A stretch of 64,000 bases of DNA from Sthenelais limicola (lineage: Eukaryota; Annelida; Polychaeta; Phyllodocida; Sigalionidae). A program made the position numbers and the translations under genes. Below, piece after piece: positions 1 to 64,000 of the stretch; position 1 is the stretch's first letter, and the number at the start of each line of letters is the position of its first letter. The stretch spans positions 105,994,194-106,058,193 of the forward strand of contig OW804096.1 in assembly GCA_942159475.1 (NCBI GenBank), given 5' to 3'. The notes under the pieces were generated by a model, which saw only the letters and a program-made list of their open reading frames with translations, did not search any database and had not been told where the DNA came from.

Positions 1-235
1 CTTGTACCATGTTTACTTAAACCTGCATGTTGCCTCAGACACCTGTGGTCAAGGGTCACCTAGCTGGCTAGGAGGCCCGAGATCCTCGGACTGAGGTAGG
101 ATTGTGTAAACTGACGCTCAGCTTGCAATTCCTCACGAGAATAAAACCCTTTGCGAACAGGTAGAGACTGCCTTTTGTTCCATTTGTTTTATACATCGGT
201 AAGGTTAAGGGATACGAACCTGCGAGATCACTACA
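1..235 (+). repeat. 5' LTR, 3' portion only (window-truncated)
   Basis: Bases 1-235 are identical to 10133-10367. The LTR ends in CACTACA at 229-235, immediately before the primer site. An AATAAA polyadenylation signal lies at 140-145. About 257 bp of the LTR, including its U3 start, lie before the window. Confidence 0.95.
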
Positions 236-237
236 AT

Positions 238-251
238 TGGTGCCGTGACCA
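238..251 (+). other. Primer binding site, tRNA-His type
   Basis: TGGTGCCGTGACCA begins two bases after the LTR end. It is complementary to the 3' end of animal tRNA-His (acceptor stem ...GUCACGGCA plus CCA) over about 14 nt. The LTR element at 51642-52556 carries an 18-nt version of the same site. The tRNA match is from general knowledge of tRNA-His sequence, not from a search. Confidence 0.8.
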
Positions 252-479
252 AACTTAACCAACCGGTTTTGTTAGCACTGAAGTGCTGAGTTCACTTGCT
301 TGGACCTATTGCCATTCTTCATATATCCTTGAGATATAAGTATGCCAAACTTTGTGGTCCTGCAAGATTGCCTCTTCAGAGAAGAATCAAGATTTGCCTG
401 GATTTTTCAATGCTGAAAAATCCTTGCATTGGCCCCTCTTGTGAATCTGGAATCTCGGATTTCAGATTCAGAATTTCTG

Positions 480-717
480 ATGGATTTCTGATGGATTTCT
501 GGCGGAATTCCAGACGGATTTCTGACGGAATTTCTGACGGAATTTCGGACAGATTTTCGGACGATTTTCGGACAGATTTTCGGACGATTTTCGGACGAAT
601 TTCGGACAGATTTTCGGACAAATTTCGGACGAATTTCGGACGGATTTTCGGACGAATTTCGGACGAATTTCGGACGGATTTCGGACGGATTTCGGACGGA
701 TTTTCGGATTCATGGAA
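480..717 (+). repeat. Minisatellite in the retroelement leader (11-12 bp TTTCGGACGGA-like units)
   Basis: About 20 tandem degenerate units of the form TTTCGGACGGAT / TTTCGGACGAA / TTTCTGACGGAA run through the leader between the primer site and gag. Open reading frames on both strands here (for example 296-847 on +) are by-products of the repeat and translate to R-T-D-F / R-I-S-D periodic peptides. The array is inside the transcribed leader, where packaging signals usually lie. Confidence 0.85.
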
Positions 718-758
718 TTTCGGATTTCGGAAAATCCTGTCCCAAGGGTGCAGGGCTT

Positions 759-766
759 CAGGTATG
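759..766 (+). promoter_or_regulatory. Candidate splice donor at the gag start
   Basis: CAG|GTATGA: cleavage would fall after 761. It lies just before the first plausible gag ATG (764). Together with the acceptor-like site at 7217-7218 it could generate a subgenomic RNA for the third ORF, as retroviruses do for env. This is inference from sequence only. Confidence 0.3.
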
Positions 767-1469
767 AAGGAGCAATGGGATCAGAACTCACCTTTAGGTG
801 TCAGTTACTGGCGTAGGAAGCTAATTTTGCCCCGAAGCTGGCAATAATTAGGAACTGGGATCCGAAGGATTCATGGAGTGGTTTGGACAATACTCTACGT
901 ACTCTGTGCCTAAGAATTTTTCTTAGGGGCTTAATCGACCAGGGGAAAGCTGCTTGGGTGAAGCTAAAACAGCCGTTTGACCTTCTCCATGCTATTCTCT
1001 GGGCCGAAGTATGGGAAGTTGTAGTTTGGACTTAGTTCCTGCTGCTGCTCTACAAGCCGCCTTCATGGGTCCGAAGGCTGTAGTTATTCCATTGGAAATA
1101 GCTGCAGCCGAAGCTTCCCAGTTGAAGAGACGCAGAAATGCGAACGCCAAAGAAAAGGCCATGGTTCAGGTCAGCCAGGCGCTAGCTTTGCAAGATTCTA
1201 ACGATGATGATCAGTCCGAAGAACTTGGCAATGCAGTAGTGCAAGCTGTCCAGGCCTGGCATGGAAAGAATGAATAGACTGGTTCCTCTGCTCAGCAGGT
1301 GATGACAACTGCTGAAGTAAAGGGGTAAAGAACCTGGCAGGTTCAGAAGTGCTACTTCTGTAGTGAGGAGGGACATTTCGCCTCGACTTGTCCCAAGAAA
1401 GTAGCTCTCCTTGAACTCTTGAAGAAGGCAGACGCTTCTAATGAGAAGCCTGCTACTTCGGGAAACTAG
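764..1469 (+). pseudogene. gag: gag remnant with CCHC zinc knuckle
   Basis: Gag would form the virus-like particle and bind the element RNA. Coding-like sequence starts near an ATG at 764 but changes frame at least twice: frame of 764 to about 845, a second frame from about 850 to 1030, and a third from 1011 on. In the last frame there are in-frame stops at 1275-1277 (TAG) and 1326-1328 (TAA). A nucleocapsid knuckle follows in that same frame at 1350-1391, C-x2-C-x4-H-x4-C (CYFCSEEGHFASTC), and the frame ends at TAG 1467-1469 directly after the frameshift heptamer. The N-terminal part is not recognisable by eye as a named gag family; the knuckle and position before protease make the gag assignment firm. 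As written this copy cannot produce full-length Gag unless the breaks are assembly errors. Confidence 0.75.
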
Positions 1470-1519
1470 GTTCGGCTCCTGAAGAAAGCGAGACGGGAGC
1501 CTCGGACAACACGCTTCTT
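1460..1519 (+). promoter_or_regulatory. Programmed -1 ribosomal frameshift signal (slippery heptamer + pseudoknot)
   Basis: GGGAAAC at 1460-1466 sits in the gag frame as G|GGA|AAC with the gag stop TAG immediately after. Shifting -1 enters the pol frame, open from 1445. Seven bases downstream, GGCTCC (1474-1479) can pair with GGAGCC (1496-1501). In the loop, AAGCG (1486-1490) can pair with CGCTT (1512-1516), extended by AAG (1482-1484) with CTT (1517-1519) around one bulged A, giving an H-type pseudoknot. Heptamer, spacer, structure and overlapping frames all agree. Confidence 0.8.
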
Positions 1520-3550
1520 AGTACCACAGTCCGCGAGGATCTTGGTAGTAGTCTAGAAACTGGGAAATCAGCCCAGGCACCGGTGTGTAAGATAGGGTTA
1601 AAGCTTAGCGACAAGAAGCTACCCGATCTGATAGCTGGAGGTCCTAGGCCGTTGCCGGACGGTGATTTTCTTCCTGAAAAGATTCAGGGATGCTCGGACA
1701 AGAGCCCTGGCGTGCGTTGGGGACAGGCCGAGTACCAAGCTGAGTCAGGTCAGGTTGTCTTGGTAGAAAAAGGCCAAGAGAAGTCTGCTCGGATTCAGAA
1801 AGTTTCTGTTCAACAGCTGGAAACTCTGGAGATTCCTTCCAAATTACTGGTGAGGGAGAGATGGTATGCCCCTGTAGGCATAGGTGGGAAGAGTGGTTAT
1901 TTCTTGGTAGATCCAGGCGCAACGACGAGTTTGATTACCAAGGATTTCTACGAATCCCTTCCACATGCGCCGCCTATGATTTCGGTGCGTATGGCGTGCT
2001 CGATGGGTAATGGAACGCCTATAACTACATATGGGAGCATGCTCTGTCCATATGAAGTGTCGGGTCGGACATACATGATGACATGTCTGGTAGTCAGCGG
2101 TCTGAAGGGCCCTGAAGACGGGATATTAGGTGCAGATTTTTACTATGTGCACCGTTGTTGTTTGGATTGGTCAGGAGTGTTTTATTTGGAAAACTTCGGA
2201 CATTCTGTTGTATGTAAACAGTGGAAAAAGAAGTCCGAAGGTGAAGAATTTTCCTCTATAAAGACCATGACTGTGAGCGAAGTAGATACTGGAATAGCTG
2301 TGACACTTAGGAAAGCGGTGATCATGGAGCCCAAATCTATTACACTTGCAGAATTGGACTTTGATAGTGGCTCAGACGCATCGGATGCTTGGATGTTCGA
2401 GCCAGACCAAGGATTGCTAGAAGACTTCGCCTTAGGGAGCCTGAATACATATGTTTCAGGTGGAGGTTCAACCGCTTTGGTAGCCTTCAGCAATCCGTCC
2501 GACTGCCCAATGAAAATTGGCAAACGGAGAGTGGTGGGCAGATTAAGTAGAGTTACTCTTGTGGCAGAGGATTCCGCTTTGTCTGAAGATGACGGTAGCA
2601 ATATTATCAGAGAGGCAATCATTAATTCTATACAGGTTACAGAATCGCCTGTGGCGGATGATGATCTGATAGCTCCCGACATCTTAGTACCACCGAGTGC
2701 AGAGTGCCCGCTGAAGAAGCTGGTCAATGATTCGGATTTGTCCGAGAAAAACGAGAAGAACGTTGCTCTGTCTTTGCTGGAAGAATTCCGAGATTGTTTC
2801 TCTCTACCAGGTGGCAAAGCCCTTGGTTGTACTGATAAAGTTCGCCATGTGATAGACACTGGAGATGCTTGTCCGATCAAACAAGCATACCGGCGTATTC
2901 CTGTGGCGAAGAGAGACAAGGCAGAGGCAGAGATTTGGAAAATGTACAGAGAGGGCCGAATTGAACATAGCAGTAGCCCCTGGGGTGCTCCTATTGTCAT
3001 GGTGGCCAAGAAAGATGGCACACAGCGTTTTTGCGTTGACTATCGTCAGCTAAACTCTGTCACTATAAAGGATAGCTTTCCACTACCTCGGATCGATGAG
3101 TGCATAGAGTCACTTGGTGGTAACCAGTGGTTCTGTACTTTAGATCTTGAAAGTGGGTACTGGCAGGTGGCGATGGATGAAGATAGCAAGTCGAAGACTG
3201 CATTCTTATCCAGTGTAGGGTTATTTCAATTCAAGGTTATGGCCTTCGGATTGTGTAATGCCCCCGCTACCTTCCAACGCATGATGGATCAGATGTTGGA
3301 TGGCCTTCGTTGGAAATCATGTCTGGTCTATCTGGATGATATCGTGGTTTTTGGGAAAACTCTTGAAGAGTGCCTAGATAACCTGAGACTCGTCCTTGAG
3401 CGTATACGGGATTATGGTCTTCGTTTGAAACCCAAGAAATGTGAATTTTTCCGCAAGAAAGTGGAATACTTGGGTCGGATTGTGTCAGGCCATGGCATTT
3501 CGCGGATCCGAAGAAGATCCAGAAAGTCAAGGACTGGCCAATCCCCATGA
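1466..3550 (+). CDS. pol: pol part 1: aspartic protease and reverse transcriptase (frameshifted at its end)
   Basis: Open from 1445; codons from 1466 are read after the -1 shift from gag. It has no needed ATG, so the GTG at 1583 is not a real start. The protease lies around 1850-2160: the active-site segment at 1910-1921 reads D-P-G-A where the family has D-T/S-G-A, and ILGADF (about 2127-2144) is the conserved later segment. RT spans about 2860-3500 with SSSPWGAPIVMVAKKDG, the VDYRQLN segment, TLDLESGYWQV (metal-binding Asp), FGLCNAPATFQRMM and the catalytic YLDD at 3329-3340. A one-base deletion at about 3500-3502 pushes the frame into a TGA at 3548-3550; the protein continues in the next frame from 3502. 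RT catalytic residues look intact; the unusual protease proline might reduce activity. Either a mutation or an assembly error explains the shift. Confidence 0.9.
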   Translation, partial: LGSAPEESETGASDNTLLSTTVREDLGSSLETGKSAQAPVCKIGLKLSDKKLPDLIAGGPRPLPDGDFLPEKIQGCSDKSPGVRWGQAEYQAESGQVVLVEKGQEKSARIQKVSVQQLETLEIPSKLLVRERWYAPVGIGGKSGYFLVDPGATTSLITKDFYESLPHAPPMISVRMACSMGNGTPITTYGSMLCPYEVSGRTYMMTCLVVSGLKGPEDGILGADFYYVHRCCLDWSGVFYLENFGHSVVCKQWKKKSEGEEFSSIKTMTVSEVDTGIAVTLRKAVIMEPKSITLAELDFDSGSDASDAWMFEPDQGLLEDFALGSLNTYVSGGGSTALVAFSNPSDCPMKIGKRRVVGRLSRVTLVAEDSALSEDDGSNIIREAIINSIQVTESPVADDDLIAPDILVPPSAECPLKKLVNDSDLSEKNEKNVALSLLEEFRDCFSLPGGKALGCTDKVRHVIDTGDACPIKQAYRRIPVAKRDKAEAEIWKMYREGRIEHSSSPWGAPIVMVAKKDGTQRFCVDYRQLNSVTIKDSFPLPRIDECIESLGGNQWFCTLDLESGYWQVAMDEDSKSKTAFLSSVGLFQFKVMAFGLCNAPATFQRMMDQMLDGLRWKSCLVYLDDIVVFGKTLEECLDNLRLVLERIRDYGLRLKPKKCEFFRKKVEYLGRIVSGHGISRIRRRSRKSRTGQSP

Positions 3551-6159
3551 ATGCTAGGGAAGTAAGGCAATTCATTGGATTTGCCTCCTATTACCGAGAT
3601 TTTATGAAGGATTTCGGTAAATTAGTGATTCCCTTGCAGGAAGTTGTAACCGCGGCAGGCAAGGATAAACAATATGCTAAACCCATAGAGTGGACTCCTC
3701 GTTGCCAAGATGCATTCGATACATGCAAAAATTTGCTAATCTCTTCACCTACTCTCGGATATCCTCAACCTTCGGGTAAGTTTATCCTTGATACAGATGC
3801 AAGTAGTTTTGGCATGGCGGGAATTCTGTCTCAGGTCCAGGAAGGAAGGGAGGTGGTTCTGTGTTTTGCAAGCCATAGTTTATCTAAGCCACAGAGGAAC
3901 TATTGTGCGACAAAGCGTAAGCTGCTTGCCGTTCTGACCTACCTGCAAAAATTCCGACATTACTTGCTTGGTAATAAGGATTTTATCGTTCGGACAGATC
4001 ACGCCTCCTTGCGTTGGCTGCTCAATTTCAAGGATCCGACCGATATGTTAGCTCGCTGGCTACTCACCTTACAGGAATTCGGGCTGGATCAGAGCATGAT
4101 TTTGCATCGGGCTGGTAAACAGCATGAAAATGCTGATGCGCTGTCGCGCTTGCCAACCAGAAAATGTGGAAGACCAGACTGCCTAGATTGTGGTGCGCAT
4201 GATGCTGTTATTGCCACTAACGAAGTTTCCTTAGGGACTCAGCGGAACGTGTTGCAAGAAGCTCAGCAAGCCGACCCACTTGTAAAAAGGTTGCTGAAAA
4301 TGTTGGATGGAACTGTGCCGATTCCTAGCAGAGAACATCTTGCTGGTGAGTCTAATGAGTTTCGGACATTTGTCAGACATCTTGGTAGTATGAAGGTCAG
4401 AGATGGTGTGCTATGTCTGGGGTGGACAAGACTAGCCACCGGAAAGAAATACTGGAGGAAAATTGTCCCTGTTTCCATGAGGAAAGAGATCTTCCAGGGC
4501 ATACATGGTGCCAAAACTGCGGGTCATTTCGGAACCTTCAAGAATGTCTGGTCAGCAAAGATGAGATATTTTTGGCCTGGTATGAGTTATGATCTGAGGC
4601 GGTGGGTACGAGCTTGCCCGGAATGTAATATGAGGAAGACTAGAGGTGGTGGTGGAATTTCTTACCTTAAGAAAGAAAAACATGGTGGTAGATGGAACCG
4701 AATATCGTTGGATATTCTAGGGCCTCTTCGGAGTACCCCTAGAGGCAACAGCTATATTATGGTTGTAGTAGACCATTTCTCTAAATGGGCCGAAGCCTAC
4801 CCCATGGCCGATCACACCGCTGAAAGCTGTGCAGAAGTTCTTTTTCGAGAATGGATCTTGAGATTCGGATGTCCTGTGTCGTTGCAGACAGATGGAGCTC
4901 CTGAATTTCGGTCTCAACTCTTGAGATGTCTACTTGACATGCTGGGAATCGAGAAGCTAATTACCCTCCCATACAGGCCTATGAGTAATGGGCAGTCCGA
5001 GAGGCTTAATAGAGTTCTTGTGGAACAGCTATCTTGTATGACTGATTCGGACGAAGTAGATTGGGATATGCTGACCCCTTGCATTGCTCATGCATACAGA
5101 GGGACAGTACATGCTGCTACTTTATGCACACCTAACTCAGTAGTCTTCGGAGAAGAGTTGGTAACGCCCATGGACATAGTTCATGGAGTTGAAAGAGGAA
5201 GTCTTGATTTCCCTTGCAAGGTTGCTTTTGTTGAGAACCTGAAACAGTGGATGAGAAAGGGACACCAGTACGTGCGGGATAATCTCGGAATATCTGCGGT
5301 TCACCAGATTAGGGATTATAACAAACGTTCTAGGCCCCCCAGTTTTGAGGCGGGGGAGGTGGTGTACCGATTCTGTCCCCCCAAAGCGAATAAGAAGCTC
5401 GGACCCAAGTGGGACGGGCCTTATAAAATCAGAAGGTTCATAGGAGGTACCACCCGTGAACTGGAGACAGCCGAAGGTCTAATGCGATACCATATCGACT
5501 ATCTGAAGCCGGCTTTCGATGAAAATGGGCCGATTCAAGCGGTTAACTTGGATCGGGCTCCAGAATTCCGAAGGCAGGAACAGGCTGGTATGGAAATCTT
5601 TAGACTAGAGGCTGGGAGAGTGGTGCCAGGGAAAGATTGTCCTAAGAAGGTAGAGAAAGAGAAAATTACTGTAGGCGTCAAGCCGAGAGGTAGACCTAGG
5701 AAGATCCGAAAGGGTAGTTCCAAGGAAACCTCCAGTAAATCTCTGCCTCTAAAGAAAAGAGGGGGTAGACAAGGGAAATCTGTTGCCAAACCTGACAGTT
5801 CCTTAGCAGACTCGGGACTTACGGCTACCCCGCCTGGGCTTTTGGGTCCAGGAAAGGCTTTATCATATGAGAAGTCTAAGGTAGCTACGGTCTGTCCGAA
5901 GAAGCGCGGGAGGCCGAAGGTTCGCACAGATACGTCCGACCAGCCGGTGGCGCCCCCGGTCGTTTTGAATAGGAAGCGCGGAAGGCCTAGGAAACAGCTG
6001 GTCCAAGCTGCTCCTGTACCTCCAGTGCAGCCGAAGAAACGACCAGGTAGACCAAGGAAAGGAGCTGTGGTTAATGCAAAACCACCAGATCCTTCTTCTC
6101 CTGGCATAGCAAGGGCTAAACGTGTACGAAAGGCCCCAGTTCGGTTGCAAATGAGCTAA
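3502..6159 (+). CDS. pol: pol part 2: RNase H, integrase and AT-hook tail
   Basis: Continues pol in a new frame after the one-base break; the ATG at 3547 is internal. RNase H: DTDASSFGMAGIL (about 3787-3825), TDHASLRWLL and NADALSRLP keep three acidic sites, but the Glu expected in the NYCxTxxELLAV segment is Lys (3919-3921). Integrase: HHCC zinc module (HGAKTAGH at about 4504, CPEC near 4618), then D in SLDILGPL, D in LQTDGAPEF and E in GQSERLNR, the last pair separated by exactly 35 residues, so the DDE core is complete. A GPY/F-like module (GPKWDGPYKIRRF) follows near 5404. The last 220 residues are a Pro/Lys/Arg-rich tail with four AT-hook-like cores (three RGRP, one PGRP) at about 5685, 5905, 5974 and 6045. 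TAA at 6157-6159 ends it. AT-hooks bind the minor groove of AT-rich DNA, so the tail may steer integration. Confidence 0.92.
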   Translation, partial: ADPKKIQKVKDWPIPMNAREVRQFIGFASYYRDFMKDFGKLVIPLQEVVTAAGKDKQYAKPIEWTPRCQDAFDTCKNLLISSPTLGYPQPSGKFILDTDASSFGMAGILSQVQEGREVVLCFASHSLSKPQRNYCATKRKLLAVLTYLQKFRHYLLGNKDFIVRTDHASLRWLLNFKDPTDMLARWLLTLQEFGLDQSMILHRAGKQHENADALSRLPTRKCGRPDCLDCGAHDAVIATNEVSLGTQRNVLQEAQQADPLVKRLLKMLDGTVPIPSREHLAGESNEFRTFVRHLGSMKVRDGVLCLGWTRLATGKKYWRKIVPVSMRKEIFQGIHGAKTAGHFGTFKNVWSAKMRYFWPGMSYDLRRWVRACPECNMRKTRGGGGISYLKKEKHGGRWNRISLDILGPLRSTPRGNSYIMVVVDHFSKWAEAYPMADHTAESCAEVLFREWILRFGCPVSLQTDGAPEFRSQLLRCLLDMLGIEKLITLPYRPMSNGQSERLNRVLVEQLSCMTDSDEVDWDMLTPCIAHAYRGTVHAATLCTPNSVVFGEELVTPMDIVHGVERGSLDFPCKVAFVENLKQWMRKGHQYVRDNLGISAVHQIRDYNKRSRPPSFEAGEVVYRFCPPKANKKLGPKWDGPYKIRRFIGGTTRELETAEGLMRYHIDYLKPAFDENGPIQAVNLDRAPEFRRQEQAGMEIFRLEAGRVVPGKDCPKKVEKEKITVGVKPRGRPRKIRKGSSKETSSKSLPLKKRGGRQGKSVAKPDSSLADSGLTATPPGLLGPGKALSYEKSKVATVCPKKRGRPKVRTDTSDQPVAPPVVLNRKRGRPRKQLVQAAPVPPVQPKKRPGRPRKGAVVNAKPPDPSSPGIARAKRVRKAPVRLQMS

Positions 6160-7235
6160 TTATGGTACTGGACCGAGGGTAGGAATCTCCGAACTGATTT
6201 CTACCCAAACTAAAAAATCACACAACGAGAAGTCAGACGGGTGGTGGACCGAACTAAGAGCCGCCCTGTCCCCTATTGATAAGCAGTAAAAATGGACTTT
6301 ATTCAGTTAATTCCATTTGTGACTGGGAGTCTCGGAAAGTACTTAACCTTACCCTGGGTACCGCTTGTATGTTAAACTGGAAATCCAAAACGTCTTCAGT
6401 GGCCACGGACTTCAGTGTAAACATCGGAATCTATTTATAACGAATAGAGTGTTGCCTACGCCTGGGGTGGGTTTTGAGGAAATCAGAGAATGATTACACC
6501 TCTGCATCGTCTCAGCAGAGACCCGAATAGCTGAGTGGGAACACGCGCCCAAGGCTATTTTCGGGCTCAGAAGGTGAGCGCGGGAAGAAAATTGGCGCTG
6601 CAGTAGTGCGGCGACTGAATGCAACTCTGGCGTTGCAGTGGTTAAATACGCTGGTGTTTTACCGTTTCAGTCAGTCTACTTCCTGCTTCCGCGAAGCAAA
6701 GCACCGAGACTACCTCTTAGAAAGAGAACTGTGCAGTAAGTTTTATCAAGTGATGATCCTTGTGAAATATATTGCCCTGTGTTTGTAGTCCCTTTGCTCG
6801 AGTAGTCAAGTTGCATGAATGCTGTGGGTCGTATATTAACTGTGTTTGGGGCACGTTGATAATGCGCGGGCTGGCGTGGGACCTATAGCGGCCATGTTGT
6901 TTTCGCCATTGGTGTAGGAATGAATGAACGTTGCTATCCGAAGGTGTTAAACTAAACTTGAACAGCGTATCCGCTGCTGATATACCAATAAACGTTCAGT
7001 CTTTGTGTTTTGGAAGTAATCAACCAACTCACTGTGCCTAAAGCGTGGGTATATTCGTGTAGTGAAGGTTTGGATTTCTCGATACCACTACGCTCTATGT
7101 GTGTAGTAGCTGTCAGCCACAGCCGAAGCGTGTCCGAGAGGAGTCCGAACGTCCATCTGCAGCAAATAACAGGTATTTTCTGTACTTATTTCTACCCATG
7201 CCATCATTATACTTTCAGGTACCGATTGAATAGTG
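6160..7235 (+). other. Spacer between pol and the third ORF, with splice-acceptor-like site
   Basis: About 1.07 kb without a good coding frame. It holds an AATAAA at 6987-6992 and, just before ORF3, a pyrimidine-rich run ending ACTTTCAG (AG at 7217-7218), a good splice-acceptor shape 17 bp before the ORF3 ATG. A donor-like ACAG|GTATTT lies near 7170, so a tiny 48-bp intron is formally possible too. Several short frames (for example 7010-7285) have no recognisable domain. Confidence 0.5.
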
Positions 7236-9413
7236 ATGTCGACTTCAGGAGAATTCGAGAATATGACCGAGGACCAGTTGGCTGATTCCCTCAACGCCAA
7301 GCTGTCCGAGTTGGATCTAGAGATGGATCTGGACGGTTCGGACTGCGAGGTATTGTCGGACGAGGAGGCTAAGGTCTTGGAAGGGTCTCGGATCCTTGTT
7401 GGCATGGGTCAGCCTGACGCAGGTGGCTCTGGGACCGGCACCGTAACTTGCTGGGGCGCAATTATGGAGGCCGATGATGCTAGGAAAGCAGCTGCTGAAG
7501 AGGATGCGGCGATGGTGACAGACATGGCTGAGGTTGAGTCCGAGACTCCCGAAGCCAAGTCTGTACCTTCGGCTGGTACCTCTAAGCAAAAGCCTAGATC
7601 CCCCAGAAAGCAGGACAGGCCGAGGATGAAGGATGGAGAGATGAACGAGTCCCCGTGGACTCTATCTCCAGATCCTGCTGATTCCTCGGCGGCAGTAACT
7701 GTGGAGCTCATGGATTCACCGGCCAAGAGCACCCGGTCTTCTGCCCGTCAAGTTCGCAAGCCCCGGAGTTCGGACCCCAAGTCGAACTCGAAAGGCAAGG
7801 CACCTTCCCCAGCGACTGGAACTACTAAGTTGAAGTTCCGGAAGCTGAAAAAGGTCCATGTGCATCGTGCTAAGGTGAGGGAGGATCAGCTGGCGCACTC
7901 GGGCTCATTGACTAAGTTCAATGCCGAGTTGGACAAAGCCACTGATATTGTCCCGCTGAACCCGAAGCACGATCGGCCAGGCTCACGTCATCTGATGGCC
8001 ACAGAGTCCGACTCTGAAGATGACCATGGACTCATGCTTCGGTATGAATCCTGTCTCTACCCGGGGCTGTGTAAGGCGGGTAAAATGGAGCCTGGTACCA
8101 GTGAGAAGCTCCGACTGGTACCAACTCTGTGGGAGCCTGGATTTCGCTGTCCGTACTTGGTGTGTAGGCGAGTGAAGCTCAATGCTTCAGGTGTCCGAAT
8201 TTTCTCCACCCGAGAAAGATTCTTCAGGCACCTGTGCGAGGTTCACACCCCTCAGACAGAAGTGTGGGTCTGCCCCTACGAGAACTGTCAGCAGCAGCTT
8301 GACAGGAAATCGGAGTTGGTCAGCCACATCATGAATGGGGAGGAGCTGCTGCACAACCAGGGAAGGCCGAAGGCGATGGAGAAGGCGGCGAAAGTGAAGC
8401 CTGAGTGGAAGCCCTTCGGAGCTTTCATTCGGACTACTCATCTTTCGATGGCCCATCTCCGGACCCTTCGAAAGGCTGGTGAGGTGGATGTCCCCAGAAC
8501 TGGTACTGGGAAATCCAAACCGACTCAGACCTCGGTAAAGTCTAGCACAGCGACTTCGGACAAGTCAAGTGCTAGTACTAGCTCGAAGGCCGCAGCCTCC
8601 AAGCGTCCGAGGACTGAGAGCCAGTCGAAGGCAGCTGAGTTGACTGCTCCTCCTGCTAAGAGGAGCAGACGTTCGAGGAAGGCCCAGAAATGGGTGGACA
8701 CAACTCTGGCCGAACTGCCTTGTGCTTTGGAGACCGCTGCTCTGGTGGAAACATCAGAGACCGGCGTGAACCAGGCGTTGAAAGCCCTGCAAGTAGCTGC
8801 AGAGGATGCCAAGAGGCAGGTCAAAGTGACCGTGGCGGCTCTTGTGACTCCTCTGAAAAAGCTTCAGGCGGTGAGGGCGAAGGTGGATGAGGTAGGCACG
8901 CTGAAAGAAACCATCAGTCAGCAGGCTCTCCTCATCCGGACTCTGAAGGCATCCAATCAGGAGAAAGAACAACGCATCCTGAAGCTCTTGGAGGAGAATA
9001 CCAGACTCCAGGGCTTGCTTTTGGATGATTCGGATGAGTCCAATCAAGGTGTGAGCAGGTCGGAAAGTTCCCTGGGTGGAAAGCCGACCTCTCTCCCTGC
9101 CAAACCAGTTGAGGAAGCTCAAGCCTTGCCTTCTTCAGGCTCGGGCGAGACTCCTGGTTTGACCGTGATGTCCAGTCGAGCTGGTGGGACGTTGGAGGTT
9201 AACGACCAACAAATCCATTTCCTCACCAATCTCCTGGACCAGATGAAGTCCCAACGTGAGCCACCCCAGCCTCAGAGAACTGTGGCTTCGGCTGCGTTGG
9301 GCCGGGCGCCTCCCGAGCAAGGTATGTTCGGCAGTATGTTCGATACTCCGGACAGACCTTCTGCAAAGGACTCGCCCGATGGAACGAAAGACGACGACGG
9401 CAAGGATGACTGA
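7236..9413 (+). CDS. Third ORF of the LTR element: C2H2 zinc fingers plus coiled coil, 725 aa
   Basis: An uninterrupted frame from ATG 7236 (in-frame TGA at 7227) to TGA 9411-9413. The N-terminal 300 residues are Ser/Pro/Lys-rich and acidic-basic patchy with no named domain seen. Two finger-like modules follow: C-x4-C-x21-H-x4-H (Cys at 8148 and 8163, His at 8229 and 8244) and C-x4-C-x12-H-x8-H (Cys at 8271 and 8286, His at 8325 and 8352). After a Ser/Thr/Lys linker comes a long helical, Leu-rich coiled-coil-like region at about 8760-9030, and a disordered acidic tail. There is no signal peptide or membrane segment, so it is not an envelope protein. It lies inside the element between pol and the polypurine tract, in the same strand. 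It may be a nucleic-acid- or chromatin-binding accessory protein, or a host-gene capture. It is the only main ORF here without a break. Function unknown. Confidence 0.8.
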   Translation: MSTSGEFENMTEDQLADSLNAKLSELDLEMDLDGSDCEVLSDEEAKVLEGSRILVGMGQPDAGGSGTGTVTCWGAIMEADDARKAAAEEDAAMVTDMAEVESETPEAKSVPSAGTSKQKPRSPRKQDRPRMKDGEMNESPWTLSPDPADSSAAVTVELMDSPAKSTRSSARQVRKPRSSDPKSNSKGKAPSPATGTTKLKFRKLKKVHVHRAKVREDQLAHSGSLTKFNAELDKATDIVPLNPKHDRPGSRHLMATESDSEDDHGLMLRYESCLYPGLCKAGKMEPGTSEKLRLVPTLWEPGFRCPYLVCRRVKLNASGVRIFSTRERFFRHLCEVHTPQTEVWVCPYENCQQQLDRKSELVSHIMNGEELLHNQGRPKAMEKAAKVKPEWKPFGAFIRTTHLSMAHLRTLRKAGEVDVPRTGTGKSKPTQTSVKSSTATSDKSSASTSSKAAASKRPRTESQSKAAELTAPPAKRSRRSRKAQKWVDTTLAELPCALETAALVETSETGVNQALKALQVAAEDAKRQVKVTVAALVTPLKKLQAVRAKVDEVGTLKETISQQALLIRTLKASNQEKEQRILKLLEENTRLQGLLLDDSDESNQGVSRSESSLGGKPTSLPAKPVEEAQALPSSGSGETPGLTVMSSRAGGTLEVNDQQIHFLTNLLDQMKSQREPPQPQRTVASAALGRAPPEQGMFGSMFDTPDRPSAKDSPDGTKDDDGKDD

Positions 9414-9618
9414 ACGGAGGAAACGCATGGACGATGATGACTGGACCGCCCTTCGACCCGATTTAACCACCTCGGATACTCTTCGGATGCCCTGGATCCT
9501 TGGATACAGAACCTTGGTGTGAGGCGCTGAAATCTGAAACCAAGTCTACAATATGAATGTGAATTCCTTTTTCAAAATAATTAATTTCTGTTAAGCAGAA
9601 AATTGTTTGTTTGCAAGG

Positions 9619-9792
9619 TAGTGAGGACACAATATGCTCCTGCTTGTCGAACGCGAAGAGGTTTTCATAAAATTTTTCTTACTTCAAAGAATGTTCATTT
9701 TAATTAGGACACAGTATGCTCCTATATGTCGCAAGAAGTTTTCATAAGATTTATTTATTGTTCATAGTAGAGAGGACACCTTATGCTCCTAC
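9619..9792 (+). repeat. Three diverged direct repeats in the element 3' UTR
   Basis: The core GAGGACACAATATGCTCCT recurs at about 9623, 9707 (AGGACACAGTATGCTCCT) and 9773 (GAGGACACCTTATGCTCCT), each followed by similar T-rich sequence with TTTTCATAA. Spacing is about 65-85 bp. They lie between ORF3 and the polypurine tract and could be a protein- or RNA-binding array, or simply an internal duplication. Confidence 0.7.
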
Positions 9793-9856
9793 ATGTAGAT
9801 GTTTCAACTTTTTAATACCCTGTCGAGTTTTAAAAACGTATTTTTCAAACTCTTAA

Positions 9857-9872
9857 AAGAAAAGAGGGGGTA
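9857..9872 (+). other. Polypurine tract (plus-strand primer)
   Basis: AAAAGAAAAGAGGGGG lies three bases before the 3' LTR start, the expected place and composition for second-strand priming during reverse transcription. Confidence 0.85.
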
Positions 9873-9875
9873 TTG

Positions 9876-10367
9876 TGGTGTTATTGGGTTTCACTAGAGT
9901 TTATCTCTAGGTGCTGTCTGCTGTGGGTTAGTTCGGCCAATCTACCCCAGTGGGCAGTACTGGTCCGCAGTGACTTTTTAGTCTATGTATTAACTTTTAC
10001 CTGTTGCATTTTACATATAACAGCAGTCCAGCTGTTGTTGCCAGAGTAACGGCAACCTGGGTTAACCTTATTTTGCTAATGGTTATGAATGTTCTTGTTC
10101 TTGTAACTAGTATCTTGTTACTCTTATATTGGCTTGTACCATGTTTACTTAAACCTGCATGTTGCCTCAGACACCTGTGGTCAAGGGTCACCTAGCTGGC
10201 TAGGAGGCCCGAGATCCTCGGACTGAGGTAGGATTGTGTAAACTGACGCTCAGCTTGCAATTCCTCACGAGAATAAAACCCTTTGCGAACAGGTAGAGAC
10301 TGCCTTTTGTTCCATTTGTTTTATACATCGGTAAGGTTAAGGGATACGAACCTGCGAGATCACTACA
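9876..10367 (+). repeat. 3' LTR, complete (about 492 bp)
   Basis: Starts TGTGGTG after the polypurine tract and ends CACTACA, giving short near-perfect terminal inverted repeats (TG...CA). Bases 10133-10367 equal 1-235. A TATAT at about 10126 could be the promoter TATA, and AATAAA at 10272-10277 the polyadenylation signal. The following flank is TACATACATATATATATAAC. Confidence 0.92.
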
Positions 10368-11935
10368 TACATATATATATAACATATATATCCAGGATGT
10401 TTTAATTGGATTTTTACCCACTCACACACAAAACAATCAAACCCTCCATGCACACATGTATCTCACATCCACTCACCTTCTCACCCAGTCACACACACAC
10501 ATGACGTATGCATGGCTTGCAACATAGGCACTTGCTATAGTGGACATTATTATGAGGGAACAGGCACGAACGAACAGGAGTGAACTGCAACGAGCAGGGT
10601 TCATCCCCACGAATAGCTAAATGTTGTTAGAAATTGAAAATTACTTTGCAAACACTTGCAATATTGTTTTTATTCATTTATGTGTTGATATTATTGAATA
10701 GATTATTTATATGTTTGCCCATAATGGTAACGGACAGACTTAGGATGACCCTCAGGGTCGTCCTAACTTTGTCTTGTGCAACACCATTTTCACCCAGATA
10801 TTTGTCTATGTTCTCACGATTATGGTATGAACGAGAACCCACGAATTAGTTGTGCAACAGATTCTCGTCAGTACCCCCAAAGAACGAGCAGACATGAATA
10901 CAATTAGGCAATTAACAAAATCCACTAGCAATAGAGAGTGGGTGAGTGGGCTAGCACCGTTTTTAACTGACTAAATTGGGCTAAAGTTCGGGAAAGACCA
11001 CAAATAGTGATGTCATAACAAGGGATTCCTCTCATTTATGGAGTATATTCATGACATGAATGTAGGTATAAATATAAAGACTAGCGCCGCACCTGAATAG
11101 AAGTGTGTGACGTCGCCTGGCAACCACCAATGGACAGTACAGTACTACGATAGCCAGTGCACAGTATAGACTGAAAATTTTTACAGTACAAGCAAGAGTG
11201 TGCAACTTGAGAACGTGCACGAGTGTGTAGAGTTAGGACAGGTACTTGTGCAACAGAGCCTGATCGTTTCTAATCCTGGTCGTTCTTATCCAAAGATCTA
11301 CAACGATCTAATTCCTAGGCTGCACGTTCGTGGACTTTCCTTGTGCAACAAAGCCCTGTACTCATATTGTCCACAGTGTACATAGTATATCAAATGGTGG
11401 ACACAACAAAAACATTCCGCAATATATAAATCCTCTGGATTGTGTTTCTTTGCTAAAATAATATATCGTCATTAAGAGGAGATAAGAAGAAATATTGGCG
11501 AAATATCTCATACATGAAACTTTAGCAGAAACTGTCAAAGAGATGTCTGCGAACATTTCGTATTCTGACAGCAAGGGCATCAGGTGGCATTCTGATAGAG
11601 GATCTGCTCCAAATACCATCACTCAGGGGACAACTTGTTTAAAGGAACTATGTTGCCTCGTTTTATGCCGTCCCCATCTATAATAGTAATAATAATGCTT
11701 GGGCACTCTTTATTTGTCAAATTATCAAAGGAACAAATAAGATATGTATATATCATTATCAGATTAGGTTCAGGTCTTCCAGTACATGCCTCTTGATTTT
11801 TAATATGCAGTTGTTTAATACCTATTACTTGAAGCTTAATAACTTTAAAATTATGTCAACAAGCGAGCATCTTATTAGGACTATTCTCTATCAGGAGTTA
11901 GATCCTGGTATGTGTGGTCAAGGTTGTGAGGAGGG
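10368..11935. other. Gene-free stretch right of the LTR element
   Basis: Begins with a TA/CA-rich tract (10368-10393) and CA-rich low complexity to about 10505. A small hairpin TTAGGATGACC...GGGTCGTCCTAAC lies near 10739-10767. Around 11690-11800 there is a sequence resembling 31360-31450 (TTCTTTATTTGT ... GGTCTTCCAGTACATGCC), a dispersed repeat. No coding evidence. Confidence 0.5.
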
Positions 11936-11940
11936 GTACA

Positions 11941-12196
11941 GACGGTAGGGCCCCACGACGGTAGGGCCCCAAAACCTAGGACGCTAGGGCCCTGGGACCA
12001 GACCCTGGTCCAGACGCTAGGGCCCACCCAACTTTGAACGCTGGGGCCCACCCCTCATTTCTTCCACACTCTTTTTGTTTCATATGAACTTAAATTAGAA
12101 CGTATCTAGACATAAGGGCCCATCCCACTTCAGACGCTGGGGCCCACCCCTCATTTCTTCCACATTTGTGTTTCATATGAACTTAAATTAGAACTT
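11941..12196 (+). repeat. GACGCTAGGGCCC-type repeats and a tandem duplication
   Basis: GACGGTAGGGCCC, GACGCTAGGGCCC and GACGCTGGGGCCC recur at short intervals from 11948. The block ending CATATGAACTTAAATTAGAAC (about 12043-12102) is repeated at about 12141-12196. The core motif is the reverse complement of the core of the next array. Confidence 0.75.
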
Positions 12197-12261
12197 ATTG
12201 TATGCACTTTAAAATCCTATTTCCGATTACAGTTAGTTATTTGTTATTTATTGAACTAATT

Positions 12262-12656
12262 GTGGGTGGGCCATAGCGTCTGATTATGGTTGGGTCCTAA
12301 CATCTGATTGTGTGCATGGATCCTAGCATCTGATTGTGGGCGGGCCCTAGCGTCTGATTATGGGCGGGTCCTAGCGTCTGATTGTGGGCAGGTCCTAGCG
12401 TCTGATTGTGGGCAGGTCCTAGCGTCTGATTGTGGGTGGGTCCTAACATCTGATTGTGTGCATGGATCCTAGCATCTGATTGTGGGCGGGCCCTAGCGTC
12501 TGATTATGGGCGGGTCCTAGCGTCTGATTGTGGGCAGGTCCTAGCGTCTGATTGTGGGCAGGTCCTAGCGTCTGATTGTGGGTGGGTCCTAGCATCTGAT
12601 TGTGGGTGGGTCTGATTGTGAGTGGATCCTAGCATCTGATTGTGAGTGGGTCCTAG
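12262..12656 (+). repeat. 24-bp minisatellite with higher-order structure
   Basis: Units of the form GGTCCTAGCGTCTGATTGTGGGCA, period 24 bp, about 16 copies. A block containing a variant unit (TCCTAACATCTGATTGTGTGC) recurs at 12291 and 12437, so about six units form a 146-bp higher-order repeat. A minus-strand frame at 12504-12710 is only this repeat translated. Confidence 0.85.
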
Positions 12657-12659
12657 CGA

Positions 12660-13629
12660 TTGAAAATCAGTGATACTCACTGACATAGGCATGTATACAA
12701 TAACATCCAAAACAATTAATAAGGTGTAATGTAACTAATTAAGAGTGTGAGGTAGAAGTATATCGGTACTCATTTTCTTGATACCTATAGTGGTATGCTT
12801 TTCCAAAGAGTTATTTTTACATTTACTCATTTGGACATTTATTGTCAACTGTTCCCTAAGCTGCAGACTAATGTCTCCAATCTCTCCGTCTTCAATCTCG
12901 TCAGTGTAGAGTCTTCCATCGAATTATATGCTGTAATGAATATTTATGTCGGATCAGAATTAAAGATGATATAAAATGTAATTATGCAAGAAGACTGGCT
13001 TCAGGTTAGTACGACATTAGGCAAATTCTGCCCAGAGAATGTGAACACATGTAATATTATATAATTGTTGAATCATGACCGAAAAAGTAAGCATAGAGAG
13101 TTTATAAATTGGGTGTTTATCATGCAGAGAATTTTATCCATCGTCCACGTTTATAGAACAATAATGAAAGTCAGACTGAAAGCCGTACATTCAAACTGCC
13201 GGCATTCCTACGCACAGAAAGATCAGATTGTATACCTTAGCAGGAACCCAAAACATTACATGCTACGTTGTGAATTCAGGTTAATTGTACATCCAAAGAG
13301 ACGTACCATCCACTAATTGTTTCATCATTTGCCTCCCTTTATATTAGTATAATTCAATTCGGAACTATTTGATTAAATCGGAAATTCGCTAAGTTGACTC
13401 CCTATATTATATATAAGTATCCTGAGTATCCCTTTAACTTGGTTATCAAAATACTAAGCCTAGCTATCGTATGTACCCAGATGAAAAAGATTTGCTCTTG
13501 GAGAACCGATTGCTGCTACCTGAAATATTTACCCAGCAATGCATTTAAGTATGTAAATACCCACATCTAAATACGGCACCAGTGTATACATTAATATTAT
13601 TGTTATATTAGAACTATACCGTTGTCTCC

Positions 13630-13634
<5 letters not shown>
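12660..13634. other. Gene-free stretch
   Basis: AT-rich unique-looking sequence with short random frames only; I see no domain, splice pair or repeat that I can name. Confidence 0.4.

Positions 13635-13687
<53 letters not shown>
13635..13687. repeat. (TA)n microsatellite
   Basis: About 53 bp of uninterrupted alternating AT/TA, able to extrude as a cruciform; flanked by non-repetitive DNA. Confidence 0.95.
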
Positions 13688-13688
<1 letters not shown>

Positions 13689-13842
13689 CCTGCGGTTTGC
13701 AAAGTTACATATCGCAGCCCCAATATTTTTTCTTCTCTCCTCCTTGCAGAGTGGAAAAATTATCCTCTCTCCCCCCATGATATCATCCCAGTTAGCCTCA
13801 CCCCACCATATGAGATCATAAAGACAGATAAAACAAATTTGC

Positions 13843-14133
13843 TCAAACCAACAGTGTACATATAAGCAACCGACCGGTGGATACATTATTATCTCCGATA
13901 GTCATATCCAATATGGCTAGTTCTTCCTTCTTAGGCTCTTCTTTGCAACCACCAATAACAAGCAGTTTGAAGGTATGCCTTGTTTCCGTGTAGTGTGATG
14001 AAACCGAATAGATGAGACATCGGATACCTCCAAGATGAAAGACAGTCCCATGATGGTTGATGCAATTTCGTGGTACCTTGAGATGTAATTGAATATCACA
14101 TTTATATCGATAAGCCATGTATGTATCTATCAA
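13843..14133 (-). pseudogene. Possible exon fragment, faintly kelch-like
   Basis: A 96-codon minus-strand frame with protein-like composition in its last two thirds: an HHGTVFHLGG segment and, about 30 residues later, KLLVIGG followed by EELAILDMT. The spacing of two L-x-GG segments is what one sees in kelch blades, where each repeat has a hydrophobic run followed by GG. There is no clear upstream acceptor, and I cannot find neighbouring blades, so it may be a stray exon copy, a pseudogene or chance. Read the kelch suggestion as a guess. Confidence 0.2.
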
Positions 14134-14633
14134 GGGGTGGGAAGAACTCCCAAAGAAGATTATCTAGACCTGTTATAATAATGATTCCAGTCCATATACA
14201 TTAAAATATTTGAGTTGGTGTTTCTTTCAATTTTGAACGACTGGCATCCATTCAATCACAGATTTCGATTGTTGCAAAGTTGCTTGGCATGGCACTATTG
14301 ATCACCGTTAGAATAAGATTCCCATATTTACTGAACAAATTTGTATTGAATCCGGAAGTAAGAACACTCACTCTCCACACATGTAGAGCGCTTGGTGTTT
14401 GTCAATAAAACTATATTTAATATGGACATAGAAGGGGTTGGTTTTCCGTGTTCTCTTGTATTCATTTGTGTATCTGTTTACATCATTCGTCATTCCCACT
14501 TAGCCATCATGTCACAATCCATCTTCTAGAATGGGGCTTGTCATATAGGCAGTATCCAACTCCATGTCCGACTTCTACTATTACACACAGTGTACACAAT
14601 AATATTATAGTCTAGTTTTATAGAGACCGATGA

Positions 14634-14899
14634 CTTAAAAATGCACTACCAGCTATGCATGCGCAAATCTGCGCATTTTTTCCTTTTGCCACATACACCA
14701 AGTATAAGACAAACCCAAACATGTCCCTGAATATCTAAGAATTCCGAGCCCATTAAAAGCATGTAATTAGCCAAAGAAGTGGCCCATTATTCATTCGGTG
14801 CGCACCGAAAGGATGGACATTGGATGGTCTCTCAACCAGATATTTCAGAGGGATTTCCCTGTTGTTAGCATACGTCATATATTGGAAATGAGGGTGCAA
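14634..14899 (+). repeat. Dispersed repeat family A, copy 1
   Basis: Reverse complement of 20764-21031 with scattered differences. Its left end reads CTTAAAAATGCACTACCAGC, a terminus also carried by family B. It contains a GGTGCGCACC-type palindrome near 14798. MITE- or SINE-like, non-coding. Confidence 0.8.
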
Positions 14900-15220
14900 T
14901 ATAATGCTAATGATATCAGTTGGCCTTATTGATTGAATTTTAAGTGCCAATCATCAGACCATAGTCATTTATATATGCCTTTAATAGCAGATCTTTGGAT
15001 TCTGCTGGGGTTCTGGATACTTATAAATTACTGTTTGGACAGGAAGTGGTCAAACCGGAAAACGGATGAAGTAAATTATTGTTCGGATTCAGGGGTTTAT
15101 TTTGCGGATGTAGATTTATTTTGCGGATGTAGTTCAAATAAACCCCAGTCGGCGTTTCCGCTCAATCAGTCACTTACCTCATCAACTAGTTGTTTGTCGC
15201 CTAAATATCACTCCCAATAG

Positions 15221-15744
15221 CTCCAAAATCACCGATAATGTTCCAAATATCATTGTAGAAGGATATTCCGCTTGCTGAATGGTGGTGAACAACGAAATAG
15301 GGAATAATCGATTTGTCAATTCCTGCAAATCATCGTCATGTTCGCCACAAGCGGCCATGACAGTTCCAGGTTCAGGGTTCAAGGTCGGGTCTTAACTAGA
15401 GTTTTTTGGTTGTTTTTCGTCGATTCCGCGTTCAGTTTGGAACGTGTATAAAGTCCTGGTCACATTAAAGTCATTCCTCCACTGTTTCCGATGGAAATAT
15501 TAGCCATTTTTAAGTTTTTAGGGCATAGGGTTCGCCATAACGTGACGACGATAGACATCGTGCGAGCGATATTTCATGATACAATGGCTGCCTCCCCTCG
15601 TGGGGTCAAGCCCAGGCTATGTAAAACTCTACACAATATCTCCAAAATCACCGATAATGTTCCAAATATCCTTGTACTTAGCATGATCTGCTTGCTGAAT
15701 GGTGGTAAGCAACGAAATAGGGAATAATCCATTTGTCAATTCCG
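15221..15744 (+). repeat. Direct repeat pair, about 104 bp each
   Basis: 15221-15324 and 15641-15744 share long identical stretches (CCAAAATCACCGATAATGTT ... AACGAAATAGGGAATAATC) separated by about 420 bp. Confidence 0.85.
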
Positions 15745-15918
15745 CCACAGTAGACATCGTGCCGGACATCGTGCAAGCCTCAGTTTGTTGACGTGTGGGT
15801 CACTTTTGAATGAAATCCTCCGTGCGCTCTATAGACTACCGTACACAATGCAACGCAAAGTCAACCTGCACATGAGTGGCTATGCCGAAGGATCTCCCCA
15901 TCTCTTCCGGTCGCACGT

Positions 15919-16438
15919 ATGGGTTCTGAAATCGCCATTCATTGAATACTAGATTCCCGTAGACTAAATCTTCGCTATCGGGCTAAAACAACATTTAAAA
16001 CATTTCTACCGATTCAAATCTTTTATTTATTTCTTTTTTTAAGTCCCTAGACACACGCAACACGGCATTGGAAAACCGGAAGTCGCTGATGCTTTGGATA
16101 GCAAGCAGCGGATCCTTGCGAAAACACGCCGGCCGGTTTGAAAAGTAACATCAGTAAATACGCACCTCTGATTGGCTGTTGTAGCTTGAGGTTCATTCGG
16201 CCAGCCGTCGCATTATCATATAGATTCCGACTAAAGCGGTGCAAACTTGCGGCGAGTAAACACAAGGTTTCTGAAGTCGCCATGCATTTATTACTTGATT
16301 TCCTTAGAGGAAAACTTCGCTATCGGCTTAAAACAACATTTAAAACATTTCTACCGATTCAAATCTTTTATTTCTTTCTTTTTTAAGTCCCTAGACACAC
16401 GGACACGGCATTCGTAAACCGGAAGTCTCATGCTTGGT
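15919..16438 (+). repeat. Direct duplication, about 175 bp each
   Basis: 15919-16098 and 16266-16438 share the block CTTCGCTATCGG through AACCGGAAGTC, including ACATTTAAAACATTTCTACC and TAAGTCCCTAGACACACG. Distance about 345 bp. Confidence 0.85.
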
Positions 16439-16724
16439 TGCCTGCAAAAAGTGGAAGCTTCGTTTGTTTCTGGAACGGAGAATGCGGCTGACGTAACCGA
16501 CATTCTGAAGTTATCATTAGGTTTACATATGTTATATTGGTTTGACAGAGGTAAAATAATCTAAATATTAGAATGTGATGGGTTAAAATGTGTAAAACAT
16601 CCTGATTTGGATGTTATGAAGGCTGCATTTGACTCGGTCCTTTCCATGTCAGATGTAAAATAGTAACCCCTGTGTTCGAGTGGAGGAGCTAAATTAAAAA
16701 TCATAATGCTAAAAATCTTCGGCT

Positions 16725-16781
16725 TTTGCTTGAAAATAAACCCCTCGGCCCTCCGGGCCTCGGGGTTTATTTTCAAGCAAA
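16725..16781. repeat. Strong hairpin, 20-bp arms
   Basis: TTTGCTTGAAAATAAACCCC pairs perfectly with its inverted copy GGGGTTTATTTTCAAGCAAA. Inside, GGCCC/GGGCC makes a further short stem around TCC. The same AAATAAACCCC word occurs in the 15.1-kb hairpin. Confidence 0.85.
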
Positions 16782-16969
16782 TGCCTCAGACACAAAATCT
16801 CGAGAAATTAATCACATAATAATTAGGTCCCTACTGGTGATTCATTGCTCAGTCAATGAAGCATAAACCCAACTTATGGGTATGTTTGTTTGTTTCTGAA
16901 TGTGACCAATAACTTGATTGCCTATTAGGAACTGTAAAGCCTATCTTTATAAACATTGCTTCTTTGGAG

Positions 16970-17230
16970 CCAAACTATATCAAAATAGACCCTGCGCACA
17001 CACATATATGTGACTAAGGGTTCCCCATTACCCCTCTAGTTTTGAATGGGCACTTACAGGCCACTGATGCAGTGGTAAGCAGAGCAAAAACCGATACCGA
17101 ATTTGTTAGTTTTAATCAGTTTTTCTTCATTTAAATCGTTTGTCCAGGACATATGATAGGTTTAGGGTGTTTATCTCAAGGATAGTCATTTCATTTCAGG
17201 ATCTTCCACAGCTGGTAATGCATCTTTAAA
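16970..17230 (-). repeat. Dispersed repeat family B, copy 1
   Basis: Reverse complement of 20175-20433: CCAAACTATAT...TAGACCCTGCGCAC at one end and CCACAGCTGGTAATGCATCTTTAAA at the other. The TTAAAGATGCATTACCAGCT end is nearly that of family A. Confidence 0.8.
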
Positions 17231-20174
17231 CATCGCAGAGTGCTTAGGGAAGTTATTCATTATGATCTTACACCTTTGCCACACAACCTCCTCCCACATA
17301 ACTACCGTCGGAGCAGCTCGTCCTTTTCTGTGTCCATAATGTATAAGGGTAGGGATAGAATCATAGAGCGGATTGGAACCAATTTATTTGCTTTTTATTG
17401 TTAAATGAAATTTGCAATCTTGACCCAAATGATATCAGATTCTGGTCAATTCCCATAGGGGAAAAATAAATAATATAGAAATACTAATTATTAGAATTTA
17501 AGATAATTTCAAAATTTCATTTATTTATTAAGAAATTGTTTTAGAGGAAAGACTTCCCATTTTTGTAAAAAGAAAATGGATTCCATATTATGATGACTTT
17601 TAAGAATTTGATTTCATCGATTATTTCCACTATCATAGACTCATAGTGCAGACATTAGTCTTGTACCGCTACATGTTTGTATTTGCTGTCATATGGCTTT
17701 AGTAGGATACATTGGAATACATTACATTTGTGTTGCCATATGAACTAACGTACCATAGGTATCCCACACTCATCAATATTATATTTTTTTTTTATTACTG
17801 AAGGCCGTACATGGTTTAAACTAATAATAGAAAAATACGCATGTTCACATGGTGAATATTTTGTCGCGTTGCCATAAAATATACACATATTTCTATTTCA
17901 AATGACCTCTCTAGCTTATACATATCATGAAGCGCTACAAACTAAACAAATCAATAAATGCAAAAATTACCTTTGTTTGATATTAATTATCACATTGCCA
18001 TCTGCCATTTCATACCGACTAACATTGCATAGTTTTTTCATTGGTTATACTGACAATGATTATAAAGATCATCAATTTTTATCCTCACCATATCTTCAAT
18101 ACTTTCCTTCTTACATCAACCTCAATTCAATTTAATTATGTTATAGGCTGTCTCGTATGTTAATCGCCTAGTCCTTACAAGGACTTTACAAATAACAAGA
18201 AATAGTTAACAGTGATCAGTTTACATTTATTTATTTATTTCCGGTTCATGTAGAAGATTGCGTTTCCAAGGGAAACGGAGATTGATGTCAGTTAAATGTA
18301 AAGTTCGAGAGGGAGGGATAGTAGGAGGGAGAGGAAGTGGAGACAGAAAACATGAAATCCCTATCCCATATGACTGGTCATTCCATGTGATTCTGTTGGT
18401 CCCTTTAACACCTTTGCATATGAGGCATCTTATTTCGCAACTTGCCACTTTAATTCACACATGGTCTACCCTTTAATTCACACCTAAACGCCATCCCCTC
18501 CCCCTCCCAGCCATTACCAGCATGATTCTGATCCCATCTGCTGATATCAGAATCAACAGATTCTTCACACTGATATCCAGGATGGGAGGAGCCAAGATGC
18601 TATCAATGATTGACAGATCTCACCCCAATCCATTTAGATTGATGATAACATCAATCTAAAAACGGGAACCGATTAAAAACTACTTCTTATATCATTATAC
18701 TGTCTCATCCTCATTCACAAAGTTAGACAAAACAGATTCTTTACCAGTTCAGAGAACTTATTCTGGTCATTATAATTTCTTATCCCTTCATTGAACAGAT
18801 TCCACAGACACCTAAAGCATATTATTAGTATTAAAGAAAAGGCACACTGCATTAAATCACAGAACTCCAGCTGGAGTTCTGTGATTAAATTGACTAAGGA
18901 ATCCATTCGTGACAGAGGAAAACAACATACATAGCTTATTCTAAAGGTATTCTTGTTTTCGCCGACTTCTCCCCATAATTGACCATCTGTGTGTGCCGAT
19001 CTATTTTGTGTATGTACATTATAGATTAATTCCTTAAAAGCGCCATATCAACAGAGGTCTTACTTGATGAAAATACAAAGCCTGTTGCCTGTTGAGTGAA
19101 ACCATGAAACTCATGACATTTAATCAAACGAAAGATTATCTAGAAATATTTATTTAAATCCTTTTTTTTTCATATAATATTATACAATTATTATATTATA
19201 AATCAGGATTTTGTTGTATTGTAACTACTGTTGTTCATATGATCCACTTAATTTAAATAGAAACTTGTACTGTTTTGAATGGGCCCGTCACGCTGGCGAC
19301 GGATGTTCCTTTTTCTCTTTTATTATATATGATATTTTCTTATTTTTCGTATATTATCCACTGATTATCAGTGACTCCATATCAACTGGTAGCTAGACCA
19401 CTATAATAGTAGGGTCGTTAAACGACCCATTATATGTCTGATCAGATAGCATGGTACGATGTACATTACGTTATACTTACATTGTCATAGTAACTGTCAT
19501 TTTATTCCAATTTGTAAACGCATATTTTCTACCTTAGTTTTACTATCAAATGTTAAATCAAAGCTACATCAAAGTTGTAACGTGTAACTGCAGAATATAT
19601 ATTTTCAAACAAAAAAACATAAAGTCAGACGTAGGCCACGATTTGCAATGTTTGGTGTATAATCCCGAGGCGAAGAAATAACATTACGTAATATCAAATA
19701 ACATATCTTTTTACAATTTCCCCTAAGCGTCTTGTCCCTTTCAATATGCTGTACAGGAGATGAATAAATTATGTGGATATATTCTTTCATATAAATCTAC
19801 AGACATATTTACTCAAAATTCCCTTGGTTTTAATTTGTTCTATATTGAAAATGTCTGTACACTCCATAGATCTCAAGTGAGTCATCAAATCAAGCTGAAT
19901 ATAGGGGCACTGGAAACATCCTCATAGGCTTGAAAATGTCAATATTCAACAGGAGATTATGATATTAGGGTTTCGGTAATATATAATCACAGATACTGTG
20001 CACATTACATACCTCTCTCAGCAAGACACGAAAGAAATGGAGATTTGCAGTTACAAAATGCTACACATGTGAAAGCTGATACAATTTAGTGCGGCATTTT
20101 GATGGGCATTGTGGTAAAAGAAATCTCGTTTAGAGTGTCTCTCTCAATGCTCGAGTCATGTTGTCTCTTATAAA
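17231..20174. other. Gene-free stretch
   Basis: AT-rich. Holds a perfect 32-bp palindrome at 18855-18886 (arms AATCACAGAACTCCAG), a cluster of smaller palindromes at 18530-18660 such as CTGATATCAG and GATTGATGATAACATCAATC, and homopolymer T runs near 17785. No supported gene. Confidence 0.5.
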
Positions 20175-20433
20175 CTTAAAGATGCATTACCAGCTGTGGA
20201 AGACCCTGAAATGAAATGACTATCCTTGAGATAAACACTCTAAACCTATCATATGTCCTGGAGAAACGTTTCAAATGAAGAAAAACTGATTAAAAGTAAC
20301 AAAATTGGCATCGGTTTTTGCTCTGCATACCACTGCATGAGTGCCCTGTAATAGCCCAATGAAGACAGGAGAGGTATTGGGGAACCCATGGTCTCATATA
20401 TGCGTGCGCAGGGTCTATTTATAATAGCTTTGG
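20175..20433 (+). repeat. Dispersed repeat family B, copy 2
   Basis: Begins TTAAAGATGCATTACCAGCTGTGG and ends GCGCAGGGTCTATTTATAATAGC; the inverse of 16970-17230. Confidence 0.8.
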
Positions 20434-20763
20434 ACGACTGGACCTTATATACTAGATTTTCAGTATAATTGGTTGTTCAGGGTATAATTGGTTGTATTCG
20501 GAATTATGTATGGGCTTCACTGAGGCTAAGATCTTACAGTGGTTTAATTTTAAATATGGCTAAACAATGTTGATTTCAATGTCACACATATCACTATTTA
20601 GGTCTTGATGGTAAAATAATGAAATAAAGATGATGAAGTTAAAAATATGCTTTGCTGCATAGAGTGTGTGTATGTTCATTTTCTAAAGGTAATGGGAGTA
20701 CCAAACATGGCCAAACTGTTCATTGAACAAACGGAATTTCACAAAACGTCACACAGCATATAT

Positions 20764-21031
20764 GGTGCACCCTCATTTCCAATATATGACGTATGCTAAC
20801 AAGGGGGAAATCCCTCTGAAATTTCTGGTTGAGAGACGATCCAATGGACGTCCATTAGGTGCGCACCGATTGAATAATGGACCACTTCTTTTGTTATTTA
20901 CATGCTTTTAATGGATTCGGAATTCTTAGATATTCAGGGACATGTTTGAGTTTATCATATACTTGGTGTATGTGGCAAAAGGGAAAATTGCGCAGATTTG
21001 CGCATGCATAGCTGGTAATGCATTTTTAAGT
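20764..21031 (-). repeat. Dispersed repeat family A, copy 2
   Basis: Inverse of 14634-14899, ending GCATAGCTGGTAATGCATTTTTAAG. Contains TGCGCAGATTTGCGCATGCA, a self-complementary-rich stretch shared with copy 1. Confidence 0.8.
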
Positions 21032-21866
21032 CGAGATATAACATCTGGTGGAGAAACCCAAGGCGATTCCTAAGTATATTAATATAAGAAGGAAGGAATA
21101 TGCTGCCAAAGCGTAGTGGGAGAATTAGCAACCCGCAGTACAAAAGCGCTAATTACAGACAACTTCGAGGACTTCGAGAACAGAAATCACCCACAGCAGC
21201 CAAGCAATAAGCCACACACACCTACCACCGGCAGCGAGGACGCTAGCGTCCCCACCCTTACATATAACTTACATAGGTACACCTTAATTACTTACACCTC
21301 TCTGTATACATTCAATGCTTAACACTACCCCAAGCAATCTAACAATGTATTCCATGTTTTAATTAAAGATAATAATAACTAATATCTAATAGCTGTTATT
21401 TTCATATTCATAAGACTGACGTCTCTTCTACGTTGATACAATAACTCTATAAAGCTAACATCACCAACAACCTCTTTCTGTGTACATATATTTCTTCGTA
21501 GTTAAATATATCAAATTTAATACATTTGCAGATACATTTACATTATCTATTCCCCTATTTTTCTTGAGGGAATGTTCCAAAAGTCGCAATTTAGTCCCAA
21601 CTAAGAAGTTCTGCTCAATATGGTCATTTGCGAGTCAAATCAATACATGCTAAATTGTCCTTTCACAAAGCTAAAGACAGACACTGTAAAAATCGACTGG
21701 CACTTAAAGAGCAATTTAGAATTGACGTAATAGGACCTGCAAGACAGGTAGACTTGCCTGGTAGGTGGATACATGTGAAATCGAAATATTAATGTTCGCT
21801 TTCAGAGGTATACGTACTGGTTTTAAGTTCAGTTCATGATTAAAACGAAAAGTGATGTATGAATAA

Positions 21867-21944
21867 TCCCCACCTCCCCCCCCCCCCCACCCCACCCACC
21901 CCCATACTCGACCCCCCCCCCCCCCCCGCACACACACACACACG
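21867..21944. repeat. Poly-C / CCCAC / (CA)n low-complexity tract
   Basis: Two runs of about 10 and 17 C separated by CACCCCACCC-type sequence and followed by (CA)n. The minus strand is G-rich with many G3+ runs, so G-quadruplex formation is plausible. A Gly/Val/Trp-rich minus-strand frame through it is not a gene. Confidence 0.9.
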
Positions 21945-22644
21945 AACAGACATACATTAACTCCTTCCTGACAAGTCACAGTGAGGGGTGACTCATATGT
22001 GCCCTGACATATCATAGTGGGACAAGTTGCCATGGAAAAATCAGGTGCTGAATATTGAATCCTTTGAACAAGAGTGTTTGATGGGCATATGCATAAAACA
22101 TACTGTACTGTCTCACTTATCAGATTTGCAGACAGAATTCAAGATTCAAAATGTTCAAATGTTTTTCAGGCTATCTTGCCAACATGGGGCGACAAGATGA
22201 ACATATTTCGTATAGTGTATAGGCCTATCTTTTTATCATACCTCTCGGCGGGATGGTATGAAATGCCATAGGCTATACAGCATTGGAAAGTTATATACAA
22301 TTTGTTTTTTTTATCGAATTTCTATAATGCGCATTTCTATTACATGCATATTCCAGAATCCAATAAAACTACAATGATCAGATTATGGTGCCAATTAATG
22401 CATTTAGAACAAACTTTGGTGATGGCGCAAAATAATAATAAAAAAAATATTGATAATTTTCAATTTTTACCAGCCTACCAATTACCTAATGGGAAATACC
22501 TCCCCAAATTAATGTTCAGGATGTACCAAGGGTAACTGCATCTATGTACCATATAAATAACAATGTATTTCAGGGAGTTAATTTTTGGCTAAATTTGGAA
22601 CAAATTCTCTCCAACGATGGATTTGATCATATATGTGATCCGTT

Positions 22645-23027
22645 TTCTGAAAATAAGTCATAAGTCGGAAAATATGGATTTTGAGATATCACCATATTTG
22701 AAAAGAGGAGATCAAGCTGATTCCAATGATAGGAAACACTAGGCCACCTAATATAAGTATTTCTATATTTTAAGGTTGACATTATTTTTGAAAAATAAGT
22801 TTTATTGTTTCTGGATGGGTAATTACCAGTAAAGTATCTAAATATACTCCATACGAAGGCCTTCAAAACGCAATGATATATTTAATTCGATGTCTCAAAT
22901 TTGTCACATAGATTCATAGGACTATGGCTGCTGAACCCTCTAAAAATCAGAACATTTCAATGAAGAGATCTTGCGAAAAAACACTTTGAAAAATATCAAC
23001 TTTGCGACTTGTGACTCATTTTCCTGA
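22645..23027 (+). mobile_element. MITE-like element family C, copy 1
   Basis: Direct-orientation relative of 36698-37080, about 380 bp. The right end is TTTGCGACTTGTGACTCATTTTCC; the left end (AAATAAGTCATAAGTCGGAAAA) is a decayed inverted copy. Non-coding. Confidence 0.75.
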
Positions 23028-24841
23028 AACACAAAACATATGTAATATATAAGAAAACATTCTCCTGATGAAGATCAATATTGATCGAAAGGTTTAGAAA
23101 AAAAACGAACTTACGTCCATCTTGGTGTTTATTCGCGTCGACATTACTTCAATGTAATATGATTAATTAGTTTTGTAAGTTTATATGTATGAATCATCTA
23201 TGTAATTTTCATCTCAAATAACTTGTGTGAAAAGTTCATAAGTGTCGTAGGTGAAATGTTTTCCCAACAATAGCCTCATCAATTCTTCTGTTCTCTTGCA
23301 TTAGCTATAGAACATAATTCCATTGGCTTTCATTAATTCGCAATATGAATATGCTTTTATAAAACTTTACTAGCCTTTTGCGATCGTCAAAGCATAACAG
23401 GACAGTTGCAAATTTCGAAATGTTATGATGTCCTTGCCGAAGCCTCAAGGCCTATCTTGCTAAGCTTGCGATCTACCAATACATGGGGTTTTACACGCGT
23501 TTTACACACGTTTATCAAAATTGCTGATAAACTGAGCAGCCATCCACTTGTGGCCTAGATTTATCCTATTCTCAGATTAAAAGCACCATTATGTGATATA
23601 GCTTTTCTGCCATATTTTCTGATGCGAAAATACAATCCTTACTGGATTACGCGTTTTTTTCAATTCGTTTAATGAGTTTTGGCCTAAAAGTGTGTAACAC
23701 ATATCATATCGGACAATTTTATTATTAAATCTGATTTTTAAAAAATACTCAGGCAAGACGGGCATAACAATCTCGTTTTATCATTCGAAAACTAATTTCT
23801 GACGTTACTTGATTCTGAATCAAAGGAGGACAGTGAATCGAAAAGTCTCTATCGCTATATTTGAAGTTAAACAGGATCCTTAATATTGGAAATTAATTCT
23901 CCCGATAAAACTCTTCTATTGACGAAATGAAATTGAGATAGCTATAGGTTGGAGGATTAAGTCGTAACCTACATTTATAATCTTTTTACCTTCTCAGGAA
24001 CTGAGAAGGTTAGTGGATTGAGTACCATTCTGTCAATCATCTTTTTATCATTTAAATCCCACATAAATGTGTTAGCTGATTGTGGGATGTGTGAGGTAAC
24101 AATCCGTATGAAATCATCTGTCTGATCAGTTCGCATGTTTGCAGAAGGCTTATCTACTCCACCCATTTCTCACATCCACCATACACCACTCCACCCTGCC
24201 CCCCTCTGGTTATTACATAATAAGACAAACCAGGCCTGCCCCTAACCCAGTCATGGTTGGTTGCCCACGCCCTCCCTTGCCTTCCAAAATCATAATTACT
24301 TTAACAGACCTTTTACTAACATCAGGAACCCTGTATATGACAGTATATACCCTGTATATGACAGTAAATATTCTGCATTTTCAATTTAAGAAAGACTAAA
24401 TTTCAGAAACTATGACTTGACATCGCGCACAAATAATTGATCCTGAGAAGTCGTTTCATTTGAAAACGTAGGGTATAAACATTAAGTTAAACTGATTATA
24501 AAGTTAAATAGAAAAATAGTTGATTAAATCATTGATTATCTTAATAATTAGTAAACTTATAACTTGTTATTGGATGTGGGGATCATCATTTATTGTCAAA
24601 ATATCTCTGACATTAATGGTATTTTTCCAACGGCTGGTTTCCCATTGGAAAAATAGCAAAAGGATCTCGTATCTTTCACCGAAATATGATTTTTGTGACT
24701 CTTTGCAAAATTATTTAAACTTACTGGGGTATCCCTCTATTAATTAAATTAATTGAATTAAGAGAGGAAATTATGTTAATTCTGTCGTCTGAGCTGTATC
24801 ATGGGGAGCCAATACAAGAAATAAAATACAATATGCATGCA
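23028..24841. other. Gene-free stretch
   Basis: Begins with a CTGATGAAGATCAATATTGATCGAAAGG palindromic segment at about 23065-23092; TTCTCAGGAACTGAGAAGG near 23993 is another short palindrome. No coding evidence. Confidence 0.4.
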
Positions 24842-25225
24842 TGTAGTACTGTGGGTATCACAGGTACTCTTTACTGCTACATTGGGTATGAGTAACAGTC
24901 TATTCCACCAGGGTTTTGCAACAGTGCTTTATGTATACTCCTATATGGAACAACAGATGTCCTTCTTATGCACTGCAGCTTATATTTGTGATAACTTCTG
25001 TATTCTATAGTCATTTTGTGTATGTATATTCTGTGTTAACCTGTTTGCTATACTTGTGACACCCCTATGTTGTATTGTGTATGTTTCATCTAGTGGCCCT
25101 CTGTGGCAAGGGGTAGGCAGGCTTCAGACTGCCTCTGTAGTCTGGCCTACCGAGCTGTGTTTGGTATTTGATAATAAAGGATGATTGCTGGCAAGGACCA
25201 AGAACGGTAGTGTTGAGACACTACA
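24842..25225 (+). mobile_element. Solo LTR (same family as the 51.6-52.6 kb element)
   Basis: Starts TGTAGTACTGTGGGTATCAC and ends GAGACACTACA, about 384 bp, with clear resemblance along its length to the LTR at 52129-52556, including the TTCAGACTGCCT...CAGTCTGGCC hairpin, AATAAAGGA and GCTGGCAAGGACCAAGAAC. No internal region follows. I do not see a clean target-site duplication (ATGCA / TGTAT). Confidence 0.85.
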
Positions 25226-25266
25226 TGTATATAATTCTGTTGCTGTTATATATAATCTTTATGCAA

Positions 25267-25502
25267 GTATTTGAAGTTAAATCGGCCGAGAGAAAACTGC
25301 CGTCGGCGATAAGTGATAATAAGGGAAGTCTTCACAGGATGGGATTTAGGCGGGTCCTCCAAATTTATACGTTTTTGAAGCCCTTCAGCAAAATCCTCCA
25401 AAATTTTAGTCTAATGACTTTTACATGGATTGGAAAAGAATGGAACAAAAAGTAGAAAATGTTCAGTTCTTGACCGATGTTAACTGAGAGTGCAGCTTTT
25501 AA
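25267..25502 (+). mobile_element. MITE-like element family D, truncated copy
   Basis: Matches the right two thirds of 61491-61802: GGCGGGTCCTCCAAAT, TGGAAAAGAATGGAACAAAA and GTTCAGTTCTTGACCGATGT, ending GCAGCTTTTAA. The left end is missing; it begins about 40 bp after the solo LTR. Confidence 0.8.
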
Positions 25503-27280
25503 GCAGAATAGATTTGCTTTTTATTTTAATCTAAAATTTTAAAAAAGTGGGTTTAGAAATTTTCTTAAAGGCAAAAATTGATTAAATTGAATTAACTAGG
25601 TTGTAGATCTTATGTTGTTTCTGTCGTCAATTCCTTCTGAGCAGTAGGCTATCACGGGGGAACCAATACAGGAAATGAAATACAATACATGTATGCAAAA
25701 AACAGGTGATCCTAATTTGTGAGAATTGCTCATAATATTATAATGTCGACAATTCAAGAACTTCTCAAATCTGTCACTTTCATTCAGTCCTAAAGTTTTA
25801 AATCATGGACCAGCACTCAAACGTCCGTTTTAAAGGATGACTAGAAATATCAATTTCGATTTTGAGTGGAGGCTCGTGATTCAGTGCTTAGATGTTTGAG
25901 AGCTCTTTCGTTTCTATCACATTTTAACCAACCCATCATCAAAGGCCAGGGACTTTCCAGGGAACTTCTGTTGATGAGACACAGGACTTTGAATTAACCT
26001 ACACCGTCACCATCTAATACCATATAACGAACCCTCTGAAGAGTCATTTCAAATGATTACAGCAGTTAACTGGGGTGTTTTCTATACGTCCTTGTAGCCC
26101 AGTGATACATCAAACAGCGCTGGATCAACATTAAGATAAAATCTTTCCTATCACGTGTTTGTTATGTATATATGTTTTGGGCCAATAAAACTGTTTTAAA
26201 TAAAGCCAATATGTAATGACCCGAGGTTAGCGTTGAGGAGGAGAGAAAGACAAACAGATTTTAGATTTAGGATTTTTTTTACTCAGGACAACATGTACAT
26301 TTCGTTCAAAACGATATTCTCAGTAACGCCAGACTTTAAACAAAAACTGTTTATCGATACTACAGAAGAATTAGATTACAGAATAATAATGTTATAAAGA
26401 GTGATTCGTGAATAATACCAGAATCATATTACCTCTGGACATTTTACAAACATCAGTCGACTTACGAAAAATCCAAACATCATTTCATTATAATGACAGA
26501 ACATACAAATTTAAATATTTATGAAAACAAACAGAAAACCTGTAGAAGACGGACAGCCTAGTATCAAATCAAAACCATGGCTAAAACGTTTTGTCTTCCT
26601 AGAAAATATTAAGGAAAAAATATGTTGTGCATTACAAAGGTGTAGAAATGTATGAAAAGAAGCTCCGCCTTACCCTAGTGGGATAATAAAAGAACCTTCT
26701 CCGCATAAGTATGGTATATCACTGGCGCATTATAACATAGCGCGTGTAGTACAATGTCATAGGCAAAGGAAGTAGTGTATGAAAATGCATGATATCTCAT
26801 GGCACCACAAATATAACTTGTCATTGCTGATATTTCATGCTACATTTGACAAATATGTCCATGAGGTACGGCTATAGATCAGATTTTAAAACGTTGCCTG
26901 TCCCATTGAAGTCTGTTATCACTTGAAAATGATGCCGTCTGTGAAGCAAATGGAAGTGACGCGGGAATGGAGGAGCTTTCCATGTTCTATTAATGTGTGA
27001 AAATTTCTCACGAACGTCTACTGCCTACGAGCGCAAATAACCCGTGTAATGTGCGGACACACGGCGAAATTATTTCCTTTCACGCTGTAAGTTCCCTCGA
27101 ACAGCTGCTGAGCGTACTCATATCATGCTTTTGTGCATTTCTGTAAATGGTAGAACATGTGAACTGATTATCACATGGCTAAGAAAATAATGCTAATGTA
27201 TGCATGCAGTCTCATCTATGACATTTATTAGACTTTATATGCATCTAACTAAAAAAAAGCGTTATATAGTCAAAACATAA
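25503..27280. other. Gene-free stretch
   Basis: AT-rich with only short random frames; no domain or strong repeat seen. Confidence 0.4.
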
Positions 27281-27484
27281 TACTCAGTCACACTGTATAG
27301 TACGTATTGCAAACATGAAATCACTTTGACCTAACTATAAACACAATGTGACCAGTATAACGGATCTGTTTGAATAGTAATGTTTGTCTATTTAAACAGA
27401 TCCATTACACTGGTCACATTGTGTTTATAGTTAGATCAAAGTGATTTCATGTTTGCAATACGTACTATACAGTGTAACTGAATA
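27281..27484. repeat. Long fold-back inverted repeat, arms about 91 bp
   Basis: 27281-27371 and 27394-27484 are inverted copies with only a few mismatches, separated by a 22-bp loop. A transcript would form a long hairpin. Could be a MITE-type fold-back element or an hpRNA/miRNA-like precursor. Confidence 0.9.
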
Positions 27485-29374
27485 TCATGTTATGTGTATA
27501 TTAAAGGTTTTGGTATTTGTCATGACGATTAACGGAACATGAAATTATTTTAAGTCATTCTGCATGATAGTATCTATTTCACTGCATACACTATATATGT
27601 ATCCCAACATTTCTGGTTATGTTTGTTAAGTAAACTTAGAATCAAACTAAGCCCGCAAGGGGCTATTTCCTGTATTTCCGCAAATCCATTTGATCTTTTA
27701 AAATAAAAAGGCAATTGTTCGAAACGGAAATAATAAAACAGGGCCCTGGGTTATAAGGCTGGTATTTTAACTTCACTCTCATCATCAGAAATCCCCTTCG
27801 TTAATTAATTATTTCGTTAAAACATGATACACAGATACCATTATGTATTTCTTTGAATCAACTTGCCAGCCAATTCAAAAGCATTTACTGCGATTGCGTT
27901 TCAAGAGACCAGCCCCATCTAAAGCTGTTCATATTGCTACGGGCATTTAACTACAGAAGATGGTATGTGACCGACACTCGAGCCTCTCAGTACCAGGCAA
28001 AATCACCGCAGAGACACCCTCTGAGTAGGGCCGATAAATGGCTTCACGTGACAGGCTTTGCCATAATGATCTGACATCTGAGAGCTAACCTATCAATTTC
28101 TACTGACGTCCAAACATAGAACCAACCTTGGTCAAAGTTTACTCTAATTGTGAAATGATCATTTATGTTCTGAGATCATTGCAGACCAATGCGATTGTCC
28201 TTACTGCTTACAACCCCATCTTGGGCAGCGATGATGGCAGCCCAATACCAGTGCTGATAAAACCCTGGGCCATGAAAGTGGAATGCAGATTGTTAATACC
28301 TGGCATATGGCATTGGCATACTGGTAAACATATACAGATCAGGAGATTCCCATGTGTGGTCATCAGGAGTTTTATCTCCAGAAACCAGAGAGCCTAATTC
28401 CACTAAAGATAAATGGATGCCTTCCGAATACTACCATTGTGAATACAGAGAAATAGGATTAATTTCCTTAATCTGGCACATCTTGTACGCACCAGGCACT
28501 GAGGACACATAATAACGTCCCTAGGATGTTCAATGTTAGTAGAGGCAATATTACCACATGTGTTTGCACGCCACAGTGCTGTATATTTCCGCCTTGAATG
28601 GCGTTCTTTAAAAAGGTACCCACTGGCTAATAAATACGACTAATCATTTTATTTTTTTTTCATTTTCCTGGATGGGTGTGTTTCAGACCATAGCTTTTTA
28701 TCAAGTAATGGTAATATTAGCAATTGAAAGCTCTAATATAGTGCTAGGTAATATTTCATAAGATAATACACTAATATCCATACAACAATTCTCCTATAAA
28801 TATGTAAAGTTGTTTTCCAATGTATTCCAATAATGTCTAGTGTCACGACTACAAATAAAACTTTTATATATTATGATTGATTACATAACATTGTGCATCA
28901 TTACCCAATGTCATTAATTATTCATCTTTCTTATTATATATGATTATCCATAAACACATTATATCAGTCCTATCACAATGCCATTATGAAAGAGCGCCGC
29001 GAATACCTGAAAATACGCACCATGCAATCCAAGTACGGTACATTAATATCAATAATATAGTAATTGATTCCTCTTAAAATTATTTATCGGTGAGTAAAGG
29101 GATATTATATACATATAAAACCATAAGGAAACATCACAGATGTATACATGTATTTTTTCAAGCAAAATAGCTTAAATAAAGAGGGTAATGATCCAGGGTA
29201 TTTTGGCTTTTTCTGACCGACTTTTTCGAGGTAGGCATACTCGACCGTGAATTAGAAGTACCCACAACCTTTACAAACTCAATGTACCTCATTTCCGCCC
29301 ATGTCCCGGTCTTGTCGTTTCTAGTTACTATATCCCTAGCATCGAGAACTCCGAACGAGACCAGGCTATGTTCA
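27485..29374. other. Gene-free stretch
   Basis: AT-rich; frames at 27853-28074 and 28128-28397 have no recognisable domain or splice context and I treat them as chance. Confidence 0.4.

Positions 29375-29402
<28 letters not shown>
29375..29402. repeat. (CT)n microsatellite
   Basis: About 28 bp of CT repeats followed by GTCCCTCTC. Confidence 0.95.
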
Positions 29403-29406
<4 letters not shown>

Positions 29407-31257
29407 CCTCTCTAAGCTAGAACAGTCTAGCCCCACCTTTTTCAGCATCCATCTCATCACATAATTGATTTCTGAAACACTAACTGTTCTTGAGCAACAT
29501 CAATGTTTAAGTCGCTTCCTCATAACTGGTCTCAAATATGCACTCACCTATCAAGTGTCGCCGAATTGTCCCATTTATAATCAGAAAAGCCTCGCGACTG
29601 TTGACTCAATATGGATATAACTCGTTGTATTTGTTATTTCGGTCAGGTATAAACATTCATATTCCTTCCGTCCCAAGGAGGCACAGACAACATTCATGAA
29701 CCTTAATTATAGTGTCTAATCAAAGTAGCTTTACCCAGTAGGTATTTTCCATACGTATTCGATCTAATTATGCGTAATATTACCCATATATAGAGATTTG
29801 TAATGACGTATAGTATACTGTCGCAGATCCTTTCTGAGAAGATCATTATTTACGTTATAGGTGTTGGGATTAGCGTCATGAGGGATTTTGACAAAGCTCT
29901 GCCAGTCGTATAAGTCCGGGCGTATAGGTGCAGCAAGACTCCTTACATATGTGTAATACAAGACGGAAAGTCACACGCCTACAGGAGGACATATATATAG
30001 TGATCATCCGTACATGATATATATTGGCAAATGGGGACATAGTGGTGTGATGGAGTGATCCTAACTCATTCTGTCGCCACTACAGCCAGGCATTGATATA
30101 ATCCTACATATAATATTATGTGTATGTGGTTAATTTCTAACATAGCCATTGCCATACTCAGTAACCGCTTCCTCTCTGCTTCTCACCCAACTAAATGTCG
30201 TGCATTTTCCCATGTTTATTAAATTCAACTCTAGTCAACATATTATTTAAACCTAAAAGTCTGTATACAGATGTTGTACATCTTATCCGCAGACATGATG
30301 TACCCACACGACTGAAGATACTTTTAAATTGTATACGTATTATATTGTTTATTTCCATTTTTCCATTTGTTTATTTCCATATTTACATTTCAACAAATAA
30401 TATCATTCAACCAATGAGAAAATAGTGTTTGTGTGGGCTGTATAATTTAATTTATTTAATGATTGTTGGAAAAATATATAATATATATGGTACATTGCGA
30501 CGGAAAATCTGGCAATATACTACATAATTATATAAGGACATCATCCACCAAGATAAGTTCATGAACAGTGCTGTTGTAAAACGGACAGTAAACATTGTAC
30601 CCTAATACAAAGCGTCCCGGTAGGCCTATATATCCCTTCCAACGTCAAATTCATTTCAAGTCGAGATATGACCGATTTCTTTATAGTATTTAAGCGATGT
30701 ACTAATATTCGCTTCATCCAAGCGATTCCACACATCGCCCAAGGCCCCTAAAATTGCTGGTCATCCCCCCAATCAACAACTCGCCTCCTCGGAGAGAGGT
30801 GGCGCTCGTATCGATAGACCTTCTCCCGGAAGCTGAAGTCCGCATTCACAGGAAGAGCCATTTCATGGCTGACAGAAGCCGTGGCTATTTTCAAGAGTTA
30901 GGTGAAATGCTTGAACTGTTTCAACTAAGGTTTTCCATCCCAGCGTTTGTTTTTATATCTGATGTGCATACCAATTCAGCTTAACTGTGATATCTAAGCT
31001 GGAGTACTTCTCGTTTGCGAGAGGGAAGTGAATTAAAAGGGGCTTTTAGGAACAAGACTGATGAGTTGTCCGATCTGATCTGATGCCCCAGAGCATTGCA
31101 GGTCGACAAGTTTTTTTGCAGGGAACGCTAAGAAGTCACCAGGTTCTGGAGACGATGATACATGAATATCTCACGGAGGGTCGGAATGATTTTCATACAT
31201 TTTAAAGGGAGTTTAGGTTGTGAAAATGGTGTATAAATATACTGAACGTATATGTAT
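29403..31257. other. Gene-free stretch
   Basis: No supported gene. The frame at 30754-30984 has mixed composition but no domain or splice signal I trust. Confidence 0.4.
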
Positions 31258-32800
31258 GATGTTAACAGACGTTCACTGAGAAGATGACGTTTTAATAAAG
31301 GCAACCAAACAGGCAAAATATTGTTGAGGATTTTGTTGTTCCAATTAGGTATATAATAATGATAATAATATGTTCTTTATTTGTAAATAACCAGTTGATC
31401 AGATAGGAGGGACATATCAGATCGAGATCTGGTCTTCCAGTGCATGCCGTACTAATTTTGGGTGACTAGGCCTAGCTATAGCCCCAAATTAGTAGTGTGG
31501 GACATACTCAGGTTTCTTGAGAGAGACTAGAGAGATTATATTGGTGGTCTACAATACATATAGGAATATATACCGTATATGATATACAAACTTCGGCAGG
31601 ATATGATGATCATCATCCATCGATTGAAATTTGGTTTTCATGATTATGTCAGAATACGTTCTCATAATTTCACGATTTACAGGCTAGAAAATTGTATAGC
31701 ACATACATTAAATCTGAATTAAATTGCCATCAATTTTGGTGAAGATATTCTTCTATACCGTAGATAAAAAGCGTTAATAATAGTTCATAATTTAGAGACT
31801 CCTGAACCCTGATCTAGCTTGGATGACAGCGAGCTTGTTGGCCAGTCATAATTAAATAATTTCATGTTAAGAGACGTTCACAGAGAAAAGGGTTAGGGCG
31901 TTAAAACAGGCAAAATGGTGTTGAGGTTTTTCAACTAGGTATATACTACATAAAAATCTCAGTAGGAGATGGTCATCATCCATCTTATGCAATTTGGTTT
32001 TCATGATTATTCCTGTCAGAATACGACGTTCGCATATTTTCTACTGGCAGAGACGTATACCCACCTATGTCTGGAACAAAGCTTCTTATATTAAGGCATT
32101 ACCCATGCCAACTAATGTACCTTTGTTCTATTCTTGAATCGTCGCACTGAAAACTGTCCTACGGCCTTGGATGGAAATGTTGGCTGGTGAAGGAATGGGG
32201 GGAGAAGGATGCCTTCAAAACAATGACAGCTCTACCCCTAGTTCATGAGGTGAAATCAATGTCAACTATGTTCAAACATAAATATGGTGAATAATAAGAG
32301 TACTGAGGGGCTTACAATCTTGGATTATGATGTTTAATGAAGGCAGACATCTTCGGAGGAGTCATGGAGTATTGTGGGTAATATGCCCTAAAATGGCGCC
32401 ATAGATAAAACTAGTGTTGGGCCTATATAGGACGTTTCAAATGCTTCTATCAAGGTTGTAATAGTTACTATATAGGGTACATGTTTATTTGATAAAAGAA
32501 CCTATTGCGGCACCATTGTACTGAAGGCGGTACTTCATTTTAAGTTCTTTTTATAAGATTGTTTAAGGCACTTACATTACATCTGATAGAAATGCCATTA
32601 ACTTTTATTAAGATGTTGTCTTAAAATTATAATTGTTCATGATTTACAGGCTGGACAATGTTATGACACATACATTAAATGTGAATTAAGTTGCCATCAA
32701 TTTTGTTCAGGATTTTCTCCTGTATCTAATGCGCTACTGTAAAAAGCGATGATAATAGTTCTTGATTTAGAGGCTCCTGAAACCTCCTTGGAGAGCTTGT
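31258..32800 (+). repeat. Diverged local duplication with unequal insertions
   Basis: Copy 1 runs about 31258-31830, copy 2 about 31860-32050 plus 32620-32800. Shared anchors include GACGTTCAC, AACAGGCAAAAT, TCATCATCCAT...AATTTGGTTTTCATGATTAT and TTGCCATCAATTTTG. Copy 1 carries about 230 extra bases (about 31360-31590), which include a dispersed repeat also present near 11700; copy 2 carries about 560 extra bases (about 32050-32620). Confidence 0.75.
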
Positions 32801-33179
32801 CGACCAATTAAATTCACAGTTTAAACATGATACATGACATCGAACGCTTGGAAGCCCAGAGATTGATGTATAGTATATAGTATATGACCATGTCATGCAG
32901 TGTATATTATTCACCGCCTATATCCTTACCAAAATCATTTTTCTTTGTAGGATTTCCCTTCGCGCACGTTCTTCGGGGCTAGACAAGAAGAGCTGTAATT
33001 TCCTGGTCGAATACGTTAGTACTGTGTGGCTATCAGCACATCTCTGGTGAATTCTCGTTCCAATCGATATTCTCTGAGATCCCCGACCACATGGGATCTT
33101 TAAAAAAATAAGATCCTCCACTCCGACCTGTATTAGATATCACCCTTCATGAAGTGTTGAGCGTATTCGAGGGAATCTT

Positions 33180-33476
33180 GCTGTAAAAAGGATATATTTC
33201 TGGCTTTACCTTCACAGGAATATATATTGCGGTTGTCGCCGCATCAAATTGAGTGTGGAGCACGAGTGTTGGCACTGCATCAATATATTTCACATCAGGA
33301 AGTGCATACGCGTGCACCCTCACGCTTGCATTCGTCAAGGAACTTGGTTGAGTGGAGAGAACTCCGGGTGACCTCAAGTAGACGACAACTCCTCAGTCAG
33401 AAGTGTGCAATCTGGTATTAGAGACAGCAATTTAGAGCTCGTCTGTGGATCAACGGATACACGGATATAGGCAATC
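33180..33476 (+). promoter_or_regulatory. Candidate promoter and 5' UTR of a host gene
   Basis: Less AT-rich than its surroundings, with TATA-like GATATATTT at about 33191 and GAATATATATTG near 33219. It leads directly to a strong-context ATG and signal-like exon at 33477. Upstream short frame 33227-33421 would be an upstream ORF if this is transcribed. Inference. Confidence 0.3.
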
Positions 33477-33540
33477 ATGGCTCCGTGGTCGATTATGGCC
33501 ATTGAGGTGGCTTGTGTATTTCTTATGCTGTTACACACAG
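33477..33540 (+). CDS. Candidate first coding exon, signal-peptide-like
   Basis: ATG 33477 has A at -3 and G at +4. It encodes 21 residues plus one base: a short N-terminus, then a hydrophobic run (VACVFLMLL) and HTG at the splice. The exon ends CACACAG|GTAGGT at 33540/33541, a strong donor leaving a phase-1 intron, the phase most often used after signal-peptide exons and in extracellular-domain genes. A secreted or membrane protein is implied, entering the secretory pathway. I cannot identify downstream exons in the remaining 30 kb; they may lie beyond a long intron. The glutamate between the two methionines is a little unusual for a signal peptide; translation from the internal Met would remove the first six residues. 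A chance ORF next to a chance donor cannot be excluded. Confidence 0.35.
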
Positions 33541-36500
33541 GTAGGTTTTATTTTATACTGTTGTCCTTGATTTGTTGGCTTTTTGAATTATCCATGAAAT
33601 GTTGTACTGTACATTGATAATTTTCTATTTATTATATTCGCATTTTATATGAAGTGTCATCTAGAGTGTCACTTGTTGCTATTTTCGTGCATGTTTATAA
33701 TGACGGATAAACGACATGTCTAAAATTACATGATTAATGTTAAATTATCGAGTAACGCTTTAAGCGGCTATATGATTGATACCTATTTGTACTGTAACTC
33801 TATATTTTTGGGATGGATGAGATATATCACAATTTGTCAATAGAATTTATAAAAAAATACGTTGCATGGGTATACCCTGAGTGGTACACCCAACCCCACC
33901 ACCTAAACCAGTAGAATTACTTTCAGAAAAAGTCCACAAAATGGGTTTAAAAATGGTCCTTTATAGATTATCAAATGCATACATTAATAGATCCCAAGCT
34001 CGCCATGCAGTCGCGTCAGTTCTAGTCGCTATTGAAATTGCACTCGTTGCTGCGCAACTGGTGCAATATGCACGCTCCTTCAAGCAACTCGTTAGTTACC
34101 CTATATTTATGTATTTACTGTAAAAAAAAAACGAGTCCGCCTTAACATTGCTTTCGACTAGTGCCGGATTTTTATAATGAATTTAGCCATGACTTTGTTC
34201 AGAATGAAAATTTGAAACTGAAACCCTAAAAATGCGCTACTCCACTAGACTGGGTTTGTATAGCCTACATTAATGGTGTATTCTGTGTGTCGAAACCTTT
34301 TACTTTAACCACTCTGGCCAATAGGTGTTATAGCTTGGATCATTTATGAATTCCCACACAGCGGGTAGGTTTAACTTGTGCTTCTGTAATCAATTAGTGT
34401 CCTCTGCAGCCGTGACTATGTACGCAGTGGAAAGATCGCACACCCCTATTACAAAATTCACCCTTAATTTGTAGGAACTTGGCTGTCCTGTATACTGGAG
34501 GGCCTACATAATGAGACTGATGCTCTTACATGAGGTGGCACACAAAGGGTTAATGCATGTATATCGGATGGATCTGTTGGATCCACACCGCGGTGAGCTG
34601 GGTGATCTGTTATTCACTAACGACCCTGTCCAGTATTCATTGCCTGAATAAATTTGCGTACATCATTTTGGTTTATCGCCTTTCTTGAATGGTGCCTATG
34701 CACCAGATCCTCTCGCGAAATATATTGAAATTGCCCTACTTTTTACCATCAATAATCCTGGAAGGCCTACATCCGTCAATGCAGGTTTGTCAAATATAAT
34801 CATGCAAATACTCCAGTCAATGAATGACAAAGTAAAAGTTAGTCCCCACCAATTGTGGCGCTATAAGTCCATCCCTACATCCCTTTTCAATACGATGCAT
34901 GCATATGAGGCTTAACAATGCTATCGAGGGACCTCATCCCCATTTCACAGGCTACTGTTTATACTTAACAAGCTGAGAAGGTTTTCCATTCTCTGCCATG
35001 GTATGATAGTGTTAGCATCAAACATAAAACAACTTTTATTTTCGACAAGCCTTTTATTTATATTGCTTTGGAATACAATGCATTGCATTGGAAGGGAATA
35101 TATATACATGTATACAGATTTCGGCGATGATCTTACCAGGGACTGTTTTACGAATCACATAAATATCTCAGTAGCCTTTGTACATTAGATTTAGGCAATT
35201 GACCTCGTGGGAGTCATTGATCTTCATTCGGATTTACTGTGCCGACTGACAAGTGACACTCTTTGCTCACCCTTTGCTCACATCGCCATTATAGAGCTGC
35301 ATGAATGGCCGACCCTCGACAGGGGCGTTTAGAAGCCCCCTCAAGATTTTCGAAACCAATCCAATCTATTTCCACATCTGACATTCATAAGCCCTTTTCA
35401 TAGGCAATCATCTTCCCTCTCGGCCGTGAACACGGGTTTCATGTCTGTCTTACTGGGATATTTGCTTAAATGAACTTTCATTCCGAGCCCATAAAAAGAT
35501 TACCGGGAAAATGCCTTTCATTCGCGGATGTTTAGCAAGATTTTTAGATATGAGACAGCCAATGATTTGGAGGGCTCGTGAGATTCCTGTAAATCTGAGT
35601 TAGAGAAGTAACCTTTCTTTTGCGATCCATTCTCCGGTGCTTAGTATAATGATTAATGGATTAAATGGGTTTCTTTGTTGAAGAGCACTAGAAAGGATTT
35701 ACGCCTCTCAAAACCTCTTTTTTTTATTTTTGCAAAACAATTTTATTACTGAATATTTGGATCAGGTTACATCGAAACAATACAATTGAAACAATAATTG
35801 CATGATATAACAAACATTAGCAATATCTCCTTTTCTTCTTGGTAACTGTACAGAGATGTTGATATTTGTTTGCTTTCTTTTTCCTTGCAAATCAAAACCT
35901 ACCATCTTGGCCTCTACAATGCTAGAACAATTTTTATTGCGGTTTTAACTTTTGTCTTCTAACCTGGGTTCCCCATATACACACATAATGAATATAAACA
36001 GATAGATATAGATAGATTCACCTATTTCTTATATAGAATCATAAATCATTCATACTTATGCACTAAGAAACCGAATATATATATTACTGAACCATGTAGT
36101 ATCTCTCCTTCCATATAGATCTAATCATTGAGTTAACTTGTTACACAAAAATAAACCTGATTAGTAGTGATTTGTTATATATTACAAAATCCATGAGGGA
36201 TAGGCCTATTTCCATATCAGACTATCAGAATACTATTATTTTTCATCCAATTGAATTATCAGTTCAATATACAAATTCCAAATTTGTGAATAGGCTACAA
36301 TTCAATTCTCAATGCTGTTCGAACACAATCGCCTAGCCCTAATGAGGGCTTTACATTAAAAATAAGGGGACGGTTAAAAACTACTGCTAGGTAGTAGCTA
36401 GATATGAATATTTATTCCTCAAAATGGCCGTTATTTAACATAATTTGAGTGTGTGGTGAAATAAATGCATTTTGTTCCTCTGGCTGTGTAATAAAAATCT

Positions 36501-36697
36501 TGTCAATTTTGGCCAAAGGAAAAGTACATAAAGAAAATTGTAGCTGGGAAATAATATTATTTCAAACCTAAAATCGACCTCGATTTAAGGCTTGATGAAA
36601 GGCATATCTGATGTTCCATATGACTAAACTTAGAACTGGCTTATTCTGTAGATCGATTCGGTAAAATGTCCTCAAATGTGATGAGTTTCAAGTAATT
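33541..36697. other. Gene-free stretch (possible intron of the 33.5-kb gene)
   Basis: AT-rich; frames at 33881-34123 and 34685-34915 show no domain. No convincing second exon seen. Confidence 0.35.
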
Positions 36698-37080
36698 AGG
36701 TAAATGAGTCACAGGTCGCAAAAAATGGATTTTGAGATATGAACATATTTGAAAAGATGAGATCGAGATGATTCCAATGATAGTAAACAGTAGGACCCCT
36801 AATAAGTATTTCTATTATTTTAGTTTAATATTCTTATTATTGAAAAATGAGATACAATATTTCTTGGCGGGCAAGTATCAGTGAAATAACTAAATATACT
36901 CCATACCAATGCCTTCAAAACGCATGGATATATTTAATGAAATGTCCTGAAATCTGGTACATAACTTCATATGACTATAAGTGCTATGCCCTCTAAAAAT
37001 CAGAACATTTCAATAAAGAAATCTTGTGGACAAACACTTTGAAAAATGTCATTTTTTGCGACTTGTGACTCATTTACCTG
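36698..37080 (+). mobile_element. MITE-like element family C, copy 2 with about 30-bp TIRs
   Basis: Left end AGGTAAATGAGTCACAGGTC and right end GACTTGTGACTCATTTACCT are near-perfect inverted repeats extending through GCAAAAAATG / CATTTTTTGC. The interior matches 22645-23027. Single related ends also occur at about 50935 and 51560. Confidence 0.85.
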
Positions 37081-37573
37081 AAACATATATATCACAAATG
37101 CACCAGAACGCACAATTTTAAGGGAATGGGTTCAAAAGATGTCTGTGGTAGGACATGAAAATTGTTGGCAGAATTTGGATTGGATGTCAACATGCCCCCG
37201 TATCATATCGATACATTTAAATACTTTAAAGAATTTAAAGATTTCTGCTAAACATATAACCATCAGAATGATCTTGCTGTAAATATAACCGCCCAGATTG
37301 TTTTTAATGACTTTTTAAGGACTCACAACAAAAATTGAACATATCCATTCATGTATATTACATAGAAGAAGGAGTGGTGATTGGCAGACATTGCAGACAG
37401 ACATAACTAGCCTATGTAATAGCTCCCACTCTCAGCGGGAGAAGTCGGGGATGATGCTCTGATAACTTGATACGATTTCATAAACTCAAAACAAAACAAA
37501 ACCTGCATGTCTCTCTGTAGTTCTCTGCGCTAACCTCTAATTATAGCATAAACATGCTGCATTGGGTGTAGAT

Positions 37574-37611
37574 AGAGCTATGTATAAATATTTATGTTTA
37601 TACATAGCTCT
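37574..37611. repeat. Short hairpin, 15-bp arms
   Basis: AGAGCTATGTATAAA and TTTATACATAGCTCT flank an 8-base loop, just left of a GC-rich CTCGCCCGGGCGAG-type segment (37660-37745) that also folds on itself. Confidence 0.8.
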
Positions 37612-37898
37612 GGTGTAGAAGTGTGTGAAGCTGGTTGCCCAATGGGCGACGTCACGTTGGGCTTTTTTCTACTCGCCCGGCAGACTAGTGACTTGGTAAC
37701 TTTCACTCGCCCGCAGAAAAATCTGCTCGCCCCGGGCGAGCGGGTGAGCATTAGTCTGAACCCCTGATAAGACACCACCTCTCCCTCTGAGTTCTCTCAG
37801 ATTTTAATACTAGAACTCTATATACTTTTTTTAAAGGATATGTACACTGCAGATATCAATCCCTTTTACTATATCGATTGAATTATGTTAGCCAATCC

Positions 37899-38498
37899 CT
37901 ATGCAGGATTTGGGTTCCCATGTGTTAGTAGAGAATAACGGTTCACTGTCCTCCATTTCCAGTTTTTTAATTTCTCTTTGACTGTCACTGCTGGGTACCT
38001 GGATCTCTTAAATTTAGTGTCACTCACTCCCTTGTCTTGTAGGAGGGTCATGACATTGGGGGTAGCTTTTTTTTCACTTTCGTCCAGTCTATGTCTTTGT
38101 AGGGTGTTCTCATTGGGTATGTCCTTCTTTACCAGTTTTTCGAATTCCTCTTTGACTGTCACTACTTTCCTGGTTATCTGGATCTCTTTAGTGTCACTCA
38201 CCCCCTTGCCTTGTAGGAGGGTCATGACCTTGGGTGTGGCTTTTTTTGCACTTTCTTCCAGTCCATGGCCTTGTAAGGTGTTCTCATTGGTCATGACACA
38301 TTTTTCACCTTCTTCCAGCTCATCACCTTGTTGGAAATTCTCATTAGACATGACTGCTTCCTCACTTTCTTCCAGCTGCTCTTTGTACCTCAAGAAGCAG
38401 ATCAGCTGAGCAAATGACTCCCTCTGCTTTTCGCAGTGTGCTTGGTTCACCTCTGCCATCTTTTTAACCAAAGATTGTAGGTCAAGTACATCTTCCAT
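37899..38498 (-). CDS. Hypothetical protein with 58-aa tandem repeats, 199 aa
   Basis: Minus-strand frame from ATG (38498-38496; A at -3, G at +4) to TAG at 37899. The first 45 residues look helical and charged (DLQSLVKKMAEVNQAHCEK). The rest is built from repeats: a unit of 58 residues containing ATPxVMTLLQxKGVSDTK and VTVKEEFEKL, with NENxLQxHxLEESEKK segments before it. The DNA period is 174 bp (for example 37977 and 38151), an exact multiple of three, and the frame stays open through both copies, which supports real coding. It is acidic/basic mixed, with no signal peptide, membrane segment or catalytic motif. It lies upstream of and opposite to the LINE. It could be the last exon of a host gene or an ORF of another mobile element; I do not recognise the family. 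Confidence 0.45.
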   Translation of the reverse strand: MEDVLDLQSLVKKMAEVNQAHCEKQRESFAQLICFLRYKEQLEESEEAVMSNENFQQGDELEEGEKCVMTNENTLQGHGLEESAKKATPKVMTLLQGKGVSDTKEIQITRKVVTVKEEFEKLVKKDIPNENTLQRHRLDESEKKATPNVMTLLQDKGVSDTKFKRSRYPAVTVKEKLKNWKWRTVNRYSLLTHGNPNPA

Positions 38499-39284
38499 TG
38501 TCTCTGATTTTTCAGAATTATTTTTTTCACAATTATTTATTCAATTTTACACACCAAAGATGTGTTGATAGGTCTCTTAATTCCTCTTCTCTACTGAATC
38601 ACTTTCTTTCAAGTAATGTTTTTGTTTAGATAAGTCTAGAATCAAATCCTAAGCCAATGTGGCAGTTTAAGTGACTGAAGGTAAATGCCAATCTTCAACA
38701 GGTGGCACCACACACTGCAAGGGTAAATGCCAAGTTTAAAAACAGGTGGCACTGCTCTTACATGCTGCTATATGAAGGCAGAGAATGTACGAACAGCTTT
38801 TTGACACCCAAACAACTTATTATCATGAACCACATAATTTCCACAATGTCTTCATGTATTATGTACACAACAAAGTCTAGTCCAAGTGTATTCAAGTGAA
38901 AAAGACTCCACTGCTTTACAGCAAAGCTGCTTGTGAGCGATAATTCCAGCTGTTGATCAAGCAATGTTATTGTACAATTAGCGGGAAAAATAAACTCCTG
39001 ATTTCTCTTGAAAACCTTAGTCTCAAACTAACAATCTTTCAAATTATGTGTCCTTGGGTACTTATTAAAGCATGAACATGGTTGCCGAAACGGTAAGATG
39101 TGAAAACCACTATGTCCACTTACCTGACTATTTTCGTGTGCACACAGAACTGGGAATACTTTTTATCCGCACAAACTGTCTAATTAGTCCAACTGATCAT
39201 CCTGGAGTGATTGATAATGCCTTATATGACTGTATCCGAGAGTTATTGCAAATCCGTCCTAACCTGAGCGATAACTAAGTGCTT
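38499..39284. other. Gene-free stretch between the repeat-protein ORF and the LINE
   Basis: AT-rich. Short direct repeat GGTAAATGCCAA...CAACAGGTGGCAC near 38680 and 38720. A 68-codon + frame at 39072-39278 has ordinary composition but no identifiable domain; it could be a LINE 5' upstream ORF. Confidence 0.35.
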
Positions 39285-39357
39285 TGAACGGTCCCGCCAA
39301 CAACAGCCATCTTGGATTACACACAATGGTTGAGGTAAACAAGCACTAGATCTGATT

Positions 39358-41091
39358 ATGTTCGAAGTGAACACAAGGAAAAGGCGAAACGAAGGTCCTA
39401 CAGGTTCATCTCCAAATGCCAAGAAAGCTCCTGACTCTATTGAAGTAAGTTCTATGATGAGTTCTCCTACAGTCGGTGACGCAAATCCTGGTACTATGGA
39501 TAATCAGCAAGCCTCACAGGAAGCAACGCAATTGTCCCTCCTCGACACGAACAAATTATGTGCAGAAGTTGCCACTAATCTCACTGATGAGATAATACGC
39601 AACAACGAGCAGGACGATCGTGCCTGAATAAAGACCAGTACCAAAAAAAAAAAAAAAATTTGCTGGAAACAAGAATAAAGTCATTAGAAACTCATGTGGA
39701 GTACTTAACGCATGAATTAAAGAGGCAGCGTACAATCAATAATGAAGTGGATACCAAATTAAGACAGAACTGTGTCATTTTCAACGGTGTTCTTGCAAAA
39801 CGTGACGAAAACATAGTAAATACTGCAGCGCAAATTATTAGAATGGTCATACCAACATTCAAGAACGATCAATTGGATGAGACCTACCGCATCGTGTCAA
39901 AGAAAAAAGAAAATGGGCGAAGAAGACCAGATCCAATAAACGTAAGGTTTCAATCGTTGAAAGACAAAAAGCTATTTATGTCACGAAAAGGATCTCTTTT
40001 CGATAAAAGCAAATTTAGTTCTGAAAGATACCCAGCGATCCAATACTGGTCCTTTGAGGACGACACCAATGCTGAAGTCCGAAGAAATCGTGGGCTATTG
40101 CGACAAATTGCCAAAAAAGCTATTCAGGAAAATGTTGATACCACAGCCAAAGTCAAAGGTGATAAGGTGCTAGTCAAGGGACGCACCTATGGTGCCGACG
40201 AATTCGAACTCCTACCAGAAAAGGTTGCCCCGTCCACCATCAAAGTTCAAAAGGTGGCCCTGGGTTTGGCATATCAGTCATCGTATGCATGGCCCTCTAA
40301 TCTTTACCCATGTGAGTTCACTGCAAATAGGCTGCCATTCTACTCAGTAGAACATGCTTTTTTTTTATTTTAAAGCATTAAAGACCAGAAACAACCCTGC
40401 TGCCAGACGCATTGCTAAATTACGGGACCCTTACGAGATAAAAGCTGAAGGCTCTAAACTTATCTCAGATGAGGATTGGGAAAAGCGCGAAGAAGCCTAC
40501 ATGCGTTCTCTCCTGCTAGCAAAGTTCGAGCAAAATAAGGACCTCAGACAGTTACTCCTAGCTACAAATGAAATGGAGCTCATTGAAGCAACAAATGACC
40601 TAAAATGGGCATGTGGTGTATACCTAGGGAATGTGCAGTTACAAACTCACACCTGGGATGGATTTAACCGACAAGGCCAATTACTGATGAACGTCCGAGC
40701 TGAACTAAAGGAAAGATACAGGAATGAGGTGGCTAATATTACCATGCTATCTCCTCCCCCCGCGCCTATAGATGTGAAGGACCTGAGCCCTAACTCCCAA
40801 GCTAAAGCGAAGCCGAGATATTTCCGTCGTTTCCCTTCCGCCGAAGAAAGACAAACCCTCGACATGGATGTAGAAGCTGACTTGGAAAATGATATGTCGT
40901 CCCTCCTGCTATCTGACACAACCCTACAAAATATGACTGCGTTGAAAATAGACAAGAAAGACTTACTCGCAAGTAGCACGCCTCACCCAAAGCTGGGCCT
41001 ACACGACCGAATCTCCGGCTCGCAAAACATTAAAGACGCTCTAAATGAATCGGTCAACAGAATGAGGAAAGCCAAATACAAACAGAATTAA
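39358..41091 (+). pseudogene. LINE ORF1: coiled coil, RRM/CTD-like region and NADAR domain
   Basis: Starts ATG 39358 with a Ser/Pro-rich, basic N-terminus. A frameshift near 39620 and an A16 run (39643-39658) precede a coiled coil (about 39660-39760), an RRM-like fold (NCVIFNGVL onward) and a C-terminal-domain-like stretch to about 40215, the layout of L1-type ORF1 RNA chaperones. From about 40285 to 40720 lies a NADAR/YbiA-like domain: SNLYPCEF, YSVEHAFF, LLLAKFEQN, LRQLLLAT, LKWACGVYLGN and WDGFNRQGQLLMNVRAEL follow the family order. A nine-T run (40358-40366), one T more than the frame needs, splits the domain. A Pro/Asp-rich tail reaches the TAA at 41089-41091. NADAR enzymes hydrolyse N-glycosidic bonds of ribose-phosphate or ADP-ribose conjugates, including ADP-ribosylated guanine in some bacterial systems. 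Here it may act on nucleic acid or nucleotide in the RNP; that role is inferred. Confidence 0.82.
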
Positions 41092-41798
41092 GTACTTACC
41101 ATATTGATCGTCTGTGTATAGTTGTCATGCCCGTAATTATTTCCATTGTATGTTTTTTAGAGGTTAAAAGTTGATAACATCGCTCCCACCTTAAAACACG
41201 TGTAGTAAACAAAACCACGCTACTTCCGGAAGTGGTCGGCAGAAAATATCACCGACACTTTTCAGTTATTCTTGACTGAACGAGTAGACTAATAAATACT
41301 AGTATAACTGGTAAATTATAACCCAATAGGTCAACCTAATATTGTTAGGTAATTAATGAATAATTAGTACGTTTTCATTTTTTGATAATACTGTGTTCTG
41401 CGGGCGCACATGCAGACCCAACATGGCGGCCTACTCGGCCGTCTCGCAAGTTTAAGGCTAGCGTAAAAGTGCTTTCTGGTTTGGATTACCATATTACTGT
41501 AAGTAGAAGCCTCTCTTTATGTATATATGTTTAGTTCCCATTACATGTGTATTACTGAAAGTCATGATGTCCTGGTTGAAGCACAACCGTACATAAAGTG
41601 TGTTGTTGTTCTGAGTTTACGCTCGACGTGCCCATATGTTCGATAGCCTAGTATGGCCATATCTGTTTTTATACATTACTCCTCTTGTTTTTACGCACCG
41701 CTACCCCGACTCTTGGTATATAGCCTGCCTCGCGGTCTCATTTAGACCTCAATACAAAGATTGTCATGCATTGTATGTGTTTATAGCCTTCCAACGTG
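41092..41798 (+). promoter_or_regulatory. LINE inter-ORF region with promoter-like motifs
   Basis: Contains CACGTG (41197-41202), a palindromic ETS-type site ACTTCCGGAAGT (41222-41233), a YY1-like AACATGGCGGC (41420-41430) within a GC-rich patch, and a GTAAGT donor-like sequence (41499-41504). These are typical of TATA-less promoters, including LINE 5' UTRs. ORF2 may therefore have its own transcript. Motif recognition only. Confidence 0.35.
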
Positions 41799-44694
41799 AT
41801 GGAATCGGATAATCCGCAATGTCTATCTGAGCTCAAGGGCATGGGAATATTATCAATGAATATCAGATTGATAAGAAACAAAGTATATGAGCTCCATAGT
41901 ACTCTTCTCTGTAGATTTGTAAAAATATTGTGTATCCAAGAAACATGGCTGAATGACTCCGACTTCGATTCTCATGTTCTCCTCGACTCAAATTATAGTA
42001 TATGTAGGTATGATCGTAAATCCGATGACCCAGCTGTAAAAAAGAATGGAGGAGGGTTATGTTGCCTCTTTAGAGATGACTGTACAGTTGATAAATGGAA
42101 ATATAATGACCTAAATATCTGTAATCGCAACATAGAGTTACAATGTCTTGAGGTAAAACCAGGATTGAGAAGGAAGTTTTGCTTACTGAACCTATATCGC
42201 CCGCCGTCGGGCGACAAAGCCCTGTTCATAAATGAGTTAAGGTCATCAATCTCAGGCCTAAAAGAAATGTCAAAACATCATAATATTTTTCTTTGCGGTG
42301 ATATCAATATCAACTTACTGGACAAGAAAGAGTCAAAGGCAAATGATTTTGTCTCAATGTTATCTGACTTTAACCTTGTTTCATGTATCGATAAACCTAC
42401 TAGATACTCAGGTAATACTGGTACCTTAATCAATGTTATGTTCACGGACCATCCGCATATCTTATCATCTAAGGTGCTAAATGTAAATATCTCTGACCAT
42501 CTATGTCTCCTTTCACAATTTAAAAAAGGAAAGGAACAGGTTCACAGAGATGTACGTAAGGGTCGAAGGTATAATTAGCTGAATGAAGCTCATCTTGAAA
42601 ACTACTTACAACCGTATCGTGATGTAGAATTTAGCTTTGGGGATGCTATGAAATCCACAGAGGAAATCTGGACTAATATGAAATCATGTATTATAAAGTA
42701 CTTAGATCGTTGCTGTCCTGTTGAGGAAATAAGAACTGTAAGAAAGGGTAGCTTCAAATTACCAAACGTTCTCTTAAAGAAAATAAGGGACCGTGACAAG
42801 CTGTTCAAAAAATCAAGGAGATACAACTCTGATGAATATTTTAAACAGGCTGTTGCTCTTAGGAGAGAAATCAGTAAACAAATCAAACAACAGAAAAGGG
42901 AAACCATCCGAACAAACCTACAAAATTCTGCTAATAATAGCAAAAAAATTTGGAGAAACATAAACGATCTTTTCGGGAAAGGTTCTAAATCTCTACCAAC
43001 TTCCTTTATACATGATAATCGAGAAATAAATGGTCTTGAAGCTTCTAATAAGCTGAATGAGTTTTTCAGCAAATTTGGTTCAACTGATAGGGAGTCGTCC
43101 CAATCTCACGTGAATTATCTTGATGATGCACCGAAACTAATGATGTCCACAAAAACTCTTATTACTATCGAGAAAATTGAAGATCTGATAAAGGATATTG
43201 ATACTTCCAAAAGCTGTGGCTTTAGTTGGATAAACACTAAGATACTAAAATTATTCCTACAACAGCTCACACCCCATGTCACTCTATTGATGAAGCGTTG
43301 TATGGCCACAGGTGTTATGCCAAAGGAGTGGAAAGAGTACACAATTACACCTATCCCCAAAGAGGGAAACCTGAGATACTTTAATAACTTGAGACCTATC
43401 GCCATAGTTCCGACCCTATCTAAGATACTCGAAAAAATCATATGTACTGCCTTAGTCGATCACATGGAGACGAATGATCTATTTTGTCCCTCTCAAGGAG
43501 GTTTCAGAGCTAACCACTCAACTAATCTAAGCTTTTTTGATTTTCTGTCACCCATAATACATGGTATTAATAATGGACAGCTCACAGTAGCATCCTTCTA
43601 CGACATATCGAAAGCCTTTAACTGTATCGACCACAAAATTCTATATGACAAAATGGTCTATTATAAGTTAAATCCCTCTTTGATCAAAATCATCATGAAC
43701 TATCTCCATAACAGGGCCCAAAGAACAACTATAAATAATTATGTGTCTGACCACATTGTTATAAACAGAGGCGTACCCCAAGGTAGTCATATCGGCCCGA
43801 TAGTATTTCTAATATATATCAACGACCTATCCTCTTGTATAAAAAACCTAATCGCCCCTGATATGAATGTAAATCTGACTCTTTACGCAGATGATACTGC
43901 GGTCAGTATAACTGGCCCAGATCTAAACAAATGTATGACCCACACCCAGCTGGTTATGAACTCAATTAACAAGTGGATGCTGGATAACATGCTTAATCTA
44001 AATGTAAAAAAATGCCAGATACAACTATTGGGAATGACTAATAGATTGAAAAAGGTAAAATTTGATAACCTGGCAAAAATATATCTAAAAGGCCAGGAGG
44101 TTGTAAAAAACAAGAGTAGTGAACTATCTCGGTTTCAAGATCGACGATAAATTAACCATGAAAGGTCATTTGATAAAAATGAAATCATCAGCCATGTATA
44201 AGCTACTACAGTTTCCGCGTATAAGAAAGTATCTCACTATAAAAATGGCAAAGATAATAGTAAAAAGCCATATCTTGTCCTTACTAGAGTACGGTAATCT
44301 TTTCGCATCTATGGCTAGCGTTGACATAAGAACAAAGCTTCAGCGAATCATATATAATGCAGTAAAAACTGTATATTTCAATGACCCTAGGGATAAAATT
44401 GAATTGTGTAACGAATGTCGGATCGATTCTCTAGAAAAACGTTCAAAGATTGCACTTATGCAAATAATGTATAGAAAACGACTGGATAAGAAAAACCTAA
44501 GTGATATACCAGTGATTACTAGATTAAACGAAGGACCGGTGATGAAGGTCATGGTACCAAAACTAGAGAAAGTAGTGCGATCCCCTCACTATATTGGACC
44601 AACCTTATGAAATAGTCTTCCGTCTATTATTCGTTTGAAATCCTGGGATAACATAAAAAGTCATCTTAAATCAACTGATGATTGGTATGGTTGA
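41799..44694 (+). pseudogene. LINE ORF2: APE-type endonuclease and reverse transcriptase (broken)
   Basis: ATG 41799. The endonuclease covers about 41850-42510: SMNIR, catalytic Glu in CIQETW (41940-41942), YRPPSG, GDIN, and SDH at 42492-42500. The TLINVMFTD segment has Asn where Asp is usual. TAG at 42576-42578 interrupts the frame between endonuclease and RT. RT follows in the same frame: RPIAIVPTLSKILEKII, QGGFRANHST, FYDISKAFNCIDH, GVPQGS and YADD at 43884-43895. A one-base loss near 44115 changes frame at the thumb segment (NYLGFKIDD continues in the new frame). TGA at 44608-44610 replaces the expected Trp of LWNSLPS; the natural end is TGA 44692-44694. The product would nick target DNA and copy the LINE RNA from the 3' end. 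Catalytic residues remain, so the damage looks recent or partly artefactual. Confidence 0.9.
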
Positions 44695-45066
44695 CTCTAA
44701 AACATGTCTCTATCATTTGCTTGAGCAAATCAAATCAAATGTATATAATATCTTGCATGCGACATGTCTTTTATCTGTCATGTGGCGGACTATGTTATAA
44801 TTTTGAGGAGAAAAAACAACAACAAAATCTATGTGTTTATTGTAGGTATGTATTTTCCTCAGTAGAGGTACCCAATGTATTCACCAAATGAAACTTGTAA
44901 CCTATAACAACAAGGTATTTTGAAACCCTTAATGTATTAATGACTCGACTTAAATACTTAAAATATTTTATTTATTATGAGATAACATTATATGTTTTCT
45001 GGACTACCATGGAATTATCATTGTATGAAAATGGATCCAATAAAATTTGTTAAAAAAAAAAAAAAA
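44695..45066 (+). other. LINE 3' UTR, polyadenylation signal and poly(A)
   Basis: Non-coding tail ending with AATAAA at 45039-45044 and A15 at 45052-45066. This defines the 3' junction; the downstream flank starts GTCCAGTAAGG. I could not find a matching target-site duplication at the 5' side. Confidence 0.85.
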
Positions 45067-47835
45067 GTCCAGTAAGGTTTTCGGAATCCAATTCCACTGT
45101 AATCCTGAAAAAAAGGGACAATTAACGTGAGCTAGGCTCCCAGTATCTTCTTTCAAGCTATCTACGGTCCAACAAAACCTCTTTTACTAGCATCCAAATG
45201 ACATGCGAATCATTGCTGGCGAGGGAAGGGTTATATTGGTATGTGATAATATTAGTTATTTTATCATGGTAAAATGTCTAGCAGGTTCTCATAATAATAA
45301 TTATCATACAACTTTGGGGAGATCAAATAATTTACGGCAATAACATTATCTAACACATGGCTTTCATGAATAAACTGTATGGCTGAATTGCATTAATGAA
45401 ACAATGCAGGGTTCTGTGATTTGCTGATGGTCTACAAATGTAGGTTATAATAATGATACCGTCCTCAGAGAAAAATTGTCAGAGAACAGGAGAGGTCACC
45501 ATTGCCATCGATTGGAATATTGCTTGGCTTTGTTGTCCCTTATCTAACAGAACAGTAATGATGCATCATCCTGCATAGAGGTTGACAGTCATCAAAAGGA
45601 GAAGCCCCCCTCAATTAGAGATGTAAGGGTATTTGACAATGAAAACAAAGGTGAAACAGAGAAACCAAAATAGAAAGATGTATGGCATGAATGTATAGGT
45701 TGTGCCCTTGAGCTTGACCATTGCAGAAAATAGGAGCGTGCCAAAGTTGTTTTCATAACCATTTATAATAATTTTAAAAAGATTTATAATGCTTATTTAG
45801 ACGATATCGCCTGGGACACTCAAATAAACTATTTCAAGCTGCACAGTTGATGCCTCAAAAGTGCTATTTCCCATGGTGTGGTAATGGTTTTTAGATGCAA
45901 ATCATTAATTTATAATCGAAAGCCTGTAATTCCTTCCCAGGAATATCGATTTTTATTGTTTTCGTTCGAGTTTACAAGGAACATAAAATGTCTCACGTCT
46001 ATTTACGTCAAGGAGGTAATGATAGCACTGGGCTTTCCCAGCCGTGCTCTAAATATCCCTGTTCCCGTTCTATAATGGAATATTACCCACTCAATATAAT
46101 TTTACTCAGTCGTCTTGTTGGACCAAAACAACTGATTTTATGGTCTCCAACTTGGGCAATTCTCCACTCACAATCGGAACACTGCTTTCCAATCGTGACG
46201 ACTGCAGCTCAGCACAGGTTCCAGTTGCGATTCCCATTCCGAACATAACTATAGAGAAAAACGAATAGCCGTAAGTGGTTTTATAAGTGTAGCAGACAAT
46301 GATCATTGCTCATTTATGCGGTAAATTGTGCAAGCAAGGCTTTCTTTGGGATCGACTGACCGTTGCATTGAGGCTTTGACTCTTGAGGGAAAAGCTCCAT
46401 CAGAATATTTATGTTGTTTCCTGGCTTATGCATTAGCGACGGAGGAGTGAGGATATTGGCCGAGCGGGAATATTTCGCCATGTTATTATAAAGACTCCTA
46501 GTACCGGAGAATATCCTCTCAAAACCCCATCCCTGGTTTCCCATGAATAAAAGATAGAAGGGGACTTGTTCGTAAAGGCTCTTAAAGCAGGGAATGGACA
46601 GAGCCTTATTTGTCTTGGTCATTTTTTTTGTGTTCAAATGCAAGTAATGCCCAGTTTTGATGGATTAAGCTTCAGATACCAATTAAATTTGATAAGAGTA
46701 GAATGGTATTGAAATCAATAAAACGCATTTGAAAGCTTAAGCCGCATGGATTCCATGAAGCTCCTTTTTCGCTGAAGGATTTCGAACAAAGGTTTTTTTA
46801 CTATCTCCTGATTCGTGTCCCACGCTTTGGATGTGAACAAAGTATTTTCTGTAAGTAGGGAGAATTGAATTTATAGGGGGATCTATTTCAATTTCTTTTT
46901 ACAGCAGTACTCCAAATATTACTAATCAAAAATTAATAAAGATTAGGTAGAAAGCCATGTTAGATATTGTACTGCTTTGTTTTAAATATCAAAAGTTTAA
47001 CTGCTATAGAAGGCTATGGGAACTTTGAGGAAAATACAGAAATTCCAGTCTATTCCTTTTGAGAATTGGATAAATTATTGGAATATACTTTACTTACTTT
47101 GTACGTACGTTTTAAATATGGGGGAGGGGATGGGGTGATCATCCATCCATATAATATAAAGCTAGAGCGATTTCTACAAAAAGAGGTAGAAAAGAAAAGG
47201 TAGAAATGTCCCGAATGTTCTCGGAATTTGTTGTATTACAAACCACTTTACTGATCTGTAGAGGTCTGTTCCCCCTGTCTGGATGTCGTTGTATGTGGTT
47301 TGTGAAGGTATTTGGGGTGAAAATGTGATTTTGAAGCCTTTTTTAAATTGCGATCTCTACACTCTATTTATAGCCTGGGAAAGCCCCTGTGAGATACTAC
47401 GTCATTTCCCACAACCTAAGTCCAGGGGGACCTAACTATATGCAGAGGAGTGGGAGAGTGAAGAAGAGGGTGTAGGAATAGGAGAGTCCAGGGGCGGATC
47501 CAGGATTTTCAAAAGGAGGGGGTGCACTTTTAAATTTTATTTTAAAGAACATATATGTTATAATCATATATATAACTAACAGCTTAGCTTTTGTTCTGCA
47601 ATGCTTTAAATGTTCAGAGATGCCACTCTCCTATTGCAAACATAAAATCACCCAAAAGGAATTTTCGTTTTGTGCGAATACTTTACCAGAAATTATTTGT
47701 TAAACTTAAGGGTACGGTACGGAACTTTTCTTAAATACAGCATTAGTTTGGCCCACTCACCATTCAAGAATTCATTTTAAGAGCATCCAAGTATTTTCCC
47801 TCTGTAAGAAACTGGGAATCTCCGAACATTTCAAG
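45067..47835. other. Gene-free stretch
   Basis: AT-rich. At 47441-47490 a purine-rich block (ATGCAGAGGAGTGGGAGAGT onward) duplicates part of the purine-rich region at 47877-47925. No supported gene. Confidence 0.4.
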
Positions 47836-48188
47836 GCCATTGGGGAAGCGTGGGGAGAGAGGGTGACCGTCCTACATGCAGAGGAGTGGGAGAGTGAAGA
47901 AGAGGGTGTAGGAATAGGGGAGCGGGAGGGGGAGGGAAAGAAGAGGAGGAGAGAGGAGGGAAAGGATGTAGGGGAAGGGAGAGAGGAGAGGGAGAGAAAG
48001 CGGGAAGGGGGAGCATGAGGAAGGGGGGAGGGAGGGAGGGAAATCGGAGATGGGGCTGGGAGAGAAAAACGAGTATGAGGAAGAGGGGAGGGAGAAGTGA
48101 GGGTGGGAATCGGAGATGGGGTTGGGAGAGAAAAACAGGTATGAAAGACAGAGAAGAGGGGGAGGGGAAAGAGGGAGAGGGTGACTGT
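47836..48188 (+). repeat. Polypurine (GA/GGGA) tract with about 75-bp internal repeats
   Basis: Roughly 350 bp almost purely A and G. The unit GGAGATGGGG(C/T)TGGGAGAGAAAAAC recurs at about 48045 and 48112. The antisense Pro/Ser/Phe frames over it are composition artefacts. Such tracts can form triplex (H-)DNA. Confidence 0.85.
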
Positions 48189-49783
48189 CCGGAGGACGGG
48201 TACTTTGCTAGTATATTATAAAGCCCTCGCAATAATAAATTTAAGAGTATGGTAAGATACCTTAATTCATGACACGATCTTTTAGAGCATAGTGCAATGG
48301 GCCTTAGGAGTCAAAAAAAACTAAAAAGGTTGCCTGAAACTCTAGAGATGAAAATTTAAGAGAAATGACATTTATTTCGATTTTCCTCTAGATATTTGCA
48401 TTTGCTTTTGATGTTCTTGGTTTTTATTCTTAACCTACTTAATTATTCTTGTTTTTCTTGAGTGTCATTGCCTTATTCTTAAGCACGTTTTAACGTGGAA
48501 TTTATTGATGAAGAGCCTCCTTACTGTGTATCCGTCATCTCATCTTCATATTCATCTTCTCGGGCACATACCGGCAGACCTAGGAACTATCCCAGAAATA
48601 CACCAACCCTTTGTACAAATGATAACAATAAAGGATTCATTTATTCATTCTCATTAATTGCCATTATTCATATCTTGCTGAGCAACTGCCATTCCTGTTG
48701 CTTTTATGGTGTATTTCTCGCCTCTCGTTCTTAACCTCGTTGGCCGAATTATTTGGTCATTCGTTGGTATATTGCAGTGTCAATGGTGTAAAATAAAACC
48801 CCTTTAGAAAGGGTAAGTCCACTCGCTGAATATGTTTAGGACTGATTTTCGGCAAAATGATTACCCTATATTTTCCAACTCGTCACCCAGACTCCGGCTG
48901 AACCAAACCTGACAGTAGATAGTGTTGTGAAACTCCCCTTGTGGAATCCAAATGATTGGCGACTAATAATGATTCATTACTGCGATATCACATATATGAA
49001 GTCAATAAACTCGTGGGGACGTGGTCGCGTGGGGTTAGTATGTGTTGCATAAATAACATTCTTCTTTTGTAACCATGGCGAAATTCCCATTCCATTGGCT
49101 TCAATTATGGAGGAAACGATGATAAGGCAACCTCACATACGTCCATGCAAGTTTCATTCATTCATGTATCACTTGTTCACAGAACGAGAGATCATGGATG
49201 GGAATTGTGGCGGCTAATTTGACATTTTCTATGAATACCTAGATGAAGAGAGACAGGTTAATATGAGAAATTCTCATCTGGCAATAGGAATAATTAGACA
49301 ATGACAGAAACAAATGAACGGTGCCTGTCCGGGTTTCCATACCATTCAGCTTCAACTGAAGAAATTTACCACTTCGTGGACAATGTGTCAGATCTCATAA
49401 GTTGATGTTTCATTGTCCCTAATGATTATTAAAGGGTATAATGGGACTCCTCCACTGGATCGCAAGGACTAGCGACAACTTGCGACTGCTCAGAATAGAA
49501 GGTAGTATACTACCCCCCTGGAGGAGTGGAATGCGAAATAAACAGCCTGGTAAAACATTTTGTACGCAACACTATAGCGTGAAATCCTACCACGATATGG
49601 TCAAAAGTAAAAAAAATGGAGCAATCTTCCTCAGAATCCACTTTATCAATTTTTCTTCAACCAAATCCACAGTCTGGTGGTGTATTATATCACTATTTGT
49701 GCACTTAATCCCAAAGAGTGCCCAAAGAAAATCTCAATATTCTTCACATAGTGATGAATTGAATTATATGACTTTATACTAGA
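48189..49783. other. Gene-free stretch
   Basis: AT-rich; the longest frame (49441-49782, +) has no domain or splice context that I can support. Confidence 0.4.
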
Positions 49784-50332
49784 GATACCAACGTGTACAA
49801 CCCTATATAGTGAGTATATTAATTATTTTGGGTGATCTTTTCTTTTAAAGTTCATATTTAGCCCTTAATACCAAACTTTTCCGCGACAGAAAAAAAGTTA
49901 TGCATATCTAAGCATTAACAAGTATACATAATTTTGAGTGTTTATTACCCCATATCTCTATCTTGACGTCTAACTTTACAATCCTATAATTGAATTGTAC
50001 CAGAATTTGTCACGTTAATGAGCCATACGTCTCCCATGAATGTGTAAAATCTCAAGGCTATCTATTGATGTGGCTCGACATAAATACCCATTCTCAGTTT
50101 AGTGTGGGTCTGATGCCTTCATTACTACCATAAGTATTGATAATTACACAATATTTTATTCTGGAAACACATTTTATTTTAGGGGGAAAATGAAAACTAA
50201 CATCCTTATTTTAACAGGTCAGCAAAAACGACTTAATCTTGGCTAAATACACCAGTAATACATTGGATTACATCTAGCTAGGTGTTGAGGTGCACACATG
50301 TACACATTGGTATCCCTGTACACGTTGGTATC
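49784..50332. mobile_element. TIR element with GATACCAACGTGTACA ends
   Basis: GATACCAACGTGTACA at 49784-49799 is matched by its inverted copies TGTACACATTGGTATC (50299-50314) and TGTACACGTTGGTATC (50317-50332). The 0.5-kb interior is AT-rich and non-coding. The same word recurs at 53.6-54.6 kb. Confidence 0.6.
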
Positions 50333-51641
50333 TCAGGCATGGTAATTAGTGATATTTCTTTCAAAAAAACATTTTAGACATAGAATATCTGTCTATTTTG
50401 CAATTCGTTCTATTGTCTTAACTGACTGGCACATTTCAGGAAATTATAATTTAATGTGTACTCTCATTTTTATGATTATTGAGTTATCTGATCTTTCTAT
50501 GATTAATTCAAACCTTCTTCACTTAAGATCTAAAATTAGGAAAAAACTGCTGACACTCGGAAATACTTGCAATATGTATAAAGAATCAATTGAGCATTAA
50601 AACAGAATCATTTGCATTTTTTAAAAAGAATTATGAATGCCACATTGGTATATCACGTGGGTATTGCATGTACATGTGGGTATCACAATCCTGATAATTA
50701 TTGTTAGTTCCTTCCCCACAAAACCTCAGTGATAGAATATTTTCCAATTTCTTACTTTCTTTCTACTGTCCTAGCTAACTGGTACATTATGGAAGTCATT
50801 TATATGTCCTGCATCTTTATCAATCATTGAATTATGTTATTTTTTGTAGTCAATGTAAACCTGTTAAAAAGAGCTATGAAAACATTTTGAGCAAGGGTTC
50901 TTGTAGATGAATAACTATGAATAATATAAATTTTGCGACTTATGACTCATTGTCCTCTCACACATCATATGTTATTGCCCTGGGGCGTCTTAATAATAAT
51001 ATCTATGTTAATGTTAAGCACAAGAAGGTCGGTAGATTGATATTCTTTTCTGATGTCCTTTAAAACTAAAGTAGTTCTTCTATCACATGAACATATTCAC
51101 CTAAACAACTGTTATGATTGATACAGAATTAAAAAAGCAATGTCTAGGCATACACATGGTATACCTAGGGTTGACTATTACATACCTATCAAAAAGATAT
51201 ACATGTATAGAATATTCAAATTAGTCTACAGTCGTATAAATGATATTTTTCAAATGCTTATTCCATGGAAACTAGTTGTGCAAATGCTGGGATTTTTGGC
51301 GTGTTTAAATCTCATTCTTCTTTCAACATGTGTACCAAATTTCAAGACAGTATATTTAATATGAATCCGCATTTAGAAAATCGTCCTAAAATGTATGTTT
51401 TACTACATTACCAGTGATTGCCCATTCGTACATTTCAAAAATTATTTTCCAAACATACATAGATATAAAAGTACTTATTAGATATGTTATAATGGTTAAC
51501 ATCCTAATCTCAGCCTAATCCCATCTTTTAAAATATGATGGTAGCATCAAAATCTATTTGCTTGCGACTCATTTATCTGAGACACCTCACATAATAATAT
51601 ATTATAAAGCAAATATGACAGTATATAGAAGAATTAAGCAT
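50333..51641. other. Gene-free stretch with MITE family C ends
   Basis: TTTGCGACTTATGACTCATTGTCC near 50935 and TTGCGACTCATTTATCTGAGAC near 51562 resemble the right terminus of family C. CACATTGGTATATCACGTGG near 50642 is related to the GATACC motif. No gene. Confidence 0.5.
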
Positions 51642-51871
51642 GTTATACTTGTGACACCCCTATGTGTATTGTGTATGTTTCCCCTACTGGCCCTCTTCAT
51701 TGAGAGGTAGACAGGCTTCAGACTGCCTCCTGCAGTCTGGCCTCTTGACCTTTGTTTGGTGTTTGGTAATAAATAAAAGGAGAGTTGCTGGCAAGGACCA
51801 AGAACCTGAGTTACTGATATGTTCGTTATTTAGTGCAGTACTAATTAGCAAGAACCACAATTCACTACAAT

Positions 51872-51889
51872 TGGTGCCGTGACCAGGAT
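51872..51889 (+). other. Primer binding site, tRNA-His type
   Basis: TGGTGCCGTGACCAGGAT, complementary to an animal tRNA-His 3' end over 18 nt; the site in the large element at 238 shares the first 14 nt. The CCAGGATTTTTCA segment at its end is tandemly duplicated just downstream. Confidence 0.8.
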
Positions 51890-52128
51890 TTTTCACCAGG
51901 ATTTTTCACCTTTCAATATTCTGAGAAAGTTTTCTCTACCATGTATTATGTATGTGCATTGTATGATTTATCAATGTTTTTACATGCATTTTTCTGGCAT
52001 GGATTCCTGTTTTTACTGTCTACTTTACTGTCATATTGCTTATCTCATTCCATTACTAAACCTTATTGTAAGTCACTGTTGTGCCTTTTGCGGTTTTTCC
52101 CTCCAAAAAAAGAGAAAAAGGGGAGTAC

Positions 52129-52556
52129 TGTAGTACTGTGGGTATCACAGGTACTCTTTACTGCTACATTGAGTATGAGTTACAGTCGATTCCACCAGGG
52201 GTTTGCAGTACAGTGCTCTATGTATACTCCTATATGGACCACCAGATGTCCTTCTTATGCACTGCAGCTTATATTAGTGATTACTACTGTATTGTATAGT
52301 CATGTTATGTATGTACTCTGTGTTAACTTGTATGTTATACTTGCGATACCCCTATGTGTATTGTGTATGTTTCCCCTACTGGCCCTCTTCATTGAGAGGT
52401 AGACAGGCTTCAGACTGCCTCCTGCAGTCTGGCCTCTTGACCTTTGTTTGGTGTGTGGTAATAAAGGAGAGTTGCTGGCAAGGACCAAGAACCTGAGTTA
52501 GTGATATGTTCATTATTTAGTGCAGTACTAATTAGCAAGAACCACAATCCACTACA
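52129..52556 (+). repeat. 3' LTR of the TRIM-like element (428 bp)
   Basis: TGTAGT...CCACTACA. Contains a TTCAGACTGCCTCCTGCAGTCTGG hairpin and AATAAAGGA polyadenylation-like signal. Related end to end with the solo LTR at 24842. Confidence 0.88.
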
Positions 52557-52558
52557 AA

Positions 52559-53203
52559 TGTAGTGTTCTTCCAACACAACCCAGGTTCGGACTTAGCAAA
52601 GAACAACCAGAACACAAGCTTAACTTCATTCTTGGTTTATTCACACAACCCTCCGCCGGCCTCTTGCCTGAAACTAGGCAGAGAGGGCTCCTAGGTAGTT
52701 TAGCTCCCTAATCCCTAATCCCTCCCTAGGTGGCCTCCACTATCGGCGATTAGCGTTACCAATAGCGTTACCAATAGAGCGGCCAATTATTGGCCTCTCT
52801 ATTGGTAACGCTAGTTGCCATAGTGGAGGAGGTGGTGCAAATCAGTGGCAAATCATTGCAAATCAGTGGCAAGTTATTCGCGACACCTCGCCGTCATTCG
52901 CCAAAGAATCAAAACGTTTTGATTTTGTTGGCGAATAGATTGCCATTGGCCGTTCATTCGCCACTACTTGCCACTACTTGCCACAGTGGAACAGCTCATT
53001 ACCAATTGCGTTACCAATTGATTTTCTATTCGCCACTACTTGCCATTCATTTGGCCGCGCTCTATTCGCCGCGCTCTATTCGCCGCGCTCTATTCGCCGC
53101 GCTCTATTCGCCGCGCTCTATTCGCCGCGCTCTATTCGCCGCGCTCTATTCACCACTACTTGCCAATGGTGGAGGCACCCTATAAGAGTTCATGGTGTTT
53201 ACA
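52559..53203 (-). mobile_element. Possible inverted solo LTR or compound repeat
   Basis: Begins TGTAGTG two bases after the preceding LTR and ends GTTTACA. On the minus strand an AATAAA (complement at about 52636-52643) lies about 80 bp from the CACTACA end, as in an LTR. It contains inverted repeats around CCACTATCGGCGATTAGCGTTACCAATAG and a 14-bp array. I find no target-site duplication, so the assignment is tentative. Confidence 0.3.
53055..53152 (+). repeat. 14-bp tandem array (CCGCGCTCTATTCG), about 7 copies
   Basis: Units begin at 53055, 53069, 53083, 53097, 53111, 53125 and 53139, essentially identical. Frames translating to ALYSPRSIRR-type repeats are artefacts. It is a local CpG-rich island within AT-rich DNA. 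Confidence 0.95.
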
Positions 53204-53593
53204 GCATACATACAGAAAGATATCATGAAATGATGAGGGATGAAGCATAAATCACAGACACTTATACACATATTGAGACATTATGGTAAATAGTATTGAA
53301 CTCCATACCTAAGTCTTGATAGGTAATAGTTACATTGATCATGTAGATTGATGAGATATAAAAGCAATGGCTTTAGCAGTACAGCAAATGGTAGTGCCCT
53401 CTGTTGTTATTCAGCAGAACTAATCAACAGTACCAAATATAAGATACAATGATACCTTGAGTATTGAATATCACTACACTAATATATTTCAAGGTGAGAC
53501 CTGTTAATAATAAAAGATTAAGTTGATGATAAAGCCCTTGATATGTGATATCAGTTATCCGAAATACCATTCAGTCCAAAACCCATCATGTAT

Positions 53594-54058
53594 CTGTAAA
53601 AATATCCCAGCTAAACTAGACTACATGATACCAAGCTGTAAATCTGATACCAATGTGTACGCCTGATACCAACGTGTACACTCAATAAACATAAAAAATA
53701 CCTTTCAACTTGCAGAAAATACCCTAATAAATTATGGTTTGGATGCACAGATTCATTATCAACATAGTTTGGTAGGATTAATATGTTGACCTCTGACAAA
53801 AGATTAATAGCAAGTTGATTGGCTTGATATTTTGATAAAAATAATATCTTCTTCAATAACAAAATCAAACTCCTTAAGATTTTGCAATCAAATCAAGTCA
53901 TGATACTGTGAGTATGTGATAGATACATTCCGGGCAAAATCACTGAATTCTGATTTAAATTGATTATCTGATGAAGGTTTATAGTTGGAACAGAGATACC
54001 AACGTGTAGGTATCATGTTGGTATCATGTAGTCTAGTTTAGCTGGGATATTTTTACAG
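53594..54058. mobile_element. TIR element with perfect 40-bp inverted repeats
   Basis: 53594-53633 and 54019-54058 are exact inverted copies over 40 bp (CTGTAAAAATATCCCAGC at the outer end, CATGATACCA at the inner). The 385-bp interior holds GATACCAA(C/T)GTGTAC words at 53646, 53665 and 53995. The perfect TIRs suggest recent activity or gene conversion. Confidence 0.85.
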
Positions 54059-54590
54059 AATGTGTACACTCAATAAACAGACAAATACCTTTCAACTTGT
54101 AGAAAATGGCCTAATAAATTATGGTTTCGATGCACAGATTCATAATCAACATAGTTTGGTATAATTAATATGTTTACCTCTTACAACAAATTGATAGAGA
54201 ATTCATTGGCCAGAAATTAAAAAAAAAGTAAAAATGTCTTATTCAATAACAAAATAAATTTCTTTTAAATTTTCAATCAATAAATGAATAAATTAATCAA
54301 GTCATAAACCTGTGAGTATGTAATAGAAATTATTCCATGCAAAATTAATGGATTTTGATTTAAATTGGTCACCTAATGAAGGTTTATAGTTAGAACAGAG
54401 ATACCAATGTGTACAAGATACCAACGTGTACACCAGGTTTTGCCACATAACTGGGTTATTATTGAGTTAATTTTTAAAAAAATTCTTGGGACATATCTTT
54501 GCATTATAGCACACCACCCCATTACAAATAATTGCTTTAGAAGTGGAAACTATGGAAGGGAGGATACTTGGATATGTACACATTGGTATC
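54059..54590. repeat. Diverged tandem copy of the TIR-element interior
   Basis: 54062-54400 repeats the sequence of 53672-53995 (ACACTCAATAAACA, ACCTTTCAACTTG, ATTATGGTTT, GCACAGATTCAT, AATCAACATAGTTTGGTA). GATACC words lie at 54400-54415 and 54417-54432, and an inverted one at 54575-54590. Confidence 0.8.
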
Positions 54591-56998
54591 GCCACTTTCT
54601 GGGACATTTCTGACTTCTTGAAAGATTACTAAAACGTCAAAGAACTAATTTTCACAGAAACTTGATATTATACATGTGCAATAACAACTAATATAGGAAG
54701 ACATTGCGATGATAAGAGTTAACATGAATGAATTATTTCTGTCAATTTTTTATACATCAATTTTTATCACGTTGGTATCGAACCAATTCTTCCGTCATTA
54801 AAACCTCTATAACTTTGTTTAGAAATTGACCCGATGTATACCAATAATACGCGGTCTTGCCAAGACATGGGACAACCACCCAGACGAAAATAAAATGAAT
54901 CGTACAAACAGTTTTTGTTCTATGAGCACTTGAATTCAATAACGCTGAAAATCAAAAAAAGTGCTCCATTTTTTTTTACTTTTGACCATAATTATATAGA
55001 TAGAACTAACCCAGTTTCTGCCCTTCGCTCGTTCTCCATGTCAGAAGGCATAGTAATCCACAAGGGGGAGCCGAGTGGATTGTGGAGCCTGGGGGCACGT
55101 GGAGAACGAGCAAAAGGGTAGAAATGTGGTTAGTTCGAGATTTATTTCACTTCTGCCCAATAGATGTGTTAGATTTTTTATTTTTAATGTTCCCTACTAT
55201 TGATATGATCAAACAATTAAAATGTAAATTTTGTATTCCTCGATACAGTCCAGTTAGGAACTACTTTGTTTTGAATCAAGGTCAATGTTTTTACTGTGTT
55301 GAGAATCTACAGGATTCTTAACGTAAAACGTGTGACCATAAGATACACATTCCCAGATCTAATTCTTGTAACATTCTCTCTTAATATTCCTTGATGCCTA
55401 ATCGCAATAAATCGCTGGGTTCTTGCGACTTAGTCGCGGGATCGGTAGATCAATGTTGAATACCAATTTTTAGCTGAAATATGAACTGCAGTAATGAATC
55501 TTCTGATACATTCTGGTATATTGGGACCTCATGCTGAGCCAGATATGTGCACGTTATGATAGATAGACGTTATTACGTGATCTGACTTAATTTCGACCCA
55601 GAAGCAACATGCCAGTATTGTGGGTTCGAACCTCTGTGTGGGTATAGTGTGCTATTTCTCCTCCACCTCAGTGCCTGCTGATTCAGGCCTGCCGTGTGTA
55701 ACAACACACGTGTACATATTGGTGCCCGTTGCACTATGCACATTAAATACCCATTGCTAATATTTGAAAAATGTATAGGGTTTAATATACCACCAGTTAA
55801 GCGGTCTGGCCACTGTCGAAAAAACCGTTGGCGATGCGTTGGCGATGAGGTACGTAGTCGATAAGATTTTTGTAAAATTTCATGAACTAGTGTGTAAAAT
55901 TCAATTCATTTGCTCCAATTTTCCTCCAAATTTCTCCAAATTTTGTTCATAAATTAAGCCTAAAAGAATGTGTTTAACGTTAATGTTGAACTATGGAGCC
56001 CTATTGGAACGTTGAAGAAAACATTTAAAAAAAGAATAGGAATAGTTAGTCATCATTTTTTTAAATTGGATATTATAATATAATATATGGCCTGGAAGGC
56101 ATTTGTTTAACGACGCTGGCACACCACTATTCGTGGATATAGGCCGTAGGCCTTTACAATTACAGCTTTACGTCGGGGACCATGAATTTGGAATTTGTAT
56201 CCAAGAAATATTGTATCCAAGAAATTTATCTAGAGAAACTGAAGGTCCACAGCCTCTATATATTTATGTCAACTAACGAGGTGTGTGGTTTAAGGAGCGT
56301 AAATAATGCGCGCGTTGCGCAACTTATTTATTGTACAGCCTTTAATAAACTGAAAAGGAGCATTTAAGAGCCATTTTGAGGATTTTCCTCCAAACTACTT
56401 CCGATGGTTCAGTTATCGGGGTTTGGTATAACACGATGTATCTAGATTAGGATACTTTGCATTGTATATCACTTTGTCATAAAGTGATATACAATACAAT
56501 GTATCATACTCTAGATACATCGCTTCATATGAAATGCTTATACACATAATACGAGCATAATAATCATAATATCGGTACCTACTGAGGAGAAGATCTATAA
56601 GACTATGGATAATTTTGTATCAATGTACATACCTTTTCGCTAGACCAAGCGCAACCGACCCGCCCCCTACAGGGCGGATTTAGACCACCTTTAAACTTCC
56701 TTTCGTTGCTCCATTACCCCTGGTATTCTCAGTTAGACAGAACTCCCATCCATCGACCTGTTTTTAATGTTTTCCCATCTAAATGGGTACCATTACATCG
56801 TCTGAATGGCAAGTTTTGTTCCTCATGAGGCCTTTTCAGGGGACAACTTATGTATAATGTGGTAGAGGAAAGTTGCAATTTTAAATATAAAGATTGGTTT
56901 AGTCTCCCACCCCTGTCGCACCTCTCACACACACACTGCACCTTCACTCACTCACATAGCCCAGTACCACACACTGCCCCTCCCGCTGCCTGCCACTG
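54591..56998. other. Gene-free stretch with hairpins
   Basis: 55017-55122: TTCTGCCCTTCGCTCGTTCTCCA and TGGAGAACGAGCAAAAGGGTAGAA form a roughly 23-bp inverted repeat around an inner AATCCAC/GTGGATT stem. 56466-56510: ATTGTATATCACTTT and AAAGTGATATACAAT make a tight hairpin. 55622-55632 GGGTTCGAACC is tRNA T-arm-like, perhaps a SINE relic. No gene. Confidence 0.5.
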
Positions 56999-57072
56999 CC
57001 TGCTACTGCCTGCCACTAGTATGTGTGTAGCCTTGCCTCAAGGCTACACACACACTAGGCAGGTAGGCAGTC
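56999..57072. repeat. Hairpin, about 27-bp imperfect arms
   Basis: CTGCCTGCCACTAG...GTGTGTAGCCTT is inverted as AAGGCTACACACACACTAGGCAGGTAGGCAG around a five-base loop GCCTC. Preceded by CTGCCTGC(C/T)ACTGC direct repeats. Confidence 0.8.
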
Positions 57073-57323
57073 AGGTATCAAACACCAACCCATGGATTCT
57101 AATGTGAAGGGAGGAGTGAAGGGTGGGTGGCTGGTGGGCATGCAGTGTTATTCAAGGTGAGAAAAACGACAACTATAAGAACAAAAACAAATAAGTACAG
57201 CAAGCAAAAGTACTAGCGGGTAAAATTTCTGGATCTCAATAAATATTTTTTAACCGATCAAACAATCGCCCAACCCCGCCACACTATCCAATTCCAGTCC
57301 CTTGTCCTTCTCCTATCACTTCC

Positions 57324-57348
57324 TCCTCCTCCTCCTCCTCCTCCTAGA
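57324..57348. repeat. (TCC)n microsatellite
   Basis: About eight TCC units within a wider TC-rich region (57300-57440). Confidence 0.9.
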
Positions 57349-57499
57349 CTTCCTCCTGGACCCCTCCTCCACCTCCAACTATAATCTCCCGTCCTCCACT
57401 ATCACCTCCTCCTCTCTCTCACTCTCCTCCTGCACTTACCCCGCCTCCCCATCCACCTCATAGTTCCTGCTACGTACGCCATCACAATCCTTTAGGTGA

Positions 57500-60400
57500 G
57501 TTTCACACATCTCATCCATTATAATATTGCGCGAGATTCCATGTTGTAATTGAAATATTGATCTAGACATTACCACTAATTATCATTTTTATGATTATCT
57601 TCAATATACCATATATGCCTTTTCTCTACACCCCTGAGTGAAACATGCGTTTTCACATACTACTACCTAATATCAACCTGAGTGTGACCCCCAAGTCTAT
57701 ATACTACTACCGACAAAGCGCGCTATTCTTATTATTCTTATCCAACGCACACTTTTGGCTTGAATTTAAACAACTTATGGACTCCGTGCACCGTGTTTAC
57801 ACTAAGTCTACTTGTAAGGTTTTAATTGACCTATTCTAAGGACGAATGCAAGTCACGATATGCGTTAGTTGATCGTTGGTTTGGTTTCTTCTGTTCGTCC
57901 TTGGAGATCACGTTTCACCACTGGCTCAGTGGGCTTAGGTTAGAGCTCTTCTGGCTCTACAATATATCCCACACGCGACATACAAGAAGACCATGAGCTG
58001 GATGGTTTGGCCTTTTCTTTTTCCTTGCTACAAGATCACTCTATCATGCACACAAACTATGAATATTGAATCTCAGGGGATACCGGCAGCTTGGCCGTCT
58101 CTCCAAGAATGTTTCATCATTAATATTGTCGTCGAGATATTTTTTTTTTCACTCATCCCGGTTGGGAATTGTACAATCCCTAGCTTCCAGTCAGCCGAGG
58201 CTGTTATCGTTGCCTATTGATTCATATAAAGCGCTGGTAAAGGTTCATTTAGAGTTAGGCCCGCTTCCTCCGCAGATGTAGATGCCTCCATGATAGGGAG
58301 AGGCGCAGGGCAAATCTATCAATCCACTTGGACCCAATGTTCAAATGTTTTTTTAGTGCCTAGGATCTTTGCAGTGAACTATAGGTGGAGAAAGTAGGGG
58401 GCTTTTGACCTTGTCAACGACAAACCACACTCCTTGTGTTGAACGATAGGCCAAAAGCAGTGGACCATCATGTGGCCGTGGTCGAGTTATATCTGAATAT
58501 CTTGCGAAGGCTCTGGTCATCCCTAGAGTTGATCCCATGTTGATATCTGAAGCATCCTATAGCCCTGTATAATGCCATGCAATGTAGAACGAGGATCTGT
58601 CTCCCTATCAAAGTCCGACCCAAGGGAGGTTAACTCCATTTGGTTCTAAATGGCTCTCTCATCTACTTACTAGTATATGTGGGTCCGTTTGGAATTGTTT
58701 GACTCCTTCCCTGTAAGGAGAACCCTAATTGTTATCGTTCTCTCTAAGACTCCAACAGAGTGTACACATGTAACATTCATCCAGCTCAATGTCACCTTTG
58801 AGGCGAACCTCATTGAATTACTCAATTAGACCTATAATTCTCCCCTTGAGGAAGGCATATCGGTTTGAGGGACATTTCTTTGCGTAAAAACAAGAACTGG
58901 TATATATCCACAATACAATATATACAAACCTTTATCGAAGGCAATTACTTTCCTTTCCCTAACTGCTGTAAAAAGTTCTCATGTTCTAGACATTTATATA
59001 CTTTTAAGTTGCAGTATGTACGTAAGTCATTTCAATGTGAAAAAGTTGGTTTTGCCTTACACGGATGGCTTTCGATTAAGCGGTTTCCGCTATTCTAGGA
59101 AAGAAACATCAACACCAAGTTGGCAATGTCACCATGGCAATACCGACTTATGTCAGTTAGACTTTGTGACTTCCGCTTCCGTTCTGATACTGTTGCAACC
59201 TGGTAGCGGTGATTTGTTTGAATTTTTAAGTCTGCTTTTTCGCAAACTAACTTTGTTATTACTATCATACTTGTAGATGTACGTGTATAGTCTTATCTAT
59301 AATACCAGTTTTAGTCGGAGATTTGTTGCCAACATAAAACAAATTTCAAGATGGCCCCTGTCAAGTTCGTTCTTAGACACATTATATACTTTGCAGTAAA
59401 CACATATAAAACGTACTTCAGTGTAGGGATTATGATTAAGTACCTTTTTGTCCCTATACTGCTTTTTTAAAAACATGTAGTGAAAGATTCGAGACTCTTT
59501 TGTGGGGCTCTGGAAAGACCCACAATGTCCCAGGCTCAACGTGTGGTTGCGCGACACTCGAAAGCCGACACGATATCCTCAGTGGAATGTATTACTTTAA
59601 CTACTACAGAGATCTGCAAATGATGATCCACTAGATTTTGATCTAAAAGCGCCAGCAGTTCCCGGGGGATCTATTCAAGCATTAGTGTAGTGCCTTGTGA
59701 ATTCCCTATAGGATCACGTTATGAGGTGTACCAGAGGACTGTAGCGTTCAATGTAGAATGATACTGCCTCGAATGTTAGAAGAAAGAGTAACTGAAATGA
59801 TCATGGGCCATGGCTCTTTTGATTTCAACATAGCTCAGGTTTCTGTACCTCTAACTATTCTTAGAATATAAACATATAAATCTAAAGCATTACGTGCGAT
59901 GCCAATAACAAAATATTAGGCAGGGTGCTGTGTTTCGGTTTGTATTAAAGTTTTCAATCAGAAAACAACATACTGATTCAATGTTCTCAGCTGCGGCGTG
60001 CAACGTGTATCAAAGCTAGTATGATGCTTACAAAATTATCAAGCTTTGGAGCAAGATTCGAACATTCTTTTGACATTTTTAAGAATGTTTTTTGCTGTAA
60101 TAAAAGTCTTAAACAAATAATGGCGAATATGATTCATTCCCTATTGGAGAGATTTGTATTATATTATGATATAAAATTGATATTTTATTACAATAACTGT
60201 GAAAATATACTATTGTACATTAAGCTATTATAGGTATTCGTCCGCACTCTATGTTCTACTGGAATGTGTGACAAGATTACCAACCTCATGTGTGGCCTAG
60301 GCTAATGCCGTTGATGCTAGCATACTTTGGTGAAGCTGGGGACTTGTAGTAGAATATCGAGGCACGGCTGGGACGATAAAATATCACTTTGGGTGTCCTG

Positions 60401-61490
60401 TGACCTTTGGGACAAAGTATGTCATAGATCTATTTTATTACATCGGCCTTTTACGGATAAGGCATTGTAACAATAGAAACTACATTCATCACATGAGAGG
60501 GCTTTGGTTTATATTTGTGTCCTGAAAGGAAAATGTGCCCATGAAGTCACAGAAACCTATTTCCCAATCAATTATTTCCAGCATCTTTGATTTCCAGCTT
60601 GGCCATACAAAGAAGGGGGCCTGTATGGTTCCTGGCACCAGTTTTTCAATATCACCATTCATAAACTAGGCTGTCGTTTCCTCTCATCAGAGGATTCGTT
60701 TTACCGCAATATTGACGGAAGATATTGGATTTAGACACCTCATACCGGGCTATATAGTCCCACTCTGTAACTCGATATGCCTGAAATTCTGCTGGATAAA
60801 GAACTACTTCTTGCAAGTAGTGGTCAATTTTATGGATGCTCTCTCTGCTTCCATAGACCAAATAACCAGCAACTATGACTCAAACACGAGCCGATATTTT
60901 ACGAGTAGCGACGCATGGCGTCAGCAAACAAAATTCTTCAGAAATCGAGGTACGAACAGGTTTCAAGCTAGACTGAACCATGTAGTGCACTTTAGGGCAA
61001 CGCGGCAGACTGACTTTTGAGGACTGTGTATACATACTCATATTTAATACATAGGCTGCCGCTCCCGGAAGCAACTGTTAAAATCCATTACAATATCTAT
61101 GCCGCCTCCTCACTACCCACTGAATGTGTAGCTAGCTCTAGGAAATGTCAATTCAAAAGAACTGACAGCTCAATAGCGAATCTGTAAAAAAAAGCCCCCG
61201 GCAGTGTGAAAAGGAAATAATAACGGCATGTGCAGAGTCCATCTTAGTACATTCAACAGCCATTCGAAATTCGATCTCTGTCACTCATTCTGTATAAAAG
61301 TCACAGACAAATTTGAAAGAAGAACCTGATCTAAATGATAACTATACGATGTCTTGAATGGCGTAAATTATAGTCGTCTGGTGGTCAGACAGTTTTTAGA
61401 TACGGCCTTTGAGAATGCTGTAACGTTATATAAATAGAGGTTGAGACAGTATTGAAAAATATCAGGACTGTGAATGGGATGTTTAACGTG
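57500..61490. other. Gene-free stretch
   Basis: Only short frames. 60652-60861 on the minus strand has protein-like composition but no domain or clear splice sites. No RNA gene recognised. Confidence 0.35.
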
Positions 61491-61802
61491 TTTAAAGCTG
61501 CATGACATTGCGACAAATCAAACCTTACCAACTTTACACATATCATAGCTCATAAAATTGAATTCATCAATATTCTGCTGCCGTTATATGAATTTGAAGC
61601 CGAATTAGCCCAGCAATAATGGCCGCCGGTGATTTGGGCGGGTCCTCCAAATACAAATTGGGACGTTTCAGAAGCAATGTCGCAATAACAACTGAATAAA
61701 AATGCTCCAATATTTTGGTCAAATGACTTTTAGATGGTTGGAAAAGAATGGAACAAAAAGTCGAAAATGTTCAGTTCTTGACCGATGTTAGCGGAGCTTT
61801 AA
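61491..61802 (+). mobile_element. MITE-like element family D, full copy
   Basis: Starts TTTAAAGCTGCATGACA and ends GCGGAGCTTTAA, giving short inverted ends (TTAAAGCT/AGCTTTAA), about 310 bp, non-coding. The right two thirds match 25267-25502. The TTAAAG-type end recalls families A and B. Confidence 0.75.
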
Positions 61803-64000
61803 TCAATACTGAATCAATGAACATATTTCCTGAATCAAACCTCATTGAAGGTGATTATTTTTTATAATATAGCGATATGTGACAGCATTGCACTACAGGG
61901 GCTATGCCTTTTAAAAGGTTTAGAGCTTTTTTTCAATCCAGAGGACTCAGAAGTAATGCGAAAGACTGAGAACTTCTACAGCCTTCTATAGCTTCCCCTG
62001 CGGGAGACACAAAGTATATTGTAGACAGTATACTTGAATAAACATACTTAAATGACCCATTATGACTTAAGGCGAACAACTAAATCTATATAAACCTTTA
62101 CTGCTTTCGGGGATGGTTGTTTGGTAGTTCAGTTTGACATGGCACCAATTCGCCTTCACTGGGAATCTCCGTTTCCATTCAGCGCGGAAGCACTGCATCA
62201 CCGGTAATTTCTCCAAATGTCTTTTTCCAGCATTAGCCTTGAGTGAATGATATACCGAGATAAGTAACGCTTTTCCTACCCTAGGAATGAATGATCTGAA
62301 GGTAGAATGATGAGAGATGGTCACTGTCACAATAAAATCAGTTCTGCAATGTGGCGATGTGCCCGATGAATATAGGCCTACAGCTTTTACATGTGATTAG
62401 ATCTACCCCCGAAAATCAATGCAACCAAATTAACCCCTGATGCATAATTATACGGTCACGTCCAATTAGCAAATAATAGATCTTATTCAATGGCTTGCCA
62501 CAACAGCAGTTGCCACTAAGATGAACATCTTATCTTTTCTTCACACACCCCATCTTCTCGTTAAAAAATATTAAGTAAATGGTTCTAACAGTGACCATCT
62601 CTCATCATTGCTATGAGGGGTTTACATAGTGATAATGCATATAACAAAGTATGTCAATGTGATATAATCGAAAAGAGTTTTTTAATCAAAACCCTGTAGG
62701 TTACATGAGAATAGTTCTTAAATTAACGATAAACAACCGAAGCAGTGGAAGATATACTTAACCAATTATCCTATATGGCGCCTACCGTATATGGTACCCT
62801 AAACTAAGAGAGGCATTAATATTGGTGATGACCCTGAACAACAATTTTTACTCCCAGTGCCGTCTTAAAGCTATAAAGAAAAACGTAAATGTAACTGAGC
62901 TTAACTGCGCTGCTGCCTGTCGAGAGACCATGCTGACGGCCTTGCCGCCAACGCGCACTATATAGCTGCATTCATGGGTGCTGAAGGCCATGGTCGAACG
63001 CTAGCTTCGTTCCAATATGAATATTATCATTAATCCTAATATGTAGCGGTACCCAAATAATTATTACCGTCGGGAACAGCGCTACGGTATAATAGCCAAA
63101 GAATCCGATGTTGCACAATCCAAGGTATCTTTTCTCAATGGAGGAAAAGTTGTTATCATCCTCATCAAAACAGGCTAAAAGTAGATACATACATTAACAT
63201 GAAAGAGACTCTTGATTATTCTATGCTAACAATGACTTATATTTTAAACAGGCCAGATTTGTGGGTATGGCAGTGACGGGGATAATGTGAATTATGGGGT
63301 CACTCTAATGTTCTAAGTGCTCCGGCAATGCTGATGCTGTCCACTTTATCATTGATACGGATGTCTGTCACATTTTAATGTCAGGAAGCAGTGAGTATCG
63401 ATTACCCTCACTATCTCATCTACATTTGATATGGACTCATACCATCTTATCTCCATAAGGGTTATCTCCTGAAATTGCGTTACAGAAATCCTTACACAAG
63501 CTTCTCAGCTTCTTTGAGATCTTCTGAGGCCTTTCTGCAATAATTGCTTATATCGTCCCTCCACTATGACTAATGATGTTTCAGAACTTGTAATTTACGG
63601 AGTTCTTGCTGGATTGAGTGCTTCTGTGAATTTGATGAGAATAATTCAGGTTGTAAGTGCCTTTGAATCTTCAATGATTTATCTATTGTGTTCAGACTGT
63701 TCCTAAATCAATCTGTAGTGCTTTTCAACTTCATCCATGCATGCATGATGGCAAAGAGATTCTTCGGAATACATTGATTAGCAGGCATAGATTACTAAAA
63801 AGGTAAAAGGTAAAACGCTCACTGTTGGCAATGGTTGTCCTCAGATGTGTCTTTCATGTCAAAATATTATTAATGTTATTCAAGTGTGAGCAATTCAGGC
63901 CTTGTTTAGGCTGACGGGCGCAGAAAGTTAGACATTTCTTCTAATCCATATCCTTAATTATAATTCTATCGTTATTATTCGGTATTTATACACTGAAGAT
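61803..64000. other. Gene-free stretch at the right edge
   Basis: AT-rich sequence with random short frames; GACCATCTCTCATCATT at about 62593 repeats the inverse of AATGATGAGAGATGGTC near 62307. No supported gene. Confidence 0.4.

Follow-up and report, generated by a model that had tools for sequence, protein, structure and literature searches.

The ORF1 protein of an apparently decayed LINE copy in Sthenelais limicola carries a NADAR domain behind the coiled coil, RRM and CTD of an L1-type ORF1 protein. The element lies within the window, the whole 64-kb stretch of DNA that was analysed, with ORF1 starting at 39358, ORF2 at about 41787 and a poly(A) run that ends at 45066. That the fusion of NADAR to LINE ORF1 is real is practically certain. 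Relatives of the protein in the databases carry the same coil-RRM-CTD-NADAR fusion in unbroken open reading frames, which indicates that NADAR probably functions as part of these LINEs. The features of the window copy are listed below.

39358-39627, + strand: N-terminal piece of ORF1 (89 aa), without a recognised domain; ends at TGA, with the open frame changing between 39591 and 39627
39657-39749 (approximate), + strand: coiled-coil part of ORF1, placed by alignment with relatives; follows an A16 run at 39643-39658
39750-40061 (approximate limits), + strand: RRM of ORF1, placed by alignment with relative P0003; the family matches L1 ORF1p
40062-40265 (approximate limits), + strand: CTD of ORF1, placed by alignment with relative P0003
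40266-40710, + strand: NADAR domain of ORF1, placed by family profiles; interrupted at the T9 run (40358-40366), where the frame changes
First bases of NADAR codons (Phytophthora nicotianae numbering): E43 equivalent 40350, K50 40372, K75 40441, W89 40477, E125 equivalent 40585, D130 40597, W133 40606
40711-41091, + strand: C-terminal tail of ORF1, with no family match above cut-off
41787-42578, + strand: endonuclease of ORF2 (Exo_endo_phos_2), ending at an in-frame TAG at 42576
42579-44150, + strand: reverse transcriptase of ORF2 (RVT_1), in the same frame as the endonuclease
44107-44610, + strand: C-terminal part of ORF2, in a shifted frame
45039-45066, + strand: 3' end, with AATAAA at 45039 and A15 at 45052-45066

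The NADAR domain and its element

ORF1 of the window copy is spread over three overlapping frames (39358-39627, 39591-40373 and 40351-41091). The NADAR signatures SNLYPCEF and SVEHAFF are found in the second frame, and AKFEQN, LLLAT, the W..GV segment and WDGFNRQGQLLMNVR in the third. The two frames meet at the T9 run, and all the signatures are present in order, as the first-pass annotation had read them by eye. When the NADAR segment was searched with an X at the frame break, it matched PF08719 with 101.6 bits (gathering threshold 35.1, E 6.9e-29) over positions 8-163 of the 163-position profile, so that the Pfam search proposed in that annotation as a check returned the domain. The piece behind the break (40354-41088) alone scores 85.2 bits (E 7.6e-24) against Pfam NADAR. 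Against NCBIfam TIGR02464 the segment scores 84.3 bits, above the cut-off of 73.7, which was reached by all seven sequences scanned, one of them marginally (73.8). The domain has the YbiA-like fold of the NADAR superfamily, and the catalytic positions E43, K50 and E125 read E, K and E in the window copy. In the YbiA subfamily the E125 position is by definition a glutamate and neither Asp nor His (PMC11125620); the window copy has this glutamate, as have 28 of the 29 rows tallied below.

Profiles made from the relatives were run against the 681 window ORFs of at least 40 aa and against 20 rounds of shuffled ORFs. The NADAR profile matched only 40351-41088 (1.5e-37) and 39591-40370 (2e-6) among the window ORFs. 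The coil-RRM-CTD profile matched a single ORF of the 681, again 39591-40370 (E 3.6e-22), which bears out the L1-like coiled coil and RRM/CTD-like segment noted at first reading. Coiled coil, RRM and CTD follow one another in the order of a type II LINE ORF1. Neither profile matched any shuffled ORF in the 20 rounds, and Pfam RRM and Transposase_22 found no match in the window ORF1 pieces. A chance match to NADAR was rejected in view of the 101.6 bits over nearly the whole profile and the silence of the shuffled ORFs.

The element was assigned to the LINEs by the endonuclease and reverse transcriptase of ORF2 (Pfam Exo_endo_phos_2, 7.7e-8; RVT_1, 1.2e-31) and by its poly(A) 3' end; a target-site duplication was sought and none was recognised. 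ORF2 is interrupted by the in-frame TAG at 42576 and by a frame change near 44107-44150. The frame breaks of the window copy may be mutations or homopolymer sequencing errors. Compared with solved structures, the ORF2 endonuclease had no match, and the best match of the reverse transcriptase was L1 ORF2p (6.9e-11). In the alignment of ORF2 to L1 ORF2p, GFRANHST, DISKAF..IDH, GVPQGS and YADDT of the window stand against GFIPGMQ, DAEKAF, GTRQGC and FADDM of L1. We take these four window motifs to be of the Jockey/CR1/L2 type. New here is an element whose reverse transcriptase motifs look Jockey/CR1-type, judged by consensus motifs and the L1 ORF2p alignment. The Tx1 LINEs of the oyster share a YbiA-family NADAR in LINE ORF1 with the window element, and are set apart from it by their description only, the window motifs presumably being not of the L1/Tx1 type.

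A 2025 paper (PMC12477816) remarks in a brief passage that in several Tx1 LINE families of Crassostrea gigas the ORF1 proteins seem to constitute NADAR domains. The fusion as such is therefore already known; the first-pass annotation, which was not aware of NADAR as a standard LINE ORF1 domain, was right on the domain and on the fusion. This paper is the sole report of a LINE NADAR found in a literature search that covered no preprints and few subscription papers. What is new here, besides the element type, is the proof by sequence and fold that an L1-type part is joined to NADAR in one protein, together with the broad set of divergent relatives, the co-inheritance in the main clades, the constraint ranking and the active-site pattern. 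The same paper describes NADAR in the Pol of one Ectocarpus Gypsy lineage, and suggests for these NADAR domains, those of the LINE ORF1 proteins included, a role in processing the RNA intermediates. The Gypsy lineage is likened to the window LINE by description only, as a retrotransposon with NADAR, but it is an LTR element with the domain in Pol and not in ORF1. Animal RNA-virus polyproteins, likened likewise by description only, also place NADAR in a genetic parasite, as a proposed eraser of macromolecular ADP-ribose (PMC9503650), but these are RNA viruses. Type II ORF1p has also been reported in the CR1, L2 and R1 clades, and exchange of ORF1 between LINE lineages has been proposed earlier (PMC4120745).

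Relatives, trees and conservation

The relatives were found with a profile that contains NADAR, by scoring the 7998 candidates with the most shared words, and this yielded 34 proteins; P0002 is a row of the query profile and is not listed among these matches. The first-pass annotation had called for related intact ORF1s with the same fusion, which were found, and had allowed for intact members lacking the domain. No full-length ORF1 without NADAR was seen among the 34 proteins, whose sequences were judged by reading, in a search that is biased against NADAR-less elements because its profile contains NADAR and only the 7998 most word-sharing candidates were scored. A protein search with the full length of the joined ORF1 found no relative among 7999 candidates scored. 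When bacterial and archaeal genomes were scanned with one LINE NADAR, 34 pattern matches were obtained and no relative.

The relatives match L1 ORF1p by both sequence and fold. An AlphaFold model of one relative matches the human LINE-1 ORF1p trimer as well as the ADP-ribose-bound Phytophthora NADAR, and the model of P0003 has a long helix at 65-144. Human LINE-1 ORF1p shares coiled coil, RRM and CTD with the window family in order and fold. The human protein ends after the CTD, whereas the window ORF1 adds NADAR and a tail; in relatives the tail, where present, is poorly conserved. Identity between the window ORF1 and 25 relatives is 14-26% in the RRM and 15-32% in the CTD. Four very divergent proteins, P0031, P0032, P0033 and P0035, also have the coil-RRM-CTD-NADAR arrangement.

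Trees of the N-part (RRM/CTD) and of NADAR were built from the same 28 rows. Well-sampled clades agree between the two, but deep branches do not. Both trees recover P0016-P0018, P0019-P0022, P0009 with P0011 and P0013, and P0001 with P0003, P0006, P0007 and P0015 (88/86 in the NADAR tree). The window, P0031-P0033 and P0035 form deep branches that are long and poorly resolved. The window, on such a long branch, joins P0033 in the N-part tree (94/88) but falls within the main clade when NADAR is used (81/78). When 51 rows were placed in one tree, P0035 grouped with non-LINE NADARs in a starred clade (95/96) and P0032 did so weakly, so that ORF1 may possibly have captured NADAR more than once. 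Holding all 29 LINE rows together was not rejected (AU p 0.31), nor was holding together the 28 without P0035 (p 0.42), the branches in question being long.

Pairwise identity was compared over 210 pairs of 21 main-clade relatives (190 pairs for the coil), with partial rows and the four very divergent proteins left out. Mean identity is 0.503 for NADAR, 0.447 for the RRM, 0.421 for the CTD and 0.376 for the coil. NADAR identity exceeds that of the RRM in 180 of the 210 pairs, that of the CTD in 184 of 210 and that of the coil in 187 of 190. By this measure NADAR is the best conserved of the four ORF1 parts compared, which points to constraint at the protein level. The domain is very probably a functional part of the LINE lineage.

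Active-site pattern

Residues were tallied, in P. nicotianae numbering, for 29 of the 36 ORF1 rows (35 relatives and the window); P0004, P0026, P0028, P0029, P0030, P0034 and P0036 were left out, their NADAR part being incomplete. The comparison set of 22 non-LINE NADARs consists of 19 of 26 viral loci, P0005, and parts of 8bau and ybiA. Left out of it were duplicates (L004, L016, L017), loci in the wrong frame (L007, L008) and loci that failed the motif rule (L014, L018). Because its members were chosen by similarity to the query and are mostly viral, this set does not represent NADARs as a whole evenly. P0005, of 870 aa, holds a microbial PARG, an ADP-ribosylglycohydrolase and a NADAR in one chain, and so has members of all three known ADP-ribosylhydrolase families. 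Unlike most loci, which have short frames, L001 and L014 have their NADAR matches in long viral-contig frames (777 and 2817 aa between stops).

E43 is kept in all 29 LINE rows and E125 in 28, P0033 having N. The tryptophans W89 and W133 are kept nearly as strictly, each in 28 of 29 rows, the exceptions being a gap and a Y respectively. In contrast, K50, which is K in 22/22 of the non-LINE NADARs, is R in 17, K in 7, H in 4 and M in 1 of the 29 LINE rows, and D130, which is D in 22/22, is D in 13, N in 13 and another residue in 3. K75 is K in 21/22 non-LINE NADARs and in 15/29 LINE rows, and R79 is R or K in 20/22 against 9/29. Fisher tests of LINE against non-LINE rows, in which relatedness is ignored, give 1e-8 for K50 and 1e-5 for D130. 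Over 135 columns, four are at least 95% conserved in the 22 non-LINE NADARs but below 70% in the 28 LINE relatives, and these are K50, K75, D130 and an L-to-Q column near the C terminus of the NADAR domain. The window copy keeps K50, K75 and D130, with S at R79 and E at R93, and K50 is also kept in P0012, P0014, P0025, P0031, P0032 and P0035. Besides varying at K50, K75, R79 and D130, the LINE NADARs differ from the P. nicotianae NADAR (8bau) and E. coli YbiA (2b3w), neither of which is fused to an ORF1, in an E125-W133 spacing that is one residue shorter in all 29 rows except P0031.

K50, K75 and D130 lie at the pyrophosphates of ADP-ribose, and E43 and E125 at the ribose (roles from PMC11543638). 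According to the same source, the lysine at the K50 position is essential in the E. coli C7 enzyme; its K95R variant keeps hydrolysis in vitro and loses the rescue of cells, and E88A (equivalent to E43) has only a minor effect in vitro. Because the ribose glutamates are kept, the residue pattern makes it likely that the LINE NADAR is catalytically active in intact members. Because K50, D130 and R79 vary in many LINE rows, binding of ADP-ribose may be weakened or changed.

Proposed role and alternatives

Our tentative proposal is that the RNA or cDNA of the element is freed of base-linked ADP-ribose, which probably sits on guanine, by its ORF1p coat. Such undoing of ADP-ribosylation, also suggested in the first-pass annotation, would fit published NADAR biochemistry. 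NADARs would hydrolyse the N-glycosidic bond of ADP-ribose, or of a related ribosyl adduct, on guanine bases. They are the only hydrolase family found to reverse ADP-ribosylation of guanosine bases in RNA, and reportedly do not act on the phosphate ends of RNA (PMC11833690). Some marks on RNA would escape them, since bacterial NADARs are reported to have no or negligible activity on the uracil-linked ADP-ribose made by PARP10 (PMC13036486). The L1 ORF1 RRM binds single-stranded nucleic acid, with a preference for RNA, and has chaperone activity (PMC4120745), and human LINE-1 ORF1p is a trimer (title of 2ykp). Trimers of a type II (L1-like) ORF1p that coat the element RNA would hold several NADAR domains on it. 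The target strand would be the element RNA or the first cDNA strand, and the clearing of base adducts that stop reverse transcription would allow the reverse transcriptase to copy its template. The likely makers of the mark are host guanine ADP-ribosyltransferases, for example of the CARP-1/pierisin type known from clams, whose presence in the host is assumed. Clams possess enzymes that ADP-ribosylate guanine at N2 (PMC11209040), so that hosts able to make guanine marks exist among bivalves. That the substrate is specifically ADP-ribose bound to guanine in the nucleic acid of the element itself is possible, but less likely than not.

Because the pyrophosphate contacts vary in many LINE members, a re-tuned substrate is a serious rival, although we hold it to be rather unlikely. 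NADAR would still be an active ribosyl N-glycosidase that retains its glutamates, but with its pyrophosphate grip remodelled for another base-linked adduct or for processing of the element's transcript RNA. Three of the four LINE-divergent columns are the pyrophosphate-site K50, K75 and D130, the nematode NADAR protein SNA-3 has been implicated in trans-splicing (PMC11125620), and free YbiA acts on riboflavin intermediates (PMC11543638). The change is, however, not general, since K50 is kept in the window copy and six relatives; in one enzyme, arginine in place of K50 still permits hydrolysis of guanine-linked ADP-ribose in vitro (PMC11543638), and the comparison set was picked by similarity and is mostly viral. 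The domain may instead be a reader, not an eraser: by binding to DNA, protein or RNA that carries ADP-ribose it would anchor the RNP, ADP-ribosylated nicks being one conceivable site. For other LINE ORF1s, a PHD accessory domain has been suggested to act in targeting (PMC4120745), and turnover of ADP-ribose may be poor where the phosphate-contact residues vary. The phosphate grip, on which a reader would depend, is subject to the same variation, and the ribose glutamates are among the best-kept positions, which makes this reading improbable. We know of no use of NADAR as an ADP-ribose reader, which also counts against it.

Action of NADAR on small soluble molecules, derived from NAD or belonging to the riboflavin pathway, by which a diffusible host signal would be countered, is very doubtful. 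It agrees with the scores against TIGR02464, a family of riboflavin-intermediate N-glycosidases, and with the soluble targets posited for phage NADARs (PMC9503650). A nucleic-acid target is favoured by the fusion to a coat protein that binds RNA, and one passage of the same source assigns the NADARs of animal RNA viruses mainly to macromolecular ADP-ribose. As for a passenger, either a host NADAR fragment caught by chance in one copy or a fold without a role, the broken ORF1 and ORF2 of the window copy would suit it, but it is contradicted by the unbroken fusions in many relatives, the agreeing trees of the main clades and the high constraint, and is scarcely credible; insertion into a single copy was rejected on the first two of these grounds.

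If the eraser reading is extended, NADAR-ORF1 LINEs would be an old, widespread branch of retrotransposons, probably of animals, whose coat doubles as a nucleic-acid de-ADP-ribosylase. The reason for keeping it would be that hosts label the guanines of foreign or replicating nucleic acid, in the way clam CARP-1 can modify DNA, and the altered phosphate grip of many members would be an adaptation to polymer-bound bases. We consider this wider picture unlikely as a whole; if it were true, animals would use guanine ADP-ribosylation as a defence against transposons, and an escape from that defence would be known. What animal NADARs do, and bacterial ones encoded outside DarT operons, has been called unclear in the field (PMC11125620). 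A conserved, unbroken NADAR in a retrotransposon coat offers a concrete, testable link: either the element needs to clear ADP-ribose off its own RNA or cDNA, or a re-tuned NADAR serves it in RNA processing. Such a link would also explain, in biological terms, why animals such as clams ADP-ribosylate guanine.

Other frames were noted in the window. A 727-aa open frame at 7230-9413, downstream of a Gypsy-like pol, has no Pfam match above cut-off; by eye it shows two C2H2-like stretches and a part that looks like a coiled coil. A 185-aa frame at 290-847 is rich in FRTDFR/FRISDGF-type repeats and is either a tandem-repeat coding frame or chance. The Gypsy-like pol itself (1445-6159) encodes an aspartyl protease, reverse transcriptase, RNase H, H2C2 and rve integrase in two frames, and its C-terminal tail has several GRPRK-like motifs that, by eye, resemble AT-hooks.
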